From positions 1,762,501 through 1,826,500 of the forward strand of contig NC_013525.1 in the NCBI RefSeq assembly GCF_000025005.1: a stretch of DNA of 64,000 nt. Reading direction: 5' to 3'. Source of the DNA: Thermobaculum terrenum ATCC BAA-798 (GTDB taxonomy: Bacteria > Chloroflexota > Chloroflexia > Thermobaculales > Thermobaculaceae). Made by a program: the position numbers and the translations under genes. Below, piece after piece: positions 1 to 64,000 of the stretch. Below the pieces are notes generated by a model. It had not been told where the DNA came from and ran no database searches. It saw nothing but the letters and a program-made list of their open reading frames with translations. Within the stretch, counting starts at the first letter, position 1, and every line of letters starts with the position of its first letter.

Positions 1-472
1 CTTCTTCTGGTGCCAACCCTAGCCTCTGAGCTACTACTCTAGACACAGCATCTATATTGTCATTTGAGATCATGCTGCCGTTTACATAGACTACTGCACC
101 AAGATGCAGCCAACTCTCAAGTCTATTTAGTACCTCTTGGTAATGTGACTCATCCTCAGGCATATCAGAAAGTGTTAGATAAACCTTCCATTTGGGAACG
201 TTATATACCAGTTGCTTACCGTTTCGGTCATAGAAGAGCCCTCTCGGAGGTTCTATTGGGATCAATCTTATAGAATTATTTCTAGCCATCTCCCTATACT
301 GGGGACCATCGACTATCTGTAGATACCAAAGCCTGATAGCCAGGATAGTGAATGCTAAGACGATAAGCAGTTTGAATATCGTCCACCTTCTACCGGTATC
401 TGGCGGAGGACCATCTGGATCTTGATCTGTGTGTAACCATCCTTTGTAGAACAGCTTAGGATTGAGGCTCAT
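1..472 (-). CDS. mrdA: Penicillin-binding protein 2, N-terminal part (partial)
   Basis: This is the first ~157 codons of a class B penicillin-binding protein (a peptidoglycan transpeptidase of the elongation machinery); the rest runs off the left edge. A basic cytoplasmic tail is followed by one membrane segment at about residues 30-50, then the pedestal signature RGLFYDRNG that opens the periplasmic part of PBP2. The ATG overlaps the mreD stop (ATGA), so it is translationally coupled as the last visible gene of the mre operon. The catalytic SxxK domain lies outside the window. Identity as PBP2 comes from the motif plus the mreBCD context, which is the usual place for mrdA. Confidence is high. 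Confidence 0.9.
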   Translation of the reverse strand, partial: MSLNPKLFYKGWLHTDQDPDGPPPDTGRRWTIFKLLIVLAFTILAIRLWYLQIVDGPQYREMARNNSIRLIPIEPPRGLFYDRNGKQLVYNVPKWKVYLTLSDMPEDESHYQEVLNRLESWLHLGAVVYVNGSMISNDNIDAVSRVVAQRLGLAPEE

Positions 473-981
473 ATCGAAGATATCCTCTTCCTATAACCAC
501 CAACGCTTAACTTCTTTACTAGCAAGTACACCGGCACAGATAGTAAAGCATTTATTACTACGGAAGGTAATAACCACCTAAACAAGAAATCAAACCAAAG
601 ATTACTCCATCCCGATATATAGCTCACGAACACATTAGCGAAGCCATAAACTATCGTAGCTAGCGCGACACCCACCGGTGCGGCAAAAGGAGATCTGAGT
701 AAGAGCATGTGATAAACCACATACATCACCATGGCAGCCAAGCTCAAAGATACGAAACCAGTTCCTACAGAAAATCCAGTGGACAAGTCACTTACAAGGC
801 TTACCAACGCAATCGTAATAACCGCTAGATATGGGTTCTGCATTACCACTATCAGTAGCGTAAGAACCAGCCAAAGGTTGTTGAGCAAAAAAACAGGAAA
901 GATGGGAATAAGTACAAAGTGTATGACTATAAACGACAACAAGGCTAGTATGAGCAGTCCTAATGATCTCATAAGAAGCAC
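469..981 (-). CDS. mreD: Rod shape-determining protein MreD
   Basis: MreD is an integral membrane subunit of the elongasome that works with MreB, MreC and PBP2 in lateral wall synthesis. The 170 residues are almost wholly hydrophobic, with about five membrane segments and a short basic tail, and the length is typical for the family. The GTG start abuts the stop codon of gatD; an in-frame ATG nine bases further in is an alternative, because neither has a strong Shine-Dalgarno. Its stop overlaps the mrdA start. MreD is poorly conserved in sequence, so the call leans on topology and on its place between mreC and mrdA. Confidence 0.85.
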   Translation of the reverse strand: MLLMRSLGLLILALLSFIVIHFVLIPIFPVFLLNNLWLVLTLLIVVMQNPYLAVITIALVSLVSDLSTGFSVGTGFVSLSLAAMVMYVVYHMLLLRSPFAAPVGVALATIVYGFANVFVSYISGWSNLWFDFLFRWLLPSVVINALLSVPVYLLVKKLSVGGYRKRISSI

Positions 982-1698
982 TTACCTGGGCCTGGCAGCA
1001 GCAATATCGTGAGCAAGAAACTCAAAGGTATCATCCAGTTTACTTAGCTCTATTTTGCCATACCTCCTGCTCAGAGCCAGGCCGAGGATGTGGTCTGTAA
1101 GCAGGTGGTTCTTAGGGAGTATAGGGCCATGCATATAGGTGCCGAATACAGTTCCGGATATTACCCCTTCCGTTCCATCCGTGCCATTATTACCCTTACC
1201 CTTTAAAACCTCACCAAGAGGTTCTACCCCTTCACCCAGATAGGTCAATCCACTGTGGTTCTCAAACCCCACAAGTTTTCCATAGGGGGAATCGACGATA
1301 ACGTTGCCTATAAACCTCTCGTTACCAGCAATTGTGTAAGAGTTTATTAGCCCAACGCCCTCGATACGAGGGGCATTCCAAGGCTGGTAATATAATCCCA
1401 GCAGTTGATATCCTCCACAAACTGCTAGCACAACTGCGCCGTAATCTACCGCCACCCTTAGTCTCTCGCCGTTCAACTTTTGAAGATCGCGAGCTGCTAC
1501 ATATTGTTCCTTGTCCTGCCCGCCGCCAAACACGAATACATCAAAATAATCAGGATCTATAGGATCACCTGGATTTATAATCTTGACAATGGGGGCTATC
1601 CCCCTCCACTGAGCGCGTTTTGCCAACGCAATAACATTACCTCTATCCCCATAGATATTCATTAGGCCACCATAAAGAAAGCAGATCCTTAGCTCCAT
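982..1698 (-). CDS. gatD: Lipid II isoglutaminyl synthase, glutaminase subunit GatD
   Basis: GatD is a class I glutamine amidotransferase of the CobB/CobQ-like type. It releases ammonia that MurT uses to amidate the D-glutamate of lipid II. The motif VLAVCGGYQLLG carries the nucleophile Cys, and GTYMHGP carries the catalytic His. The N-terminus has the YGGLMNIYGDRGN signature of the family. I chose the ATG at 1698 (238 residues) because a GGGAGGA Shine-Dalgarno sits just upstream; an upstream TTG at 1713 would overlap murT by 13 bases. It follows murT directly, as expected for the heterodimer. Finding it inside the mre operon is unusual. Confidence 0.88.
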   Translation of the reverse strand: MELRICFLYGGLMNIYGDRGNVIALAKRAQWRGIAPIVKIINPGDPIDPDYFDVFVFGGGQDKEQYVAARDLQKLNGERLRVAVDYGAVVLAVCGGYQLLGLYYQPWNAPRIEGVGLINSYTIAGNERFIGNVIVDSPYGKLVGFENHSGLTYLGEGVEPLGEVLKGKGNNGTDGTEGVISGTVFGTYMHGPILPKNHLLTDHILGLALSRRYGKIELSKLDDTFEFLAHDIAAARPR

Positions 1699-1700
1699 AT

Positions 1701-3089
1701 TCAGTCCTCCCAATATGGATCAACCCATCCTCGGGAGGACATTATCCTCCTAAGGTCCAACATGGCAGTGTAGGTAGGCATTACTCTAAGCTCACCCCCG
1801 GAGGAGGTCAGGCTGAGCGACCTATCCAGAGCATCTTCTAGGCGCTCTACCAAGTGGATATTGGAGGGATCTACACCAGCGTACTTTAGGCGCAAGGCCA
1901 TATCTGCGCCACGAATCCCGCTGACTACAAAAGGACTATTTCTGGAAGCTAGCATCTCAAAATCAGCATCCCATAACCAAGATACATCTCTACCATCTGC
2001 AAAGTTGTCATTTATTGCAATCAATATCGGATCAGTCGAATCATCGTAAGAGAACATTCTAAGGACTTCGTTACAGCCCACGGGATTCTTGATCAATGCA
2101 AGCACTATTTGTTTGTCCCCTACTTTGACCCGCTCGAATCTACCGAATGCCGCTTCAAAGGAACGAATTGTTTGCTCAACCAAATATGCTTCTACACCTG
2201 CTTCCATAACGAGTGAACATGCCGCCAAGGCATTGTAGACGTTGTACAAACCTGGAAGTGGTAGATCAAGATGCAAGATAGATTGGGAATGGTGCAACTC
2301 GAAACTCACGCTTCTTACACCATTGAACTGTATGCCTCTCGCCTCATAATCTAGGGCAGGTCTGCTAAAACCACAATTGAGACAACAGTAATTGCCCATA
2401 TGGGACACATATACAGAGGAATACAGCAAGCCTCCACCACAGTCGGGACAAAATACGGCATCCGCTGCATGTGGTAGATCGTGCATTGCTACTTCATTGT
2501 CGTTGAGACCATAGTAGATAACCCTGCAGTTTACTTGACGGGCAATCGATACAAGCGAAGGATCATCGGCATTGACTATAAGAGTAACTTCACTTGGTAG
2601 CTTAGATATGACTTCGACCCAGCGTTTACGCACTGTATCGATCTCACCATACCTATCGAGCTGATCGCGGAATAAGTTAGTGAGCAGAATAGACCTTGGT
2701 GTCAGGCAGGAGAGGACTCCAGGAAGAGAAGCTTCATCTACCTCAAATACCGCCAACTCCGCGGTAGGCATCCCCGAAATCCTGGAATTGTCCACTAAGG
2801 AGGAAGCTATTCCTCTGACCAGGTTGCTCCCAGACCTATTATGTAAAACTTTATAACCATCCTTCACAAAGCATTCGGCAATTATTCTGCTAGTCGTAGT
2901 TTTGCCGTTCGTGCCGCTCACTAAGAAAACACCATCCTCTAAACGACTCGATACACGGCTGACGACATCAGGATGTACCCTTTGCGCTACCAGGCCAGGC
3001 AAAGCGGTACCACCGCCTCTACCAGAGGCACGAATCAACTTGCTGGCAAGTTTGGCGCTAAGTATGGCTAAGGATAGCCTCAAATCCAA
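1701..3089 (-). CDS. murT: Lipid II isoglutaminyl synthase, Mur-ligase subunit MurT
   Basis: MurT is the ATP-dependent subunit of the MurT/GatD complex, which amidates lipid II. The P-loop GTNGKTTT (about residue 60) marks a Mur ligase central domain. Two CxxC knuckles (FCPDCGG and YCCLNCGF, residues ~213-238) form the zinc ribbon inserted in MurT. The C-terminal DUF1727 domain shows KNPVGCNEVL and NDNFADGRDVSW. The 462-residue length fits the family. The start is a TTG preceded by AGGGAG. mreC lies 19 bases upstream and gatD follows. A true folate or Mur ligase would lack both the zinc ribbon and DUF1727. Confidence 0.9.
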   Translation of the reverse strand: MDLRLSLAILSAKLASKLIRASGRGGGTALPGLVAQRVHPDVVSRVSSRLEDGVFLVSGTNGKTTTSRIIAECFVKDGYKVLHNRSGSNLVRGIASSLVDNSRISGMPTAELAVFEVDEASLPGVLSCLTPRSILLTNLFRDQLDRYGEIDTVRKRWVEVISKLPSEVTLIVNADDPSLVSIARQVNCRVIYYGLNDNEVAMHDLPHAADAVFCPDCGGGLLYSSVYVSHMGNYCCLNCGFSRPALDYEARGIQFNGVRSVSFELHHSQSILHLDLPLPGLYNVYNALAACSLVMEAGVEAYLVEQTIRSFEAAFGRFERVKVGDKQIVLALIKNPVGCNEVLRMFSYDDSTDPILIAINDNFADGRDVSWLWDADFEMLASRNSPFVVSGIRGADMALRLKYAGVDPSNIHLVERLEDALDRSLSLTSSGGELRVMPTYTAMLDLRRIMSSRGWVDPYWED

Positions 3090-3108
3090 ATACCTGTCTC
3101 CCTAGAGG

Positions 3109-3939
3109 TTACTTATTGCTCACTACGAGCACGCGATCTACCGATCGCACGTCTACCGCAGGTATAACTTCCGCTACTTGCTCTAGCCCTGAGTCGGAGC
3201 TTTTGACCGACTTTACCTGCCCTATCAAAAGGCCGCTAGGAACTATACCCCCTAGATGCCCCGTAACTACCCAATCACCCGCTTTTACTCTCGGCTGACC
3301 ATCAGGCATCTTACCAACTTCGATATACCTTAGTTCCAGTAGTCCTCCTCTCTGCCACCTACCCTCTAGAACGCCATCAGCTTGGGTTCTAGCTATCTCA
3401 GCGCTTACGGAGCTATCTATATCTGTGATCAAAAGCACTTGAGATCGATGCTGTTCAACATTCATGATCTGACCAACAAGAGCTCCTCCAGGGTGCACAA
3501 CAGCTTGCCCGACCCGCACACCATCGGCGGAGCCCTTATCAATGACAAGATACTGATGCATAGCTGTTGGATCACGAGCTATGACCATAGCATTTAGCAT
3601 CTTTAGATCTGTCCTAGCTCGAGCAAATCCAAGTTGTTGCCTTAGCTCCTCATTTTCCTGCTGAAGGCTCTGCAGCTTAGCATTCTCTGCCTGGAGGCGT
3701 AGTATCTCCTGCTGCAACCTTTTGTTCTCCTGCTCGAGCTTTCCAGCAGAGATGATAGAGGCGCTGAAATCATCTACAAAATAACCAACAGAAGATACTG
3801 CTCTCTGAACGGGGCCTATCAGCGTATCCGCAAGATCGGCAATAGGGGAAGTAAGCCTAAGGCTACTGGCCAAAAACAGAGTCAGACCAACCACAGCAAG
3901 CAAGGCAAGCGCTGTTACGCCCTTGCGAGCATCAGTCAT
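3109..3939 (-). CDS. mreC: Rod shape-determining protein MreC
   Basis: MreC is the bitopic scaffold that links cytoplasmic MreB to periplasmic PBP2. The sequence shows one N-terminal membrane helix (residues ~10-30). A leucine- and glutamine-rich coiled coil follows at ~65-105, then the two beta-barrel subdomains, including DKGSADGVRVGQAVV and GVLEGRWQRGG. The 276 residues match usual MreC lengths. It starts 14 bases after mreB and ends just before murT, so it is clearly in the same transcript. Confidence 0.93.
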   Translation of the reverse strand: MTDARKGVTALALLAVVGLTLFLASSLRLTSPIADLADTLIGPVQRAVSSVGYFVDDFSASIISAGKLEQENKRLQQEILRLQAENAKLQSLQQENEELRQQLGFARARTDLKMLNAMVIARDPTAMHQYLVIDKGSADGVRVGQAVVHPGGALVGQIMNVEQHRSQVLLITDIDSSVSAEIARTQADGVLEGRWQRGGLLELRYIEVGKMPDGQPRVKAGDWVVTGHLGGIVPSGLLIGQVKSVKSSDSGLEQVAEVIPAVDVRSVDRVLVVSNK

Positions 3940-3953
3940 ACTATCCCTCTCTC

Positions 3954-5021
3954 TTACTGAGTAACAGCGGCACGACGCATCTGCTGACCAGCCCTTAGAG
4001 CATTTTGGTACTCCATCAAGCTCTCAACTACCTTGCCAGTTCCTCGGGCTACACATGTAAGTGGATCGTCAGCTATACGTACAGGCATCTGTGTCTCAGC
4101 GGCTATCCTCTTATCGAGCCCGAGGAGTAGGGCTCCTCCACCCGCCAAAGTTATCCCATGCTCCATAATATCGGCTATAAGCTCTGGAGGTGTCTCCTCG
4201 ACCGCTAACTTGACAAGCTCAACAATCTCGTCCACTGGGCCTTTTATAGCTTCCCTAAGGTCTATACTAGAAACCTCTACAGCCTTTGGTAGACCGGTAA
4301 GTATATCTCTGCCTCTAAGAGTGACCCTACGCTCTTCCTCCAAAGGATAAGCTGAGCCAGCAACAATCTTGGCAGCCTCAGCCATTCTCTCGCCAATCAG
4401 AAGATTACATTCATGACGGGCGAACTGTATGATAGCCTCATCGATCTCATCTCCCCCCACTCTTATAGAGTGGTTGATAACAATCCCTCCCAACGAGATG
4501 ACGGCTATCTCAGTAGTTCCACCACCTATGTCCACCACCATACTACCAGTAGGCTCGTTTACAGGAAGCCCAGCACCAATACCAGCAGCCATAGGTTCCT
4601 CGATTGTATAGGCCTCTCTGGCACCGGCGGCGATGGCAGCATCTTTAGCAGCTCTCTTCTCGACTTCCGTCACACCACTAGGTATCCCGATCACCACTCT
4701 TGGTCTTGATGGATAGATGCTGCCATTATGCACCCTTTCAATGAAGTACCTGAGCATCTTCTCGACGATATCGATATCAGCAATGACACCATCCTTGAGC
4801 GGTCGTACAGCCACTATATTTGCTGGTGTCTTGCCTACCATGGCCTTGGCTTCAGACCCTACAGCAAGCACCTCTCGTGTCTTTTTATCTATAGCTACCA
4901 CAGAGGGCTCGGAAATTACTATCCCTCTACCTCTTACGTGAACCAAAGTATTTGCAGTTCCTAGATCTATGCCAAGATCTCTACTGAATAATCCGAATAG
5001 TGCGTTTATAGGAGACCTCAT
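3954..5021 (-). CDS. mreB: Actin-like cell shape protein MreB
   Basis: MreB is the bacterial actin homologue that organises the elongasome on the inner face of the membrane. ATP-site signatures are plain: phosphate-1 DLGTANTLVHV (residue ~18), phosphate-2 VVDIGGGTTEIAVI (~165) and the adenosine motif GITLAGGGALL (~290). EEPMAAGIGAGLPV and PSGVTEVEKRA are also MreB hallmarks. The length (355 residues) is slightly above the common 340-347 because of a longer C-terminal tail. A GGGAG Shine-Dalgarno precedes the ATG. It is the first gene of the operon, after a 200-base divergent region shared with radC. Confidence 0.96.
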   Translation of the reverse strand: MRSPINALFGLFSRDLGIDLGTANTLVHVRGRGIVISEPSVVAIDKKTREVLAVGSEAKAMVGKTPANIVAVRPLKDGVIADIDIVEKMLRYFIERVHNGSIYPSRPRVVIGIPSGVTEVEKRAAKDAAIAAGAREAYTIEEPMAAGIGAGLPVNEPTGSMVVDIGGGTTEIAVISLGGIVINHSIRVGGDEIDEAIIQFARHECNLLIGERMAEAAKIVAGSAYPLEEERRVTLRGRDILTGLPKAVEVSSIDLREAIKGPVDEIVELVKLAVEETPPELIADIMEHGITLAGGGALLLGLDKRIAAETQMPVRIADDPLTCVARGTGKVVESLMEYQNALRAGQQMRRAAVTQ

Positions 5022-5063
5022 ATTACTCCCATCATCGTTCTCGTAGTTGTAGTACTAATATTA

Positions 5064-5121
5064 GTTATAAGCAAAAGTAATAATCGGAGTAAACTCAATA
5101 AATCAATCCGCGGCAATTGTA
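5064..5121 (-). promoter_or_regulatory. Candidate promoters of the mre operon
   Basis: Two sigma-70-like candidates read toward mreB. The nearer has -10 TATAAC (5064-5069) and -35 TTTACT (5088-5093) with an 18-base spacer. The farther is an extended -10, TGCTACAAT (-10 hexamer at 5116-5121), without a good -35. Which one is used cannot be decided from sequence. Confidence 0.5.
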
Positions 5122-5223
5122 GCATAGTGTCATCACTCAAAATAACGTCAAAAATTGTCACTTAATCGTAGCAAGCCCCATCTCTTGATAGCTTGGAAGA
5201 ATCTCTGTTATCCTCAACGCAGC

Positions 5224-5928
5224 ATGAGCACAGACGGTTACACCAGTTTCACTCTCAAGGAAACTCCGGAGACTGACAGACCTAGAGAAAGACTGAAGGC
5301 TCTGGGACCATCCTATCTAAGTGATGCTGAACTTTTAGCCATAATACTCAGGGTGGGAATAAAGGGAGAAAACGTCATCGACCTTGCCAGGAGGCTACTA
5401 GCTCAGAACCAGGGTATCACTGGGCTAGCTTCGATTGACTTTAACTCTCTAGCTTCTCAGAGGGGAGTAGGGGAAGCTAAAGCCTGTCAGATCAAGGCAG
5501 CATTAGAGCTAGGAAGGCGCTATCTAAAGGAAATGCCCGAGCAGAGGAGAAGAATAACTTCGCCGGAAGACATAGCAGATCTGCTTATGTTAGAGATGGG
5601 GCATCTTGAACAGGAACATCTAAGAGTAGTACAGCTAAATACCAAGAATCAAATATTAGCTATAACTGAGGTCTACAAGGGAGGCTTGAATTCGGCACTA
5701 ATAAGACCGGCAGACGTATTCAAACCTGCAGTACGCAACAACGCTGCGAGCATTATTCTAGCCCACAATCATCCGTCGGGAGATCCAACTCCTAGCTCTG
5801 AGGACGTAAGGACTACTGAATCACTGATCGAAGCGGGTAAGCTACTGGATATAGAAGTGCTTGATCACATAATCGTAGGCCGTAATAGCTACACATCAAT
5901 GAGGAGAAGACACCTAGGATTCAGGTAA
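5224..5928 (+). CDS. radC: RadC-family JAB1/MPN-type protein
   Basis: This is a RadC homologue, a JAMM-fold protein of uncertain role that was historically tied to DNA repair. A helix-hairpin-helix-like N-terminal half (RERLKALGPSYLSDAELLAIIL, as separate short matches) precedes the metal-binding motif HNHPSGDPTPSSED. The reading frame is open from a TTG at 5155, but the family normally begins about 20 residues before the RERL motif. That fits the ATG at 5224 (234 residues). No clear Shine-Dalgarno precedes that ATG. The gene stands alone between the divergent mre operon and the convergent LysR gene. Confidence 0.9.
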   Translation: MSTDGYTSFTLKETPETDRPRERLKALGPSYLSDAELLAIILRVGIKGENVIDLARRLLAQNQGITGLASIDFNSLASQRGVGEAKACQIKAALELGRRYLKEMPEQRRRITSPEDIADLLMLEMGHLEQEHLRVVQLNTKNQILAITEVYKGGLNSALIRPADVFKPAVRNNAASIILAHNHPSGDPTPSSEDVRTTESLIEAGKLLDIEVLDHIIVGRNSYTSMRRRHLGFR

Positions 5929-5965
5929 AGCGACTTAACTGTCACCTAGACCAAAGGAGCAAGAA

Positions 5966-6898
5966 CTAGGGAACGGTTACAGGAGTAGACTTGAGGATAT
6001 TTGAGGGCTTAAGCTGAGGCGCATATTGGCGGACAAAATCCATAAAATCTTCTGCCGCTGGCGTATAGTAACGAGCTGGGTTAGTCACCATGACGTAATC
6101 CCGCCTAATATCAAGATCAACTATTTCTATCTGCCTTAGGTGCCCGGCTGCCACCTCTCTTAGTACGCTCCATTGGCTCACCATGGCTACACCAAGTCCA
6201 GCTTCAACGGCTTTCTTGATATCCTCCGTACCAGCCATCTCCATCGCTATATGCAGATTGACCCCTTTATGCCTGAGACGACTTTCAATAAGCCGCCGAG
6301 TAGTAGAACCATAACGGGCTATTATAAAGCGCTCATTTGCAAGATCCTGCGCTCTTATCTGCTGTCTGCTAGAAAGCGGGTGGTGAGGAGAGGTTATAAG
6401 TACCACTCGGTCTGGAAGTATGGGTTCAGCTTTGAGCTTTTTATCAGTTACTGGCCCCCCAACTATGGCCAGATCAAGCAACCTGTTGGCAAGAGCTGCC
6501 AGTAGGCTCTCAGTTCCTTCGATACGAAATATAATCTCAGTTTCCGGATGATTCTTGCGATACGCTGCTATCAACGGGGGGGTTATATACATGCCGCCGG
6601 TAGTATTAGCCCCTACAACAAACCTACCCTTTACACCTGCCTTTATACCGGCAAGTGCATGCTGAGCTTCTTCCTCTATATGGAGCATAGATTGAGCGTA
6701 ACGATAGAGCACTTCACCTGCATAGGTAGGCACAATCTTTCCATCCACCCGCTCCACCACGGGTACACCGCAGGCAGTTTCAAGGGCCTTGATTTGTTGG
6801 CTAACGGCAGGCTGGCTCAAATGCAGTTGCTCAGCAGCTGCAGTATAAGAACCTCGATTGATAAGTGCAACCAGGACACGCAACTGATTCAGATTCAT
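5966..6898 (-). CDS. LysR-family transcriptional regulator
   Basis: This is a LysR-type regulator with an N-terminal winged helix-turn-helix (AAAEQLHLSQPAVSQQIKALE region, residues ~17-40). The C-terminal part is a periplasmic-binding-like effector domain. The sensed ligand cannot be read from sequence; the effector domain resembles the CysB/CbbR side of the family only loosely. The ATG at 6898 has a GGGAG Shine-Dalgarno five to six bases upstream and starts three bases after the rimM stop, so the gene is the tail of the rpsP operon. That is an odd partner for ribosome-maturation genes. No target operon is adjacent. Confidence 0.85.
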   Translation of the reverse strand: MNLNQLRVLVALINRGSYTAAAEQLHLSQPAVSQQIKALETACGVPVVERVDGKIVPTYAGEVLYRYAQSMLHIEEEAQHALAGIKAGVKGRFVVGANTTGGMYITPPLIAAYRKNHPETEIIFRIEGTESLLAALANRLLDLAIVGGPVTDKKLKAEPILPDRVVLITSPHHPLSSRQQIRAQDLANERFIIARYGSTTRRLIESRLRHKGVNLHIAMEMAGTEDIKKAVEAGLGVAMVSQWSVLREVAAGHLRQIEIVDLDIRRDYVMVTNPARYYTPAAEDFMDFVRQYAPQLKPSNILKSTPVTVP

Positions 6899-6900
6899 AA

Positions 6901-7440
6901 TTAGCTCTCCCAAGGCAACAACCCTGGAATCAATTCTACTACGAGACGTCTATTCTCAAGGTCCACATCCTTCACTACGTCCTTAATAGCCGGTATGAGA
7001 ATCTCCCCCCTTGGATGATCCACAACAAATACATCATTAGCTTCTCGGATCAAAATCTCGCGCAACGTACCCAGAGGCTCTCCTGATGTAGAAACCACTT
7101 CCATACCTTGGAGATCAAAATGATAAAAGGTATCTTCTGGCAAGGGCATGACCTGTTCTTTCGGAATATACAGGTACATACCAGAGAGAGCTTTAGCCTG
7201 TTCGGGTGATTCCATACCCTCGAATCGGACAAGCACAAACTTAGGCAGCACACGTACGGATACCACCTTATGCAGCGCATCCCCAACGTATACCTGTCTA
7301 AGCTGTTTGAATCTCTCAGGGTTGTCAGTTATAGGTTCAACTTTAACTTCTCCTCTCACCCCATGGGGTGAGAGGATTCGTCCAACTATTACATAGTTAT
7401 CAGGTGGATGTGGACGTCTCCTAAGCCTTGCCAGACTCAC
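6901..7440 (-). CDS. rimM: Ribosome maturation factor RimM
   Basis: RimM helps assemble the 30S subunit head and binds S19. The N-terminal barrel carries GRILSPHGVRGEVKVEP. The C-terminal PRC-barrel carries ANDVFVVDHPRGEILIPAIKDVVKDVD (seen in pieces), both diagnostic. At 179 residues it has a normal length. The GTG start lies inside the end of khpA (20-base overlap), suggesting translational coupling. Its place after rpsP and khpA matches the conserved rpsP-khpA-rimM order; trmD and rplS, which often follow, are replaced here by a LysR gene. Confidence 0.95.
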   Translation of the reverse strand: MSLARLRRRPHPPDNYVIVGRILSPHGVRGEVKVEPITDNPERFKQLRQVYVGDALHKVVSVRVLPKFVLVRFEGMESPEQAKALSGMYLYIPKEQVMPLPEDTFYHFDLQGMEVVSTSGEPLGTLREILIREANDVFVVDHPRGEILIPAIKDVVKDVDLENRRLVVELIPGLLPWES

Positions 7441-7666
7441 GTATTTCCAACTCTGCCTTTATACCCTCGCGGGTAGCAGCAATGGATACAAGAGTGCGTA
7501 TAGCCTTAGCAACTCTACCGTTGCGACCTATTACCCTACCCATATCATTAGGATCCAGGAAGAGCGTATAAGTTACTCCCCTGGGCTTAGAGGTCTTAGT
7601 GACCTGAACCACATTAGGATTATCAGCCAAAGACTTGGCTACATACTCTACAAGCTCCTCTATCAC
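7421..7666 (-). CDS. khpA: KH-domain RNA-binding protein KhpA
   Basis: This small RNA-binding protein consists of a single KH domain. The GxxG loop is visible as GRNG in DPNDMGRVIGRNGRVAKAIR (around residue 45). In other bacteria KhpA pairs with KhpB (Jag/EloR) and affects cell elongation and translation. The length (81 residues) is typical. The start is GTG, five bases after rpsP ends. Gene order rpsP-khpA-rimM is strongly conserved and supports the call. Confidence 0.93.
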   Translation of the reverse strand: MIEELVEYVAKSLADNPNVVQVTKTSKPRGVTYTLFLDPNDMGRVIGRNGRVAKAIRTLVSIAATREGIKAELEIRESGKA

Positions 7667-7671
7667 CCTAG

Positions 7672-7962
7672 CTATTCACCTGCCTGTTGCTCTGATTGTT
7701 CCGAACCAGAAGACTCCCTAGAAGGTAGAATTCCCTGGCGACGCATTAGCTTCTTCACGATGACTGTAGGTTGAGCACCCCTAGACAGCCAAAGCTTGGC
7801 TTTCTCCTCGTCTATCACGATGGTCGTGGGTTCAGTGAGTGGATTGTAGTAGCCAATAGACTCTATGAACCTACCATCACGTGGTGATCTGGCATCAGCA
7901 ACAACTATTCTATAAAATGGCTTCTTTTTTGCACCCATACGGCGAAGCCTTATTCTGACCAA
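7672..7962 (-). CDS. rpsP: 30S ribosomal protein S16
   Basis: S16 is a small-subunit assembly protein. The start [30 protein letters not shown] (in pieces) is the classic S16 N-terminus, and IGYYNPL is the next conserved block. The C-terminal tail is Ser/Glu/Gln-rich. Translation begins at a TTG with a GGAGGG Shine-Dalgarno. It is the first gene of its operon, behind a TATAAT promoter in the region shared with rplY. Confidence 0.97.
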
Positions 7963-8005
7963 TTCAACCCTCCAAACTTAAAATTATAATTCTCGAACAG
8001 CAGTG

Positions 8006-8035
8006 ATTATAACCAACAGTTTTACGTTACAGCAA
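8006..8035 (-). promoter_or_regulatory. Promoter of the rpsP operon
   Basis: Reading on the minus strand there is a perfect -10 TATAAT (8006-8011) with TTGCTG (8030-8035) 18 bases upstream. It lies about 45 bases ahead of the rpsP start. Strong by eye, not verified. Confidence 0.65.
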
Positions 8036-8051
8036 GGATGCTTATCACTAT

Positions 8052-8081
8052 TTGAGATACTTATTAATGTTCTGCTAAAAT
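8052..8081 (+). promoter_or_regulatory. Promoter of rplY
   Basis: TTGAGA (8052-8057) is followed after 18 bases by an extended -10, TGCTAAAAT (-10 hexamer at 8076-8081). It lies about 50 bases upstream of rplY and is divergent from the rpsP promoter. Confidence 0.65.
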
Positions 8082-8130
8082 GCATGGGTTTGGAAGACAG
8101 ATAAAAAATTAAGCTCCAAAGAGGAGAAAT

Positions 8131-8748
8131 ATGACTCAGGAGAATTTTACTATAAAGGCCTCCAAGAGAGAGCTTGTAGGTCGCAGCCTGAATACACTTC
8201 GCAAGCAGGGATTCGTACCTGCTATAGTCTATGGATATGGGATAGATCCCACACCAGTACAAGTAAACGCAAGGGAGTTCGAGCATACGCTTAAGAGAGC
8301 AGGCAGAACATCCCTAATTGACCTACAGATAGACGACTCGCAGACAGTGAAGGTATTCATACAGGACGTACAAGTCCATCCGGTAAAGCTTAATATTCTC
8401 CATGCTGACTTCCATGCGGTCAACTTGGAGGAGGAGATCGAGACCGAGGTACCGATAGTACTGGTTGGTGAACCGGCTGCTATACGCAACAACATTGGAG
8501 TCTTACAGAGAGGTTTGGAGTCACTTACCGTCAGAGCAAAACCTGCGGATATACCTCATGAAATAGAGATAAATGTAGAGGACCTAGCAGAAATAGATCA
8601 GACCATATATGTGGCCGACATTAAACCCTCTGGAAACTACAAGATAACCTCAGACCCAGAGGAAATGGTAGTGAAGATAGTACCAGTGCAGCTGGAGCCT
8701 GAAGAGGTAACCGAAGAGGCCGAGGAAGAAGAACAGGAACAGGAATAG
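8131..8748 (+). CDS. rplY: 50S ribosomal protein L25, long (CTC/TL5) type
   Basis: L25 binds 5S rRNA in the large subunit. The N-terminal L25 domain begins IKASKRELVGRSLNTLRKQGFVPAIVYG (in pieces). It is followed by the extra beta domain of the general stress protein CTC/TL5 type, with NLEEEIETEVPIVLVGEP. The 205-residue length fits this long form. The C-terminus is a run of acidic residues ending in EEEEQEQE. A GAGGAG Shine-Dalgarno precedes the ATG. The gene is monocistronic, with its own promoter and a bidirectional terminator. Confidence 0.95.
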   Translation: MTQENFTIKASKRELVGRSLNTLRKQGFVPAIVYGYGIDPTPVQVNAREFEHTLKRAGRTSLIDLQIDDSQTVKVFIQDVQVHPVKLNILHADFHAVNLEEEIETEVPIVLVGEPAAIRNNIGVLQRGLESLTVRAKPADIPHEIEINVEDLAEIDQTIYVADIKPSGNYKITSDPEEMVVKIVPVQLEPEEVTEEAEEEEQEQE

Positions 8749-8771
8749 TCTGTTAATCATTGGCTATCAAG

Positions 8772-8813
8772 ATAAAACAAAGACCCGGGTCAATCTCCGG
8801 GTCTTTGTTTTAT
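8772..8813. terminator. Bidirectional intrinsic terminator
   Basis: A 17-bp perfect stem (8772-8788 with 8797-8813) encloses an 8-base loop. A/T-rich arms give a U-tract in both directions. It serves rplY on the plus strand and contains the stop codon of the convergent LysM gene on the minus strand. Confidence 0.9.
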
Positions 8814-9139
8814 TTATTCAGGGGTCTTACCGGCACCTTAATAACCTGGCCAGCCCTTATGGTATTAGGGTTGTCTATGCCATTTAAGGCGGCTAACTCC
8901 TCTACGGTTAGTCCGTAGCGGCTAGCTATCTCTGTAAGAGTCTCACCAGGTTTAATGACGTACTCTTTAGTGGCAATCCGAAGCGGTGTGGGCGTTGCCC
9001 CCGCACCTTCAGGAGTGGAGACAGAAATCACCACTGCAGGAGTAGAATTAGGGGGCACAGATACCTGCAGCTCAGAACAAGCTGCAGCAAAAGCAAATAA
9101 GAATATAACTACTAACAGAGAGAGCTTGATCCTTTTCAT
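8810..9139 (-). CDS. LysM-domain lipoprotein
   Basis: This is a small secreted cell-wall-binding lipoprotein. Starting at the ATG at 9139, a basic N-terminus and hydrophobic core lead to a lipobox-like FAAAC at about residue 20. A Pro/Thr-rich linker follows, then one LysM domain (residues ~58-103, with YVIKPGETLTEIASRYGLT and AALNGIDNPNTIRAGQ). The frame stays open upstream to a TTG at 9178, but that would place extra residues before the signal peptide, so 109 residues is preferred. No partner gene is obvious; the domain suggests peptidoglycan attachment only. Confidence 0.82.
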   Translation of the reverse strand: MKRIKLSLLVVIFLFAFAAACSELQVSVPPNSTPAVVISVSTPEGAGATPTPLRIATKEYVIKPGETLTEIASRYGLTVEELAALNGIDNPNTIRAGQVIKVPVRPLNK

Positions 9140-9224
9140 TGCTGAGCATTCTACCAGGGCATCAACAAGGTTGTCCAAGATACACGGGTTGACAATATAA
9201 TATCAGCAGGGCTAAACTTCCGCT

Positions 9225-9917
9225 GTGCTCAAGATAACTCCGATCCTGATCCTAGGACCAAAATCACCAATAAGGGATAGCTGTGTACAGGCGCTAAGTA
9301 AGCATGGAATTAGACCCAAGGTATTAGAGAGCCTGTATCTCTTAGGGAATTGTTTTCCTGATAAAGGATTGATAGTTGTCACCTCAAAGAATGAGCAATA
9401 TCAATACTTGCTTAGCTACTGTAAGGAACTGGGGACATCTTTTCCTATTATTGCCATCATAGATAGCGATGACCCCGAGATCAGAGTAAATCTCTTAGAG
9501 ACTGGAGCTGATGACGTCCTGCCTGCAGATAAGATTAGATCACAACTGGTTCCCAGGATCAAGGCGGTTTTGAGAAGGTACGGTCTTGTATCATGGGACT
9601 CTCAATGTGCACGCATAACAGTAGGTAGTATTACCCTCAATACCCAAAGCCATAAAGTGACCGTTAAGGGCAGAGATATCAAGTTGTCCCCTACAGAGTG
9701 TAAGATACTCCAAAAACTGATGTTACACGCTGATAGAATAGTCCCTCACGCAGATATCACATCCACTGTGTGGGGTGAGGACTATAATGGCAATTCAGAG
9801 AAGCTAAGAGTCTATATTAGGCAAATAAGACAGAAGCTGTGCGCGCAAGATCCTACTATCGAGATAATTAATCACCCCGGCATAGGGTATATGCTCTCAG
9901 TAAATCCTACCGACTGA
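9225..9917 (+). CDS. OmpR/PhoB-like regulator with degenerate receiver
   Basis: The C-terminal ~95 residues are an OmpR-type winged helix (ITLNTQSHKVTVKG, then LSPTECKILQKLM, and RVYIRQIRQKL with IINHPGIGYML). The first ~120 residues have receiver-like alternating strands and helices (ILILGPK, FPIIAIIDSDDPE, GADDVLPAD). The acidic pocket and the phospho-acceptor Asp are missing: the strand that should end in Asp reads GLIVVTSKNE. It is therefore probably an atypical, phosphorylation-independent regulator. No histidine kinase lies nearby. The start is GTG. Its 3' end overlaps convergent gmk by 11 bases. Confidence 0.75.
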   Translation: MLKITPILILGPKSPIRDSCVQALSKHGIRPKVLESLYLLGNCFPDKGLIVVTSKNEQYQYLLSYCKELGTSFPIIAIIDSDDPEIRVNLLETGADDVLPADKIRSQLVPRIKAVLRRYGLVSWDSQCARITVGSITLNTQSHKVTVKGRDIKLSPTECKILQKLMLHADRIVPHADITSTVWGEDYNGNSEKLRVYIRQIRQKLCAQDPTIEIINHPGIGYMLSVNPTD

Positions 9918-10563
9918 CGCTTGATTCCTGAGGTCTTCCTAAGCAACGAGACGATTTCTCCCTGTTGATTATCTCCACTATCTCCCGTACTACCGACTCA
10001 ACATCATTATCACGATTTAACACCACGTAGTCGAATTCATCTGCAGCTTTCAATTCTTCTAGAGCTGCCTCCTCCCTAGCACGTAGCTTCTCCGGAGTCT
10101 CTGTTTTCCTAGCTCTCAGATGATATTTCAGCCATTCTATACTTGGCGGTGCTAGAAATAGCAGTAAAGCTTCAGGAAAATCTTTGCGTACAGAACGTGC
10201 ACCCTGGACATCAAGCTTAAGAAGTACGTCCTTACCTTCTTTCAGTGCCCTAATAACTGGCGATTTGGGAGATCCATACCAGTTACCATATACGTTGGCG
10301 TACTCTAGAAACTCTCCCTGCTCTATCTTCTTCTTGAACTCCTCTACGGATAAAAAGTAGTAATGATAACCATCTATCTCTCCAGGCCTTTTGGGCCTGG
10401 TAGTAGCAGTAATGGCATAATGCATAGGGATTTGCATTTCCCTCATCTTCTGCAGGACAGTATCTTTGCCCACACCAGATGGGCCAGATAGTACTACCAA
10501 AAGTGGTTTGTTACATGGGAGGTTAGAATCCAATTCAAATACCCTCCTGAATGCAGATAACAC
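9907..10563 (-). CDS. gmk: Guanylate kinase
   Basis: Gmk phosphorylates GMP to GDP with ATP. The P-loop GPSGVGKDT occurs near residue 28. The GMP-binding segment ITATTRPKRPGEIDGYHYYF follows, then FLEYANVYGNWYGSP and LKLDVQGA, all diagnostic. The length is 218 residues, with a short N-terminal extension before the P-loop strand. The GTG start is only 23 bases from the divergent rqcH gene, so the two genes share a very short control region. Confidence 0.96.
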   Translation of the reverse strand: MLSAFRRVFELDSNLPCNKPLLVVLSGPSGVGKDTVLQKMREMQIPMHYAITATTRPKRPGEIDGYHYYFLSVEEFKKKIEQGEFLEYANVYGNWYGSPKSPVIRALKEGKDVLLKLDVQGARSVRKDFPEALLLFLAPPSIEWLKYHLRARKTETPEKLRAREEAALEELKAADEFDYVVLNRDNDVESVVREIVEIINREKSSRCLGRPQESSVSR

Positions 10564-10586
10564 GAGAGAACATGGAGTAAATTGTT

Positions 10587-12308
10587 ATGTATTTTGATGC
10601 TCTAACAACAGCAGCTATAAGTGACGAACTGGAAGAGACGGTCATCGGAGGCTTTATACAAAAGCTTTATATCCCAAACGAGGGGAGTTTAGCTTTCGAA
10701 GTTTATAACCACAGGGAAAGACTCTACCTATTTATCAGCATAGAAGCCTCTCATCCTAGGATAACGTTGCTCCCTGAAAAACCTCCTCATAACCCAGATC
10801 TTGTCACCCCTATAGCCCTTTTATTGAGAAAACATGCCTTAGGAGCGCGTATAGAAGAAATCTTCCAGCCCGTCGCAGAAAGAGTTATTGGATTGAGTAT
10901 AGCGAAAAGATCTCCTGAACTCAACTCTAAGCACTGGCTTTACGCCGAGCTGATGGGACGACACAGCAATCTAATAATGCTGGATGAGAACCGCACGACT
11001 ATAGTGGAAAGCCTGAAAAGAGTGACATCAGATATGAGCAAGGTCAGAGTCGTACTGCCTAAGTACCCTTACATCCCTCCTCCAGCAAGATCTGGTATCC
11101 ATCCGAACGACCTAACTAGAGACAAACTAGGAGACACACTTAAATCGGCCGAAGACGACACTCCTCTCTGGCAATTGTTAGTTACAAAGGTAGTAGGAAT
11201 CAGTCCACTGCTAGGTAAAGAAATAGCTTATCGAAGTACAGGCAATGTGGAAATCAGAGTCAGCCAGATTAAGGATATTTACGCAGTAATCCAAGTAGTA
11301 CAGGACATGGTATCACTATGGAGGACCCGTAACTGGGAGCCCTGTATAGCTGTAAGCAACGACAAAGTCCTCGCATATGCCCCATATCGCATGTTCCATC
11401 TAGCTGAGAAGGCAGAGTTACGTGTACTAAGCAGTATGAGTGAAGCGATTAATGCCTACCAGCAGGCTCCAGCCAGAAAGGAATCCACTGGAGTAGCTAA
11501 GACAAAACTAATAAATGACCTACAGGAACTGTTGGTTAGAGCCAGACAAAAGGTTCGCTCTCTACAAGAACAAGAATCAAACTTAGCTTCTGTGGAGAAG
11601 CTAAGAGAAGAGGGAGAAACTATATTGTCGCATCTCTATGATATACAGCCAGGGCAGACAGAACTTGTTGTTGGAAACCAAGTGATCAAATTAGATCCAA
11701 TGCTTTCTCCTTCGGAGAACGCTCAAAAGAGATTTGAGGAATATAAAAGGCGAAAAAGAGCCCTCCAAGAAATACCCAAGTTAATCGAACAAGCAAAACT
11801 GGAGGTTTCTGCATTGGAGGAGGCTTTGACCTTCGCTCAAATGTCAGAAACCGATGCCGAGGCTTCTCAACTACGAAAGGAGCTAGAGAGATCTGGTATT
11901 CTCGGTGGGCATCGAGTGGAAAGCAAACAGAATAAGAAATCACAAAGCATTCCTAAGATAATGAGCTTCTCTCCTCTTCCTGGAGTAAAGATTATGGTGG
12001 GTAGATCATCAATCCAAAACAATCACCTTCTCGAGCAAGCCAAACCCGATGACTGGTGGTTTCATGCCAGGAACTTACCAGGCTCACACGTGATTGTAAG
12101 AAGCAGTAACCCTAATCTTGATAAATTTATGATTGAGATCGCCGCTAAAACCGCTGCTTACTATAGCAGCGCAAGGGATTCTAGCTCAGTTGAGGTGGTA
12201 TATTGCCCTGTGAGATACGTTCGTAAAATAAAGGGTGCAGGTCCAGGGCAAGTTACCTATAGGAACGAGAAAAGTATAAACGTGAAGCCTGAAAAACATG
12301 TAGGATAA
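10587..12308 (+). CDS. rqcH: Rqc2-homologue RqcH (NFACT family)
   Basis: RqcH binds 50S subunits carrying stalled nascent chains and directs alanine tailing in ribosome-associated quality control. It was formerly annotated as fibronectin-binding protein FbpA. The NFACT-N domain (MYFDALTTAAISDELEE, then GGFIQKLY) leads into an HhH region. A long coiled coil follows at about residues 300-430. The C-terminal NFACT-R domain has DDWWFHARNLPGSHVIV. The length of 573 is normal for bacterial members. It is divergent from gmk and convergent with tatC. Confidence 0.92.
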   Translation: MYFDALTTAAISDELEETVIGGFIQKLYIPNEGSLAFEVYNHRERLYLFISIEASHPRITLLPEKPPHNPDLVTPIALLLRKHALGARIEEIFQPVAERVIGLSIAKRSPELNSKHWLYAELMGRHSNLIMLDENRTTIVESLKRVTSDMSKVRVVLPKYPYIPPPARSGIHPNDLTRDKLGDTLKSAEDDTPLWQLLVTKVVGISPLLGKEIAYRSTGNVEIRVSQIKDIYAVIQVVQDMVSLWRTRNWEPCIAVSNDKVLAYAPYRMFHLAEKAELRVLSSMSEAINAYQQAPARKESTGVAKTKLINDLQELLVRARQKVRSLQEQESNLASVEKLREEGETILSHLYDIQPGQTELVVGNQVIKLDPMLSPSENAQKRFEEYKRRKRALQEIPKLIEQAKLEVSALEEALTFAQMSETDAEASQLRKELERSGILGGHRVESKQNKKSQSIPKIMSFSPLPGVKIMVGRSSIQNNHLLEQAKPDDWWFHARNLPGSHVIVRSSNPNLDKFMIEIAAKTAAYYSSARDSSSVEVVYCPVRYVRKIKGAGPGQVTYRNEKSINVKPEKHVG

Positions 12309-12314
12309 CCCAAC

Positions 12315-13064
12315 TTACCAGATCCTTCCCATAAGTATACCGAGTTCATAAAGCAGGTACATGGGAGTAGCTACTATCATCATGTTCATAGGATCAGGAG
12401 TAGGGGTGATTATGGCAGCCGCAATCAAAATTACTACGAAAGCGTATTTTCTTAGTTTGGTAAGCTTCTGAACGGAAACTATATTTGCTTTGATAAGCAC
12501 ATAAACTATTACAGGAGTTTCAAAGCTAAGCCCAACCCATAACAACAAGTTACTTACGAAGCCTATATAGTCTGCAAAGCGAGGCATCGTAGCAATATCT
12601 TCTGAACCAAATCCTAACAGGAAGCGCAGGGCCGTAGGCAGGACTATAAAATAGCCAAAGATAACGCCTGTAACAAACAGCAATGTAACGAAAGGTAGGG
12701 CACGCAATACAAACCTTCGTTCTCTCTTAGTCAGACCAGGGCTAATAAAGGCGATAAGTTGATAGACTATCAGCGGCATGGCGATAGCTATACCACCGAT
12801 GAAGGCCACCTTCATGTAAGTAGTGAACTTTTCCGTAATGCCAGTAGCCAACGGAGTATGGGGCTTAATTAACTCTAGTAAGGCTTGTACTATATGCTGG
12901 ACAAAGAGGAAGCTAATAGCCATACCCACAACTACACCTAAGCCAGCCCTAATCAACCTCGATCGGAGCTCAGCCAGGTGCTCGGTTAGGGTCATTTCGG
13001 GCCCTTCGTACTCTTCCCCTTCACCCTGATTGTCCGGGATGTACATATCCTGGTCTGTCTTCAT
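12315..13064 (-). CDS. tatC: Sec-independent protein translocase TatC
   Basis: TatC is the six-helix membrane receptor of the twin-arginine export system. Conserved blocks include the N-terminal HLAELRSRLIRA and the central FISPGLTKRERR with FVTGVIFGYFIVLPTALRF (in pieces). The C-terminal RKYAFVVILIAAAIITPTPDP is also present. Six hydrophobic segments can be counted. The N-terminus is longer than usual and acidic. No tatA lies in the window, so a partner must be encoded elsewhere. A hairpin upstream separates it from acpP. Confidence 0.95.
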   Translation of the reverse strand: MKTDQDMYIPDNQGEGEEYEGPEMTLTEHLAELRSRLIRAGLGVVVGMAISFLFVQHIVQALLELIKPHTPLATGITEKFTTYMKVAFIGGIAIAMPLIVYQLIAFISPGLTKRERRFVLRALPFVTLLFVTGVIFGYFIVLPTALRFLLGFGSEDIATMPRFADYIGFVSNLLLWVGLSFETPVIVYVLIKANIVSVQKLTKLRKYAFVVILIAAAIITPTPDPMNMMIVATPMYLLYELGILMGRIW

Positions 13065-13086
13065 ACTATGAGTTTACACCAAAACT

Positions 13087-13130
13087 TTGGAGCGCCATAG
13101 CTCTAACCAGTTGAGGCTATGGCGCTCCAA
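13087..13130 (-). terminator. Terminator hairpin downstream of acpP
   Basis: A 15-bp perfect stem (13087-13101 with 13116-13130) has a 14-base loop. On the minus strand it is followed by AGTTTT, a weak U-tract. It probably ends the long fatty-acid operon before tatC. Confidence 0.7.
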
Positions 13131-13146
13131 GTATCAGGTACCTTTC

Positions 13147-13395
13147 CTATGAATTACTGCCAGCATGCTGCTCAATGTAGTTAAGAGCATCCTGAACAGT
13201 TACGATCTTCTCGGCATCCTCATCAGGTATGCTGATCCCGAATTCGTCTTCCAGCGCCATAACAAGTTCAACAACTTCAAGAGAATCAGCATTTAGATCC
13301 TCTACGAACGAGGCTTCCGGTGTAATTTGGTCTTCGGGTACATGAAGCCTATCTGCGACCATTGCCTTTAGCTTTGCATAGGTTTCCTCTTGCAC
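13147..13395 (-). CDS. acpP: Acyl carrier protein
   Basis: This small acidic carrier holds growing acyl chains on a 4'-phosphopantetheine arm. The attachment serine is in [19 protein letters not shown], the standard ACP motif. At 82 residues its length is normal. The GTG start has a GGAGGG Shine-Dalgarno. It lies at the end of the fabH-fabD-accC-nusB run, 70 bases after nusB, which agrees with a role in fatty-acid synthesis. Confidence 0.97.
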
Positions 13396-13465
13396 GACAT
13401 CCCTCCATGATTTTGATTTGAAGACTTTGATTTTAGATAAAAACTACTTATCACGAATAATAATG

Positions 13466-13927
13466 TCATTCTCTCACAGGTGCAATCCCTCCGCTTGAAG
13501 ATTCTATAGCATCAGCTATAGCTCCTAGAACTCCGTTGACAAACTTAGGTGATGCCTCTGCCCCATACTCTTTAGCAAGCTCAACAGCTTCATTGATAGC
13601 TGCAGCTATAGGGACATCATTCCTCCTGAGCATCTCGTGCACGGCTATACGCAATATGTTCCTGTCAACTTTTGCCATCTGATCTATAGTCCACGTAGGG
13701 GTAAATCTGGTAATCAAGCTATCGTATTCCTTGCGATTCTGCCATACGCCTATAGCCAAATCTGAGGCATAAGCATGTACTTGTTCAGGTATGTTTTCTT
13801 CGTTTCGTCTGCGCTGAAGAATCTCATAGGGCTGCTTACGTGTAGTCTCAGCTTCATAGAGCACCTGCATGGCAAGTGCTCTGGCTTGGTGTCGTTGTTG
13901 TATAAACTCTTCTCTTCGAGAATCCAT
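13466..13927 (-). CDS. nusB: Transcription antitermination factor NusB
   Basis: NusB binds boxA RNA with S10 and helps antitermination and processing of rRNA. The fold is visible as RHQARALAMQVLYEAETT, then FTPTWTIDQMAKVDRNILRIAVHEML, and VPIAAAINEAVELAKEYGAEASPKFVNGVLGAI at the C-terminus (quoted in pieces of the family profile). The length is 153 residues. It starts nine bases after accC ends, inside a fatty-acid operon, a combination also seen in other Gram-positive lineages. Confidence 0.95.
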   Translation of the reverse strand: MDSRREEFIQQRHQARALAMQVLYEAETTRKQPYEILQRRRNEENIPEQVHAYASDLAIGVWQNRKEYDSLITRFTPTWTIDQMAKVDRNILRIAVHEMLRRNDVPIAAAINEAVELAKEYGAEASPKFVNGVLGAIADAIESSSGGIAPVRE

Positions 13928-13935
13928 TCCCTCAG

Positions 13936-15297
13936 TTATCTTTCGGAAGGGACCTTATTACTAAACATCTCTTCAACGAATTTAGTATGCACGTTTCCCT
14001 TCCTGAAATCCGTACGATCTATCGCCTCTCTGTGAAATTCTATACTGGTCTGGACACCAGTTATCACAAACTCGTCCAGAGCCCTTAGCATGCGGGCAAT
14101 AGCCTCATCCCGATCATCTCCCCAAGCAAGGACCTTAGCCAGCAGAGAGTCATAGTAGGTCGGGACTCTATAGCCGCAATAAAGATGAGAATCCACCCTT
14201 ATTCCAGGCCCCCCGGGAGGTATATACAAATCTATCACACCGGCTTGAGGAGCAAAATCTTTGTAAGGATCTTCAGCCACTATTCTGGACTCGATACAAT
14301 GGCCTCGAAACTCAACATCTTTTTGATCAAAGCCAAGAGGCTCCCCAGCAGCCAGCCTTATCTGCCACTTAACCAGATCTATACCAGTTACCATCTCGGT
14401 AACTGGGTGCTCTACCTGTATGCGAGTGTTTACCTCAATGAAATAAAACTTTTCCTGCTGATCAACTAGGAACTCAAATGTACCAACATTATGGAAGCGA
14501 ATGTGCTTGGCGCCCTTGATAGCTGCCTTATGTATAGCTTCTCTAGTGCGGTTAGACAGGTTCGGAGCCGGAGACTCCTCTATCAGTTTTTGATGGCGGC
14601 GCTGAACTGAACAATCTCTCTCACCAAGATGAAGCACTTTCCCGTACTTATCGGCAATTATTTGCACCTCTACATGCCGAGGTCTGTCAAGGTATTTCTC
14701 GATATACAGACGTCCATCCTTGAAAGCAGCGTCGGCTTCGCTACTGGCTACTTCGAAGGTTGAGGCAAGTTCCTCGGGAGTATGCACGACCCTCATGCCT
14801 CGCCCGCCACCTCCAGCCACAGCCTTAAGGAGTACCGGATAACCTATATCTCTCGCAATCCGAGCTGCCCTTTCGAGATTGGAAACAGGTTCTTCCGTTC
14901 CAGGAATTATCGGTACCCCGGCCTCTTTCATAGCCTGGCGAGCCATCGCCTTGTCACTCATCTGCTCGATGGCGTGTCTGGGCGGGCCTATAAAGGTGAT
15001 ACCTATACGCTCACAAATCTCACAAAGGTAAGTATTCTCCGATAGGAAACCATATCCCGGGTGTATAGCATCACAACCAGTAATCAAAGCTGCACTAACG
15101 ATAGATGGTATATTCAGATAAGATTTGGAGCTGGGTGCAGGACCAACACAGACCGATTCGTCAGCAAGTCGTACGGCCAGGGATTCTCTATCTGCTTCAG
15201 AGTAGGCAACCACAGATCTTATGCCTAATTCTCGACATGCCCTGACTACACGTACTGCTATCTCACCCCTGTTAGCTATCAGGATCTTCTTAAACAT
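13936..15297 (-). CDS. accC: Acetyl-CoA carboxylase, biotin carboxylase subunit
   Basis: AccC carboxylates biotin on the carrier protein AccB using ATP and bicarbonate. The N-terminal FKKILIANRGEIAVRV, the glycine-rich ATP loop AGGGGRGM and ERDCSVQRRHQKLIEE are present, as is FIEVNTRIQVEHPVTE. The length of 453 matches stand-alone biotin carboxylases, with no carboxyltransferase or biotin domain attached. fabD is three bases upstream. Its biotin partner accB is about 18 kb away next to efp; accA and accD are not in the window. Confidence 0.95.
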   Translation of the reverse strand: MFKKILIANRGEIAVRVVRACRELGIRSVVAYSEADRESLAVRLADESVCVGPAPSSKSYLNIPSIVSAALITGCDAIHPGYGFLSENTYLCEICERIGITFIGPPRHAIEQMSDKAMARQAMKEAGVPIIPGTEEPVSNLERAARIARDIGYPVLLKAVAGGGGRGMRVVHTPEELASTFEVASSEADAAFKDGRLYIEKYLDRPRHVEVQIIADKYGKVLHLGERDCSVQRRHQKLIEESPAPNLSNRTREAIHKAAIKGAKHIRFHNVGTFEFLVDQQEKFYFIEVNTRIQVEHPVTEMVTGIDLVKWQIRLAAGEPLGFDQKDVEFRGHCIESRIVAEDPYKDFAPQAGVIDLYIPPGGPGIRVDSHLYCGYRVPTYYDSLLAKVLAWGDDRDEAIARMLRALDEFVITGVQTSIEFHREAIDRTDFRKGNVHTKFVEEMFSNKVPSER

Positions 15298-15299
15298 GC

Positions 15300-16229
15300 C
15301 TATCCATTCCCCAGAACCGATTTTATTAGATCCTCCGAAGCTATAGCTTCGGCTTCACGTATAATTTTCCGGTTAAGTCCGGTCAATACTCTTCCTGGAC
15401 CGATCTCCACGAATTTACGAACACCATTTTCCCAAATCCTGGTGATAGACTTATGCCATATCACCGGAGATGAAAGTTGCCTCTTGAGCTCGGAACGAAC
15501 ATCCTCCACAGTCAGCAATAACTCGGCCGTGGAATTGGCCACTACAGGTACCTGAGGGGCGCTGAGATCAACAGAGTCTATATGAGGAGCAAACTCTTTC
15601 GCAGCAGGTTTCATGAGATAGGAGTGAAACGCACCGCTCACTGGAAGGGGAATCACCCTTCGAGCACCTAGTGAAGGCAGAATCTCCACAAGCTTATCAA
15701 TAGCCTCTGCGGGGCCCGATATCACCAATTGATCAGGGCTATTATAGTTGGCCACGTCAACACCATATTCCTTGGCTATTTCGGAAAGTTTATCTTCGTC
15801 CATAGCAATAACTGCAGCCATCTTGCCAGCAGTAATGCGACCGTAACGGGCCATGATCTCACCTCTTGTACGTACAAGCCTAACCGCATCCGCAAAAGTC
15901 AGGCTGCCCGCAATGAGAAGCGCGCTGTACTCACCCAGACTATGCCCAGCTAGGAAACTTGGATTCTCAATCAGATTAAGGTCAGACAGTATCCTGTACA
16001 TTACGTAGCTGCTGACGAGAATAGCAGGCTGGGCGTTCTCGGTTTGCGTTAATTCATCGGCCGGCCCCTCGAAGGCAAGTGATCGCAGACTAAATCCCAA
16101 AATATCGTCTGCCTCCTGCCAAATGCGACGAACCTCAGGATATGCCTTATATAGATCCAATCCCATACCTACATATTGAGATCCCTGGCCGGGGAAGAGG
16201 AAAGCACAGGCAGCATGATTAGATTGCAT
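15300..16229 (-). CDS. fabD: Malonyl CoA-acyl carrier protein transacylase
   Basis: FabD transfers malonyl groups from CoA to ACP. The signatures are FLFPGQGSQYVGMG at the N-terminus and the nucleophile elbow GHSLGEYSAL (Ser near residue 95). The second catalytic block contains the His of SGAFHSYLM. I chose the ATG at 16229 (309 residues) with GAAGG five bases upstream; a TTG at 16241 is possible. The start overlaps the fabH stop by 11 bases, so the two are coupled. Confidence 0.95.
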   Translation of the reverse strand: MQSNHAACAFLFPGQGSQYVGMGLDLYKAYPEVRRIWQEADDILGFSLRSLAFEGPADELTQTENAQPAILVSSYVMYRILSDLNLIENPSFLAGHSLGEYSALLIAGSLTFADAVRLVRTRGEIMARYGRITAGKMAAVIAMDEDKLSEIAKEYGVDVANYNSPDQLVISGPAEAIDKLVEILPSLGARRVIPLPVSGAFHSYLMKPAAKEFAPHIDSVDLSAPQVPVVANSTAELLLTVEDVRSELKRQLSSPVIWHKSITRIWENGVRKFVEIGPGRVLTGLNRKIIREAEAIASEDLIKSVLGNG

Positions 16230-17253
16230 ATGGGCCTTCAACCCTCTCAGATATGTGAGATTCTACATCTATCCATCTAACCACTGCAGCCCCCCAGGTG
16301 AGACCACCCCCGAAAGCTACGAATAATAGATTATCTCCCGGGGATACTTCTTCTGTCTCGAGGAACTCACACAAAGCTATAGGAACAGATGCCGCCGAGG
16401 TATTGCCATATCTATCGACATTTACAAACACTTTTTCCCAAGGGATACCCAGAGCTTCCTGGGTTGCCTTAATAATCCTTATGTTAGCTTGATGCGGGAT
16501 GACTTTTCTTATATCTTCTGGCTTTAGTCCAGCCTTATCTATGGCTTGCTTTGCAGTTTGCCCCATAGACCTGACCGCGAATTTGAACACCTCGTTACCC
16601 TTCATCCTGATACAGTGCTCACCATTGGCAAGGGTATCTGGGTTAGCTGGTTTAGCCGATCCTCCACCTTCTATAGTAAGAAGCCTTCCTACGTCCCCTT
16701 GAGCACCTAAAACTGAGCTTACTAGCCCCCCATCCTGATCGGTCGCCTCTAGCAGCACAGCGCCAGCGCCATCACCAAACAGGATACAGGTGTTACGATC
16801 CTGCCAATTGACGAACCTGCTCAGGGTCTCGGCAGCAACTATCAGCACCCTATCGTACGTGCCTGACATTATGAATTGAGAGGCTGTCACCAATGCATAG
16901 ACGAATCCCGAGCAAGCTGCATTGATATCGAGGGCAGCTGCGTTCACAGCCCCCAATTCATGCTGTATTAGGCATGCTGTGGCTGGGATTAGATGATCTG
17001 GAGTACAGGTGGCACATAATATGAGGTCCAGATCTATTGCTGCAAGATGAGCCTTATCCAATGCTCTTTGTGCAGCTATTACTCCCATGCTTGAGGTAGT
17101 CTGATCACTGCTGGCTATCCTGCGCTCAACTATGCCAGTACGAGTCCTTATCCACTCATCGCTAGTATCGACCATCTTCTCAAGGTCGTAATTGGTAAGG
17201 ACCTTTTCGGGCACGCAGAAGCCCCAGCCTGTTATAGCAGCATGCCTACACAT
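16219..17253 (-). CDS. fabH: Beta-ketoacyl-ACP synthase III
   Basis: FabH starts fatty-acid chains by condensing an acyl-CoA primer with malonyl-ACP. The catalytic triad is visible: Cys in DINAACSGFVYAL, His in VIPHQANIRI and Asn in YGNTSAASVP. The N-terminal DEWIRTRTGIVERRIA is characteristic. The length of 344 is slightly longer than the E. coli enzyme. It sits 48 bases after rpmF. In many bacteria plsX stands between rpmF and fabH; here it is missing. Confidence 0.95.
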   Translation of the reverse strand: MCRHAAITGWGFCVPEKVLTNYDLEKMVDTSDEWIRTRTGIVERRIASSDQTTSSMGVIAAQRALDKAHLAAIDLDLILCATCTPDHLIPATACLIQHELGAVNAAALDINAACSGFVYALVTASQFIMSGTYDRVLIVAAETLSRFVNWQDRNTCILFGDGAGAVLLEATDQDGGLVSSVLGAQGDVGRLLTIEGGGSAKPANPDTLANGEHCIRMKGNEVFKFAVRSMGQTAKQAIDKAGLKPEDIRKVIPHQANIRIIKATQEALGIPWEKVFVNVDRYGNTSAASVPIALCEFLETEEVSPGDNLLFVAFGGGLTWGAAVVRWIDVESHISERVEGPYAI

Positions 17254-17301
17254 TAAATATCTCCAGAAATTAGAATGTCGACTTAGGCTATAAAGATGCC
17301 G

Positions 17302-17493
17302 CTAACGGCGCGAGTTTTCAATGTCGATTACCGCTATACCCCTATAAGTGCCGCAGTTAGGGCATACGTGATGAGTCTTAACGGGGCTTCCACAACGAGG
17401 GCAGGAAGTCAATGAGATGCTCTTCAGCACGTGATGAGCTCTTCTACGTCCTTGTCTGCCCCTAGATACTCTCTGCTTGGGTAATGCACCCAC
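17302..17493 (-). CDS. rpmF: 50S ribosomal protein L32, zinc-binding form
   Basis: L32 is a small, very basic large-subunit protein. The first half is Arg/Lys/His-rich and includes the RRRAHHVLK stretch typical of L32. The second half keeps all four zinc ligands, CPRC and CPNC. The start is GTG and the length is 63 residues. It lies between yceD and fabH, the common yceD-rpmF-fab arrangement. Confidence 0.92.
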   Translation of the reverse strand: MGALPKQRVSRGRQGRRRAHHVLKSISLTSCPRCGSPVKTHHVCPNCGTYRGIAVIDIENSRR

Positions 17494-17516
17494 CTCTCAA
17501 CACACTCCTTTTCTCA

Positions 17517-18077
17517 TTAGTCTTTTAGTTGCTCAAGTAGAGATGCCAAAACTGACAGGCGGTTGTCAAGTTTTGCCGTCATATGGCCACAATGTTCTAC
17601 ATTGAGATCCGCGCCACATTCCGGACAAAGGCCTGCACAGTCAGGGCTACATATAGGATTATAAGGCATATTGACTATGATAGCTTGTCTGATGACCTCA
17701 GTAAGGTTCATCATGTGATCGTGGGTAAGCCACGAATAATCTCCTTCGTACTCACCCTCTCTAATCTCATGCATCGACACACCACTAATTATATCCACAG
17801 TCGGACGGAACTCTTCTTCAAAGGAAGCTTCAATCTTACCAACGAAAGGTACCAGGCAACGTGAACACTCCATCTCAACATTTGCCGTTACAGTACCTTG
17901 AACGAGTATACCGGTCTTGATACGTAGAGCTCCAGCATCACCTACTATCTGGTGAGCTACGGACTCTTCGTACAATTGCAGGTCAGGAGTCTCGAAATGA
18001 TAAGTACGAGAGGCTCCAGTAGTCTGCTTGAGTAATCCTGATACATTGAACTCTAGATCATAATTATGAGCGTTCAT
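17517..18077 (-). CDS. yceD: YceD/DUF177 family protein
   Basis: This belongs to the YceD (DUF177) family, implicated in 23S rRNA accumulation and always close to rpmF. A CSRCL pair in the middle and the C-terminal cluster CSPDCAGLCPECGADLN with a later Cys suggest metal binding. I chose the ATG at 18077 (186 residues) because an AGGA lies about eight bases upstream; an ATG at 18086 and a TTG at 18098 are also in frame. It precedes rpmF by 23 bases. Confidence 0.85.
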   Translation of the reverse strand: MNAHNYDLEFNVSGLLKQTTGASRTYHFETPDLQLYEESVAHQIVGDAGALRIKTGILVQGTVTANVEMECSRCLVPFVGKIEASFEEEFRPTVDIISGVSMHEIREGEYEGDYSWLTHDHMMNLTEVIRQAIIVNMPYNPICSPDCAGLCPECGADLNVEHCGHMTAKLDNRLSVLASLLEQLKD

Positions 18078-18153
18078 CGCAGTCATCCTATGTACCAATA
18101 AGAGTTTATGCTCTAATGAATATCTAGCTAACCAAAGTTTATAACCATTAAGG

Positions 18154-18612
18154 TTAGGCTTTTGTTCCCTCCTTAGACTCCAACTGAGCTAAGCCATTTC
18201 TCACAGTATTCAGCTGCGATGACAACATATTTTCCAGGCTTCTAAGGACATCGCGGGCATATTCATCTGCGCCTTCAGTTATAGCCCTAGCCCTTTCTTC
18301 AGCCTCGCTGATTATTTTCTCAGCTTGGCTCCTAGCCTGCTCAACCAATTGTTGATCATTTATTATTCTGCCAACTTCTTTCTCTGCCTCTTCCCTCAAC
18401 CTCTCAGCTTCAGCTTGAGCGGTGGATATGATTCTCTCACGTTCAGCCAGCATGCGCTTGCATTGTCTGACTTCATCGGGAATAGCAGTACGTAACTGAT
18501 CTACTAACTCGAGCAACTCATCCTCGTCAATTAGTATCTTGTTAGTGAAACGCATTTTCTTAGAGCTATTAGCCAGTTGCTCTAGTTGATCTAGTAATGC
18601 GTATATATCCAC
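18154..18612 (-). CDS. Coiled-coil protein of unknown function (DivIVA/AtpF-like)
   Basis: I do not recognise a named family. About 100 of its 152 residues form an Ala/Glu/Arg-rich helix (roughly residues 45-145) like the stalks of DivIVA or ATP synthase subunit b, with no membrane segment. A GTG at 18612 lies nine bases after GGAGGG. The in-frame ATG at 18621 touches that Shine-Dalgarno, so the GTG is more likely. Similar proteins sit between rsmD and yceD in other Chloroflexota-like genomes, to my recollection. Function is open; a scaffold role is a guess. Confidence 0.7.
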   Translation of the reverse strand: MDIYALLDQLEQLANSSKKMRFTNKILIDEDELLELVDQLRTAIPDEVRQCKRMLAERERIISTAQAEAERLREEAEKEVGRIINDQQLVEQARSQAEKIISEAEERARAITEGADEYARDVLRSLENMLSSQLNTVRNGLAQLESKEGTKA

Positions 18613-18741
18613 AGTCCACATCCCTCCGATAGGGCTACCGCATTGCCTTCAACTCCGATACCGGCAATTCTACCCTGTTCACAGCTATTAAGCACAGAGG
18701 TACCTAATACCAGGCTAAGCCTCTAAGGTACAACTACCAGA

Positions 18742-19311
18742 TTAATCCGTATTACGATCTCTTTCCGCTACTGTATAGATGCTAATGCATGAATCGCCAT
18801 GGCATCGTTTTATCAGTAGCTCCAATGCACCTATTCTTTCAGCAAAGTTCCTCCTTGAGGTATGCCCTAGCACAAGCAAACCGTCAGCTGATAGCATACC
18901 TTTACGAGATATAAATGATAACACCTCTTCAATATCGGCGTCAGCATATGGCGGATCCATAAATATAAGATCGAATGGTTCCCCCTCATATGAAGCTAAG
19001 AAGGATTTAACTGACCGCTTGTGTACTTTGGCCCTATTTACTAGTTTAGTTTGTTCCAAATTAGCTCTTATAACGGCGCAAGCTGAAGAGTTTTGATCTA
19101 CGAAATCTACAAAGTCAGCCCCTCTCGAAAGAGCCTCTATTCCAAGTGCACCTGTGCCCGCATACAGATCTAGCACTCTGCCTCTGGGCTGTTCCATAGG
19201 AGCAATAATGCTAAAGAGAGCCAGCCTAAGGCGATCGGTCATCGGTCTGGTACTAAGGCTACGCGGAGACTTTAAAGTTACTCCCCTTAGCTCCCCACCC
19301 GTAACACGCAT
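18742..19311 (-). CDS. rsmD: 16S rRNA (guanine(966)-N(2))-methyltransferase RsmD
   Basis: RsmD methylates G966 of 16S rRNA using S-adenosylmethionine. The SAM loop is VLDLYAGTGALGIEALSRGA and the catalytic motif is DLIFMDPPYAD. The N-terminus RVTGGELRGVTLKSP is typical. The ATG at 19311 overlaps the recG stop (TGATG), giving 189 residues. coaD, which often follows rsmD, is absent; instead there is a 120-base gap and the coiled-coil gene. Confidence 0.93.
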   Translation of the reverse strand: MRVTGGELRGVTLKSPRSLSTRPMTDRLRLALFSIIAPMEQPRGRVLDLYAGTGALGIEALSRGADFVDFVDQNSSACAVIRANLEQTKLVNRAKVHKRSVKSFLASYEGEPFDLIFMDPPYADADIEEVLSFISRKGMLSADGLLVLGHTSRRNFAERIGALELLIKRCHGDSCISIYTVAERDRNTD

Positions 19312-21671
19312 CAATTGGCCTCTGAAAGTGTCTTCATTCTCTCTACAACTCTGCTCCTCAGTTTAGGGTAATGCCTAAGATCTGGATCATCTTCCAGAAG
19401 CTCAGCAGCTATTTTGCGAGTTTCCTCCAAAAGACCGAAATCTGACAACTTAGCTACCTTCAGGTTTATCTGTCCTGATTGCCTTATACCATAGAACTCA
19501 CCTGGACCTCTCATCTTCAGGTCCTCCTCAGCTAAGACGAAACCATCGCTACATTCTTGAACTATCTCAAGTCTCTTCCGAGCATCCTCAGAGGGCGAAT
19601 CCGAGAGTAACAAGCAATAAGACTTTTCAGTACCCCTTCCGACTCTGCCTCTGAACTGATGCAATTGGGCAAGTCCAAATCTGTCCGCTCCCTCTATCAG
19701 CATGACTGTAGCATTGGGCACGTCTATCCCAACCTCGACCACTGCAGTTGAAACGAGCACCTGCAACTCGCCAAGGCGAAACCTCTCCATCACCTCATCC
19801 TTTTCCCTGGGCTTCATTCTCCCATGCAGCAAACCAAGACGAAGATCTGGGAAAACATATTTCTGCAAGCGCTCATATTCTTCAATTGCAGCCTTAGCTT
19901 CTATTTTCTCTGATTCCTCGACTAGCGGACATATTATGTATGCTTGCCTTCCTCGCTCTACCTCTTCTCTGAGGAAGTTATAAGCCCAGCTTCGCTGCTC
20001 AGGAGTTAGCGCAAAAGTCTGTATTGGTTGCCTTCCTGGGGGCATCTCATCCAATACAGAGAGATCCAGGTCTCCGTATATAGTGAGGGCAAGACTTCTA
20101 GGTATGGGGGTAGCTGTCATTACCAGCAGATGGGGGTTCACGCCCTTGGCTCTTAAGGCTGCTCTTTGCTCAACTCCGAATCTATGTTGCTCATCGACTA
20201 CACATACTGCGAGGTTGTTAAATCTCACTCCTTCTTGTATCAGAGCATGAGTTCCTATAAGGATATCGATCTCACCCTGTTCAACAGCTTGATATAGATC
20301 ATCCCTTTCCTTGCCCTTGATACTACCGGTAAGCAAGGAAACCTTAGGAGCATCCTCTCCTAGAACCGAGACGAGTCTAGATATACCCTTATAATGCTGT
20401 TCGGCTAGTATCTCGGTAGGCGCCATGATAGCCCCCTGATAACCATTAGCAAAAGCAGTTATCAGGGCCGAAGCAGCTACCACTGTCTTTCCTGACCCAA
20501 CATCTCCCTGGAGTAACCTGTTCATTGGCACATCCGACTCAAGATCATGCATGATCTCCTGTATGACTCTTTCCTGTGCTCCGGTAAGCCTGAATGGAAG
20601 ATTAGTTAGGAATTCTCCTATCTGTGGCTTGCGAACATCGAGGGCAAGGGCACCCTTGGATCTACGCCTAACTGCTTGTTTCATTAGGGCCCCAAGCTGT
20701 ATTTCTAGGAATTCATCAAACGCAAGCCTTCTGCGGGCAGCCTCGAGCTGATCCCAGGAATCGGGGAAGTGTATTTGGTAAAGTGCATCTCCAAGATCCA
20801 GTAACGAGAGCTCATCAATAAGATGTTGAGGCAGATGGTCTTCTATGCGCACAGAGTGATAGGCAACTATATCGTGTATCACACTTCGAAGTAGCTTGTT
20901 GTTTAGTCCTTCTGTGGATCTGTAAATAGGCACTATTCTGCCTGAGTGGAGCAGACTCTTGTCCAGATGCTCATACTCGGGAGACTCCACCTTTAACTTC
21001 CCGAGAAACTGCCCCACCTTGCCTGTAACGATTATCTCCATACCAGGTTCAAGGTCACGCCTCACAAAACCTCGTGAGAACCATGTTGCATCAATAAAAC
21101 CTGTCTCATCCTGAAGTCGAGCAGTTAAGAGGTTAAGATTGTTCGATAGCTTGCGAACAGAAACTTCCTTAACCTTTGCTATAAAGGTCTCCGTGTTTCC
21201 AAATTGCAATTCTGCTATCTTTCGAAGATTAGATCTATCATGGTACTCACGTGGATAATACTCGAGTGCATCTCTTATAAGATGAATTCCCAGCCTGCCA
21301 AATAAAGCTGCTCTTCTTTGACCAACCCCAGGCATCGATGATATCGGCTTTTCGAGATCAGGGACACTCCTTGACGGAGCTTGTCTTATGTTGGGAAGTG
21401 GGAACACAGAAGAAGCCTTACCATCCAACAGATCCAGCGCTTCCTTTACTTTGGTTGAGCGCTCTTCCGGTGCACAAGTCGAATACCCTAATAGCTTCTC
21501 GGATGCCTTAAGAATACGCTTAGCCTGTGGGTCATCATCAGAAGCCTGAGGGAGAACCGTCTTCTGAATAAAAGCTTCTACGCCACCCAATACGGCCTTG
21601 TTGTTGTAGCCGCGGCGCTGCTCCAATAAAAGAATATTTTTTAGCTTTGCTGCTAGTTCTTCAGTCTTCAT
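19311..21671 (-). CDS. recG: ATP-dependent DNA helicase RecG
   Basis: RecG regresses stalled forks and processes branched DNA. The wedge/OB domain occupies about residues 100-250 (DRSNLRKIAELQFGNTETFIAKV region). Helicase motifs are clear: Walker A LLQGDVGSGKTVVA, Walker B-like VVDEQHRFGVEQR, motif III MTATPIPRSLAL and the C-terminal QFRGRVGRG. An extra ~110-residue N-terminal region precedes the wedge domain, as in several Chloroflexota and Actinobacteria. The length is 786 residues. It overlaps the upstream fakB end by 11 bases. Confidence 0.96.
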   Translation of the reverse strand: MKTEELAAKLKNILLLEQRRGYNNKAVLGGVEAFIQKTVLPQASDDDPQAKRILKASEKLLGYSTCAPEERSTKVKEALDLLDGKASSVFPLPNIRQAPSRSVPDLEKPISSMPGVGQRRAALFGRLGIHLIRDALEYYPREYHDRSNLRKIAELQFGNTETFIAKVKEVSVRKLSNNLNLLTARLQDETGFIDATWFSRGFVRRDLEPGMEIIVTGKVGQFLGKLKVESPEYEHLDKSLLHSGRIVPIYRSTEGLNNKLLRSVIHDIVAYHSVRIEDHLPQHLIDELSLLDLGDALYQIHFPDSWDQLEAARRRLAFDEFLEIQLGALMKQAVRRRSKGALALDVRKPQIGEFLTNLPFRLTGAQERVIQEIMHDLESDVPMNRLLQGDVGSGKTVVAASALITAFANGYQGAIMAPTEILAEQHYKGISRLVSVLGEDAPKVSLLTGSIKGKERDDLYQAVEQGEIDILIGTHALIQEGVRFNNLAVCVVDEQHRFGVEQRAALRAKGVNPHLLVMTATPIPRSLALTIYGDLDLSVLDEMPPGRQPIQTFALTPEQRSWAYNFLREEVERGRQAYIICPLVEESEKIEAKAAIEEYERLQKYVFPDLRLGLLHGRMKPREKDEVMERFRLGELQVLVSTAVVEVGIDVPNATVMLIEGADRFGLAQLHQFRGRVGRGTEKSYCLLLSDSPSEDARKRLEIVQECSDGFVLAEEDLKMRGPGEFYGIRQSGQINLKVAKLSDFGLLEETRKIAAELLEDDPDLRHYPKLRSRVVERMKTLSEAN

Positions 21672-22509
21672 TTGACTTATTAACCACGATCACCCCCATG
21701 GCACCAGGCCCTGCATGCACACCGATTACAGGACCGTACTTGGTAATGATTACTTCTCGATCCGGAGATAGATCGCTTAAACCTTCAAGGAGAGTATTTA
21801 GCTCATCCTCATTAGTACTCCATATAACAGCAATGCGTTCTGGATGTTTGTACTTATGAGCCCAATCTATCAGAGCAGATATTGCCTTAGATCTAGTACG
21901 CGTACGAGTAACGGGGACTACCTCGCCTTCACGCAGTGTGATCAGGGGTTTTACTTGCAGCAATGTCCCCAACAGACTTGCAGCTTTACCGATCCTGCCT
22001 CCTTTTTGGAGGTACTCCAGAGTATCAACAAAGGCTAGTAGATCGGTACGAGATAGAGTATCAAGAGCTACTCTTTCAACCTCCTCTAAGGACGCTCCTT
22101 CTCTAGCAGCCTCAGCAGCAGCGATAGCTGCAAAACCAAACGCCATCGATACAGTTTTACTATCTATAACCTTTATAGGGACTTCTTCAACCTGATTAGC
22201 AGCTATCTTAGCTGAGTTGTATGTACCACTTACCTTGCTTGAAATGGTTATACATAAGATACCTGCTGCATCCTTAGACAAAGATTTAAACACTCTCTTA
22301 AAGTCCTCCACAGGAGGCTGGCTAGTACGAGGGAGAACATTGGACGAAGTAAGCTTCTTATAAAACTCATCAGCATCGAGATCTACACCATCTAGATAGG
22401 TCATGTCCCCAAAAATCACTCTGAGAGGTACTATCGTAATACCCAAAGAAGAAGCTAGGTCACGAGGTATATCTGATGTGCTATCCACTACTACCCTAAC
22501 CTGGCTCAA
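21661..22509 (-). CDS. fakB: DegV-family fatty-acid-binding protein (FakB)
   Basis: DegV/FakB proteins bind a fatty acid and present it to the kinase FakA, which makes acyl-phosphate. The N-terminal VVVDSTSDIPRDLA and the LPRTSQPP loop near residue 60 are family signatures. CITISSKVSGTYNSA and DTLEYLQKGGRIG follow. The length of 282 is typical. It follows a FakA-type gene by nine bases, and this adjacency supports the function better than sequence alone. Fatty-acid genes lie downstream in the same run. Confidence 0.88.
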   Translation of the reverse strand: MSQVRVVVDSTSDIPRDLASSLGITIVPLRVIFGDMTYLDGVDLDADEFYKKLTSSNVLPRTSQPPVEDFKRVFKSLSKDAAGILCITISSKVSGTYNSAKIAANQVEEVPIKVIDSKTVSMAFGFAAIAAAEAAREGASLEEVERVALDTLSRTDLLAFVDTLEYLQKGGRIGKAASLLGTLLQVKPLITLREGEVVPVTRTRTRSKAISALIDWAHKYKHPERIAVIWSTNEDELNTLLEGLSDLSPDREVIITKYGPVIGVHAGPGAMGVIVVNKSNED

Positions 22510-22518
22510 TTTCTGACC

Positions 22519-24189
22519 TCACTCTAAAGAAGCAATTATTTGATAATGTGGCTGACCACCATCGTAGACTTCCACAGCTATATCCGGAAATGTCTCCTTC
22601 AAGAATTCAGCCAAACTCTCCACATCCCGTTGTGAAAGGTCGTGTCCTCTATACAAGGTAATCAGCTCATACTCATCAAGATCTTCTATAGTCTCCAGAA
22701 TATGCCTCATTACGTCAGATAAATCTGCTCCAGAGGCAACTATTTGCCCATCAAGCAAACCGATATAGTCCCCCTCCTTCACTGATACATCTTTGACCTG
22801 AGCATCCCGCACAGCTCTGGTAACCTCTATCGATCTTACGTTTCTGATAGCAGATCTTATATTTTCCAAATTCTCTTCCAGCGTCAGGGAAGGATTATAA
22901 GCCATAGAAGCCACAATGCCCTCAGCCATGGATTTAGTAGGCACGACCTCTACTCTCTTCCCTGCAGACCCTACCGCGCGCTCAGCTGACATGATTATGT
23001 TGGGGTTATTAGGGAGAATTATAACAGCATCAGCAGGGCACTCCCTCACAGCTTTGATTATCTCTCCAGTGCTGGGATTCATGGTCTGTCCGCCCTGCAC
23101 AACTATTACGCCATCTTCCCTCTGGAGCATGCGCGTAAAACCTTGCCCGGCAGCCACAATCACTAACCCAGTAGTGATCTGGGAACTAGGATGAGTCCTA
23201 GTGTGCAGTACGTTCTGCTCATATTGATCTCCCATATTATCAAGCTTTATCTGATGGAGCGTGCCAAACTTTAAAGCATAAGAAAGAACCTCACCCGGTT
23301 GTTCCGTGTGTACATGCACCTTGACGATCGCAGGGGTGCCTACCACAAGCACAGAGGTCCCCATAGACTGCATCTTGCTACGAAACTCTTCAACATCTAT
23401 GTTATGTCCTCGAAGCACGAAGTTCGTGCAATACCCATAAATATCCTCTTCCTCGAGATCTACAGATGCGAAATCAGCCCCTTCGAAGCTATCTTCGTTT
23501 ATCTCTAGCAGCTCACCCTTGAAATATCGCAATGCACCATCAAGTATGACTACTAGCCCCTCACCTCCGGCATCGACAACTCCAGCCTGTTGAAGCTTAG
23601 GTAGCATGTACTGAGTAGCCTTAACGCTTTCCCTGGCATCATCAATTATGATGGAGAGAAAGTCTATAATACTATTTGTATTTCTTGCAGCTTGGTGAGC
23701 GGATTTGGCAATATCCCGTGCAACGGTCATCATAGTGCCTTCCACAGGCTCGGAGTGTGCTCTAAATCCATATTCTGAAGCCACCTTGAAGGCTTCTGCC
23801 AATATTCTTACATCTAAGCTGTCAAATCCTCTTATAACAGAGGCAAACCCTGCTATCATTTGAGAAAGTATTACACCAGAGTTACCACGGGAAGCCATTA
23901 GAGCCCCTTCCTCGAGGGCGTCCGCTAATGCTGCCATGGTAGTAGGAGCTTGCTCTTCGATGGCTCTTACCGCCCCGAGCATAGTCATAAGCATGTTATC
24001 TCCAGTATCTCCATCAGGAACAGGGAAGACATTTAGACGGTTTATACGCTCTCTGTGCTGCTCAAGCCACTTTGATGAGTACTTCAGTGATTCTACAAGT
24101 ACATCCACACCACATGTTTGTATATTCTTACCTTCTAGCGATATTTCAGGCTTCATGCTGTATCCTTCGTTACTCAAGCTTGTTGTCAT
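22519..24189 (-). CDS. fakA: Fatty acid kinase catalytic subunit FakA-like (DhaL domain)
   Basis: FakA phosphorylates FakB-bound fatty acids. The N-terminal DhaL domain has the nucleotide-site motif RINRLNVFPVPDGDTGDNM (around residue 50) and EGALMASRGNSGVILSQ. The central DEGEGLVV-like segment reads VVDAGGEGLVVIL. The C-terminal half is the FakA-specific DegV-like region. The length of 556 matches FakA rather than the short dihydroxyacetone kinase subunit. It is the first gene of the minus-strand run and diverges from rpmB. Confidence 0.9.
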   Translation of the reverse strand: MTTSLSNEGYSMKPEISLEGKNIQTCGVDVLVESLKYSSKWLEQHRERINRLNVFPVPDGDTGDNMLMTMLGAVRAIEEQAPTTMAALADALEEGALMASRGNSGVILSQMIAGFASVIRGFDSLDVRILAEAFKVASEYGFRAHSEPVEGTMMTVARDIAKSAHQAARNTNSIIDFLSIIIDDARESVKATQYMLPKLQQAGVVDAGGEGLVVILDGALRYFKGELLEINEDSFEGADFASVDLEEEDIYGYCTNFVLRGHNIDVEEFRSKMQSMGTSVLVVGTPAIVKVHVHTEQPGEVLSYALKFGTLHQIKLDNMGDQYEQNVLHTRTHPSSQITTGLVIVAAGQGFTRMLQREDGVIVVQGGQTMNPSTGEIIKAVRECPADAVIILPNNPNIIMSAERAVGSAGKRVEVVPTKSMAEGIVASMAYNPSLTLEENLENIRSAIRNVRSIEVTRAVRDAQVKDVSVKEGDYIGLLDGQIVASGADLSDVMRHILETIEDLDEYELITLYRGHDLSQRDVESLAEFLKETFPDIAVEVYDGGQPHYQIIASLE

Positions 24190-24318
24190 ATTACGAGATA
24201 GAGTGATAAACTAGTAGGTCAATAAATCAATCATAGTCTTATTTGTAATCCGCTATTCCTACTCGAAGCGAATAATACTTGATATTCGGTGCAAGACTCA
24301 AATCTGGAGGTAACAGCA

Positions 24319-24540
24319 TTGGCTAGATGTGAGGTTTGTGGGAAGAAGACCCAGTTTGGAAGAAGCATACAGTACCACCATGGAGGAAAGTGGGCGAGAA
24401 GGGCTCAGAAAACCAACAGGCCTTTCAAGCCGAACGTACACAGGCAAACAGTTATGCTAAATGGGGAGCTTGTGAAGATACATATTTGCACTAGGTGCCT
24501 AAGAACCCTGGCAAAGAAGGCCGAGTCCACAGCCGCTTAA
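24319..24540 (+). CDS. rpmB: 50S ribosomal protein L28, zinc-binding form
   Basis: L28 is a small basic large-subunit protein. It begins at a TTG (24319) reading as ARCEVCGKKTQFG, seven bases after a clear GGAGGT. An upstream in-frame GTG at 24289 would place that Shine-Dalgarno inside the gene, so 73 residues is preferred. Two CxxC pairs (CEVC and CTRC) make it the zinc form. NRPFKPNVHRQTV is the L28 core. It is monocistronic between the divergent fakA gene and convergent prfA. Confidence 0.93.
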   Translation: MARCEVCGKKTQFGRSIQYHHGGKWARRAQKTNRPFKPNVHRQTVMLNGELVKIHICTRCLRTLAKKAESTAA

Positions 24541-24545
24541 GCACT

Positions 24546-24577
24546 ACATGCTCGAGTGGATATCCACTCGAGCATGT
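24546..24577. terminator. Perfect 32-bp palindrome between rpmB and prfA
   Basis: The two 16-base halves are exact reverse complements with no spacer, giving a hairpin on either strand with a minimal loop. It starts six bases after the rpmB stop and lies before the end of convergent prfA. There is no T-run on either side, so termination would not be classical. Confidence 0.6.
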
Positions 24578-24590
24578 CCCCGCGTTGCCC

Positions 24591-25661
24591 CTACACACCT
24601 GCTGATTGCAGCTGCTCAGCCCTATCAGCCACCTGCAAAGACTCGATTATCCTGTCTATCTCGCCATCAAGTATTGCGGGTAGATTGCTGAAAGATTCTT
24701 TTATCCTGTGATCCGTAACCCTGTCCTGTGGGAAGTTATAAGTGCGTATCTTCTCGCTCCTTTCTCCGGTTCCAACCATCGATCGGCGCACTTGACCCAG
24801 CTCTTCTTCTCTCTTCCTTCTCTCCATTTCATAGAGTCTAGCTCTAAGAACTGCCATGGCTTTGGCCCTGTTCTTTAGCTGACTCTTCTCATCCTGGCAG
24901 GTAACAACAAGACCGGTGGGAAGATGTGTTATACGCACAGCACTATCGGTCGTATTAACGCTCTGACCACCATGTCCGGTTGATCTAAATACATCTATGC
25001 GTAGATCTTCAGGATCAATCTCTACCTCCACCTCTTCAGCCTCAGGCAGCACAGCCACTGTAGCCGTAGAGGTGTGAATCCTGCCTTGAGACTCTGTTAC
25101 AGGCACACGCTGCACCCTGTGCACACCGCTTTCGTACTTCAAACGTGAATAAGCACCTCTTCCTTTGACCTCAAATATTATCTCCTTGAATCCGCCAGCA
25201 TCACTCTCACTGGTGGAGAGTACTTCAGTCTTCCAGCCTTGCCTCTCAGCATAGCGGGTATACATACGATACAGATCGGCAGCAAATAGAGCTGCTTCCT
25301 CACCTCCCGTGCCAGCGCGGATCTCAACTATAACATCCTTCTCATCGTTAGGATCCTTAGGAAGTAATGCTATCTTCAGACGCTCTTCCAGATCCTTCTC
25401 ACGATCAGCAAGCTGTTCGTATTCTTCCTCAGCCATTTGCCTTATATCAGGATCTGGATCCTCCATGAGGCGTCGATCTTCTTCCCTGGTCAACTTTACT
25501 TTCTTATATTCCCGATAAAGGGAAACAATATCCTCCAGTTCAGACCTCTCACGTGCAACCTCCATGAGGCGAGAGGGGTCTGAGAATATCTCAGGATCAG
25601 ACATCATCCGATCCAACTCATCAAATCTCTTTTCAATGTTATCCAGTCTCTCCAACATCAT
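24591..25661 (-). CDS. prfA: Peptide chain release factor 1
   Basis: RF1 reads UAA and UAG stop codons and triggers peptide release. The catalytic GGQ is in [14 protein letters not shown]. The codon-recognition tripeptide region reads [14 protein letters not shown] (PxT type), which marks RF1 rather than RF2. The length of 356 is standard. Two ATG codons in a row allow starts at 25661 or 25658. thpR lies 12 bases upstream. prmC, the usual downstream partner, is absent. Confidence 0.96.
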
Positions 25662-25673
25662 GCTTCTAGTATA

Positions 25674-26258
25674 TCAATCCTTGTTTTCTATCAGATTGAA
25701 GGTTTTTACAGGTGTATAGACAGGTCCACTAGGCAAAAGGGTGCTTTGGTAGAGCACCATGCTCTCTGCAATAAAGCTTCCTAATGATACATCATTATTA
25801 GCTCCTAAAAGCCTGCGTAGAGAAGGAGTATCAGCAAAGGATTCCTTGAACCTGGCCAAGGTTACATGGGGTCTATACTCCATAACATCTCGGTCAAACC
25901 CTAACCGAGCACATTTATCTTCCACCTCTTGGTGAAGTAACCTCAAAGCTTCAATGTCCCCAGAAACTCCTGCCCATAGAACTCTTGGCCTTCGTAAGTT
26001 CCCAAATATGCCCAATCCCCTGATCTCCAAACCTATGCTGTCAGGACAAGTTATATCTTCCAAGACATCTTGAATAGCATCTATTTGCGACCTTGAGACA
26101 TCCCCCAGAAATTTCAAGGTTAGGTGGATATTGGACTCTTCTACCCACTTAAGACCGGTAGAACCAGCTAATCCGGAGCGTCCTAGATCATATAATATGC
26201 TCCGAATGCTTTTGGGGATATCTATAGCTAAAAACAATCTTGCTTTATCATCGGACAT
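25674..26258 (-). CDS. thpR: RNA 2',3'-cyclic phosphodiesterase ThpR
   Basis: This is a 2H phosphoesterase that opens 2',3'-cyclic phosphates and was formerly called 2'-5' RNA ligase. Both catalytic HxT motifs are present: HLTLKFLGD (around residue 45) and HVTLARFKES (around residue 130). The N-terminal RLFLAIDIP is typical, and the length of 194 is normal. It probably shares a transcript with prfA. Its upstream region faces the selenocysteine tRNA. Confidence 0.92.
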   Translation of the reverse strand: MSDDKARLFLAIDIPKSIRSILYDLGRSGLAGSTGLKWVEESNIHLTLKFLGDVSRSQIDAIQDVLEDITCPDSIGLEIRGLGIFGNLRRPRVLWAGVSGDIEALRLLHQEVEDKCARLGFDRDVMEYRPHVTLARFKESFADTPSLRRLLGANNDVSLGSFIAESMVLYQSTLLPSGPVYTPVKTFNLIENKD

Positions 26259-26334
26259 AGTTAGGTCGCAAATTTATTTACTATCATTTGTCAATAGCCA
26301 ACATTAAAACATTCAACCAGAATATATTATTCTC

Positions 26335-26364
26335 TTGACTACATGTCAGAACAGTTACTAGTAT
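26335..26364 (+). promoter_or_regulatory. Promoter of the selenocysteine tRNA
   Basis: TTGACT (26335-26340) and TAGTAT (26359-26364) are separated by 18 bases. The -10 ends six bases before the tRNA, so transcription would start almost at its 5' end. Confidence 0.65.
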
Positions 26365-26370
26365 TCTCAT

Positions 26371-26469
26371 GGGAGCGGAAGGGTCCCGGTGGGTTCCGCG
26401 GTCTTCAAAACCGTTGGGAGGCTAGCACTGCTGGTCTCCGGTGGGTTCGACTCCCACGCGCTCCCGCCA
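26371..26469 (+). tRNA. selC: Selenocysteine tRNA (anticodon TCA)
   Basis: This 99-base tRNA includes an encoded CCA. The anticodon loop is CTTCAAA, so the anticodon is TCA and it reads UGA. The acceptor arms GGGAGCG and CGCTCCC pair. The eighth pair expected for tRNA-Sec would be G opposite G. The T arm is GTGGG-TTCGACT-CCCAC. The variable arm is long, with about nine pairs and a five-base loop. An enlarged D arm can be drawn, although imperfectly. These are the marks of tRNA-Sec rather than tRNA-Ser. It implies selA, selB and selD elsewhere; none is in the window. Confidence 0.88.
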
Positions 26470-26480
26470 TATTCTAGAGC

Positions 26481-26525
26481 AAAATAAATGGGAGGCACTA
26501 CAGTAAAGCACCTCCCATTTATTTT
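26481..26525. terminator. Bidirectional terminator between selC and amtB
   Basis: A 15-bp perfect stem (26481-26495 with 26511-26525) encloses a 15-base loop. The A/T-rich outer arms give T-runs in both directions. It ends the tRNA transcript on the plus strand and amtB on the minus strand. Confidence 0.9.
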
Positions 26526-26549
26526 ATTGTAATCAGCTCTGGACTAGAG

Positions 26550-28046
26550 CTAAGCCGTAGACTCCTTAGCAAGAGTCCCAACAGTCTTGGCAGGTATCTC
26601 CTCCTTATATACACCGTGATCGACCAGATCTAGTCCTGCAGCCTCCTCCTCGAATGCAGCTCTTACCTTGACAAAGGCAGAGCTTACTTTGATAAACGCA
26701 TAGGAAGCGAAGAAGACTAGCGTACACACGACGGCTATGCCCAGAGTCTGGATACCCAGCCAGACCAAAGCGTCGGTACCTCCACCATACAGAAGCCCAG
26801 CTACAGGCAAGCCACTGACATCGGGACGAGCAAATACTGGCACTAACATGGAGCCAAGCACGCCATTCACGCCGTGAACTGGAAAGCCTCCTATAGGATC
26901 ATCTATTTGATAAAGGTATTTCTCCATGATCTTGGTAGCACCAAAGGTGACTACACCAGCCAGGACGCCGAGCACAAGCGAAGCACCAGGATCTACGTAA
27001 CCAGCGTTAGGCGTGATCATTACGAGACCACCGAGAACACCGCTTATAGCCATGATTGCATCATAACGACCATCGACAGCTTTGCTCATCAACATAGACA
27101 CAAGGCCAGCTGCAGCTGCGGCCACAGTAGTAGCAAGTGCAGCAGATACACCTTGCAGATTAGGTTCAAGACTGCTGCCGCCGTTGAATCCAAACCAGCC
27201 AAACCACAGGAGAGCGGTACCTATGACAGCGAGAGGTATGTTGTTAGCGTACTTTTCACTAGCTTCCTTAGCTGCCAAATCCTCATAGCCACTTGGAACT
27301 ACAGTGGACTTCTTGAACTTGACGAATGGAGCATGCGAGGATAGTGTGGCTCTCCGCTTCAAGCTAGCTCCAAGTGCTAGGGTTATAGCAAGCCCAGCAA
27401 ATCCAGCCTGAGCATGAACTACAACTCCGCCCGCAAAGTCACGCACCCCCATGCCATCTAGCCAACCTGTTCGCGTGCCCAATGTGGCAAACAAACCATT
27501 AGGGCTCCATACCAAGTGAGCAACCAGTGGGTAGAGTATGAGAGAGAAGAACAGCGAGTAAAGCAGCCACGCACTGAATTTTATACGTTCAGACACGCCA
27601 GCACCTATTAACGCCAGCGTGACGGTAGCAAACATCATCTGGAAGAGCACATAGGCATAGAGTGGTACACCTCCAGTTGCACTTCCGTCCGTAAATATAG
27701 TTGGCCAAGCGGATTGAGGATCACCACCAAAGAGGTAATGTATTGGGTTACCTATAATACCAGCCATGGTTGATGGGCTGAAAGCTAGACCGAACCCTAT
27801 TATCAAAAATATTACCATCATCACTGAAGCTGCAGATAGGCTCTTCATTAGGCCATGCACTACATTCTTTTGTCGTGTGAGCCCTGCCTCCAGCATGCCT
27901 ATCGAGGGCACCATTATAAATACCAAGAAAGCTCCCAGGAGAACCCAAAGAGTTCCCGGGACACTGATACTTATAGATCCATCACCTAAGGCACTAAGCA
28001 ACTTCTCCGGCATCTCTTTACCCTCCACAATTTCTTTTGATTGCAT
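26550..28046 (-). CDS. amtB: Ammonium transporter
   Basis: This Amt/MEP/Rh channel has about eleven membrane segments. Recognisable blocks are GTLWVLLGAFLVFIMVPSIGMLEAG, HLVWSPNGLFATLG, VRDFAGGVVVHAQAGFAGL (with the pore His) and LLWFGWFGFNGGSSL (short parts quoted). The second pore His is in GGFPVHGVNGVLG. The length of 498 is typical, with a short cytoplasmic tail. No glnK lies next to it, unlike the usual glnK-amtB pair. A 19-base palindrome sits upstream. Confidence 0.94.
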   Translation of the reverse strand: MQSKEIVEGKEMPEKLLSALGDGSISISVPGTLWVLLGAFLVFIMVPSIGMLEAGLTRQKNVVHGLMKSLSAASVMMVIFLIIGFGLAFSPSTMAGIIGNPIHYLFGGDPQSAWPTIFTDGSATGGVPLYAYVLFQMMFATVTLALIGAGVSERIKFSAWLLYSLFFSLILYPLVAHLVWSPNGLFATLGTRTGWLDGMGVRDFAGGVVVHAQAGFAGLAITLALGASLKRRATLSSHAPFVKFKKSTVVPSGYEDLAAKEASEKYANNIPLAVIGTALLWFGWFGFNGGSSLEPNLQGVSAALATTVAAAAAGLVSMLMSKAVDGRYDAIMAISGVLGGLVMITPNAGYVDPGASLVLGVLAGVVTFGATKIMEKYLYQIDDPIGGFPVHGVNGVLGSMLVPVFARPDVSGLPVAGLLYGGGTDALVWLGIQTLGIAVVCTLVFFASYAFIKVSSAFVKVRAAFEEEAAGLDLVDHGVYKEEIPAKTVGTLAKESTA

Positions 28047-28103
28047 ACTATTCCTGAACTATGGGCGTTATATACGTCACAAGGCCGGAATAATCAGGAG
28101 GTG

Positions 28104-28122
28104 TTTGTGCATACTGCACAAA
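28104..28122. promoter_or_regulatory. Palindromic operator candidate upstream of amtB
   Basis: Exact 8-base arms, TTTGTGCA and TGCACAAA, are separated by three bases. The site is about 58 bases upstream of the amtB start, where an activator or repressor of a nitrogen response could bind. The factor is unknown. Confidence 0.5.
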
Positions 28123-28154
28123 TGGAACGTCATAATGAATAAGAACGTTACCTA

Positions 28155-28196
28155 TATGCCATAAACATGGCATACGTTTACACTCGCTGTTATAAT
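28155..28196 (+). promoter_or_regulatory. Promoter of the flippase gene with overlapping palindrome
   Basis: A perfect TATAAT (28191-28196) lies 61 bases before the start. An exact 8+4+8 palindrome (TATGCCAT, AAAC, ATGGCATA) at 28155-28174 covers the -35 position, which itself matches consensus poorly. This arrangement suggests factor-controlled transcription. Confidence 0.5.
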
Positions 28197-28256
28197 TCGG
28201 CAACATTTGATGTAGGCTACAAGAAACTCTTGATAGTAGGTGAAAGTACCTAGAGC

Positions 28257-29261
28257 ATGACCGAAATAGAGGCTAAGCAAACAGAACAGGGCTTAAACAT
28301 AAGGGACCAGATACTTCGTCCGCGTACGATAATTTCTTTTCTTATATCCTTAGTAATACTTATCTTCATATTTGCAAGACAAAACATTCCTGTAAAGGAA
28401 GTTATTGATAATGCACGCAATGCCAACCTACTATTCCTGGTTTTAGGTTTCGCTTTCTACTACGCTACATTCTATGTACGTACCATAAGATGGCAGCAAG
28501 TGCTGAATAACTCTGGCTATTCCAGCACAAATGATGCTCAGCTCCCGGGTACGCTAGGTCTTCTTAGAATTATTCTTCTCTCCTGGTTCGCCAACTCAGT
28601 ACTGCCCGCTAAGCTAGGAGACGGTTACCGAGGATACCTATTGAAGAGAAACGCCAAAGTATCTTTCTCCAAGACCATGGGAACCATATTTGCCGAGAGA
28701 GTAGCAGATGTAGGGGTATTGTTCACACTTTTATTAGTGTCAGGAATAATAGCTTTCAGAACCAAGCTGCCTCCACATTTTGTGCTCTTGGTAACACTTG
28801 GTGGAACCCTTGCACTGGCTAGTTTTGGCATACTGGCCTCTGTTAAGTACGTCAGCGTGTATGTCCATAAGATCCTTCCGGGTAGGGTACGACCTTTCTA
28901 CTCAAGATTGGAAGAGGGTATACTACTTGCATTTAGCAGAAGGCTAGATAGAATATTGTTGCTCACCGCTCTAATATGGATTTTGGAAAGCGCAAGATTC
29001 TGGGCGGTAGCGGTTGCCTTAGGAGCAAGTCTCACAATATCACAGGTGATATTCTTGGCGCTTGCCGCCTCTCTGCTTACGACCATTCCCTTCACACCTG
29101 CGGGATTTGGCGTAGTAGAGGGTGCGGTGATAACAGTACTACAATGGGTATATGTTGAGAAATCTCTAGCGGGTTCAATAGCGCTAATAGACCGCGGCAT
29201 AACTTATTGGAGTGTCTTACTCGTAGGTGGACTCCTATATTTAGTTAGTGGGAATAAATAG
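28257..29261 (+). CDS. Lysylphosphatidylglycerol synthase TM-like flippase/membrane protein
   Basis: This 334-residue protein has about eight membrane helices and belongs to the LPG_synthase_TM (UPF0104, AglD-like) group. Typical features are FYVRTIRWQQVL, the helix with ANSVLPAKLGDGYRGYLLKR, and the C-terminal TTIPFTPAGFGVVEGA. Related proteins move or use lipid-linked substrates. A GT2 glycosyltransferase follows directly and may overlap its 3' end, so the two probably act on one lipid or glycan. The exact substrate cannot be told. Confidence 0.82.
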   Translation: MTEIEAKQTEQGLNIRDQILRPRTIISFLISLVILIFIFARQNIPVKEVIDNARNANLLFLVLGFAFYYATFYVRTIRWQQVLNNSGYSSTNDAQLPGTLGLLRIILLSWFANSVLPAKLGDGYRGYLLKRNAKVSFSKTMGTIFAERVADVGVLFTLLLVSGIIAFRTKLPPHFVLLVTLGGTLALASFGILASVKYVSVYVHKILPGRVRPFYSRLEEGILLAFSRRLDRILLLTALIWILESARFWAVAVALGASLTISQVIFLALAASLLTTIPFTPAGFGVVEGAVITVLQWVYVEKSLAGSIALIDRGITYWSVLLVGGLLYLVSGNK

Positions 29262-29283
29262 ATCGAGGGAAAATAGCGAAGCA

Positions 29284-30120
29284 ATGCTTGATTCAAATCT
29301 AAAGGCATCTGCGAACATTAATGGAAAGCTATCATTGATACTGCCCGCTCGCAATGAAGAGGCAAACCTCCCCCGCGTCTTGGGGAGATGTATAGAAGTC
29401 CTCAACGAGACCCTGCCTGACTGGGAAATAATAGTCGTAAATGACGGTAGTCAGGATAAAACGGGAGAGATAGCTGAAGGCTTTGCAGCAAGGGATAGCA
29501 GGATAAGGGTAATTCATCATCCCCGAAATCTAGGCTACGGCTCGGCGTGGAGAAGCGGCTTCGCTGCCGCTCATGGTCAATATATTATGTGCATGGATTC
29601 TGACGGCCAGTTTGACATTGGAGACATCTCGTTGCTCTTACCTTATGTCAACCACTATGACATAGTTGCCGGTTACAGGACAAAGAGGCAAGATCCAGCA
29701 CATCGTAAAGTGAACGCAGCTATATTTCATCTAGCAGCGAAGTTACTATTTGGCATACACCTTAAGGATATAGACTGCGGTTTCAAGATCTTTAGGGCAA
29801 GCCTTATAAAGAGCCTGCCTCTTAAGGCACCTGGGGCTCTGATAAATCTAGAGATATTTTCTTTCGCTAAGCTACGCAAGGCTTCAATAATAGAAGTAGG
29901 TGTGCATCACTATCCTCGCACCGCAGGTGTATCTACAGGTGCCAAACCTTCTGTAGTGCTGCAAGCGATGGCGGAAATACTCTTGTTGCGCCTCAGGGTA
30001 TGGAAGGAAAGGATAAAAGTCTCCCCCTTGGTCGGAGCAGGCGCAGCTATCGGTGCCTTATTTGCAGTCCTAGGGATAGCGACAAGAGCTAGGAATAGGA
30101 CGCGCAAAGAAAGGCATTAG
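29284..30120 (+). CDS. GT2 (dolichol-phosphate-mannose-synthase-like) glycosyltransferase
   Basis: This is a GT-A fold glycosyltransferase that probably charges a polyprenyl phosphate with a sugar. The nucleotide-sugar motifs are LSLILPARNEEANLP, IIVVNDGSQDKTGE and the metal-binding MDSDGQFD. The product-side motif reads DIDCGFKIFRASL. A C-terminal hydrophobic stretch (VGAGAAIGALFAVLGIA) may anchor it. The ATG at 29284 gives 278 residues; a GTG at 29248 would overlap the flippase gene by 14 bases. The start remains uncertain because neither codon has a strong Shine-Dalgarno. Confidence 0.85.
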   Translation: MLDSNLKASANINGKLSLILPARNEEANLPRVLGRCIEVLNETLPDWEIIVVNDGSQDKTGEIAEGFAARDSRIRVIHHPRNLGYGSAWRSGFAAAHGQYIMCMDSDGQFDIGDISLLLPYVNHYDIVAGYRTKRQDPAHRKVNAAIFHLAAKLLFGIHLKDIDCGFKIFRASLIKSLPLKAPGALINLEIFSFAKLRKASIIEVGVHHYPRTAGVSTGAKPSVVLQAMAEILLLRLRVWKERIKVSPLVGAGAAIGALFAVLGIATRARNRTRKERH

Positions 30121-30172
30121 ACCTATATGCTATAATGCCGCTTGTGTGCACCCCCAGAGCGGAGTACGTTGG

Positions 30173-31282
30173 ATGAACAACGCCTTTCTACCAGATTACC
30201 TTAGAAGAATAGATAAGCTAAGGAAATCACTCGCTGATCATGAGCTGGATGCTTTACTGGTCTTCAGTCAGGCAAACCGGCGTTACCTGACAGGATTCAC
30301 AGCCAGAGACGTAGCCATAGGAGAGAGTTCAGGATACGTACTTATCACTCAAGAGAAAGCGTTGCTACTTGTTAACTCTCTGTATATTGAGCATGCTCAA
30401 AAAGAGGTCACAGCAGTAGAGCCATTTCTCGTAAAGGATAAGCCAAACATCGTTATATCTGATCTGCTAAGGTATCTGGGGCTACACAAGGTTGGCTTCG
30501 AAAGAGACTATGTAACATACGGGTTTATAGATGATCTTAGGTCCCACCTTGAAGACCGAGTAGAGCTTATCCCCGTCAAGGGGCTGGTAGAAGCTCAGCG
30601 AGTTATCAAAGACCCTTATGAACAGAATATGATCAGCGAAGCTGCCAAGATAGCTGATGCTGCATTTAGTAAGATGCTAGATCAGATATCCCCAGGGATG
30701 ACAGAAAAGCAGGTCGCCAGATTACTAGATAATCTTATGATAGAGCTGGGAGCCGAAGGCCCCTCGTTTGAGACGATAGTTGCTGCTGGTCCAAATGCTG
30801 CCAGGCCACACCATGAGCCTACCGATAGACCAGTCCAAGAAGGAGAACCCATAATAGTAGATATGGGAGCTTTCTACCGTGGCTATTGCTCTGATATGAC
30901 CCGCACATTCTGCTTAGGTAAACCAGACTCTAAGTTTGAAGAGGTTTATAACATTGTACTGGAGGCACATAATACTGCGAGATCAGCAATAAGGGCGGGA
31001 CTTGACGGTGGGGAAATCGACGCTATAGCTAGAGGAATAATCGATCAGGCAGGTTACGGAGAAGCTTTCACCCATAGTCTGGGACACGGTGTAGGACTAG
31101 AAGTTCATGAGAAGCCAAGTCTGAGGAAGAACAGTGAAGATGTACTTCAAGAGGGGATGGTGGTAACTATTGAGCCAGGCATCTACATATCTGGATGGGG
31201 AGGAGTCAGGATAGAGAGCCTAGTTCTTGTGGACAACGGACCATCCGTACTTTCTCAAGCACCTATATTCAAAAACAGGTAA
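30173..31282 (+). CDS. M24B metallopeptidase (Xaa-Pro dipeptidase-like)
   Basis: This pita-bread-fold aminopeptidase probably removes X-Pro or splits X-Pro dipeptides. The N-terminal creatinase-like domain covers residues 1-130. The catalytic domain shows the metal ligands in [18 protein letters not shown] (two Asp), [13 protein letters not shown] (His), TIEPGIYI (Glu) and GGVRIESLV (Glu). The ATG at 30173 has GGAG eight bases upstream (369 residues); a GTG at 30146 is less likely. A TATAAT at 30131-30136 may be its promoter. efp follows 16 bases later, a common pairing. Confidence 0.92.
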
Positions 31283-31298
31283 AGGAGTATTACTTCTT

Positions 31299-31859
31299 AT
31301 GATATCGACTGGCGAACTTAGAAAAGGCAACACACTTGTAATCGATGGCGATCTCGTAAGGGTGTTGGATTTCCAGCATGTAAAGCTTGGAAGAGGATCT
31401 GCCTTTGTAAGAGTTCAGCTCAAAAACCTACGCACCGGTGCCATTACGGAGCGCACATTCCAAGCAGGCACCAAGTTTGAAACTGCAAGACTTGAAAGGC
31501 GTACCGTCCAATATCTGTACAATGACGGCGAGAACTATACTTTTATGGATACCGAGACCTTTGATCAACCCACTCTGAGCGCTGACCTCTTAGGAGATGC
31601 AGTCAAGTATCTGAAAGAGGGTATGAACATTGACCTACTTATGTATGGCGATGAGCCGATAGGAGTGGAGCTTCCCACAACGGTCGAACTGCAGGTCGTG
31701 CAAACCGACCCAGGTGTTAGAGGAGACACGGCAGCAGGAGGTAGTAAGCCTGCTAGACTGGAAACTGGACTAGTAGTACAGGTGCCTTTGTTCATCAATG
31801 AGGGAGATATCATAAGAGTTGATACTAGAACTGGGGAATATATAGAGCGGGTGGGATAA
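31299..31859 (+). CDS. efp: Translation elongation factor P
   Basis: EF-P relieves ribosome stalls at polyproline. Three beta domains span 186 residues, starting [17 protein letters not shown] and ending GEYIERVG. The tip of the first-domain loop reads [11 protein letters not shown], so the residue that is Lys34 in E. coli is Arg. Arg-tip EF-Ps in some proteobacteria are rhamnosylated by EarP, but no such enzyme is visible here. The frame runs back to 31227, but the ATG at 31299 is the family start and has GGAG upstream. Confidence 0.95.
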
Positions 31860-31860
31860 T

Positions 31861-32388
31861 ATGAGTCCGGAACACAAAGAATTCGATCTTTCCAAGCTAC
31901 TAGATCAAGGACTTAGGGACCTAATAGATTTAGTAAGCCAGGGCAAGGTAACTGAGCTGGAAATAGAGCAAGGAGGTTTCAGGCTAAGGCTAAGAAACGA
32001 TGTTAATATACCTCATCAAGCACAGCCTATACCTCATGCGCAAGTAGAAACTTACCCAGTTCAGACTCCCCCCCCTCAGCAGGTAACTCAACCTACTCAA
32101 GCTCCAGCCACTACGGAACAGACAGAATCGCAACACATAGTGCCCATCACTGCACCTATGGTAGGCACTTTCTATACTTCACCAAGCCCAGATGCGGATC
32201 CTTACGTCAAAGTTGGGGATTTCATCCGTCCGGGACAAACGATCGGTATCATTGAGGCGATGAAGATTATGAACGATGTGCCTGCTGAGATAGGCGGACG
32301 TGTGGTGGAGATCGTTGCTCAAAACGGACAAGCGGTGGAATATGGCCAACCACTGATGCTGGTAGATACTTCTGCCACACCTGAATAG
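31861..32388 (+). CDS. accB: Acetyl-CoA carboxylase biotin carboxyl carrier protein
   Basis: AccB carries the biotin used by AccC and the carboxyltransferase. The biotinylated Lys is in IIEAMKIMNDVPAEI near the C-terminus. An N-terminal helical region is joined by a Pro/Gln/Thr-rich linker (roughly residues 50-95), as usual for AccB. The length is 175. It follows efp by one base. The efp-accB pair is common, but accC, normally next, is far away in this genome. Confidence 0.95.
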   Translation: MSPEHKEFDLSKLLDQGLRDLIDLVSQGKVTELEIEQGGFRLRLRNDVNIPHQAQPIPHAQVETYPVQTPPPQQVTQPTQAPATTEQTESQHIVPITAPMVGTFYTSPSPDADPYVKVGDFIRPGQTIGIIEAMKIMNDVPAEIGGRVVEIVAQNGQAVEYGQPLMLVDTSATPE

Positions 32389-32405
32389 CTCATAGGAGAT
32401 GTCAG

Positions 32406-33614
32406 TTGTACCTGCTGACCGTTAGCGATATAAATTTCTATCTCCAGCAGCTGCTTGAGACTGATCGTCTACTGAGCGATGTTTGGATCCAAGGTGAGAT
32501 CAGTAACCTAAGCCAGTCGAGTAAAGGACACTTCTACTTTACACTCAAAGACGGGGAATCTCAGCTTTCTTGTGTGTTGTTCAAGCAGGATCTAATACAC
32601 GTACAGGCTGAGCTTGCTAACGGCCAAGCAGTTATCGCCCATGGCAGAGTGTCTATTTGGAAGCAATCAGGTAAGTTACAGTTCTACGTGGATATAGTAC
32701 AGCCAGAAGGTACTGGTAGATTGGAGCTTGAGTTCCAGGCTCTCAAAGCAAAGCTCGAGGCCGAAGGGCTTTTTGATGAGAGCAGGAAGAGATCCATTCC
32801 CAAGTTCCCATCAGCAATAGGGATAGTTACCAGTAAGCATGGTGCTGTACTACATGACATCCTCAACATACTCAGGCGCAGGTATCCACTAGCAGAGGTA
32901 ATACTGTCTCACACTCAAGTTCAAGGAGATGGTGCATCCTTACAGATAGCAGCTGCTATTGAGAAGCTACATAAGACTGCAAAAGTAGACGTGATAATCC
33001 TGGCAAGAGGTGGTGGATCTAGAGAAGAGCTTTGGGCCTTCAATGAAGAATGCGTGGCTAGGGCTATATATGCCTGCCCAGTACCTGTGATCAGCGCCAT
33101 AGGGCACGAGACAGACTACACTATAGCCGATTATGTAGCTGATCTAAGAGCCCCAACTCCATCCGCAGCCGCTGAGCTAGTAGTGCCTAACGTCGCGGAG
33201 CTGAGGCAATCCCTCGATCACATGCTAAACATAGCTAGCATGAACATGAGACAAAAATTGCGGCAGTGTATGGAGGATGTGCAGCACATGCACTCTCATC
33301 TCAAGAGAACAAGCCCTATACATGCTATACATAGGCATAGAGAGAAGCTATCTCTGCTCAATGATAACGCACTTAGCAGGGTAAGACACCTGATAGAACT
33401 CAAGAAAAGCAACTTGGAAACTATGGCTCTTAGTTTGAACGCTCTGAACCCTAAGGCTGTACTTGGCAGAGGATATTCTGTAACTACCACGGAGGATGGT
33501 AAGGTTCTTAGATCAATCGATGATGTAGGGAATACTAAAGCGATAACAACCAGGCTCGCCGACGGCTTTATAAAATCTATGGTAGATCAAACAGTAAAGC
33601 AGGTAGAGAGGTAG
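32406..33614 (+). CDS. xseA: Exodeoxyribonuclease VII large subunit
   Basis: XseA is the catalytic chain of the ATP-independent single-strand exonuclease VII. An N-terminal OB fold (DVWIQGEISNLSQSSKGHFYFTLKD region) precedes the catalytic core. Core motifs are GIVTSKHGAVLHDI, RGGGSREELWAFNEE, and VISAIGHETDYTIADYVADLRAPTPSAAAE (read in parts). A coiled coil follows. It starts at a TTG with AGGAG seven bases upstream. The length is 402. The small subunit xseB follows after five bases. Confidence 0.95.
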   Translation: MYLLTVSDINFYLQQLLETDRLLSDVWIQGEISNLSQSSKGHFYFTLKDGESQLSCVLFKQDLIHVQAELANGQAVIAHGRVSIWKQSGKLQFYVDIVQPEGTGRLELEFQALKAKLEAEGLFDESRKRSIPKFPSAIGIVTSKHGAVLHDILNILRRRYPLAEVILSHTQVQGDGASLQIAAAIEKLHKTAKVDVIILARGGGSREELWAFNEECVARAIYACPVPVISAIGHETDYTIADYVADLRAPTPSAAAELVVPNVAELRQSLDHMLNIASMNMRQKLRQCMEDVQHMHSHLKRTSPIHAIHRHREKLSLLNDNALSRVRHLIELKKSNLETMALSLNALNPKAVLGRGYSVTTTEDGKVLRSIDDVGNTKAITTRLADGFIKSMVDQTVKQVER

Positions 33615-33619
33615 GTACT

Positions 33620-33925
33620 ATGAGTACGGATAGGGATACATCCCAACTGAATTTTGAAGAAGCCTACTCTAGATTGGAGGAGCTCATTCACAAATTGGAT
33701 GCTGGAGGTCTAACACTTGAGGACGCTCTCGCCTGCTATGAGGAAGCGTACGCACTCGTATCTAGGTGCAACTCTATACTCCAACAAGCTGAACTTAGGC
33801 TCAGACAGATAGAGGAAGAGGCTGCCGAATACGCAGCTACTGATGACCTGATTTCGAAAACAGAATCTTACTCTGAAGATGAAGAGGATTCTGATCTCAG
33901 TTGGAATTATGACTATCGCAGATAG
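33620..33925 (+). CDS. xseB: Exodeoxyribonuclease VII small subunit
   Basis: XseB is the small helical subunit that decorates XseA. The characteristic helical hairpin is LNFEEAYSRLEELIHKLDAGG and LTLEDALACYEEAYALVSRCNSIL (in pieces). An acidic C-terminal tail of about 35 residues extends beyond the usual ~75-residue core. The ATG lies five bases after xseA, so the pair is co-transcribed. Confidence 0.94.
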   Translation: MSTDRDTSQLNFEEAYSRLEELIHKLDAGGLTLEDALACYEEAYALVSRCNSILQQAELRLRQIEEEAAEYAATDDLISKTESYSEDEEDSDLSWNYDYRR

Positions 33926-33942
33926 AAGCTGTGAAGGCACTT

Positions 33943-35091
33943 ATGAAAATAGAAAGCCTCACCCTCTATAAAGTCCCACCAAGATGGCTCTTCCTGAAGA
34001 TCCGCACGGACGAAGGGCTGGAGGGCTGGGGAGAACCAATCGTAGAAGGAAAGGCTGACACTGTTGCAGCAGCCATCAGTGAGATGGCTGATTACATTGT
34101 GGGCCAGCCAGCGAACCACATAGAGGATATATGGCAGGCAGTATATAGAGGGGGTTTCTACAGGGGTGGACCAATACTCACCAGCGCGCTCTCCGGAATA
34201 GAGCAGGCTTTATGGGATTTAAAGGGCAAGTCTTTGGGTGTACCCATATATGAACTATTGGGTGGCCCTGTGAGAGATCGTATGAAGGTTTACTCCTGGG
34301 TTCACGGAGATACTCCCCAACAGCTGGCAGAATCAGTACTATCACGCGTTAATGCAGGCTATCAGGCCATCAAGATGGGTGTTCCAGGACCAAATACCTG
34401 GATAGACACTCCCCAAAAGCTGGATCTAATAATAGAGTCCGTCGCCCTAGTCAGGGAGGCAGTAGGTAACGATATAGCTATAGGAGTAGACTTCCACGGA
34501 AGAATACACAAAGGTATGGCAAGAAGCCTCGTGAGGGAACTTGAGCCATTCAAGCTTATGTTTATCGAGGAGCCTTTCCCTCCCGGGCACGAGGACTCAT
34601 TAAGAGACTTGAGAGCTATCACTGGTATTCCAATCGCACTTGGAGAACGCCTGTACACTAGATGGGGTTTCAAGGAAATCATCTCCAAAGGATTGGCTGA
34701 CGTTATACAGCCGGACTTAAGCCATGCTGGAGGTATCTTGGAAGTTAAGAAGATAGCTGCTATGGCAGAGGCTTATGATATCGCACTTGCTCCCCATTGC
34801 CCACTAGGCCCAATAGCTCTTGCTGCATCTCTACAAGTGGATTTTTGTACTCCGAATGCACTCATACAAGAGCAAAGCCTAGAGATACACTACCATAAGG
34901 AGTCAGAGCTGCTCTCTTACCTGGCCAATCCTGAGGTATTCAATTTCTCAGATGGATATGTATTACTGCCACTTGACCCTGGACTGGGAATAACAATTGA
35001 CGAGGAGAAGGTTAGGAACGCTTCTCAAATTGGCCATAACTGGCGCAGTCCAATATGGAGAAACGTGGATGGGTCGATAGCGGAGTGGTGA
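33943..35091 (+). CDS. dgoD: D-galactonate dehydratase (enolase superfamily)
   Basis: This enzyme dehydrates D-galactonate to 2-keto-3-deoxygalactonate, by family. The N-terminal YKVPPRWLFLKIRTDEG and GFYRGGPILTSALSGIEQALWD resemble DgoD closely. Metal ligands are in VDFHGR, FIEEPFPP and LGERLYTR. The acid/base His is in APHCPLGPIALAA. The ATG at 33943 gives 382 residues, the length I recall for the E. coli protein; a GTG lies 12 bases upstream. It follows xseB closely with no other sugar gene nearby, so related acid sugars remain possible. Confidence 0.82.
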   Translation: MKIESLTLYKVPPRWLFLKIRTDEGLEGWGEPIVEGKADTVAAAISEMADYIVGQPANHIEDIWQAVYRGGFYRGGPILTSALSGIEQALWDLKGKSLGVPIYELLGGPVRDRMKVYSWVHGDTPQQLAESVLSRVNAGYQAIKMGVPGPNTWIDTPQKLDLIIESVALVREAVGNDIAIGVDFHGRIHKGMARSLVRELEPFKLMFIEEPFPPGHEDSLRDLRAITGIPIALGERLYTRWGFKEIISKGLADVIQPDLSHAGGILEVKKIAAMAEAYDIALAPHCPLGPIALAASLQVDFCTPNALIQEQSLEIHYHKESELLSYLANPEVFNFSDGYVLLPLDPGLGITIDEEKVRNASQIGHNWRSPIWRNVDGSIAEW

Positions 35092-35111
35092 GGGAACATC
35101 CTCACCACTCC
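35082..35111. terminator. Hairpin at the convergent ends of dgoD and proS
   Basis: A 12-bp perfect stem (35082-35093 with 35100-35111) has a 6-base loop and contains the dgoD stop codon. No T-run follows on either strand. It probably separates the two convergent transcripts. Confidence 0.6.
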
Positions 35112-35118
35112 TTCGATA

Positions 35119-36570
35119 CTAGTAAGCTCGTGCGAAGTACACTTTTACTTGTGCCTTGTTTCCACATCTAATACAAGTACCAGGATCTTCGGGCTGGGCC
35201 AAAGGCACCACTCTGATAGTTGCACGAGTCTCCTCTTTGACCGCAGCCTCACACTCATCACTACCACACCATCCTGCGTAGATGAACCCTCTCTTGTTAT
35301 CAAGAACCTCCAACATTTGAGCAACACTCTCACACTCAAACGTGTGTTCGTCTCTGAACTGCTTGGCGCGGTCGAACAGAGACTGCTGTATATCAGCTAA
35401 GGTTTGCTGCAGCCTTACAACAAGGTCGTTCAGAGGTACCTGAGATTTATCCCTATTGTCTCTACGCACAAGCACAACAGCGCTATTGGCAACATCTCTT
35501 GGACCAACCTCAAGCCTTACTGGCACCCCCTTGAGCTCCCATTCATTAAATTTCCAACCAGGAGTCTTCTCCTCACTCAGATCTATGTGCAGTCGGAAAG
35601 AATCTCCTAGAACTTCCTTTATCCTATCTATGTGCTCCAAGACCTTCTGTTTGTCTTCTTCGCTTCTCCATATAGGAACTACTACCACCTGAATTGGGGC
35701 AACTTTAGGAGGTATTATCAAACCCGAATCATCACCATGAACCATTATTATTCCACCTATGGTGCGAGTAGAGAGCCCCCAACTAGTGGTATACCCATAC
35801 TTGCGCTCGCCATCCTTATCTAGAAATGTTATGTCAAAAGCCTTAGCAAAATGATCGGCAAAGTCGTGACTAGTAGCAGACTGGAGCGCCCTACCATCTC
35901 CCATAAGTGCCTCTACGGTATAGGTCTCAGCGGCACCCGGGAACCTCTCAGAAGGAGTCTTGCGACCAGGGATAACCGGTATTGCTAGATCTTCCTCAAG
36001 GAACGACCTGTAGACCTCAAGCATAAGCAAAGTACGTTCTGTGGCTTCCTCGGCCGAAGCGTGTAGAGTATGACCTTCTTGCCATAGGAACTCAGCTGTA
36101 CGCAGGAACAGCCTAGTATGTAGCTCCCAGCGCACCACACTATTCCATTGGTTGATCAATATCGGCAGGTCCCTATAGCTCTGCACCCACTTGGAATACA
36201 TCTGCATTATTATCGCCTCAGAAGTAGGGCGTACCGCTAATCTCTCCTCAAGCTCTTCGTTCCCCCCATGTGTCACCCATGCTACTTGAGGATTAAAGCC
36301 TTCAACGTGCTCTGCTTCCTTTCTGAGTAAACTCTCAGGAATAAGCAGAGGGAAGTAGGCATTGACTACCCCTGTCGCCTTGAACCTTGCGTCCAATAAT
36401 TTCTGTATGTTTTCCCATATAGCGTATCCATAAGGTCTATAGACCATCATTCCCCTGACCGGGCTGTAATCAGCAAGCTGAGCCCCAAGCACAACGTCGT
36501 TGTACCATGCAGCAAAATCCTCGCTCCTCTTCGTTATCTTCTGCACATATTCAGAGCTAGTGCTTGACAT
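35119..36570 (-). CDS. proS: Prolyl-tRNA synthetase, archaeal/eukaryal type
   Basis: ProS charges tRNA-Pro. This is the short class lacking the bacterial editing insertion: motif 2 is near NQWNSVVRWELHTRLFLRTAEFLWQEGHT, and motif 3 is in WGLSTRTIGGIIMVHGDDSGL (cited in parts). The C-terminal zinc-domain Cys residues (CGSDECE, CIRCG) and the terminal Tyr (FARAY) match the archaeal type. The length is 483. A GGAGG Shine-Dalgarno precedes the ATG. A T-box leader lies directly upstream. Confidence 0.95.
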   Translation of the reverse strand: MSSTSSEYVQKITKRSEDFAAWYNDVVLGAQLADYSPVRGMMVYRPYGYAIWENIQKLLDARFKATGVVNAYFPLLIPESLLRKEAEHVEGFNPQVAWVTHGGNEELEERLAVRPTSEAIIMQMYSKWVQSYRDLPILINQWNSVVRWELHTRLFLRTAEFLWQEGHTLHASAEEATERTLLMLEVYRSFLEEDLAIPVIPGRKTPSERFPGAAETYTVEALMGDGRALQSATSHDFADHFAKAFDITFLDKDGERKYGYTTSWGLSTRTIGGIIMVHGDDSGLIIPPKVAPIQVVVVPIWRSEEDKQKVLEHIDRIKEVLGDSFRLHIDLSEEKTPGWKFNEWELKGVPVRLEVGPRDVANSAVVLVRRDNRDKSQVPLNDLVVRLQQTLADIQQSLFDRAKQFRDEHTFECESVAQMLEVLDNKRGFIYAGWCGSDECEAAVKEETRATIRVVPLAQPEDPGTCIRCGNKAQVKVYFARAY

Positions 36571-36599
36571 TATCCACCTCCAGATAAATTTTTCTTAGC

Positions 36600-36898
36600 A
36601 GGTCGTAATAAAAAACCCGCCCTTCGAAGCGCAAGACTTCGAGGACGGGTTCTATAACTTCCCGCGGTACCACCTCGATTGGAGCTTGAAACTCCCACCT
36701 CAGTGACCAGCAAACGCTGATCAGCCCTTTAACGGGGGCAGCGTACTGCCTTATCGTCCATAAGACGCTTCGACAGAGGCTCCGGGGTGGGTTCAGCACA
36801 GCCTACTGTCCGGTTCTCACCATGTTCCGGATCTCTGTATTTCTCAGCTGGTGCCTACTATTCCCCTTCAGCGCCTTGTCTATATATTAGTTTTCTGA
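36600..36898 (-). promoter_or_regulatory. T-box riboswitch leader of proS
   Basis: The minus-strand leader has the ordered parts of a T-box. A stem I base is followed by GGGGAATAGTA. The apical loop is GGTGAGA (36815-36821). A candidate specifier, CCC (36789-36791), lies in GAACCCACC. The T-box itself is GGTGGTACCGCGG (near 36661-36674), and an intrinsic terminator follows. Uncharged tRNA-Pro would pair its 3' CCA with the TGG bulge and prevent termination. The specifier choice is tentative; the T-box core is not. Confidence 0.9.
36609..36652 (-). terminator. Intrinsic terminator of the proS T-box
   Basis: Arms 36614-36630 and 36635-36651 form a long stem with a short loop, followed on the minus strand by a run of six or seven T. 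The stem start overlaps the region that would be freed by antiterminator formation. Confidence 0.88.
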
Positions 36899-36905
36899 CG
36901 TAAGG

Positions 36906-36935
36906 AGATTAGCAGTTTACCAGATCTATAGTCAA
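36906..36935 (-). promoter_or_regulatory. Promoter of the proS leader
   Basis: TTGACT (36930-36935) and TAATCT (36906-36911) have an 18-base spacer. The predicted start near 36898 coincides with the 5' edge of stem I of the T-box. The -10 is weak. Confidence 0.5.
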
Positions 36936-36941
36936 ATAATC

Positions 36942-38675
36942 CTACGAAGCCAAAGATAGTCGCCTGGATCTCTTAGCCAAATCTATGAGTTCATCAGCAC
37001 TTTGCAGGGATCTATCTGTCACAGGCATACCACCAAGCATGGCTGCTAACTCATGTCTGATGCCCTCCCTGTCGAGCTTATCAACTCTTGTCGTTGTTAG
37101 GTTGTCCTGAATAACCTTAGTTATCTTGAAGTGTGTATCTGCGTAAGCAGCTACCTGTGCTAAATGGGTTATGGCTATCACCTGGTGATTACTTGCCAGT
37201 CCGGTTAGCTTTTCACCAACTATCCTACCACTACGACCACCAATGCCAACATCCACCTCGTCAAATACCAATGTGGGAGTGGTGTCTGCCGCAGACAATA
37301 CAGTCCTTATCGCCAGCATAATACGAGATATCTCTCCTCCAGACGCAACCTTAGCAATAGGTTTGAGCGGTTCCCCCGGATTAGGCGATACCAACAACTC
37401 TATGTCGTCAGCACCAGTTTGATCTATGCCTACCTCTGTCCCATCTATGGAGATTGAATAGTCAGAAGGTTGCTTATAACCAACTTTTATCTCGATCTGG
37501 GCATTGGTCATCAGCAGATCGTTTAGCTCTTGCTCTATCTTTCTACCTAAATCCTTGGCAGCTTTTGATCTTATAGAAGATAAATCTTTGGCCTTCTGTG
37601 CCAATTGCTGCCGAAGATTCTCAAGCTGGGTTTCCAGCTTCCTTATCTTTTCGTCGCTGTTCTCGATATCAGAAAGCTCAGCCTCAGCATTGTCCCGATA
37701 CTGGAGTATCTCCTCAATAGTAGCCCCATACTTTCGTTTTAGCTTGTTTATAAGATCCAGGCGTTCTTCAACCACCTCGAGCATGCCGGGATCAAACTCT
37801 ATGGAATCTCTATATCTACGAATACTAAGCGAGGCTTCTTCAACAGCAACAACCGCCTCAGATATCATGTCCAAATTAGAGGACAAGGAGTTGTCAAGGC
37901 GTACCAATTCTTCAAGAAGACTCTGAGCTTGCTGAAGCTGATCTATCGCACTTGTACTAGAGGAGTACAAGGACTGATAGGCATTGTCAGCTAGTTGAGC
38001 TAGCTTTTCAGCGTTAGCTAGCAAGTTCCTTCGTTTTAGTAGTTCTTCATCTTCACCAGGCTGTAGATCAGCCGAGCTGATCTCTTCAATCTGATAACGC
38101 AGCATATCGGCACGGCGTTCTGCCTCACGTTGACCGGAAACCAGAGCATCCAATTCAGATTGCACTTGCCTGATTTCGTTATACAGCTGGCTCACCTCAG
38201 AGCGTAGATCGATAGCGCCTGCGTAGTGATCGAGCATATCCCTTTGGGCGGAAGGTCGCAAGAGAACTAGATGTTCTGATTGACCAGTAATATCCACTAG
38301 ATTCTCGCCCAGTTGCCTTAGAAGAGTTACGGGAACAAGGGAGCCGTTGATCCTTGCAGACGATCTACCACTCGAGCTAATCTCCCGAGTAATAATGAGC
38401 TCCTCTGAGGGATCAAGCCCATTAGACTCCAGAAGTTCACTTACTTCCCTAAGTACACCCCCCTCCAACACGAACATAGCCTGAATAAGGGAGGAAGAGG
38501 CTCCAGTACGCACCATATCAGGAGACGCTCGACCACCCAACACAAGGTCAAGAGCATCAATTATTATGCTTTTCCCAGCACCTGTCTCCCCTGTGAAGGC
38601 GTTGAAGCCAGGACTAAAGCTGATGTTTATCTCCGAAATGATTGCAAAATCTCTGATATGGAGCTCAGCCAGCAC
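36942..38675 (-). CDS. recN: DNA repair protein RecN
   Basis: RecN is an SMC-like ATPase that acts early at double-strand breaks. The N-terminal Walker A is FTGETGAGKSIIIDAL. Two coiled-coil arms lie at about residues 150-370. The C-terminal signature VASGGEISRIMLAI and Walker B TLVFDEVDVGIGGRSG complete the ATPase head. The length of 577 is standard. It begins with a GTG and stands 60 bases after a strong terminator, so it needs its own promoter. No obvious LexA box was seen. Confidence 0.96.
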   Translation of the reverse strand: MLAELHIRDFAIISEINISFSPGFNAFTGETGAGKSIIIDALDLVLGGRASPDMVRTGASSSLIQAMFVLEGGVLREVSELLESNGLDPSEELIITREISSSGRSSARINGSLVPVTLLRQLGENLVDITGQSEHLVLLRPSAQRDMLDHYAGAIDLRSEVSQLYNEIRQVQSELDALVSGQREAERRADMLRYQIEEISSADLQPGEDEELLKRRNLLANAEKLAQLADNAYQSLYSSSTSAIDQLQQAQSLLEELVRLDNSLSSNLDMISEAVVAVEEASLSIRRYRDSIEFDPGMLEVVEERLDLINKLKRKYGATIEEILQYRDNAEAELSDIENSDEKIRKLETQLENLRQQLAQKAKDLSSIRSKAAKDLGRKIEQELNDLLMTNAQIEIKVGYKQPSDYSISIDGTEVGIDQTGADDIELLVSPNPGEPLKPIAKVASGGEISRIMLAIRTVLSAADTTPTLVFDEVDVGIGGRSGRIVGEKLTGLASNHQVIAITHLAQVAAYADTHFKITKVIQDNLTTTRVDKLDREGIRHELAAMLGGMPVTDRSLQSADELIDLAKRSRRLSLAS

Positions 38676-38741
38676 CTAAGAGTTCCCCACAAACTTGGTC
38701 TAAGAAATCCTAACAAGTTAAATATTATGTCGCAATAAAAA

Positions 38742-38766
38742 AGGTCGAGCTACTAAAGCTCGACCT
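38742..38766 (-). terminator. Second (constitutive-looking) terminator upstream of recN
   Basis: A 10-bp perfect stem (38742-38751 with 38757-38766) has a 5-base loop and is followed by six T on the minus strand. It lies 30 bases past the first hairpin and insulates recN from the minigene. Confidence 0.88.
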
Positions 38767-38776
38767 AAAAGAAAAA

Positions 38777-38823
38777 GGGATCACCGGAGATGATGACTAA
38801 GCTAGCCTTCCTCCGGTGATGCC
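38777..38823 (-). terminator. First terminator, competing with a leader hairpin
   Basis: The core stem pairs 38811-38820 with 38780-38789 (10 bp). One bulged C and three more G-C pairs extend it. It has a 21-base loop and is followed by TTTTTCTTTT. Its upstream arm is also the partner of the Shine-Dalgarno stem of the minigene. Confidence 0.8.
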
Positions 38824-38844
38824 CTTACTACCTGATGTGTCCAT
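38797..38844 (-). CDS. Minigene encoding a 15-residue peptide (unknown)
   Basis: The reading frame MDTSGSKGITGGRLA ends with TAG and is preceded eight bases upstream by AGGAGG. The Shine-Dalgarno extends to 12 bases, AAAGGAGGTGAT (38849-38860), complementary to the usual 16S 3' tail. An ATG six bases earlier would add two residues. The peptide is Gly/Ser-rich and hydrophilic, with no signal or membrane segment. It matches no family known to me. It has its own promoter and two terminators, and its codons overlap two competing hairpins. It may be a leader peptide, a signalling peptide, or a byproduct of an RNA switch. Confidence 0.55.
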   Translation of the reverse strand: MDTSGSKGITGGRLA

Positions 38845-38899
38845 GGGCATCACCTCCTTTACCCTAAACGGAAAACCTAAGGTTTTCTTAACTACTGGC

Positions 38900-38928
38900 A
38901 GCATATCAGGGGTTGAGTCCCATGTCAA
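38900..38928 (-). promoter_or_regulatory. Promoter of the minigene
   Basis: A perfect TTGACA (38923-38928) is separated by 17 bases from TATGCT (38900-38905). Transcription would begin near 38893, giving a leader of about 45 bases that includes a small GAAAACC/GGTTTTC hairpin. Confidence 0.75.
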
Positions 38929-38941
38929 GCAGATTCGCCAA

Positions 38942-40351
38942 TTAGAATACCCAGAAATCTCTTGCATACCTACGAGCAACAGGTTGAGCAAGTAGTATTA
39001 CCGCAACAAAAACTAGATAATACAGCACCAGAGACTTAGGTCCAACAATGAGCCTAAGTTCGCTAGCAGCAGATATTTCACTTATGGAGTTTGCTATATA
39101 TACGATTGCCAGTACGAATTTGCCAGTTAACCACCCAATGGCACTTCCTAAGGACGCCGATAACACTCCTAACACAACCGTTAGGACGGTAAGTATCATT
39201 TCCAGAGGAATAAGAGGTGCTACCAAGACATTCGCCAGTATAGCCAAGTGTGAGACCTTACCGAAATAGAAGATCAGTAATGGCATAGTGCTAGCCTGAG
39301 CTACAAAGGAGATGCTAACTGTTTCCCGAAGTAATTCTGGAAGACGAGCCATGGCCCTGGCCACCGATGGGTACAACCATATTATGCCAGCCGTAGCCAA
39401 CACTGAGAGCTGCATGCCTATATCGTAGATCGAGAAAGGTTGCAGGGCAGAGATAAGCAAAAGAGCAAAGCACAAGGACCTCCCGGAATCATTCTGACGG
39501 CCGATCCACCTACCCCAAAGGGATGTGACAGCCATCACGGAGGCTCTAACCACCGGGGAGGACATGCCCGATAAACCCATATATATTGGGACAAGAATAA
39601 ATGCAAGGCACATCGAGCCTCTTATGCCTATTAAGGGCCGAAGGAAAGCTATAACTATCAACACCAATATGGTTACATTGAAACCAGAAGCAACCAGTAT
39701 GTGTGAAAGCCCAGACTCACGAAAGTCCCTTTCAATATCTTCGGGAACGTTGCCGGCATTACCTAAAATCATGCTCTCAGCTACGGAAGAATAAGGATAG
39801 CCTACATAAGACCTAATTAGGGAAGACGTATTATTGCGAACCTTCGCCATAACAGATTGGAGATTCCCCTTATCTCTACTTACTACCTTGATGGACTTAG
39901 CAAATATCACCCCATGAGCACCTTTGCTCAAGGAGTATCTGAAAAGGAAACCATCCAGCTGATAGAAAGGCACTGAGCTGCCACTGATGTACAAGTGATC
40001 TCCCGGGGTCAGGTTTGTAATACTCCCCACTAACAGCCAGGTACCACTATGAGGGCTACTTAAGCTCACAAGTGCAGAATTAGAAACTTTATCCAATACC
40101 TTTCCACTGTACTCGGAGAATGGAGTATCATTGTTTGCCCAGTCAGCTCTAGAATAGTAGATCTCAGATCTTAGAACGCCTAACAGGGATGCAAGCATGG
40201 TTACTGCCAGGCAAAAATAAACTTTATTCCTAGTACGCCAAACAAAGGCCATAAGCATAGCTAAACATAGAGATATAGGTAGATAGTCCAGTTTGAAGAA
40301 GGTACCGAATACAAGACCTAATAACCACGCAAAGACGAAGACGTATATCAC
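38942..40351 (-). CDS. comEC: ComEC/Rec2-family DNA uptake channel (membrane part only)
   Basis: ComEC forms the inner-membrane channel for transforming DNA. About ten membrane helices are present. The competence-domain signatures are HILVASGFNVTILV, MGLSGMSSPVVRASVMA and DIGMQLSVLATAGIIWLYP. The N-terminal soluble part (residues ~65-170) is the OB-like DUF4131. The C-terminal metallo-beta-lactamase domain found in many ComECs is missing at 469 residues. The GTG start overlaps the comEA stop (GTGA). Confidence 0.88.
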   Translation of the reverse strand: MIYVFVFAWLLGLVFGTFFKLDYLPISLCLAMLMAFVWRTRNKVYFCLAVTMLASLLGVLRSEIYYSRADWANNDTPFSEYSGKVLDKVSNSALVSLSSPHSGTWLLVGSITNLTPGDHLYISGSSVPFYQLDGFLFRYSLSKGAHGVIFAKSIKVVSRDKGNLQSVMAKVRNNTSSLIRSYVGYPYSSVAESMILGNAGNVPEDIERDFRESGLSHILVASGFNVTILVLIVIAFLRPLIGIRGSMCLAFILVPIYMGLSGMSSPVVRASVMAVTSLWGRWIGRQNDSGRSLCFALLLISALQPFSIYDIGMQLSVLATAGIIWLYPSVARAMARLPELLRETVSISFVAQASTMPLLIFYFGKVSHLAILANVLVAPLIPLEMILTVLTVVLGVLSASLGSAIGWLTGKFVLAIVYIANSISEISAASELRLIVGPKSLVLYYLVFVAVILLAQPVARRYARDFWVF

Positions 40352-40968
40352 CTGAATACGACCATGCTCTTAATGTTCTCCAGTGTCGAAGGGCCTATAC
40401 CCGGCACGTCGAGAAGATCTTCAAGGCTATTGAATGGTCCATGCTTTTGCCTAAACTCTATGATCGCAGCTGCCTTACTTGGGCCAATGCCTGGTAGCTC
40501 TTCCAGCTGTTCCTTAGTAGCTGTATTGATATTTATAGGTGCTACTTGTGGTTCTTGGGCAGCAGAACCACTGGAATGAGTTGGATTAAGTGCTGACTGT
40601 CCATTATTACTACCCAACTTGGAACCAGGAGCCTTGAAAGGTACTATAACCTGCATCTCGTCACGTAGTATCTGAGCTAAATTTACGCTCATAGTATCGG
40701 CTCTCGTTGTAAAACCACCTGCCATCTTCACTACGTCCACAACTCTGCTTCTAGCGGGCAAGGTGTAGACTCCAGGTTTACTTACAGCTCCTAGTATGTG
40801 CACCGTCACAGTAGATGGAGTAGGGGGCAAAGTTGGTTGGGTAATCACGTTAGCAACTTTCTCCGGTTTGGGCTTTGCCAACATGACGAGCAGCACCATA
40901 GAAACCGAGATTATAAGAACAGATATATGGTCGGTAATCCGCGAGAATCTATTAGATTGATCGGACAA
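40348..40968 (-). CDS. comEA: ComEA-like DNA-binding competence protein
   Basis: ComEA is the membrane-anchored DNA receptor for natural transformation. One N-terminal membrane helix (residues ~13-32) is followed by a short linker. An SLBB domain comes next (VTVHILGAVSKPGVYTLPARSRVVDVVKMAGG, in pieces). The C-terminal tandem helix-hairpin-helix reads INTATKEQLEELPGIGPSKAAAI and LLDVPGIGPSTLENI. It starts at a TTG with GAGG upstream and leads a two-gene operon with comEC. Confidence 0.9.
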   Translation of the reverse strand: MSDQSNRFSRITDHISVLIISVSMVLLVMLAKPKPEKVANVITQPTLPPTPSTVTVHILGAVSKPGVYTLPARSRVVDVVKMAGGFTTRADTMSVNLAQILRDEMQVIVPFKAPGSKLGSNNGQSALNPTHSSGSAAQEPQVAPININTATKEQLEELPGIGPSKAAAIIEFRQKHGPFNSLEDLLDVPGIGPSTLENIKSMVVFR

Positions 40969-41187
40969 GAACCAACCTCATATAAGTTGTTTTGAATAGA
41001 CCCCTTATGAGTACATAAAGACAGTATGGATATCTGCCAACGAGGGGAACAGCACCTAACGGCTAATTATATTCCTACCATGCTAAAGATGGTATTCAAA
41101 TTTCCAATAAAAGTAATATTAAGATCCTACCCCGCCTGTACTATAAGATTTGATTTACTCTATTTCCAAGGATTATGATGCTGAAGA

Positions 41188-41207
41188 GCGATTGCAATTG
41201 CAATCGC
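41188..41207. promoter_or_regulatory. 20-bp perfect palindrome (operator candidate)
   Basis: GCGATTGCAA followed by its exact reverse complement forms a continuous palindrome. It lies 25 bases upstream of the -10 hexamer, overlapping the position of a -35. Confidence 0.55.
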
Positions 41208-41232
41208 GTGCATAGACACATCATCTCTATGC

Positions 41233-41269
41233 TATAATCAGCAGTATATTTCGGAAATTACCGAAATAT
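41233..41269 (+). promoter_or_regulatory. ABC-operon -10 and downstream palindromic operator
   Basis: A perfect TATAAT is at 41233-41238. A 24-base palindrome with one mismatched pair (arms ATATTTCGG and CCGAAATAT) follows at 41246-41269, right at the expected transcription start. This is the classical position of a repressor site, such as for a GntR- or MarR-type regulator. Confidence 0.65.
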
Positions 41270-41290
41270 GATCTATTGGAGAAGTAGGAC

Positions 41291-42199
41291 ATGGAATACG
41301 TAATAGAAACAAACAATCTAACCAAGATCTACAACAACAAGATCAAGGCTGTCGAGAACCTCAACTTGAGGGTAAGAGCGGGTGAAATATATGGATTCTT
41401 AGGTCCTAACGGTGCCGGCAAGACAACTACCCTAAAGATGTTATTGGGACTCATCAAACCTACATCAGGTAGTGCCCGCATATTAGGAAAGGTACCGGGA
41501 ACACCTGATTCCTTATCCTTACTAGGTTCACTAGTGGAATCGCCGGCTTTCTATCCATATCTATCAGGACGGGACAACCTTCGCGTTATCGCAGACTATA
41601 GTGGCGCTCCTAGATCACGAATTGATGAAGTCCTAGACATAGTAGGGCTGAAGGATAGAGCTAATGACAAATTTAAGGGCTACTCCCTAGGAATGAAGCA
41701 GCGATTAGGTGTAGCCGCTACGTTGCTCAAGGATCCGCAAATCCTTATACTCGACGAGCCTACGAATGGCCTTGATCCCAAAGGTATGGCAGAGATGAGG
41801 GAGCTAATACGCAACCTGGGTCAAGGTAACCGCACCGTACTGCTATCAAGCCACCTATTGAATGAGGTGGAACAGATATGTGACAGAGTAGGTGTTATCC
41901 AGCAAGGACGGCTTATAGCCGAGGGAACCATTTCTGAACTAAAGGGCTCTGGAGCTCTGCTCGTCCGAGCCACCCCATCCGATTTGGCCCTTAGTATGCT
42001 AAGGAGCTTGGACTACGTAGAAAAGATAGAAGAGAGAGATGGCGCATTACTCATCTCTACCGACCCCAGCATGGCAGCCGAAATCAATAGGCTTCTTGTA
42101 CAGTCGGGAGTGGCAGTAAGCGAGCTGCATCCCACTAGTCAAAGCCTTGAAGAAGTCTTCCTGAACCTAACGGAAGTTAACGAAGAACAGGTAGTTTAG
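41291..42199 (+). CDS. ABC transporter ATP-binding protein
   Basis: This is the ATPase of an ABC-2-type exporter. Walker A is GFLGPNGAGKTTTLKML, the signature is YSLGMKQRLGVA, and Walker B is ILILDEPTNGLDP followed by the switch His in LLSSHLLNEVE. After the nucleotide domain there is a ~90-residue C-terminal extension (DUF4162-like) common in drug, bacitracin and lantibiotic exporters. The length is 302. The permease follows after 12 bases. The palindromic promoter suggests induction by a substrate; the substrate is unknown. Confidence 0.9.
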   Translation: MEYVIETNNLTKIYNNKIKAVENLNLRVRAGEIYGFLGPNGAGKTTTLKMLLGLIKPTSGSARILGKVPGTPDSLSLLGSLVESPAFYPYLSGRDNLRVIADYSGAPRSRIDEVLDIVGLKDRANDKFKGYSLGMKQRLGVAATLLKDPQILILDEPTNGLDPKGMAEMRELIRNLGQGNRTVLLSSHLLNEVEQICDRVGVIQQGRLIAEGTISELKGSGALLVRATPSDLALSMLRSLDYVEKIEERDGALLISTDPSMAAEINRLLVQSGVAVSELHPTSQSLEEVFLNLTEVNEEQVV

Positions 42200-42211
42200 G
42201 AGAAATGCAAA

Positions 42212-43045
42212 ATGATAGGGTCATTTAGAGCAGAGCTCATTAAGCTTTATAAGAGACCGGCTATATGGATACTGGCTCTTGTAACAGTAGTAAGCACACT
42301 TTTCTGGCTGTTAATTTACTGGATAATAAAGATTACCCCTCAGGAAGCACAAACCACCCAGAGCGATGCGACTTTTACCCAATTGGTTTCTCCTGGGAAT
42401 ACGCTTGGGTTAGCTCTGACCTCCATCTCTGGCTTTGGGGGAGCGATCGCCCTCATCTTGGGAGCAATGACGGTAGGTGGCGAATACGGATGGAATACCT
42501 GGAAGACTGTGTTAACGCAGAAACCCACAAGATCACAAGTCTTCCTTGGTAAGCTGCTAGGTGCAGCATCAGTCGTAGCCGTATATACACTCATCTCTAT
42601 AGCTACTGCTTACCTGGACACATTCATCGTAATGCAGATAGAGGGAATCAAAGCCGACTGGCCATCTATAGCTGAGCTTATAAGAGCAATAGGGGCAGGA
42701 TTGCTAATCATGGGAGCCTGGACATCAATAGGCATTTTCCTTGCAACCCTCTTCAGAGGAACAGCCCTGGCCGTAGGACTTGGACTAATCTACTCACTTG
42801 CACTCGAGACAATAATGCAGCTTGTAGCTCAATCAGTTTCACAGGTAAGGGAATTCGTCAAGATACTTATCGGTATCAACGCCAGCCAAGTCAGCTCAAC
42901 ATTTGGGCAACAGCTTGGAGATAATTCAGTCCCAGGATCTGTACTTTCTGTTAGCACAGATAGAGCTGTTATCACACTTATCTTATATGTGGTGATACTG
43001 GGCGGTCTTTCTGTGATACTATTCCGCCGACAGGAGCAAACTTAG
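42212..43045 (+). CDS. ABC-2 type transporter permease
   Basis: This membrane subunit has six hydrophobic segments over 277 residues, with the first near residues 17-37 and a large extracellular loop containing the QTTQSDATFTQLVSP stretch. The cytoplasmic loop with GGEYGWNTWKTVLTQKPTR is the ABC-2 coupling region seen in the bacitracin/lantibiotic-type families. It partners with the preceding ATPase. The next gene, an acyl-CoA dehydrogenase, lies 21 bases away and may be read through. Confidence 0.87.
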   Translation: MIGSFRAELIKLYKRPAIWILALVTVVSTLFWLLIYWIIKITPQEAQTTQSDATFTQLVSPGNTLGLALTSISGFGGAIALILGAMTVGGEYGWNTWKTVLTQKPTRSQVFLGKLLGAASVVAVYTLISIATAYLDTFIVMQIEGIKADWPSIAELIRAIGAGLLIMGAWTSIGIFLATLFRGTALAVGLGLIYSLALETIMQLVAQSVSQVREFVKILIGINASQVSSTFGQQLGDNSVPGSVLSVSTDRAVITLILYVVILGGLSVILFRRQEQT

Positions 43046-43066
43046 ACTTCTGTAAGGAGCGGAAAA

Positions 43067-43912
43067 GTGGCAGATATAGTTGTCGTAGGAGCTGGCACGA
43101 TGGGGCGAGGTATCGCCCAAGTTTTTGCTCAAGCAGGAGACAAAGTATATCTAGTAGAGGTGGACCCGAGGCAACTATCACTTGGATTAGAGACGATCTC
43201 GGAGAATCTAGAAAAATCGGTACAAAAGGGTAGGATAACTCCGGAGCAAAAGCAAAGCGTGCTCTCCAATATAGTTGCCTTACCAGACATCCGACAAGTA
43301 CCTTCAGCTGATCTGCTAATTGAAGCTATCTACGAGAACGTAGAGGCCAAGCTTGAGCTTTTTAGCTTAGCTGACGAACTTTTCCCATCCGATACCATAT
43401 TTGCATCAAACACCTCTTCAATATCGATAACGCGACTGGCAGCTTCTACCAGTAGAGAAGACAGATTTATAGGCATGCATTTTTTTAATCCAGTGCCTGT
43501 AATGAAGTTGGTAGAAGTAGTAAGAGGACTAAAGACCAGCGATGAAACGTGCCAAAAGATCATAGATGAAGCACGTAGACTAGGGAAGGAACCAGTAGTA
43601 GTGAGGGACTTTCCAGGCTTCGTGTCAAATAGAGTGTTGATGCCTATGATCAACGAAGCTATATTTGCCCTTTATGAAGGAGTGGCTTCGAGAGATGATA
43701 TAGATAAGGTCATGAAGCTTGGGATGAACCACCCCATGGGTCCGCTAGAGCTAGCAGACTTCATAGGGTTAGATGTTTGCCTCTATATACTTGATGTCCT
43801 CTATGAAGGGTTCAGAGACCCCAAATACAGGCCTTGTCCACTGCTCAGACAGATGGTTGCTGCTGGTAAGCTTGGTAGAAAAACAGGTAGTGGCTTCTAT
43901 GACTATCTGTAG
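43067..43912 (+). CDS. 3-hydroxyacyl-CoA (3-hydroxybutyryl-CoA) dehydrogenase
   Basis: This enzyme oxidises or reduces 3-hydroxyacyl-CoA with NAD(H). The Rossmann motif is IVVVGAGTMGRGIAQVFAQAG. The catalytic region shows FASNTSSISITRLAAST and IGMHFFNPVPVMKLVEVV. The second domain has RDFPGFVSNRVLMPMINEAIFALYEG and NHPMGPLELADFIGLD. The length of 281 fits the short stand-alone form (as in butyrate and PHB pathways). The start is GTG. It lies before methylmalonyl-CoA mutase genes, so a role in acyl-CoA breakdown is reasonable. Confidence 0.9.
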   Translation: MADIVVVGAGTMGRGIAQVFAQAGDKVYLVEVDPRQLSLGLETISENLEKSVQKGRITPEQKQSVLSNIVALPDIRQVPSADLLIEAIYENVEAKLELFSLADELFPSDTIFASNTSSISITRLAASTSREDRFIGMHFFNPVPVMKLVEVVRGLKTSDETCQKIIDEARRLGKEPVVVRDFPGFVSNRVLMPMINEAIFALYEGVASRDDIDKVMKLGMNHPMGPLELADFIGLDVCLYILDVLYEGFRDPKYRPCPLLRQMVAAGKLGRKTGSGFYDYL

Positions 43913-43945
43913 ATAGAGATCACCATTCCCTAAGTCTGGACTTAT

Positions 43946-44003
43946 TCCCCTTTTAGGTGTAAATAACCCTATGTAAAGTGCTCTCTAGTGAGCAGAAAGG
44001 GGA
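43946..44003 (+). other. Leader inverted repeat before the mutase gene
   Basis: TCCCCTTT (43946-43953) is complementary to AAAGGGGA (43996-44003), which contains part of the Shine-Dalgarno of the mutase large subunit. The pairing could mask that ribosome site. It is only 8 bp across a 42-base loop, so this is tentative. Confidence 0.35.
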
Positions 44004-44012
44004 TGAGGGGAC

Positions 44013-45725
44013 ATGAAGGTGGAAGATGGTAGCACTTACCCAGTAGATGACTTGCAGCATCAAGCGGACTTAGAGGAAGCATATAAGCACTGGCTTGAGA
44101 AAACCCTCCCGGAGTCAATTAGAAGAATACCTGAGCGCAAAGAACACTTTACATCCCTTTCAGGTATCCCAATCAAGACCATTTACACACCTTTAGACAC
44201 CAAAGATATCCCTTATAACCAGGCATTAGGGCTGCCGGGTGAGTTCCCTTACACGCGTGGTATACATCCCACAATGTACAGGTCCAAGCTCTGGACTATG
44301 AGAATGTTTGCAGGCTATGGTACAGCCGAGGAGACTAATCGCAGATTCCACTATCTGCTAAGGAATGGGCAGACAGGACTATCTATAGCGTTCGATTTAC
44401 CTACTCTGTACGGCTATGATACCGATCATCCGCTGGCTGAAGGGGAATTTGGGAAATGTGGAGTAGCTGTATCATCCAGGCGTGATATGGAGATTCTCCT
44501 ACAAGGATTGCCCCTGGATAAAGTAAGTGTCTCCATGACTATCAATGGGCCGGCAGCTATAATCTGGGCCATGTTTATAGCCGCTGCAGAACGCTTTGGT
44601 TACCACAGATCTCAGCTAAGAGGGACTTTGCAAAACGATATACTCAAGGAGTACATAGCTCAAAAAGAGTTCATTTTCCCTCCAGAGCCTTCGATGCGAC
44701 TTGTTACAGACACTATAGAATTTGGCATGAAAGAGATGCCCCAATGGAACACAATCAGCATCAGTGGCTACCACATAAGGGAAGCAGGCTCTACTGCGAT
44801 CCAAGAACTAGCATTCACTCTAAGCGATGGCTTCACCTATGTAGAACATGCTCTGGCAAGAGGGCTGAAGATTGATGATTTTGCCCCGAGACTATCCTTT
44901 TTCTTCAACTCACATAATGATCTATTCGAGGAAATAGCGAAGTTCAGATCTGCCCGTAGGATATGGGCTTATGAACTTAGGGATAGATACGGTGCCAAAG
45001 ATCCTAGGTCTTGGAGGTTGAGATTTCATGCCCAGACGGCAGGATGCTCTCTTACAGCCCAGCAACCCGAAAACAACATAGTACGTACCACGCTACAAGC
45101 CCTCGCAGCGGTACTGGGCGGAGCACAGAGCATACACACCAATTCCCTAGATGAAGCCCTCACGCTACCATCCGAACTAGCTGCAAAGATAGCCTTGAGA
45201 ACCCAACAGATCATCGCGGAAGAGAGCGGCGTGACCAACACTGTAGATCCCCTTGGAGGTAGCTATTTCTTGGAAACGCTTACTAATGAGATCGAATCCT
45301 CAGCACGAGAGTACATACAGAAGATAAGAGACATGGGAGGAATGATCGAGGCTATAAAGGTAGGGTTCCCGCAGCGAGAAATAGCCGAGAGCGCTTATCG
45401 TTATAACCAGGAATTGGAATCTGGAGAACGAAGGATAGTAGGGGTAAACGCGTACCAGGATGATGACTACAGCTGGCAACCACCTATCCTGGAAATAGAC
45501 CCCAGGGGGGAGCAACTACAAAGAGAAAGGCTGAAGGAGATCAGGAGTAGCAGAGACAAGAAGGCGTGGCAAGAATCGCTCGATAGACTAAGGAAAGCAG
45601 CTAAGACGGGCGAAAATCTAATGCCTCCATTGATCGATGCAGCTAATGCAGATGCTACTCTAGGGGAGATAACTGATGTGCTTAGGGATGTGTTCGGGAC
45701 TTACAGCGAACAGGTAATAATATGA
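44013..45725 (+). CDS. Methylmalonyl-CoA mutase, large (catalytic) subunit
   Basis: This is the TIM-barrel substrate subunit of B12-dependent methylmalonyl-CoA mutase, which interconverts succinyl-CoA and methylmalonyl-CoA. The motif [20 protein letters not shown] with the Tyr and Arg that touch CoA substrate favours MCM over isobutyryl-CoA mutase. [15 protein letters not shown] and [11 protein letters not shown] are also typical, as is [16 protein letters not shown]. At 570 residues it lacks the B12 domain, which is supplied by a separate gene 137 bases downstream. The split form is common in Archaea and Chloroflexota. Confidence 0.9.
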
Positions 45726-45763
45726 GATCGTCTGTCAAAGGGACGAGCTTTACAAAAAAGAAA

Positions 45764-45787
45764 ACAATCTCTATAACTAGAGATTGT
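45764..45787 (-). other. Hairpin between the mutase genes (terminator-like on the opposite strand)
   Basis: A 9-10 bp stem (45764-45772 with 45779-45787) has a small loop. On the plus strand no T-run follows. On the minus strand TTTTCTTTTTTG follows, as in an intrinsic terminator. No minus-strand gene lies upstream, so it may stop antisense transcription or protect mRNA ends. Confidence 0.5.
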
Positions 45788-45862
45788 AGAGCTAAGGACC
45801 AAGTTTTCTGAGCTACTACAAATCAGGCAAAAGTTAAGATAAAGGGTGGAGGAGTAAAAAGA

Positions 45863-46324
45863 TTGAGCGAAGCAGCAACTTCCTTTGCCTATCAGGAATT
45901 ACCGTCACAGGAACATCGTATTAGGGTACTTGTGGCCAAGCCTGGACTTGACGGTCATGATAGAGGGGCGAAGGTCATAGCTCGAGCCCTAAGAGATGCA
46001 GGTATGGAAGTGATCTACACCGGACTAAGGCAGACCCCTGAAATGATAGTTGAAGCTGCTATCCAGGAAGATGTAGATGTTATCGGACTTTCTATACTAT
46101 CGGGTGCGCACATGACCCTGTTTCCTCGTATCATGGAACTACTGAAAGAAAACGGCTTAGAAGATGTATTAGTAGTTGCAGGTGGAATAATTCCAGCCGA
46201 AGACGTACCTAAACTTCGCGAAATGGGCATAAAGGGAATCTTCGGCCCAGGTAGTAGTTTGAGGGAGATAGTTGAATTCATCAGAGCAAACGTCAACACG
46301 AACCGTAGACACATCGCTAGCTGA
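45863..46324 (+). CDS. Methylmalonyl-CoA mutase, cobalamin-binding subunit
   Basis: This small protein is the B12-binding domain that completes the split mutase. The cobalamin motif is [18 protein letters not shown] (DxHxxG, where the His replaces the lower ligand). The rest of the Rossmann-like fold shows [12 protein letters not shown] and VVAGGIIP. The length is 153. A TTG start has GGAGGAG eight bases upstream. Its 3' end overlaps meaB by 53 bases, so translation of the two is probably coupled. Confidence 0.92.
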
Positions 46325-47267
46325 TCGAGTGCTCAAAGGCGACAGACTTGCAGTAGCTCGTCTGATCTCCATGATCGAGGATGATGCTCCTCAGGCCAGA
46401 GCTATCCTTAGCGCTATATATCCCCATACAGGTAGGGCGCATATCGTTGGTATAACTGGGCCTGCGGGCTCTGGGAAGAGCACCATTACTCAGGAGCTGA
46501 TAAGAGAGTACAGAAAGCGAGGGCTCACCGTAGGAGTAGTAGCTATTGACCCATCCAGCTCTATAACCGGCGGAGCTATCCTGGGAGATCGAATCCGAAT
46601 GCTGAGGATGCAGTCCGACCCTGGAGTATTCATAAGATCCATGGCTACAAGAGGCAATCTAGGTGGACTAACCAAATCCACCAGGGATGTTGTGCGCGTC
46701 TTGGATGCCTCTGGCAAGGATGTCGTCATTATAGAAACTGTAGGGGTCGGACAGGACGAAGTGGACATCGCCAAGACGGCACAGACGATAGTCCTCGTGA
46801 ACATGCCCGGAATGGGGGACGATGTCCAAACAATCAAGGCAGGTATCCTGGAGATAGCGGACATACTAGTAATAAATAAAGCAGATATGCCAGGGGTAGA
46901 GGAGCTGGCAAATAACTTAAGGCAGATGCTTTCGCTATCAAAGCCATCACCCGGGGGATGGAAGGTACCCATCAAGAAAACGATAGCGACGACTGGAGAA
47001 GGTATATCTGAGTTAGTTGATGAGATTCAGAAGCATAAGGAGTACCTATACAACAGCGGTGAGATAGCGAACAGAGCCAAGTCTTCGATAGAATCCGAGA
47101 TGATTTTACTGCTTCAGGAAGCAGTTAGAAACTATGGACTGATAGCTCTCCAATATCCTGAAGTAAGAGACCTAATAGCTAAGGTGGTAAATAGGGAACT
47201 TGAGCCTAGGGCAGCAGCGTCTACGCTTTTGAACTTTATATGCTCAAAACTTAGCTCCAGATCTTGA
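46272..47267 (+). CDS. meaB: MeaB/ArgK-family GTPase chaperone of the mutase
   Basis: MeaB loads and protects the cobalamin of methylmalonyl-CoA mutase using GTP. Walker A is [49 protein letters not shown] and [25 protein letters not shown] are family marks, and the G4 motif is NKAD. The TTG at 46272 has GGGAG just before it and lies within the end of the B12 subunit gene. The length is 331. Position after the mutase subunits fits its chaperone role. Confidence 0.94.
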
Positions 47268-47276
47268 TGATACCAA

Positions 47277-48710
47277 GTGACAGTTGGCTATCCCAGTAGC
47301 TACAGCAGATATGCGGATACTCACAGGGGTGTAGGATACAGAAGGGCGATCATCCTTTGCCTCTTCATCTTGGCGTTCCTGGTAATCTGTCTGATGCAGT
47401 TTAATATACCTTATGACTTTATTGAGCCTTGGGCCGGCCGTGATAGATTACCATACTACTCTATAGAGATCTCACGTATCTACCGAAGTAGCCTGCCCAT
47501 ACCTCCAATCGACTTTGGCTCTATGTGGGAGTTCTGGCCATTATTTGAGAGCCTGCATATAGCCCTATGGTCTTTATATGTTCTATCTCTGATTTTTGTA
47601 GCAAGCAGAATAAACAGAATCTGGCTCTGGATTTCGATAGTATTACTGGTACTTGCTGCCACCATTACGCCACCGCTATTCTCTACCGATGTCTTTTACT
47701 ACGGTATAAGTGGGGAATCACTTGCACTACATGGACTTAACCCATATTTGACGGTCCCAGCAGATCTACCTAACAGCCCATTACTGCCCTTCAACTATTG
47801 GATAGATCTGAAGGCCGTATATGGACCTCTATGGACTAGTCTGTCGGCGTTAGTAATTCTCATCACTGGCAACTCACCATTCTCAGCAAGTATGGGATTT
47901 AAGCTTTTAGGAGGGCTTTCAGTCCTAGCCATCGCATACCTTATTTGGCAGCTTCTCAGAAACAGCGAGAGCAGAATATTTGCGACAGCCTTGTTTGCAT
48001 GGAATCCATTGGTCCTGTTTGAGGGTCCTGCTAATGCTCACTTAGATGCATTTGTAGGATTGCTTGTGGTCCTAGGTTTGTTTGCAATCTATAAGCATAA
48101 AAGCTGCCTAACCGGGTGGATATTACTGGTGGCATCTTTTCTGACCAAATTCACAACTGCACCTCTATTGATGATCAATTTTGTATCGCAAATCAAGATG
48201 GAGATCTCCAGAAATAGGCTAAAGAGAATCTTCCTCCTTACAGGGGCATTCATCTTCTTGGTTGCAGTAACATATTTGCCATACTGGCAGGGGAAAGCCT
48301 TTCCAGCTTTCCTAGATAGACAGAGGCTATTCGTAACAGGATTCGTGCCTCTATTAGTCAGGGATCAGGTGCTTAGGTATACAGCCCCCTTCTATGATTT
48401 TGATAAGGCCTACTATTTCAGCGCATTGGCTTCAGAGGTAGGCGTACTGTTACTTATATTGTGGGTATTGTTGCAGTCCTTTGTCATTTACAGGGACAGG
48501 AAAACATGTTTGGAGAAAGAAGCATTCGCCTGGGGAAGCACAATGTCCCTTCTTCCAATGCTGTTTCTTACAGCTTACCCTTGGTACCTCATTCCAGGAT
48601 TTGCCTTGCTGGCTATATCCTGGAATGAAAAGTACCGAAAGTACATAGCTTTACTATACGCAGTAGGAAGCTTTTGGTGGCTGTGGTGGACTATACTAAT
48701 GCCGATTTAG
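47277..48710 (+). CDS. GT-C type (MptB/GT87-like) membrane glycosyltransferase
   Basis: This 477-residue protein has about eleven to twelve membrane helices. Typical of polyprenol-phosphate-mannose-dependent enzymes are HGLNPYLTVPADL, AVYGPLWTSLSALVI and FAWNPLVLFEGPANAHLDA. The probable catalytic acidic residues lie in the first outer loop (DVFYYGISGE). It resembles the gene at 50974-52527 in layout but not closely in sequence. The GTG start is nine bases after meaB. It is likely to add sugars to a lipid or wall glycan on the outer face. Confidence 0.78.
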   Translation: MTVGYPSSYSRYADTHRGVGYRRAIILCLFILAFLVICLMQFNIPYDFIEPWAGRDRLPYYSIEISRIYRSSLPIPPIDFGSMWEFWPLFESLHIALWSLYVLSLIFVASRINRIWLWISIVLLVLAATITPPLFSTDVFYYGISGESLALHGLNPYLTVPADLPNSPLLPFNYWIDLKAVYGPLWTSLSALVILITGNSPFSASMGFKLLGGLSVLAIAYLIWQLLRNSESRIFATALFAWNPLVLFEGPANAHLDAFVGLLVVLGLFAIYKHKSCLTGWILLVASFLTKFTTAPLLMINFVSQIKMEISRNRLKRIFLLTGAFIFLVAVTYLPYWQGKAFPAFLDRQRLFVTGFVPLLVRDQVLRYTAPFYDFDKAYYFSALASEVGVLLLILWVLLQSFVIYRDRKTCLEKEAFAWGSTMSLLPMLFLTAYPWYLIPGFALLAISWNEKYRKYIALLYAVGSFWWLWWTILMPI

Positions 48711-49165
48711 GAAGCTAGAGCTTCAACTAGCTCCTGGGCATGCACGTCCGGTTTGACGTTCTTGAATACTTTCTGTACTTTGCCTTCTTCATCTATTAGG
48801 AAAGTTGTGCGAAGAACACCTGTAAATTCTCGGCCATACATCTTTTTAGTGCCCCAGACACCGTACATCTCCGCCACCTTGTGGTCTGTATCTGCCAAGA
48901 GGGTAAACGGCAGATTGTACTTTTCCTTGAACTTCTTATGGCTCTCTACAGAGTCTGGGCTAACGCCAAGCACAACAGCACCTGAAGCTTCAAAGTTAGG
49001 GAAGCTATCTCTTATACCACAAGCTTCAGTTGTACAACCCGGAGTATCATCCTTAGGATAGAAATACAGTATAACCTTGCGCCCTCTAAACTGACTCAGA
49101 CTAACTTGGTTACCATTCTCATCCGGCAACGTAAAGTCAGGTGCAACATTACCTTCACTTACCAT
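48707..49165 (-). CDS. bcp: Thioredoxin-dependent peroxiredoxin, Bcp/PrxQ type
   Basis: PrxQ removes peroxides with electrons from thioredoxin. The peroxidatic Cys is in YPKDDTPGCTTEACGIRD, with the resolving Cys five residues later (CTTEAC), as in the common PrxQ form. VSLSQFRGRKVILYFYP is typical. Despite a selenocysteine tRNA in the genome, both positions are Cys here. The length is 152. It overlaps the upstream larB end by 11 bases and the convergent glycosyltransferase by 4. Confidence 0.95.
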   Translation of the reverse strand: MVSEGNVAPDFTLPDENGNQVSLSQFRGRKVILYFYPKDDTPGCTTEACGIRDSFPNFEASGAVVLGVSPDSVESHKKFKEKYNLPFTLLADTDHKVAEMYGVWGTKKMYGREFTGVLRTTFLIDEEGKVQKVFKNVKPDVHAQELVEALAS

Positions 49166-49907
49166 TGCTAGAATTTGCCCTCCTTGCTTTAGAAACTTGT
49201 CTAGCTATCATTCCTGCGACGGCGCCTCCACCAATTCCGTTATCTATGTTGACCACTGATAGTCCAGGAGCACAGGTCTGAAGCATAGATAGTAGTGCCC
49301 CCCATCCCTGTCCACCAGCTCCATATCCGGTAGATGTGGGAATACCCACTACAGGAACATCTACCAGTCCCGAGACAACAGAGGGTAGAGCGCCATCCAT
49401 ACCAGCTACAACTATAATAACATCTACTCCTTGACCTAACATCTCACGCAAAGGAGGGAATAACCTATGTATACCTGCGACACCGACGTCTCTAGCCTCT
49501 ATAATTTTGCATCCCATGTGTCGAACTACTAACTGAGCTTCCTCAGCTATAGGCCAATCAGACGAGCCAGCTGTGATTATCCCCACTGTAGCATCTAATA
49601 CCGGCAGGGGAATATTGGGGTCTTCAACAGCTACTGACCAATTACCAATAACATGGTATCTAGGGTTGTATCGTGCAATTATCTCCCCTCTGATCTCAGG
49701 TGATGGCCTGCTGACTATGACTCTACCCGAATGGCTAAGAAGCTCCTCCATACTCCTAAATATCACCTCAAGATTCTTACCAGGAGCATATATAACCTCG
49801 GGCACGCCCTTACGCGATTGACGATGCAGATCAACTCGAGCAAGTTGACCTGCATGCTCATCACGATCGGTACTTAAACTAGCAATAAGATCAGCGAATG
49901 GATCCAT
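49155..49907 (-). CDS. larB: Nickel pincer cofactor biosynthesis protein LarB-like
   Basis: LarB is a PurE-like carboxylase that acts on nicotinic acid adenine dinucleotide in synthesis of the nickel-pincer nucleotide of lactate racemase. Family marks are HRQSRKGVPEVIYAPGK, VGIITAGSSDWPIAEEA and VVAGMDGALPSVVSGLVDVPVVGIPTSTGYG (in parts). The length of 250 is normal. larC and larE are not in the window, so the cofactor role is inferred from family only. It precedes bcp with overlap and follows the PAP2 gene by three bases. Confidence 0.88.
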   Translation of the reverse strand: MDPFADLIASLSTDRDEHAGQLARVDLHRQSRKGVPEVIYAPGKNLEVIFRSMEELLSHSGRVIVSRPSPEIRGEIIARYNPRYHVIGNWSVAVEDPNIPLPVLDATVGIITAGSSDWPIAEEAQLVVRHMGCKIIEARDVGVAGIHRLFPPLREMLGQGVDVIIVVAGMDGALPSVVSGLVDVPVVGIPTSTGYGAGGQGWGALLSMLQTCAPGLSVVNIDNGIGGGAVAGMIARQVSKARRANSSNGK

Positions 49908-49910
49908 ATA

Positions 49911-50870
49911 TCAGCCCGCTGCCTCCACAGCTTGTGATGTCTCTAAGACTAGTTTCTCTCGTCTTTTCTCAAGGTATCGATAAATAAGCGAGACAATTGT
50001 GAAAGAGACTACTGCATAAGCGATGCCTGCGAGAGTGTCTATAACGTAGTGATCTCCTATGTATACGATACTGAACCACAGGCCAAAGCAGTACAGGAGA
50101 GCTATAGGTGCAAATTTCCTCCAATGGAACAAACTAAATACGAACACCAGCGTGGGATAGGCAGCATGTAAAGAAGGCATAGCAGCTACATAATTGGGGT
50201 TACCGTGCTTGATCAGCATAGATAAGGACATACCACCAAAGTGAAGCTGACTCAGTACTATATCCCTAATCAGATAGATTTTCTGAGGAATAGTTCCCCA
50301 ATAGGATGCCAACCAAGGAGGCACAGCTGGAAATAGCATGTAGGTCAAGAATCCCGCAAAAGAAAGGAACAATAGGGAATTGACAAACTTCCAATACAGG
50401 CCTCTTCTATTTACCCAAAGCATGAACGCATACAGAATGGGGAGCACAAAATGAAAGGCCCAGAAGGTAGTTGCCATTATATCGTACCAGTGGATCTTTC
50501 CAGGCACATAGAGATGCTCTTGCAGCACTACAGTGGGAATATGACCAAAACCTATAAACCTCTCAGCTCTTACAAGGCTTTCATTGTGCGCCTTGAATCC
50601 CACATTATCTGCATAACCAGCCAACATCTGCCAGGCCAGAAAGAGCACAACAAAGGGCACCCAGTCACGAAGGAAAGTACGCCCTCCGCCTATAATTATC
50701 CCACCTATGAGCATAAAGAGAAGCACAGTATCTAGTCTGAGAAACCCTCCAGCCTTGAAGGTAAAGGCCGAGACAACCAACATATATATAGTCATCGCTA
50801 TTAGATAGCCCTTATTGGACAACCTACCTATGGGCTCACCAATTCTCCCACCTGAAGTTCGTTCAGACAA
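49911..50870 (-). CDS. PAP2-family membrane phosphatase/transferase
   Basis: This is an integral membrane PAP2 protein with about six helices. The phosphatase motif elements are AAMPSLHAAYPTLVF and YIGDHYVIDTLAGIAYA; the first motif (KxxxxxxRP) is not obvious. This resembles the inositolphosphotransferase/AUR1-like branch, so it may move a phospho-head group rather than hydrolyse it. The TTG at 50870 lies six bases after AGGAGG; a TTG at 50876 touches the Shine-Dalgarno. The length is 319. It lies downstream of a GT-C glycosyltransferase. Confidence 0.82.
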   Translation of the reverse strand: MSERTSGGRIGEPIGRLSNKGYLIAMTIYMLVVSAFTFKAGGFLRLDTVLLFMLIGGIIIGGGRTFLRDWVPFVVLFLAWQMLAGYADNVGFKAHNESLVRAERFIGFGHIPTVVLQEHLYVPGKIHWYDIMATTFWAFHFVLPILYAFMLWVNRRGLYWKFVNSLLFLSFAGFLTYMLFPAVPPWLASYWGTIPQKIYLIRDIVLSQLHFGGMSLSMLIKHGNPNYVAAMPSLHAAYPTLVFVFSLFHWRKFAPIALLYCFGLWFSIVYIGDHYVIDTLAGIAYAVVSFTIVSLIYRYLEKRREKLVLETSQAVEAAG

Positions 50871-50973
50871 AACCAACCTCCTGTCTCTCTAGTTTTACCT
50901 AGTCTAGCTAGAGGCTAAAAATTAGGTTGACGTTAGCCAATCTAACAAAAACCTTCAACTGATTTTAATACTC

Positions 50974-52527
50974 TTATTGTACTTGTCTTGTTCCTAGAAG
51001 GGTAATCATAAAACTCCGGATTCTTGGCACGGCAACCACTGCGATAGCAGGACCTAGCAGAATTATGGACCTGAAATAGTAAAGCCAGGGAGCGGCCGGG
51101 AGAGGTGGATCGGGCCAACCCATCCAAAACAGAAATCCTCCAAGGGTCAATGCAATACCGAGGGATGACTCTAGATCCCTGTTATAGACCGCAATAACGG
51201 CGATTAGGAGCAAGAAATACCATGGCCATATCCAAGAAAGCGTCAGGCAATAACCAAACCAAAGCCAGATCCAAGACCACTGCAAACTTCTCTTCTTGGC
51301 AGTTAGAAAGAGCATACAAAAGAAGAAGACAGCAAATATTGAGTTCCTTATTATGTCAAATAAAGCATCCAAGGCAGGCGGCGGGAAATAATCCTTCATA
51401 ATGGGCATCAATATAAGTTCCCACAATGAATTCAAGTATCTTTGGGCTGCGGGATTATTCAGAGAATTGGTGAACAAGGCTGTACCCGCCCATAATGGGG
51501 CATACAATATCAAGCCAGAAACAAGAGCGACTCCAATTCCCTTGATCAATGCTAGGAGCCTTTCCCTTTTGCTTTCTAAACCCATTAACCATACGAGCAG
51601 CAAAGACGGAAGGAGAACAATCGTCGTAAGCTTGACCATGCTCCCTGCTACTAGAAAGAAAACAGCGAACAGCCATCTCTTGCGTAGCGCCGAAAGCAAG
51701 GCAAGAGATACAAACAGAGCTACCATTACATCGTTATGACCACTGCCCACAGTTTCATGCAGTACGAGTGGATTCCAACCATAAAATACGGCAGCCCAGC
51801 CAGCATGTTCGGGTGTGATCGACCTTGCACATAACCAGACCACCACCGTAGTTAGTACGTGCAAGATAAGGACGGCTATCTTATAAGAGAATATATTTGA
51901 CCACAACCCATCTCCCCCGAAAGCGCTTAAAGCCCCCGAAAGCATCAACCAGACCGGACCATAAGCTGATGGCAGCCATTTCCAGTAGATCCAGTAGAGC
52001 TGAAAGTCTCCTGGGTAGTTATTAGGAGGAACTATCAGAGGGTTATCTCCGTACTTGGCTATTATCCTACCGTAGAACATATATAGGTAGAGATCTCCGG
52101 AGAACATTCCGGGCAACAATAGCAAAGGTATACTCAAACCCAAAGCACCCAAAAGTATCCACAGGAGTTTCAGGTCCCTATTAGAAGTCTTGAGAACCCA
52201 TAATATTCGAAGCCATGATCCAACCAAGAGCACGATTATCACAGCAAAAAGCAATTCGTGAAATCCCGCCTGGGCACTCCTCCAGGTAGCAGTGTCAAAG
52301 CTTGAAGGAGTAAGTAAGTCTGAGAAAGCTCTTAGCCATCCCCACATCTGCAATGTAAGAGTTTGAGTAAGGCGGAAACTCTTTGCTCTAAGCAAGAGAA
52401 ATAAGGCCACGTAAAGTAAGAAAGATGAGAAATATAGAAAGATAATGGAGCGTGTAATCGCAAGAGCCCCAAGTTTCGCATATATACGTTCTTTAGGGTT
52501 AGCAATCAATTCAGAAGTTGAAGCCAT
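50974..52527 (-). CDS. GT-C type (GT87/MptB-like) membrane glycosyltransferase
   Basis: This large membrane protein has about twelve helices. The conserved outer loop contains SGDLYLYMFYGRIIAKYGDNPLIVPP (in parts; Asp pair). YGPVWLMLSGALSAFGG, FYGWNPLVLHETVGSGHNDVMVA and FLVAGSMVKLTTIVLLP follow and are typical of polyprenol-sugar-dependent glycosyltransferases. I placed the start at ATG 52527 (517 residues); TTG 52545 is in frame. A strong promoter lies upstream. It is similar in design to the enzyme at 47277, so both may work on one glycan. Confidence 0.8.
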   Translation of the reverse strand: MASTSELIANPKERIYAKLGALAITRSIIFLYFSSFLLYVALFLLLRAKSFRLTQTLTLQMWGWLRAFSDLLTPSSFDTATWRSAQAGFHELLFAVIIVLLVGSWLRILWVLKTSNRDLKLLWILLGALGLSIPLLLLPGMFSGDLYLYMFYGRIIAKYGDNPLIVPPNNYPGDFQLYWIYWKWLPSAYGPVWLMLSGALSAFGGDGLWSNIFSYKIAVLILHVLTTVVVWLCARSITPEHAGWAAVFYGWNPLVLHETVGSGHNDVMVALFVSLALLSALRKRWLFAVFFLVAGSMVKLTTIVLLPSLLLVWLMGLESKRERLLALIKGIGVALVSGLILYAPLWAGTALFTNSLNNPAAQRYLNSLWELILMPIMKDYFPPPALDALFDIIRNSIFAVFFFCMLFLTAKKRSLQWSWIWLWFGYCLTLSWIWPWYFLLLIAVIAVYNRDLESSLGIALTLGGFLFWMGWPDPPLPAAPWLYYFRSIILLGPAIAVVAVPRIRSFMITLLGTRQVQ

Positions 52528-52567
52528 AAAGCCAGAAACATCCAAGTTTTATATCAGCATTCTGATG

Positions 52568-52597
52568 ATAATATCCATCAAAAGTAATAAGTGTCAA
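52568..52597 (-). promoter_or_regulatory. Promoter of the GT-C glycosyltransferase
   Basis: TTGACA (52592-52597) and TATTAT (52568-52573) are separated by 18 bases. The expected start near 52561 leaves a leader of about 34 bases to the ATG at 52527. Confidence 0.75.
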
Positions 52598-52844
52598 ACA
52601 GCATCAAAAGATCCAACCTTGTTGGGTCCTCAGTAGTCCTACTGGTATCAAATAGAGCAGAGATAACACTTACACTAGACAATTAATTAGATAACTTTGC
52701 GCGCAATCTGCGGACTAATCTCTTTTGATCAGCGCTGTTGACAACTTAAGAATTATTCTCTAGATCCACTCATCCGTCACGATAGGCTAAGGCCAATCCC
52801 TTTGTATGAGTAGGCCAAGGTGACGGCAGCACCTACGGTATCCC
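52598..52844. other. Gene-free spacer with an inverted repeat
   Basis: No gene is supported between the glycosyltransferase promoter and the tRNA promoter. An inverted repeat, CCGTCAC (52774-52780) and GTGACGG (52820-52826), spans 53 bases. A TTGACA at 52738-52743 has no good -10. A small RNA is possible but unproven. Confidence 0.3.
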
Positions 52845-52874
52845 TTGACAGCTGACCTCGAGGCTCTATATACT
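52845..52874 (+). promoter_or_regulatory. Promoter of the tRNA array
   Basis: A perfect TTGACA (52845-52850) is followed by TATACT (52869-52874) after 18 bases, or by TATATA (52867-52872) after 16. It lies just before tRNA-Leu. Confidence 0.8.
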
Positions 52875-52889
52875 CTTTGTAGTCTGGAT

Positions 52890-52978
52890 GCCGAGGTGGC
52901 GGAATTGGCAGACGCGCTAGCTTGAGGGGCTAGTGACCACTATCGGTCGTGGGGGTTCGAGTCCCTTCCTCGGCACCA
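52890..52978 (+). tRNA. tRNA-Leu (anticodon GAG)
   Basis: An 89-base class II tRNA with encoded CCA. The acceptor arms GCCGAGG and CCTCGGC pair, the anticodon stem CTAGC/GCTAG holds the loop TTGAGGG, and the variable arm is long. The T arm is GGGGGTTCGAGTCCCTT-like with one weak pair. Confidence 0.95.
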
Positions 52979-53001
52979 ATATTTTTTGTCTTTATTTTTG
53001 T

Positions 53002-53075
53002 GGGCGGTTAGCTCAGTTGGTTAGAGCGCCTCGCTTACACCGAGGAGGTCAGAGGTTCGAGTCCTCTATCGCCCA
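53002..53075 (+). tRNA. tRNA-Val (anticodon TAC)
   Basis: The acceptor arms GGGCGGT and ATCGCCC pair with one G-T. The anticodon loop CTTACAC is held by CCTCG/CGAGG. The discriminator A is followed by CCT, so the CCA end is not fully encoded, unlike its neighbours. Confidence 0.95.
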
Positions 53076-53100
53076 CCTTAGTTTGGGTAATAAGATATGC

Positions 53101-53176
53101 GCCGAGGTAGCTCAGTCGGTAGAGCACGTGACTGAAAATCACGGTGTCGGCGGTTCGAATCCGCCCCTCGGCACCA
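53101..53176 (+). tRNA. tRNA-Phe (anticodon GAA)
   Basis: A standard 76-base tRNA with encoded CCA. The acceptor arms GCCGAGG and CCTCGGC pair, and the anticodon stem CGTGA/TCACG holds the loop CTGAAAA. It is the last of the three-tRNA array. Confidence 0.95.
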
Positions 53177-53591
53177 CAAAACCCAGATCTTGCAAGTCCC
53201 TCCAACATGGTGCTCCCATTCAAGCCTCTCTTCAATGAGAGCAAAATCCTTATCAGCATTGCTGGCAGGTTGCTTTCAGGGCTGCACCAAAGAATGATTT
53301 CAGATTTTTATACCTTCCTGGAAGACTTTTAGAGCACGGACTCGCGAATCCTTGCCATGAAAGTAGAATAGCAAGTAGATGCTACTACAGACCATCTTAA
53401 GGCGATCTTCGGCCTATATATCATTGTCTGGATCTCTAAGTTAAGAAACAAGTGCGTTGAAAGAGCGTTGCTAGCAACGTGATCTTACCTGAATGACTAC
53501 CTGCGAATTTTCAACATCCATTGCTCACATCACGCAGATGGTACAAACATTGCGGCAGAATTCTCTACAAACATAACATTGGGGAAAGAAC
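53177..53591. other. Gene-free stretch after the tRNA array
   Basis: These 415 bases contain no gene I can support. There is a weak CTCTC/GAGAG hairpin near 53223-53240 and a 14-base palindrome CGTTGCTAGCAACG at 53466-53479. No integrase, repeat of the tRNA end or other sign of an inserted element was seen. The promoter of the next gene must lie toward its right side. Confidence 0.5.
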
Positions 53592-55652
53592 ATGCCAAAT
53601 CGATTAGCTCAGGAATCAAGTCCTTATCTCTTACAGCATGCCGAAAACCCAGTTGACTGGTATCCGTGGGGACAAGAAGCCTTTGATAAAGCACGCAAAG
53701 AAGACAAGCCTATACTGCTATCTATAGGGTATTCTTCCTGTCATTGGTGCCATGTTATGGCACATGAGTCGTTTGAGAATCCTGAGATAGCCAAGATAAT
53801 GAACGATAATTTTGTAAACATCAAGGTCGATCGAGAAGAGAGACCTGACATAGATGCTATCTACATGGAAGCTGTGCAGGCGATGACAGGGCAGGCAGGG
53901 TGGCCGTTGAACGTCTTTCTAACTCCAGATGGTAAACCCTTCTTTGGAGGTACATACTTCCCTCCGGAAGATAGAGTAGGGATGCCAGGATTCAAAAGGC
54001 TGTTGTTATGGCTATCTGAGGTATACCATACCCGAAGACAAGAGATCGAACAGAGCGCATCACAGATCGCTCAGCAATTGCTCCAGATTAGCAGGGCCGA
54101 ACTGAAATCGCACGATATATCATTAGAAATTCTGGAAAGTGCCTGCCAGAGCCTAAAGAGTAGCTTCGATCATCAATATGGTGGCTTTGGCACTGCACCC
54201 AAGTTTCCACAACCCATGACTGTTGAATATTTGCTGCAAAGCTTCATCCGCGCTCAGCAGAAGGAATATCTTGATATGGTAACCCTTACCCTGGTTCGCA
54301 TGAGCCTGGGAGGTATACACGACCACTTAGGCGGGGGCTTTCATAGATATTCCGTAGATAGAACCTGGCTAATACCTCACTTTGAGAAAATGCTTTATGA
54401 CCAGGCGCTTATCGCTCGAGCCTACCTGCACGCCTGGCAGGTAACACATAACTCCTGGTACCTAAAGGTGGTCAATAGGACTTTACAATACGTACTGAAG
54501 GATATGACATCCTCTCAGGGAGGTTTTTATTCGGCACAAGATGCGGATTCTGAAGGTGAAGAAGGCAAGTACTACCTGTGGTCACTAGATGAGATAAAGA
54601 GGGTCCTTAATGAACGAGAAGTTGAGCTTGTATGTGAACATTACGGTGTAACTGCAAGTGGCAACTTCGAGGGTAAAAACATCCTTCATATAGCGAAGAG
54701 CATAGAGGATCTCGCCCGAGATCATAACATGGACTTATCTGAAGTAGAAAAAATAATTGATGAAGCTTCGATGAAGTTACTGCATTACAGAGATCAGAGA
54801 ACACCTCCTGCGAAAGACACCAAGGTAGTTACGTCTTGGAATGCGTTGATGTCCACTACTTTGGCAGAAGCGGGATTTGCAATGAATAACCCAGAGTACA
54901 TAGCTGCCTCTCAGAGGAACGCACAGTTCCTGTTGGACAACTTAGTCGTTGATGGTCTGCTGCATCACACTTACAGCGACTCCAAACCAAAAGTACCAGG
55001 CTTTTTGGAAGATTACGCTGCACTCTCTAACTCACTAATAACCCTCTACGAGATAACCTCAGATGGCAAATGGTTAGAAAGTGCAAGACGATTTGTACAG
55101 GATATGATAGATAGTTTCTGGAAGGAGGAGATAGGTACTTTCTCTGACACTTCTATAAAGCATAGCGACATATTCTTGCAGCCTAGAAATCTTTATGACA
55201 ACGCAACACCTTCTGGAAATTCTCTTGCCTGCATGGCTTTACTAAGGCTAGCCGTGATATTCGATAGGCAAGATTACAGAGAAATCGCATCCAGAGTGGT
55301 ACGTGGGCTTGCGCTAGTTATGTCCAAGCACCCTACAGCTTTTGGACATATGCTGTGTGTTGCTAATACTCTCCTAAGCCCATCAGTGGAAATCGTAATA
55401 CTTGGAGACAAGCATTCTGTAAATACAGAAGCTTTATTAGAAGTCATAAGGCAAACATACATACCCAACAAGATACTCATCTCTACTACTGAGGAAGAGG
55501 CATCTCGCAGTGATCTACCCCTTCTTCAGGGGAGGACACTCAGGAACAACAAGCCCACAGCATTCGTATGCAGAAACTATGCATGTTCCATGCCGGTAAA
55601 TGAGCCAGATGAGCTGAGAGAGCAACTCACCTTGCAGGTACACGCTCCTTAG
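53592..55652 (+). CDS. YyaL/SSP411-type thioredoxin-domain protein (DUF255)
   Basis: This 686-residue protein belongs to the YyaL/spermatogenesis-associated SPATA20 family. The N-terminal thioredoxin-like domain begins [27 protein letters not shown] (in parts) and carries the redox-like [15 protein letters not shown]. The rest is an alpha/alpha six-barrel like N-acylglucosamine 2-epimerase ([41 protein letters not shown]). Its cellular function is not established. It ends 26 bases inside the convergent CapA-like gene. Confidence 0.92.
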
Positions 55653-57237
55653 CAAAATAAACTATCGGCTCTACCCCCATGCGATCCAGCACCGCGCGAT
55701 AGTCATAGCCGGTGGCTGGCACTGGCTGGTTATAATCTTCTATAAGGACTGGCAAGAACTTGGCAGATACGAGGTTTTTGCCTTGGAAAGTAAACTTGAC
55801 TATCACCCCCTGCCTTGTCTCCTGAGACCACATTTGATCAAACACAAAGTTTCCCATCGAATACACTATCAGCTTACCCTTATAAACCTCGACCTGTTGT
55901 ACCCAATGTGGATGTGAGCCTAGCACTAAATCAGCACCGGCATCGATGGCTACCCTTGCCATATGACGCTGGAACTGATTAGGTATTGAGGTATACTCAA
56001 CACCCCAGTGGAAGTAGGGGATTACAACATCTGCCTGGTGTCTAGCCCTAGCAATCGACTCTCTAACTGGATCTTCCCAAGCTGTAGCTATACCTGGGGC
56101 GTTCTTGTTGGACCAGTTCCACCAATAGACACCATCGAATCCCAGAAAAGCTACCTTGACTCCCTTTATATTGTAGATAGCAGGAGAATAAGCCTGTTCC
56201 CAGTTTACACCTCCGCCAAAGTGCCCAATTCCGTATTTATCTAGTGCTTTCAATGTGTCTACTAATGGTGCCTGCCCGAAGTTCAGGGTGTGATTATTAG
56301 CCAAAGTAACGGCATCTATCCCTGCCCACCTTAGACCATCGGCAACAGCTGTAGGTGCTACAAAAGTCATAGTATGGTCATCCGCAGGCGGAGGGATTCG
56401 GTCTGAGAGAGGTAGCTCCAAGTTAGCTATAGTAAAATCAGCATCTCTTAGTAAGTTGGCAGTCCTGAGATACGGATGACGATAGCTGCCGTAATATCTC
56501 ATCTTATAGAGCACGGACCTGCTAAGCATTATGTCTCCAACAGCATTCAGAGTCCAAGTATTACCCTTACGATCATAAGCACGACCATCATTTGAACCAT
56601 TATCAACCTTTGAGATGATGGTTTTACCAATAGTATTTTGATCCTTATCATCTGATGAATCGCCAAGGTCACTAGATAAAAAGGTTGAAGCTACATAGCC
56701 CGACGCCGAACCATAACTTGCCCTATACCATGTATAACCATCTAGTACTTGTGAGTCTTTTTTCCATACTCTAATCCTAGAGCCATTAGGAATGACCATA
56801 AGTACTCCAGAACGTACACCAGGAGCTTCCCTCAAGTTCAGTCCCGCTCCATTAGAAGTACTCACATACATAAGAGTGGGATCGGATATTACTGACTGCT
56901 GGCGATCTGTAATCTTGCTTGAGGTGTTTTTCTTAGGGGTTGAGGGATTTTTAATCGCAACACCCTTAGCATTTTTACCAGGAACTGAATTAGAAGATTG
57001 GAGCCTAGGATCTAAACGCTTTCCACTATCTCCCACGAATTTCGAGTTAGATAGATGGCCATTTGGTAATTCTTTAGCCGTTGTGGCCTCTGCATTATCT
57101 ACATGATTTGACTTATGACCTTGTTGGGAGGAGACAGACGAACTCCTTCTTTCAGTTTCGGCAACTTTATGCTGTGAATAGCAAGAAGTAATCAAAAGAC
57201 TGAATATAAGTAGATGGAGTAAAAGAAACTTTCTCAT
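55627..57237 (-). CDS. CapA-family (poly-gamma-glutamate synthesis-like) lipoprotein with SH3 domain
   Basis: A lipoprotein signal ends in LLITSCYSQ (Cys at about residue 19). A Ser/Lys-rich linker follows, then a bacterial SH3 domain (residues ~123-195, [22 protein letters not shown]). The C-terminal CapA/metallophosphatase domain starts [14 protein letters not shown] and shows [25 protein letters not shown] and [13 protein letters not shown]. Relatives take part in capsule polymer formation, but no capB or capC is near. It lies downstream of the PP2C phosphatase after 58 bases or more. The length is 536. Confidence 0.87.
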
Positions 57238-57353
57238 AAAGATCTCTCTAAGAAGGGATCAGGCTTTATTCTCTCAACAAAATTACATGTGGGGTAAGTA
57301 TAGTTACTGTGGGTGACCTGTAGATAATTCTAGTATCTTTAGCAAAAATATTT

Positions 57354-58295
57354 TTACATTGATGTCTGGTCCTCAAGTGCTACCATTTCCACCAGAGCAA
57401 CGCTTATATTGTCTGCACCACCAGCATCGTTTGCAGCCCTTATAAGCAACCTGCAAGCCCGATCGACATCACTTTCATGAGAGACAATATCAGCTATGAC
57501 ATCGTCAGACACCATGCTGTTTAAACCGTCGCTACAGAGAAGTAACCTGTCTCCTGACCTTAGAGGTTCGACAAACATATCTATCTCAACCACAGGCTCT
57601 GTACCTAAAGATCGAAATATAAGGTTTCTTTGAGGATGCCTTCTAGCCTCGATCTCAGTTATCTGTCCTGCAGCTATCATGCGCTCAACCAGGGAATGAT
57701 CCTCAGTAATACGGCGTATAGCTCTATCTCTCACTATATAGGCTCGACTGTCTCCAACATTAGCTATATAGCTCTTGCCACGCAAAATAAGAGCAAGTAC
57801 CAGGGTTGTACCCATATCGGTACTTTGCTCAACCTTAGTACGGTAAACAGCCCTGTTAGCAGTTTGGACTGCTTCACGTACAACATTGACAACATCGTCA
57901 TCGGATAGGTTCTGCCTGAGAAAGTGCCCCTCAGTAAAGAAAGGGTTGTTCTGCAAGTGATTTATGGTAGCCTCTATTGCAGTTCTGCTAGCAACCTCGC
58001 CTTTATCATGGCCTCCCATTCCATCGGCAATAGCAACAATACCTATAGTAGGTAAAACAGATTCGTTGGATTCCGGAAGAGCTAACAGTACATCATCTTC
58101 ATTTGTGCGTCGAACTCTTCCTGAGTCTGTCCGGGCTGCTGCTCTGATTCCAAGAATGACATCACCAGAGTTAGCCTTATTGACTTCCATCACAGGGAGA
58201 GGTTGCGTTATCTCATCCGACAAGCGCTCCGGCTCCGTACCTGAGTCTCCCGTCTGTTCAGTATTTCTAATCTTCTTCCAAATATCGGATAGCAT
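57354..58295 (-). CDS. PP2C-family protein serine/threonine phosphatase
   Basis: This phosphatase most likely reverses phosphorylation by the two upstream kinases. The metal-binding motifs are RTNEDDVLL, VAIADGMGGHDKGEVAS, GTTLVLALI, NVGDSRAYIV, LLLCSDGLNSMV and AANDAGGADNISVALVEM, which together make a complete bacterial PP2C. A ~55-residue N-terminal extension precedes the catalytic core. The ATG at 58295 (313 residues) lies close after GAGGAG; a TTG at 58307 precedes that site. The gap to the upstream kinase is 91 bases. Confidence 0.93.
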   Translation of the reverse strand: MLSDIWKKIRNTEQTGDSGTEPERLSDEITQPLPVMEVNKANSGDVILGIRAAARTDSGRVRRTNEDDVLLALPESNESVLPTIGIVAIADGMGGHDKGEVASRTAIEATINHLQNNPFFTEGHFLRQNLSDDDVVNVVREAVQTANRAVYRTKVEQSTDMGTTLVLALILRGKSYIANVGDSRAYIVRDRAIRRITEDHSLVERMIAAGQITEIEARRHPQRNLIFRSLGTEPVVEIDMFVEPLRSGDRLLLCSDGLNSMVSDDVIADIVSHESDVDRACRLLIRAANDAGGADNISVALVEMVALEDQTSM

Positions 58296-58386
58296 CGCTC
58301 TCCTCAAAAATCAGTCGAGACTTTATCTTAGCTATTAGGGCCTTGGATTTCCGGAAAGAATACATCATTCAAAATGATTTCTTTGC

Positions 58387-60717
58387 TCAATCTACATTAA
58401 AGCTAACAACCGCATAGTCCAGCATAAACCAAGGTGGGCGCCCAAAACCACCATTTTTCTCCAAGTTTTGGATTTCTAGAGTGTTGTTACCGTCATTTAA
58501 GAGACTTGACGGGAAGGTAATTGTACTCTCCCCCCAATTACCAGAATCATTCAAATTTTGGGTGTCGTTTGGCAATGGGTCAGGACCTCTAAATATCTCT
58601 TGGTCGTTGATTAATATACTTATCCTGGTCTTCTTCGAATCTTCAGAGTCCATGCCTACAAGCTTGAGGGTTGCCATCCCTTCTCTGTCTCCCCATAATA
58701 CGAAACGAGTGCTCATACGCCAATACTGGGTACGCTGTCCGTATATCCATTGTGCGGACCTGCCCTTATATCCGTCCTCATTGCTCCATCCTCCTCTGAA
58801 AAAACTATCCTCAAGGCGTATAGATACCGAGCCAGTTCGAGCTGGTGTAGAACGAGGCGTAGGTGTAGGAGTTGGTTCCCTAGTGGGAGTTGGTGTTGGC
58901 TCGGTAGTAGGTGTAGGTGTGGGTGTAGGAGTAGGCTTTGGTGGTGGAGCTTGGATCGTAAGAAGATCTGCCAACACATATCCTCTTATGCCTCTATAGA
59001 TCACTTCGTACCACTCATTACCATCCCCCCCCTCTACGGCTGGTATAAATGCCCTTACTCTAGCACCGTAAGGAATTGTTATAAGTCTAGGTGAGTTAGG
59101 ATCTGGATCTTGCCTCATATTTACGTTGCTGTAATCTGTTGTTGCAGCATACATCCACACGCGCTCTCTGGTGGGAGTGGGTGTGGGTGTAGGAGTAGGT
59201 GTGAATGTAGGCGTAGGAGTTGGGGTATTTGTAGGTACTGGTGTAGGCTTAGGAATCTCTATAGACGTAAGAGCATAGTCAGAATAACCCTCAGGACCGC
59301 GCGCCCTCACCCTGTAATAATATTTCTTGCCAGGCGAAATAGTGTTATCAGTAAAGGAATTCGAGTTAGCAGCTAGGGTAGATAACAGGAACCACTCCCT
59401 ATTATCGGTCGAGCGTTCAACAAGATAGGCGGTCTCATTAGATGCTGTGTCCGTCCATGTAAGCTCCACGGCCTCTCCGTCAGGAGATAACCTTGCACGC
59501 AAGTTCTCTGGAGCAGAAGGCAAGACGGGAGTAGGAGTTGAAGCCGGAGTTGGAGATGGCTCTATCGGGGTACTAGTAGGACCAGTTGTCACCACTATAG
59601 GTGGCATTCCTGTAGTAGGTGTCGCAAGGCTCTGAGCACCTCCTGGAAGGAGAGATAGCACACTATTGCGCATCAACAGGCATCCACCCAAGAAACCAAG
59701 TAGCAGCAAAGGTACTAGCAACCATGCAGGTGAGAGGCGTGACCTAGATTCCTCCTCCGGCTCACCATATACTGAAGTTCTTCTTGGACCTGATATCACC
59801 GAAGCAGTGCGCGTGGATTCAGATGGAGGAGATTCAATTGACATCACCGGGACGGCAACTGTAGGCTCCGAGGAAGCATCCTGGTTATAGTGGGAATCAG
59901 CAGGCAGAGGCAGATTCCTCAGATCCCTCAACATCTCCCCAGCATCCCCATACCTCTCCAATGGATCCTTCGCCATCGCCCTCTCCACCACCCTCACTAA
60001 ACCCTCACTCACCCACGGCGCTACCTCCCTCAACCCCTCAGGCTCCTCAAAAACATGCGCATACGCTACCCTCATCGGATTCTCCCCCTCAAAAGGTAGC
60101 CGCCCACTCAACATCTCATACATCATCACTCCCACCGCGTACACATCACTCCGCGGCGTCACCTCATCTCCCCTGGCCTGCTCAGGAGACAAATAGTGCG
60201 GCGTCCCAAACGCCACCCCAGCCTCCGTCATCCCAGCATCCCCAACTGCCTTCGCTATCCCAAAATCCGTGATCTTGACTACACCACCCTCCGTCACCAT
60301 CACGTTCTGCGGCTTCATGTCCCGATGCACCAAACCCGCCCTGTGCGCCGCACTCAAACCCTCCAATATCTGCTCCGTGATCCTTATCGCCTCCCCCTCA
60401 CTCAGCCTACCCCTCTCCCTGATGTACTCCTTGAGGTTCTTCCCATCCACGTACTCCATCGCTATGAAGTACGTCCCATCCACCTCATCATAGTCGTACA
60501 CATCCACTATGTTGGGATGCGATAACCTCGCTGCCGCCCTGGCCTCGTTGATGAACCTGGCCCTGAACTTCTCATCCTGGGCATGACCAGCCCTCAATAC
60601 CTTCAGCGCCACCACCCTCCCAAGCCTCAGGTCCACAGCTCGGTATACCTCCGCTGCTCCACCCTGCCCTACCTTCCACTCTACCTCGTAACGTCCGCCT
60701 ATTACACCAAGCTCCAC
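58387..60717 (-). CDS. Transmembrane Ser/Thr protein kinase with FN3 and SH3 ectodomain
   Basis: The N-terminal kinase domain (residues ~9-268) has the glycine loop GQGGAAEVY, the ATP Lys in VVALKVL, the catalytic loop HRDMKPQNV and DFG followed by an activation loop with Thr residues. A membrane helix lies at ~329-350. Outside there is a Pro/Thr stalk, an FN3 domain (~400-495), a second PT stalk, an SH3-like domain (~518-600), a third PT stalk and a C-terminal beta domain (~626-776) of unknown type. The start is GTG. There are no PASTA repeats. The kinase DNA is almost identical to that of the next gene. Confidence 0.92.
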   Translation of the reverse strand: MELGVIGGRYEVEWKVGQGGAAEVYRAVDLRLGRVVALKVLRAGHAQDEKFRARFINEARAAARLSHPNIVDVYDYDEVDGTYFIAMEYVDGKNLKEYIRERGRLSEGEAIRITEQILEGLSAAHRAGLVHRDMKPQNVMVTEGGVVKITDFGIAKAVGDAGMTEAGVAFGTPHYLSPEQARGDEVTPRSDVYAVGVMMYEMLSGRLPFEGENPMRVAYAHVFEEPEGLREVAPWVSEGLVRVVERAMAKDPLERYGDAGEMLRDLRNLPLPADSHYNQDASSEPTVAVPVMSIESPPSESTRTASVISGPRRTSVYGEPEEESRSRLSPAWLLVPLLLLGFLGGCLLMRNSVLSLLPGGAQSLATPTTGMPPIVVTTGPTSTPIEPSPTPASTPTPVLPSAPENLRARLSPDGEAVELTWTDTASNETAYLVERSTDNREWFLLSTLAANSNSFTDNTISPGKKYYYRVRARGPEGYSDYALTSIEIPKPTPVPTNTPTPTPTFTPTPTPTPTPTRERVWMYAATTDYSNVNMRQDPDPNSPRLITIPYGARVRAFIPAVEGGDGNEWYEVIYRGIRGYVLADLLTIQAPPPKPTPTPTPTPTTEPTPTPTREPTPTPTPRSTPARTGSVSIRLEDSFFRGGWSNEDGYKGRSAQWIYGQRTQYWRMSTRFVLWGDREGMATLKLVGMDSEDSKKTRISILINDQEIFRGPDPLPNDTQNLNDSGNWGESTITFPSSLLNDGNNTLEIQNLEKNGGFGRPPWFMLDYAVVSFNVD
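58851..58945. repeat. Low-complexity PT-repeat DNA in the first kinase gene
   Basis: Imperfect six-base units of the GTAGGT/GTAGGA type (plus strand) encode alternating Pro-Thr. A second run lies at about 59165-59240 in the same gene. They form extracellular stalks and could vary in length by slippage. Confidence 0.75.
59876..60693 (-). repeat. Kinase-domain cassette, copy A (818 bp)
   Basis: This stretch matches 62104-62921 at a constant offset of 2228 bases without gaps. I count four base differences, all silent. Identity starts and stops abruptly at both ends. The block looks richer in G/C at third positions than the rest of both genes. Confidence 0.93.
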
Positions 60718-60920
60718 TATTCCAAACCCCTATAAAAGGTAAGCTGTAATAATGCTAACCTATGAATCCCTTTGAATACTTTTACTTTGTTTCCATAAGA
60801 AAAGCTCACACAATATGATACCCATACATCTTAATTTGTGCGAATTCTGTACTCTAATACGCAATTCAATGGATATCAGATCTGGCGAAGTTATATTGCA
60901 AGTATAAGCTAAATGCCTCG
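60718..60920 (-). other. Spacer between the two kinase genes
   Basis: This AT-rich spacer of 203 bases presumably holds the promoter for the downstream kinase. No convincing -35/-10 pair or terminator was found, and it shows no similarity to the region upstream of the second kinase. Confidence 0.4.
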
Positions 60921-62942
60921 CTAGCGATTTTGTGGTGTCTGAGTGATCAAGATAGATGACGGTGTTTGAGTAGCTGGGACATATGTACCTGAAGATTCAA
61001 CTCTTACAGTCGGTGTAGTTAATGGCTCCGTGGACTCTGGACGCGGCATTGGGGTCGAAGTAGGAACCGGTTCCTGAGTGGGAGAGATTGTTGGAGTCGG
61101 CCAGATGGTAGGGATAGGAGTGGGTACATTAGTAGGTGTAACTGTAGGTCTTGGAGGGCTAGACTTGGTGGGAGTAGGCAATACAGTTGGATATGGTGTA
61201 GGAGTCGATGTCGCTGTCGGAGTAGGAGTTGGCTCCTTGGTAGGAGTTGGCGTTGGCTCGACGGTGGGTGTAGGTGTAGGCGTGGGTGTAGATGTAGGAG
61301 TTGCCGTAGGTCGACTAATAGGAGTATTAAGCCTTACTGGAGTATTAGTTGGCTCAGGCGTGGGAGTAGAAGTAGGAGTTGGGACAACTTCAGGAGAGTT
61401 CTCCAGCTCAGGTGTTGGGGTAATAATGTAAGTAGTAGAAGTAGGGGGAAGGATATCTGTGTGTGCGGAAGCTTCAGGGCATTTAGAGCTACCTTGGCTA
61501 TTAACTGCACATACTTTGTATGTGTAATCAGTATTGGGTTTCAACCCTTTATCTAGATAAGAGATGCTGTTAGGGCCTAGTATTGCCACGCGACGCCAAC
61601 TAGCACCACTCGTTTTTCTATAGATAAAATATGCATCTTCGTTTGGAGATACATCCACCCAAAATAGCTTGATGGCATAAGGAGATAAGGCTACAGCTGT
61701 CAAATTCTCTGGAGGAGCCGGAACGCTACCCCGAAGATAGTACGTTCTCTCAGTGGGAATGGGAGTAGACACTAATACTACTGGGTAGGGAGACTCAGAA
61801 GGCGTATTAAGGTTAGAATCCGGGGTTTCGGTAACAATAGGAGGAATTCGAGAACTTACGAAGGGAACAAATGTCGCTCCAAGCAACACGCACGCTGACA
61901 CCAAGAGAGTAGCGGGTAGCAGTATCCAGAACGGTTTCGAAACTCGTTTACTATCTCCAGGTTCCGCTATTTCTGTCCTAGCAACTCGATTTTTGTGCTG
62001 ACCACCAGAGGTAAATTTAGGGACATTCGGCAAAGAGGTAGTTACTCCCCAAGGATCCACATAAGAATTATGCTTAGAAAAATCGCTGGTGAGTTCGTAC
62101 ATTGCATCCTGGTTATAGTGGGAATCAGCAGGCAGAGGCAGATTCCTCAGATCCCTCAACATCTCCCCAGCATCCCCATACCTCTCCAATGGATCCTTCG
62201 CCATCGCCCTCTCCACCACCCTCACTAAACCCTCACTCACCCACGGCGCTACCTCCCTCAACCCCTCAGGCTCCTCAAAAACATGCGCATACGCTACCCT
62301 CATCGGATTCTCCCCCTCAAAAGGTAGCCGCCCACTCAACATCTCATACATCATCACTCCCACCGCGTACACATCACTCCGCGGCGTCACCTCATCTCCC
62401 CTGGCCTGCTCAGGAGACAAATAGTGTGGCGTCCCAAACGCCACCCCAGCCTCCGTCATCCCAGCATCCCCAACTGCCTTCGCTATCCCAAAATCCGTGA
62501 TCTTGACTACACCACCCTCCGTCACCATCACGTTCTGCGGCTTCATGTCCCGATGCACCAAACCCGCCCTGTGCGCCGCACTCAATCCCTCCAATATCTG
62601 CTCCGTGATCCTTATCGCCTCCCCCTCACTCAGCCTACCCCTCTCCCTGATGTACTCCTTGAGGTTCTTCCCATCCACGTACTCCATCGCTATGAAGTAC
62701 GTCCCATCCACCTCATCATAGTCGTACACATCCACTATGTTGGGATGCGACAACCTCGCTGCTGCCCTGGCCTCGTTGATGAACCTGGCCCTGAACTTCT
62801 CATCCTGGGCATGACCAGCCCTCAATACCTTCAGCGCCACCACCCTCCCAAGCCTCAGGTCCACAGCTCGGTATACCTCCGCTGCTCCACCCTGCCCTAC
62901 CTTCCACTCTACCTCGTAACGGTTGTCTAACACCCTATACAT
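60921..62942 (-). CDS. Transmembrane Ser/Thr protein kinase with FN3 domain and PT-rich tail
   Basis: The kinase domain (residues ~8-279) is identical in protein sequence to that of the neighbouring kinase. After it the two differ completely. A membrane helix at ~335-360 leads to an FN3 domain (~407-495, with ENLTAVALSPYAIKLFWVD). A ~180-residue Pro/Thr/Ser-rich tail made of PTPT-like repeats follows and ends without a globular domain. Kinase motifs (GQGGAAEVY, HRDMKPQNV, DFG) are intact. The ATG start differs from the GTG of its paralogue. The length is 673. It diverges from nfo. Confidence 0.92.
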   Translation of the reverse strand: MYRVLDNRYEVEWKVGQGGAAEVYRAVDLRLGRVVALKVLRAGHAQDEKFRARFINEARAAARLSHPNIVDVYDYDEVDGTYFIAMEYVDGKNLKEYIRERGRLSEGEAIRITEQILEGLSAAHRAGLVHRDMKPQNVMVTEGGVVKITDFGIAKAVGDAGMTEAGVAFGTPHYLSPEQARGDEVTPRSDVYAVGVMMYEMLSGRLPFEGENPMRVAYAHVFEEPEGLREVAPWVSEGLVRVVERAMAKDPLERYGDAGEMLRDLRNLPLPADSHYNQDAMYELTSDFSKHNSYVDPWGVTTSLPNVPKFTSGGQHKNRVARTEIAEPGDSKRVSKPFWILLPATLLVSACVLLGATFVPFVSSRIPPIVTETPDSNLNTPSESPYPVVLVSTPIPTERTYYLRGSVPAPPENLTAVALSPYAIKLFWVDVSPNEDAYFIYRKTSGASWRRVAILGPNSISYLDKGLKPNTDYTYKVCAVNSQGSSKCPEASAHTDILPPTSTTYIITPTPELENSPEVVPTPTSTPTPEPTNTPVRLNTPISRPTATPTSTPTPTPTPTVEPTPTPTKEPTPTPTATSTPTPYPTVLPTPTKSSPPRPTVTPTNVPTPIPTIWPTPTISPTQEPVPTSTPMPRPESTEPLTTPTVRVESSGTYVPATQTPSSILITQTPQNR
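61080..61430. repeat. Low-complexity PT-repeat DNA in the second kinase gene
   Basis: About 350 bases of imperfect GTAGGN/GTTGGN units (plus strand) encode the Pro/Thr tail. The repeat is longer and less interrupted than in the paralogue. Confidence 0.8.
62104..62921 (-). repeat. Kinase-domain cassette, copy B (818 bp)
   Basis: This is the partner of 59876-60693. The four differences seen correspond to third-position changes only. Breakpoints fall seven to eight codons after each start and just past the shared DSHYNQDA sequence. Confidence 0.93.
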
Positions 62943-63025
62943 AGCTGATTTTCCAGGCTATCCAGGCCAGACTGCTTAGAGACAAAATCGCACTTGAGGT
63001 CGCATGATGTGATATATTTCTCAGC

Positions 63026-63916
63026 ATGAATGAGAAAAATAAGACTATCCAGGAACCTCTAATAGGCGCACATGTTGGTATAGGGGGAGGACTAAGCAAG
63101 GCCATACCAAGGGCACTCGAAATCGGTGCCAACTGCATACAAATCTTCGTGAGTGCTCCCCAACAATGGAGAGAGCCCGCACATCCTGATGAAGAGGTGC
63201 AGTTATTCATTGATGCATACAATCAAAGCAATTTTCGCGCCATCTTCCTACATGCAATATATCTCTTAAATCCTGCCGCCCCAAATACCGAACTAAGAGA
63301 GAAGAGCATCAGTTCCATAATCTCCTATCTGCATTGGGGCAAGAGGTTAGGGGCACAAGGTGTGGTTATACACTTAGGGTCATCATCAGGTACCACAAGA
63401 GAAGAGGCGGAAAAAAACCTTGTGAATAGTGTTAAAACAGCACTTGATAATACGGATGAGGTACCCGTTCTTCTGGAGACTAGTGCCGGCACCAAGAACA
63501 GCTTGGGATCAACCTTCGATGACTTAGCACGGATACTCTATAAAATAGGTGATACAAAGAGAGCTGCTATATGCTTGGATACTGCTCATATATGGGCTGC
63601 TGGGTACGATCTATCCTCTGAGGATGCTGTCAACCAAACTTTTGAGGAGTTTGATCAAAAAATAGGGTTGGATAAGCTAAAATTAATACATGCCAACGAT
63701 ACTAATGTGCGTATTGGGGGCGGAAGGGATAGGCATGAGAACATAGGCGAGGGAATAATTGGGGAGAGAGGATGGAAGGCTTTACTCACCAATCCTGGCA
63801 TCCGATTCAAACCTTGGATACTCGAAACGCCTCAGATAGCAGATAAGAATTCAGGTGCAGAGCAAATAAAAAAGCTTAGGCAGTGGTGGGAAGGCAAAGA
63901 TGATATCGGCAATTAA
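63026..63916 (+). CDS. nfo: Deoxyribonuclease IV (AP endonuclease)
   Basis: Endonuclease IV cuts 5' of abasic sites. The trinuclear zinc ligands are all visible: His in FLHAIYLLN, His in VVIHLGS, Glu in VLLETSAG, Asp and His in CLDTAHIWAAGYD, His in LIHANDT, Asp and His in GRDRHENIGEG and Glu in WILETP. The N-terminal GAHVGIGGGLSKAI is typical. The length of 296 is normal. Its 3' end overlaps the next gene by 17 bases. Confidence 0.95.
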   Translation: MNEKNKTIQEPLIGAHVGIGGGLSKAIPRALEIGANCIQIFVSAPQQWREPAHPDEEVQLFIDAYNQSNFRAIFLHAIYLLNPAAPNTELREKSISSIISYLHWGKRLGAQGVVIHLGSSSGTTREEAEKNLVNSVKTALDNTDEVPVLLETSAGTKNSLGSTFDDLARILYKIGDTKRAAICLDTAHIWAAGYDLSSEDAVNQTFEEFDQKIGLDKLKLIHANDTNVRIGGGRDRHENIGEGIIGERGWKALLTNPGIRFKPWILETPQIADKNSGAEQIKKLRQWWEGKDDIGN

Positions 63917-64000
63917 GGTATTCTTCAGATCTATAGGAGACACTTGGTTCAATCTAGTCGGATACAGTGTTTGTAACGTGGTGGTGGCCGTAGGAGCTAT
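63900..64000 (+). CDS. Membrane protein, N-terminal part (partial)
   Basis: An ATG at 63900 with GAAGG six bases upstream opens a frame that runs off the right edge. The 33 visible residues begin MISAIKVFFRSIGDTWFNL and turn strongly hydrophobic, as in the first helix of a DUF624/YesL-like membrane protein. That family name is only a guess. The start lies inside the end of nfo, suggesting coupling. Confidence 0.6.
   Translation, partial: MISAIKVFFRSIGDTWFNLVGYSVCNVVVAVGA

Follow-up and report, generated by a model that had tools for sequence, protein, structure and literature searches.

The region described here lies in a window of 64,000 nucleotides, which is the whole stretch of DNA analysed, from Thermobaculum terrenum ATCC BAA-798 (NC_013525.1, positions 1,762,501 to 1,826,500). 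The relevant part of the genome report gives Thermobaculum terrenum YNP1 two chromosomes, of 2,026,947 and 1,074,634 bases (PMC3035366). On the minus strand of the window, comEC (38942-40351, Pfam Competence) is followed by a short element and then by recN (36942-38675, Pfam RecF/RecN/SMC). As read from the sequence, the whole element occupies minus-strand positions 38928-38736 and combines a promoter and a Shine-Dalgarno (SD) of 12 nt with a frame of 15 codons and a pair of terminators. An earlier note on this DNA had described a promoter of the form TTGACA-17-TATGCT, an SD, a frame with its stop and two terminators, and all of these are present on the minus strand at the coordinates that follow.

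38900-38928, minus strand: sigma-A type promoter, with -35 TTGACA (38928-38923), a 17-nt spacer and -10 TATGCT (38905-38900)
38871-38887, minus strand: leader hairpin GAAAACC-TTA-GGTTTTC, from the T. terrenum sequence and fold only
38863-38871, minus strand: short hairpin CC-GTTTA-GG directly 5' of the SD, from the sequence
38849-38860, minus strand: 12-nt SD AAAGGAGGTGAT, complementary to the 16S tail
38845-38854, minus strand: arm A GGTGATGCCC, overlapping the SD and defined by complementarity to arm B
38797-38844, minus strand: 15-codon open reading frame MDTSGSKGITGGRLA, ATG at 38844, TAG stop at 38799-38797
38811-38824, minus strand: arm B GGGCATCACCGGAG, within the frame, pairing partner of A or C
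38777-38789, minus strand: arm C CTCCGGTGATCCC, 3' of the stop and defined by pairing, followed by TTTTTCTTTT in T. terrenum
38736-38766, minus strand: intrinsic terminator from the terminator scan, with its stem at 38766-38742 and then a T run

The T. terrenum promoter scores 10/12, and its -10 is preceded by TG (an extended -10). Pentaloop hairpins with differing stems were seen by eye before the SD elsewhere in the class; the folding energy of the leader, -3.2 versus -2.0 kcal/mol in shuffled sequence, is a weak result. The complete 169-nt RNA folds at -64.9 kcal/mol (z -5.6), with 0 of 200 shuffles as good. In addition to its complementarity to the 16S tail, the SD is complementary to a stretch inside its own frame, a point absent from the earlier note. 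The B:C hairpin of T. terrenum, formed by GGGCATCACCGGAG and CTCCGGTGATCCC and then followed by TTTTTCTTTT, has its 5' arm in the frame and the stop codon in its loop, and because TTTTTCTTTT follows arm C it is itself terminator-like. It is absent from the terminator scan list because its loop is long, and was read directly from the sequence.

The SD at 38860-38849 is the sole copy of AAAGGAGGTGAT in the window when up to one mismatch is allowed, with 0.37 expected. Five exact copies are found in the T. terrenum genome (two of the reversed pattern), so the 12-nt SD alone is not unique, and the proposal that it is unique to the element was rejected. Its exact complement ATCACCTCCTTT ends the 16S at 14 of 14 loci from seven relatives. 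The claim that the SD matches the full 16S tail is thus borne out, exactly, with the tail taken from these relatives and not from T. terrenum. In the T. terrenum genome, neither an RF00177 match (by a search that also missed 5 of the 14 controls) nor GTCGTAACAAGGTA was found, and rRNA is possibly masked in the sequence searched; two GGATCACCTCCTTT sites examined there are not 16S. As a separate observation, a 14-nt stretch, AAAGGAGGTGATCC, is exactly complementary to the 16S tail at two further sites (L230, G000:C1:425704; L231, G000:C2:205143). Neither has a start codon at SD spacing, and both precede frames resembling lipoproteins of sugar or peptide transporters. The two sites may be ribosome standby sites or another use of a full SD.

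Two other features of the window were recorded. A T-box leader (Rfam RF00230, 99.3 bits) lies at 36638-36880 on the minus strand, upstream of a frame (35119-36570) that reads like prolyl-tRNA synthetase, and a selenocysteine tRNA gene lies at 26371-26469 on the plus strand, so that T. terrenum probably makes selenoproteins.

Distribution and genomic surroundings

Matches to a 206-nt blastn query were obtained in 26 of 61 genomes, T. terrenum included, and when read they are the same element, except for L034, a weak additional match in a genome that already had one. With 26 members as its basis, a covariance model matches 138 of the 158 genomes of the class (one class within Chloroflexota) at E 0.01 or better and 135 of them at 41.6 bits or more; among good class genomes, it finds the element in 89 of 93. 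There is usually one copy per genome; five of the 158 carry multiple matches exceeding 50 bits. At one place (G132:C533:5796-5949), two opposite-strand matches overlap by 52 bases, possibly through an assembly artefact or a palindromic duplication. The four good class genomes without the element are G001, G002, G114 and G116; relaxing the search pattern for these genomes, plus two of poorer quality, yielded six short frames, none with the architecture when inspected by eye.

As a control, 199 Bacillota genomes gave a best score of 32.1 bits, with 30 matching at E 0.01, and the best three matches (L192-L194) are without the element's architecture by eye. Because Bacillota genomes give weak matches up to this score, phylum matches below 32.1 bits were counted only where the anatomy was read. 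In a 400-genome sample of the phylum, 109 genomes match, 53 of them belonging to the class (T. terrenum included). Fifteen of the 56 matches outside the class exceed the Bacillota maximum and are spread over six families, and several weaker ones show the full anatomy when read by eye. In total, 40 phylum loci were fetched and 26 or 27 accepted by eye, L082 being doubtful. Loss of the element in close relatives, which would have counted against the earlier note, was looked for, and the element is conserved. Its central proposal, a stand-alone minigene that is not due to chance, is strongly supported, with promoter, SD, frame and terminator conserved across the class.

The element appears to be previously undescribed. 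No description was found in the open-access literature, as judged mostly from listings, and of 4227 Rfam models none reached its gathering threshold over the element in the T. terrenum window or at ten loci (E up to 0.5); the matches at the ten loci fall below gathering and are at chance level only. Novelty thus rests on failed tests for known families and on the absence of a description in that literature, and whether the element is novel in kind depends on whether all conserved small ORFs are counted as one kind. Two other candidates were set aside: a substitute for tmRNA, since an ordinary tmRNA is present in the T. terrenum genome at 201.4 bits, and a viral origin, the 21-base core pattern having no exact match in IMG/VR contigs.

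The genes that flank the element vary, and include recN, PIG-L, luciferase-like, formyl transferase, phosphofructokinase, enoyl-CoA hydratase, M55 peptidase and guanylate-cyclase-domain protein genes; a clustering of the neighbors, which includes spurious antisense frames, likewise has them differing. Since flanking genes differ between genomes, the element is taken to be an autonomous unit. Promoters scoring at least 10/12 occupy the corresponding position in 79 of 124 loci as opposed to 11 of 2480 shuffles, at a distance from -10 to SD of mostly about 38-47 nt (12-17 nt in eight loci). A terminator-like hairpin lies within 100 nt past the stop in 118 of 123 loci versus 28 of 123 shuffles, and the median distance from the first base of the stop codon to the stem of this hairpin is 32 nt. 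In one family (L172, L175, L182, L184), B:C is the terminator itself and its loop contains the stop, and the SD lies no more than 80 bases from the end of a convergent gene.

This setting bears on several readings. A leader peptide, as the earlier note had offered, is disfavored by the differing neighbors, by the opposite orientation of three of the eight downstream genes classified and by the frequency of the terminator-like hairpin. The related idea that it acts in cis, as an attenuator or leader for recN or for some other gene downstream, finds some encouragement in the leader-like anatomy (a short frame, exclusive hairpins and a terminator) and in the presence of recN downstream and co-oriented in L001 and L025, but it is highly improbable given that downstream genes vary and are often convergent, and that a separate terminator is present in those 118 of 123 loci; a leader of comEC or recN in particular was rejected, as neighbors are not kept across relatives. 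A signal peptide tied to the competence genes, also raised in the earlier note, fares no better. comEC adjoins the element in the T. terrenum window and in near relatives and not in most families, conserved linkage to competence genes is absent, and inspection of the peptide by eye revealed no export signal.

Of the possibilities for a free-standing RNA, a type I toxin-like mRNA with a metastable in-frame SD hairpin would follow the same logic as Helicobacter pylori aapA3, as outlined in the pertinent part of PMC6733600. This reading is very improbable, as antisense promoters of at least 10/12 are present in 0 of 123 loci (mean score 6.49 versus 6.78 in shuffles), and the peptides, with a mean GRAVY of -0.07 and just 12-24 residues, are not membrane-like.

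Some further observations concern the neighboring genes themselves. The T. terrenum comEC frame (38942-40351, minus strand) carries the Competence domain only, and a ComEC-type metallo-beta-lactamase-like frame lies upstream of the element in six loci (L023, L024, L033, L058, L143, L145). Three related genomes (L028, L104, L135) have another strong SD, with a frame of 18 codons, at a comparable position some 1.4-1.5 kb upstream of the element and close to a phosphofructokinase-like frame.

The short frame and its codons

The frame was compared across 125 distinct elements, obtained from the fetched loci by collapsing identical copies and by applying a filter for an SD and a frame of 8-30 codons, with L002-L008, L034 and L035 left out beforehand. 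L084 and L161 did not match the filter. Frames in this set are 12-24 codons long, and 14-16 codons in 111 elements, a range that leans on the filter because L161, a strong model match, failed it. In 105 of 106 class members, the distance from the A of the ATG to arm B is 20, 23, 26 or 29 nt, and insertions and deletions therefore come in threes.

The early codons are highly unusual. AGT makes up 194 of the 625 codons at positions 2-6 (31%, background 0.5%), and these 194 occurrences in frame compare with 0 and 1 in the other two phases. NGT codons as a whole account for 45% of these positions versus a background of 3.8%. The bias toward a final T is extreme among codons for Ser, Arg, Gly and Cys and mild among those for Asp and Asn, whereas His and Thr show none; a general demand for little structure would not on its own account for this pattern. 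The kept frame, the indels in threes and the phase-specific codons together argue that the frame is read. In the +2 frame of codons 2-6, 199 of 500 triplets (40%) across the 125 elements are stop codons, which may result from an A or G coming after NGU, or may be an independent feature.

If the frame is read, the peptide itself could be the product: an intracellular peptide of 13-17 residues that begins with polar residues, many of them Ser, the helices merely regulating its synthesis. Besides the kept frame, residues 2-6 are dominated by Ser, Asp, His, Lys, Arg and Asn, giving a polar, Ser-rich N-terminus written mostly with one codon, and G-[IV]-[TA] recurs in class peptides. However, this motif comes from the bases of arm B, and beyond the class B can be read in another phase (WASP in L073) with its pairing intact. 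The C-terminal residues vary freely, so that the peptide is not strictly conserved. Among Ser codons at positions 2-6, AGT accounts for 194 of 216 (background 9.7%), and the constraint therefore acts on the codon; Ser itself, as an amino acid, may nevertheless be constrained. On present comparisons, the peptide is not an obvious product, and a reading centered on it seems somewhat unlikely.

A different use of the frame would be to hold ribosomes: a ribosome would be parked, for storage or protection, by the 12-nt SD, a second GAGG and a hairpin abutting its front edge at initiation. In 78 of 125 elements, versus 14% in shuffles, the stop is preceded by GAGG at a distance of 5-11 nt, and B begins 20-29 nt past the A of the ATG in 105 of 106 class members, as such an arrangement would have it. 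But GAGG also sits in the upper B:C stem and may serve pairing, for which reason the two roles are not separable. The low-structure NGU codons suggest fast loading, and AGC and AGU were less affected than UCN codons in serine-starved B. subtilis (PMC3862929). Ribosome holding is, on this evidence, quite unlikely.

Two competing helices

Arm A, GGTGATGCCC, is complementary to GGGCATCACC in the frame (arm B), and B is in turn complementary to GGTGATCCC just past the stop (arm C). The two helices A:B and B:C are mutually exclusive, and the stop codon lies in the B:C loop. Pairing was counted in an alignment (A2) of 100 of the 106 class elements, which was fitted to B:C and hence leans to it; a MAFFT alignment (A1) gives the same picture. 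B:C is paired in 95.0% of 879 cells over the 100 class sequences of A2. Double changes occur at six of its nine pairs, in 75 cells, which is reached by 0 of 500 shuffles and approached by no slid register. At the level of sequence comparison, B:C covaries.

In A2, 98.8% of the 898 A:B cells pair. At its six central pairs (columns 26-31 with 87-92), 600 of 600 cells pair despite variation in B, where the changes are only C to U and A to G and each still pairs with A. One of these columns is the third base of a glycine codon and holds only C (78) or U (22), though A or G would be silent. The positions of A that are free of the 16S tail covary with B (GCTA/TAGC, GCGA/TCGC, GTC/GAC, GCGG/CCGC), and at two further loci the SD region reads GGTGGTG and the frame carries CACCACC. 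Arm B was located by its best pairing with A, which favors A:B in some tallies, so that the alignment-cell counts and codon shuffling are the fairer controls; ranked against frames with shuffled codons, A:B falls within the best 5% in 114 of 125 elements and B:C in 110 of 125. A:B is weak in one family (L172 and others). Overlapping a short frame as they do, the two helices would be mutually exclusive hairpins of the kind found in attenuators.

Predicted folding favors B:C, which is the stronger partner in 120 of 125 elements, and arm B pairs 3' of the stop with a probability above 0.5 in 92 of 124. A:B is the predicted state of the full RNA in 27 of 124, the SD often being paired with the leader instead. 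GGAGG is predicted to be unpaired at 0.28 in the full RNA versus 0.34 when the RNA is cut before C, and the 12-nt SD at 0.26 versus 0.16. Predicted SD openness does not separate the full from the C-less RNA, and the idea that C opens the SD at equilibrium was rejected.

Arms such as these could also act in trans. A dual-function small RNA would use A, B or C to pair with other RNAs, the frame keeping the RNA occupied or stable. The element is a stand-alone unit with its own promoter and terminator, and arm B resembles an anti-SD strand (CCTCC in some lineages), both of which are in keeping with such a role. It is unlikely all the same, as the arms diverge between families in step, as internal pairing predicts, and the frame and its codon phase would be needless.

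A possible switch and its comparison with known systems

That the element is a conserved, bistable, stand-alone mini-mRNA is strongly supported by these comparisons, and the predicted anatomy (promoter, SD, frame, phase-locked codons, both helices, terminator and independence of neighbors) is well supported. Present in 89 of 93 good class genomes and retaining its promoter, SD, codon phase, competing helices and terminator, it is very unlikely to be idle. The explanation that we prefer, plausible if still short of probable, is that it may be a mini-mRNA that is autonomous and strongly transcribed, that is conserved for the act of translation and not for its peptide, and whose initiation would be gated by a two-state RNA switch. 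We infer from the anatomy that it is transcribed and translated in cells, that a kinetic race takes place and that it has a role in sensing or buffering ribosomes.

In such a mini-mRNA of about 120-160 nt, arm A, with the SD, would either bind the 16S tail or be closed by the in-frame arm B, which could alternatively pair with arm C past the stop. In the nascent RNA, A would meet B before C is made, and unless quickly captured by a 30S subunit, the RNA would close its own SD. Upon capture, A would stay occupied and B would be left to C, and the RNA could then be loaded at a very high rate via its 12-nt SD and C-poor NGU codons. In sum, the 3' tail of 16S would compete with an anti-SD strand written into a 15-codon coding sequence, and the RNA would report on, or buffer, the small subunits that are free. 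Because equilibrium folding of the full RNA shows no open SD, the switch must be kinetic or ribosome-assisted, and the greater strength of B:C fits a race in which C later frees B. The ribosome-binding RNA that the earlier note had listed among its readings comes close to this explanation. A broader version, in which the element would be a housekeeping device at the level of the phylum that senses or buffers free 30S, with a stand-alone message reporting ribosome supply, is possible but doubtful. If translation itself is the function, the element would be a regulator whose mRNA is the instrument and not the template for a product. Such genes can be missed by gene finders and by RNA-family searches alike, because coding sequence and RNA structure share the same bases.

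Several known systems share parts of this design. The erm, trp and his attenuators and leaders place a short frame over mutually exclusive hairpins and have rare codons early in the frame. The element has all three features; unlike these leaders, it has no regulated downstream gene and closes its own SD. Among type I toxin mRNAs, that of hok carries a metastable SD hairpin. In the H. pylori aapA3/IsoA3 system, as portrayed in the portion of PMC6733600 concerned with it, the toxin mRNA has an SD-closing hairpin inside its frame. The element likewise combines a short frame, a conserved in-frame pairing that would close the SD, and competing later structures. However, the hairpin of aapA3 guards a toxin in that account, whereas the element is without an antisense promoter or a membrane-like peptide, and, unlike type I toxin mRNAs, it is near-universal and single-copy in the class, with an SD that complements the whole 16S tail.

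A parallel at the level of codon choice is provided by sinR in serine-starved B. subtilis, where, in the passages of PMC3862929 on this gene, UCN codons pause and AGC and AGU are less affected. Ser codon choice matters in both cases, but sinR is an ordinary gene with UCN pausing and the element uses AGU, the less affected kind. The Chloroflexi-1 RNA (Rfam RF01698), tabulated for Chloroflexus aggregans in PMC2864571, is like the element a candidate Chloroflexota RNA, and RF01698 matched neither the T. terrenum window nor the ten loci scanned. The Downstream-peptide/yfr6 RNA of cyanobacteria, in the entry devoted to it in the same paper (PMC2864571), is a structured RNA beside a conserved short frame with indels in threes; it sits in the 5' UTR of that frame, whereas the helices of the element include the frame itself.

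Follow-up and report, generated by a model that had tools for sequence, protein, structure and literature searches.

What lies in the short gap between comEC (38942-40351) and recN (36942-38675), which flank it on the minus strand of Thermobaculum terrenum ATCC BAA-798, with recN downstream on the same strand? The window, i.e., the whole 64,000-nucleotide stretch analyzed (contig NC_013525.1, positions 1,762,501 to 1,826,500), had earlier been given a sequence-only reading. In that reading, a segment overlapping a Shine-Dalgarno (SD) sequence could pair with a segment inside a tiny open reading frame (ORF), or the latter could serve instead as the upstream arm of a terminator, and this was taken for the logic of a riboswitch or translational attenuator. 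Our analysis bears out the two competing stems and argues against both functional labels. We propose, at a probability of about 60%, that the element is a ribosome-responsive dual RNA: a free-standing RNA gene that is also a translated minigene, in which the 30S subunit competes with an internal anti-SD.

Two stems that compete for one arm

Read along the minus strand, the unit begins with a promoter of its own, a -35 hexamer TTGACA (38923..38928) followed, after a 17-nt spacer, by a -10 hexamer TATGCT preceded by TG (38900..38905), an architecture repeated in homologues. Transcription probably starts close to 38893, which would leave a leader of ∼35 nt before the SD. Reading and folding find in it a short hairpin, GAAAACC-TTA-GGTTTTC (38871..38887), and comparable small leader hairpins are seen by eye in homologues. 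The extended SD, AAAGGAGGTGAT (38849..38860), is complementary over 12 nt to the usual 16S rRNA 3' tail, which is the tail seen in the Herpetosiphon-like locus L074. It overlaps arm 1, GGTGATGCCC (38845..38854), and is followed by the ATG (38844) of a 15-codon ORF, MDTSGSKGITGGRLA (38797..38844), which ends with TAG at 38799-38797. Reading, folding and covariation agree on all three arms: besides arm 1, there is arm 2, GGGCATCACCGGAG (38811..38824), which can partner either of the others, and arm 3, CTCCGGTGATCCC (38777..38789). The U-rich run after arm 3 (38767..38776) is, by comparison with homologues, largely this genome's own, and beyond it stands a separate intrinsic terminator hairpin, AGGTCGAGCTTTAGTAGCTCGACCT (38742..38766), with a further U-run.

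Direct reading shows that GGTGATGCCC (38854-38845) is exactly complementary to GGGCATCACC (38824-38815) within the tiny ORF, at the coordinates given in the sequence-only reading. The second pairing, which had been placed between 38815-38824 and 38780-38789, is present too, but its mid and late arms are longer than described, by 4 and 3 nt, and the full arms pair with one C bulged. The tiny-ORF stop codon does sit in the loop of this hairpin (38799-38797), as had been noted, but the hairpin's supposed role as a terminator did not hold up across the family. A run of four or more U directly 3' of the arm 2:arm 3 hairpin occurs in only 6 of 63 copies, the window included. As it is absent in the other 57, this hairpin is not the family's terminator.

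Folding and covariation also uphold the view that both stems share the middle segment and exclude one another. A truncated window RNA (38880-38810) folds with arm 1 paired to arm 2, and the full RNA folds with arm 2 paired to arm 3 (z of -4.0 for 119 nt and -5.6 for the hairpin alone). Both pairings persist across 63 class-wide homologues, where they show compensatory change. In alignment A2, which holds 61 class-wide copies, arms 1 and 2 are paired in 97% of cells, compared with 28-55% when slid; arm 1, with the extended SD, is nearly invariant, and arm 2 tracks it, its inner positions varying only between bases that still pair with arm 1. Arms 2 and 3 are paired in 92.5% of cells (sliding gives 34-67%), and 62 cells are doubly compensatory, a count somewhat inflated because the late arms of A2 were picked by their pairing, and one whose cells come from kin and are not independent events. 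Their covariation score is 0.367, against 0.205 when shuffled and at most 0.153 when slid. The same arm 2:arm 3 columns and pair types appear in the untrimmed, unbiased alignment A1, with counts that agree. Homologues keeping only one pairing had been named as evidence against the switch; most in the alignment keep both, and in some copies, such as L078 and L090, one helix is incomplete.

The mean predicted energies, computed at 37°C for hosts of which several are thermophiles, are -40.8 kcal/mol for the fold with arm 1:arm 2 and -42.5 kcal/mol for the fold with arm 2:arm 3, the latter being better in 62% of cases. In 98% of RNAs cut before arm 3, arm 1:arm 2 comes no more than 1 kcal/mol short of the optimum. 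With so little energy between the two folds, the RNA is predicted to be bistable, and the predicted order, with SD:mid first, is the hallmark of such an RNA that starts out closed and is released later.

An autonomous unit across the class and beyond

The element recurs widely in the class. A DNA search gave matches in 40 of 61 genomes, those inspected being the same element, and the 14-mer AAGGAGGTGATGCY, the SD core, is present in 114 of 158 class genomes, generally as a single occurrence; its reversed control had a handful of matches. Named records in a collection scan place copies in Chloroflexaceae, Roseiflexus, Oscillochloris, Thermomicrobiales, Ardenticatenaceae, and others. A covariance model locates the window element at 38876-38776 with an E-value of 2.4e-18, which is rough, as the model's E-values are, and comes from a model whose 61 building sequences include the window copy. 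The usual copy number is one per genome. Genome G152 has three pattern matches, and a Thermomicrobiales contig (L194, 5812-5933) carries two copies on opposite strands, ∼40 bases apart, with intact frames and differing sequences.

Copies are flanked by signals of their own. In 94% of the 63 copies, the top-scoring upstream promoter reaches 10 or more of 13, compared with 4% of shuffled sequence; it is most often TTGACA-17-TATAGT and lies 36-76 nt 5' of the SD, and a separate terminator hairpin is found within 90 nt in 61 of 63. No second cistron intervenes between the tiny ORF and the terminator, and the sequestered SD is the tiny ORF's own. Across the Chloroflexota loci, no neighbor gene is conserved and contexts are unrelated, with the next downstream ORF convergent in about half of loci by mechanical ORF calls. 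Altogether, its own promoter, a separate terminator, and differing or convergent neighbors indicate that the element controls no downstream cistron. Judged by its sequence, it is best described as an autonomous transcription unit made up of a near-consensus sigma70 promoter, leader, SD, ORF, late arm, and terminator. The commonest upstream neighbor in Chloroflexia is a small same-strand gene for a LysM-domain lipoprotein (14 loci, among L063-L087), which ends 65-250 nt 5' of the element's SD. In L074, the element is just downstream of an rRNA operon and convergent with it.

A covariance model from which the arm 1:arm 2 pairs had been left out finds copies in other Chloroflexota classes; outside the class, matches with E-values of ∼1e-3 to 1e-2 were counted as members only if inspected, and many weak ones were left out. 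The inspected divergent copies have the same architecture built from other arm sequences (GGAGGTGATGTGCA/CTGCACCACCTCG, GGAGGAGGTGATGTCC/CGGCATCCCTCCTC, and AGGAGGTGATGCCC/AGGGCCGCCTCCG), and in these classes SD:mid is altered on both sides together (e.g., GATGTGCA/TGCAC). Such joint changes mean that arm 1:arm 2, too, varies on both sides at greater depth. In 33 divergent copies, the SD:ORF pairing has a mean z of -3.1 against mononucleotide shuffles, and the ORF:downstream (mid:late) pairing is weaker, with a mean z of -1.65.

Candidates in Mycolicibacterium and Aeromicrobium (L174 and L190) and a weak covariance-model match (L300) were rejected as chance matches in GC-rich, probably coding sequence. 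A strict AGTAGT pattern had no match in 396 Actinomycetota genomes, and searches of IMG/VR and plasmids gave no match. One copy labelled Candidatus Gracilibacteria (L226) looks identical to the Chloroflexia locus L038 and is probably on a misbinned contig.

Cyanobacterial copies and Sye_sRNA1

The scan of named records gave one true copy outside the Chloroflexota, between rplI and an aldehyde oxygenase gene in Cyanobacteria bacterium M5B4 (L225). By BLAST, 60 of 77 cyanobacterial relatives yielded matches, and a search with one copy as the query gave a single match in each of 116 of 386 cyanobacteria; in 87 of the 386 cyanobacteria sampled, the 17-mer AGGAGGTGATGCCCATG has exactly one occurrence, and the reversed control has none. 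The string AGGAGGTGATGCCCATG...GATAGTAGTAA..ATGGGT is common to the cyanobacterial and Chloroflexota copies. Most cyanobacterial copies encode 23-25 amino acids (consensus-like MTDSSKIMGLLVEVSRLCAGAVL), and the pairing of their ORF with the sequence 3' of it has energies of about -36 to -59 kcal/mol. In an alignment of 24 sequences with the linker excised, the core helix (mid:late) is paired in 93% of cells, compared with 18-53% when slid, with 40 doubly compensatory cells. Many of these copies lie downstream of psbD or cobB (named by reading of the proteins), and a pterin dehydratase gene is also a frequent neighbor.

Scans of Rfam, Pfam, and NCBIfam gave no entry matching the element. Literature searches found nothing for the sequences and, for the names, nothing useful apart from PMC6091082. 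There, Sye_sRNA1 of Synechococcus elongatus UTEX 2973 is reported as the most abundant small RNA, top after rRNA, and as a free-standing RNA of ∼200 nt by Northern blot; its 53 homologues, mostly downstream of psbD or cobB, include those of Anabaena 7120 and Synechocystis 6803 (TU475), and TU2045 of PCC 6714 is also a homologue (PMC6091082). The cyanobacterial copies are likely this Sye_sRNA1 family, an identification made by synteny (psbD/cobB) and not by the Sye_sRNA1 sequence. Like the element, Sye_sRNA1 is a free-standing small RNA with one copy per genome and a conserved structure. It differs in its length of ∼200 nt and longer mid:late helix, the Chloroflexota copies being shorter and in other gene contexts. 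It is also treated in PMC6091082 as an sRNA: under the terms searched, the main text mentions no small ORF, and its passages on Sye_sRNA1 name neither a Shine-Dalgarno sequence nor the Chloroflexota.

The psbD/cobB location is found neither for the window element (comEC - element - recN) nor for other Chloroflexota copies. A shared core (SD-ATG, DSSK..MG codons, and mid and late arms) is present both in the psbD/cobB-context cyanobacterial loci and in Chloroflexota copies; the window copy has its SD-ATG and arms and lacks the DSSK codons. The tie between the Chloroflexota copies and the Sye_sRNA1 family would be one of homology, not shared synteny. New here are the extended SD, the tiny ORF, the three-arm toggle, and the Chloroflexota branch. 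The gene may be older than the divergence of two major phyla, and the likely identification would turn an orphan abundant cyanobacterial RNA into a testable ribosome-coupled switch, with model organisms.

A proposed ribosome-responsive RNA and its rivals

We favor an RNA that responds to ribosome loading. A strong promoter would drive a short transcript of about 130-150 nt. In the emerging RNA, arm 2 would pair with arm 1 and close the extended SD, and arm 3, once made, would compete for arm 2. Once the SD is open, a 30S subunit could dock there, its 16S rRNA tail forming an unusually long duplex with it, and the ribosome would translate 13-17 codons (23-25 in cyanobacteria), pass through arm 2, and halt in the loop before arm 3. 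Because the ribosome would read through arm 2 and stop before arm 3, initiation and translation would decide which stem exists, and thereby which segment is exposed. We infer this ribosome-thrown switching because of where the SD, ORF, and stop lie relative to the arms; transcription in Chloroflexota, translation, and any target are to be taken as similarly putative. The functional product would be the RNA rather than the peptide.

The main rival is a regulated micropeptide, in which the product is a peptide of 14-25 amino acids and the arms do no more than time its synthesis, the SD being opened once the transcript is complete. It would account for SD:mid forming early and mid:late later, and for the conservation of the start codon, frame, and stop: in all 63 copies the ATG keeps one frame with respect to arm 2, the ORF has 13-17 codons in 61 of them, and the stop falls 22-28 nt past the start of arm 2. 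The peptide may matter in cyanobacteria, where its C-terminus RLCAGAVL is strongly conserved, but the cyanobacterial peptides have no match in Pfam or NCBIfam. In Chloroflexia, the peptides, which are short and mostly hydrophilic, share little beyond the G-I/V-T/A dictated by arm 2 and drift between groups, and changes within the arms obey base pairing. From codon 2 to about codon 6, it is the third position (U) that is most conserved while positions 1 and 2 vary; third positions before arm 2 are T in 69%, and serine codons there are AGT in 97 cases and AGC in 6 (L001-L090, codons 2-6), in DNA of ∼60% GC. Peptide drift together with such codon usage at this GC content points to constraint at the RNA level. 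For the two other frames, 86% and 95% of copies have a stop within 24 nt. The AGT-type codon pattern reappears in cyanobacteria as GATAGTAGTAA. Translation of the tiny ORF probably matters, with constraint that appears to fall mostly on the RNA, and we consider the peptide an unlikely product, though the most credible of the alternatives.

The boldest version of the favored ribosome-loading RNA is a 30S decoy: an abundant RNA that matches the 16S 3' tail almost as fully as possible might reversibly capture and release initiating 30S subunits by means of its toggle. We offer this as speculation, doubtful as it stands. Less plausible again is a trans-acting base-pairing sRNA with a vestigial ORF, whose arms would be seeds and whose 16S-like complementarity would pair near the starts of other mRNAs. 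Such an sRNA would suit a free-standing gene with a strong promoter and strong terminator, and the abundance in cyanobacteria (PMC6091082). However, a pure antisense sRNA would need neither the SD-like look of the most conserved segment, with its ATG at the right spacing, nor a reading frame preserved in every copy.

A cis-acting leader of the downstream gene, be it riboswitch or attenuator, is very improbable. It would draw on the window's mid:late hairpin with its U-run and on recN downstream on the same strand, as well as on the porin gene that lies 400-750 nt downstream in many cyanobacteria (elsewhere often pterin dehydratase). However, a second strong terminator follows, downstream genes are unrelated or convergent, and the cyanobacterial RNA is reported as a discrete ∼200-nt species (PMC6091082). 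The riboswitch of the sequence-only reading found no backing in an Rfam aptamer or a conserved downstream gene, and only ∼35 nt of leader precede the SD. At gathering scores, the Rfam scan of the window left the element unmatched, and permissive thresholds in homologues gave only sub-threshold, chance-level matches, and a riboswitch, T-box, or other Rfam family was rejected. The same window holds a T-box leader (RF00230, 99 bits) at 36638-36880 (-), just 5' of a prolyl-tRNA synthetase gene (35119-36570), and a selenocysteine tRNA gene (RF01852, with ARAGORN concurring) at 26371-26469 (+). The translational attenuator of a neighboring gene fared no better, given the element's own promoter and second terminator, neighbors that are not conserved, and an SD that belongs to the tiny ORF. 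A leader of recN or another conserved gene was rejected because neighbors are not conserved, and a cyanobacterial porin leader because porin genes are frequent but not universal and terminators intervene. Nor is the alternative fold an intrinsic terminator before a regulated gene, as in a transcription attenuator.

A simple pair of terminators behind comEC, complementary by chance to a sequence that only looks like an SD, would explain the two hairpins with U-runs between comEC and recN in the window, but is refuted by conservation, as the three-arm architecture, promoter, and ORF recur class-wide in other contexts and in cyanobacteria, with the SD core in 114 of 158 class genomes and 63 copies inspected.

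Three known systems come close to the proposed ribosome-responsive RNA. The ermC-type translational attenuators combine a leader peptide, an SD-sequestering stem, and mutually exclusive stems, and the position of the ribosome decides between them, as we propose here. Their sequestered SD, however, is that of a second, downstream cistron, the resistance gene, whereas here it is the tiny ORF's, without a controlled cistron. In hok mRNA, a metastable early hairpin keeps ribosomes off until the transcript has lengthened, and the element is likewise a single short free-standing mRNA whose early stem would close the ribosome site until the RNA has grown. Unlike hok, which encodes a toxin of roughly 50 amino acids and has an antisense RNA, the element encodes 13-25 amino acids, with neither a toxin family nor an antisense gene evident. 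Finally, 6S RNA mimics an open promoter for RNA polymerase, and resembles the element as an abundant free-standing RNA that mimics the substrate of a core machine; the machine there is RNA polymerase, and the corresponding role here, as a 30S decoy, is hypothetical. If the decoy is true, the element would be to the small subunit what 6S RNA is to RNA polymerase, sensing or buffering the supply of free ribosomes in Cyanobacteria and Chloroflexota.
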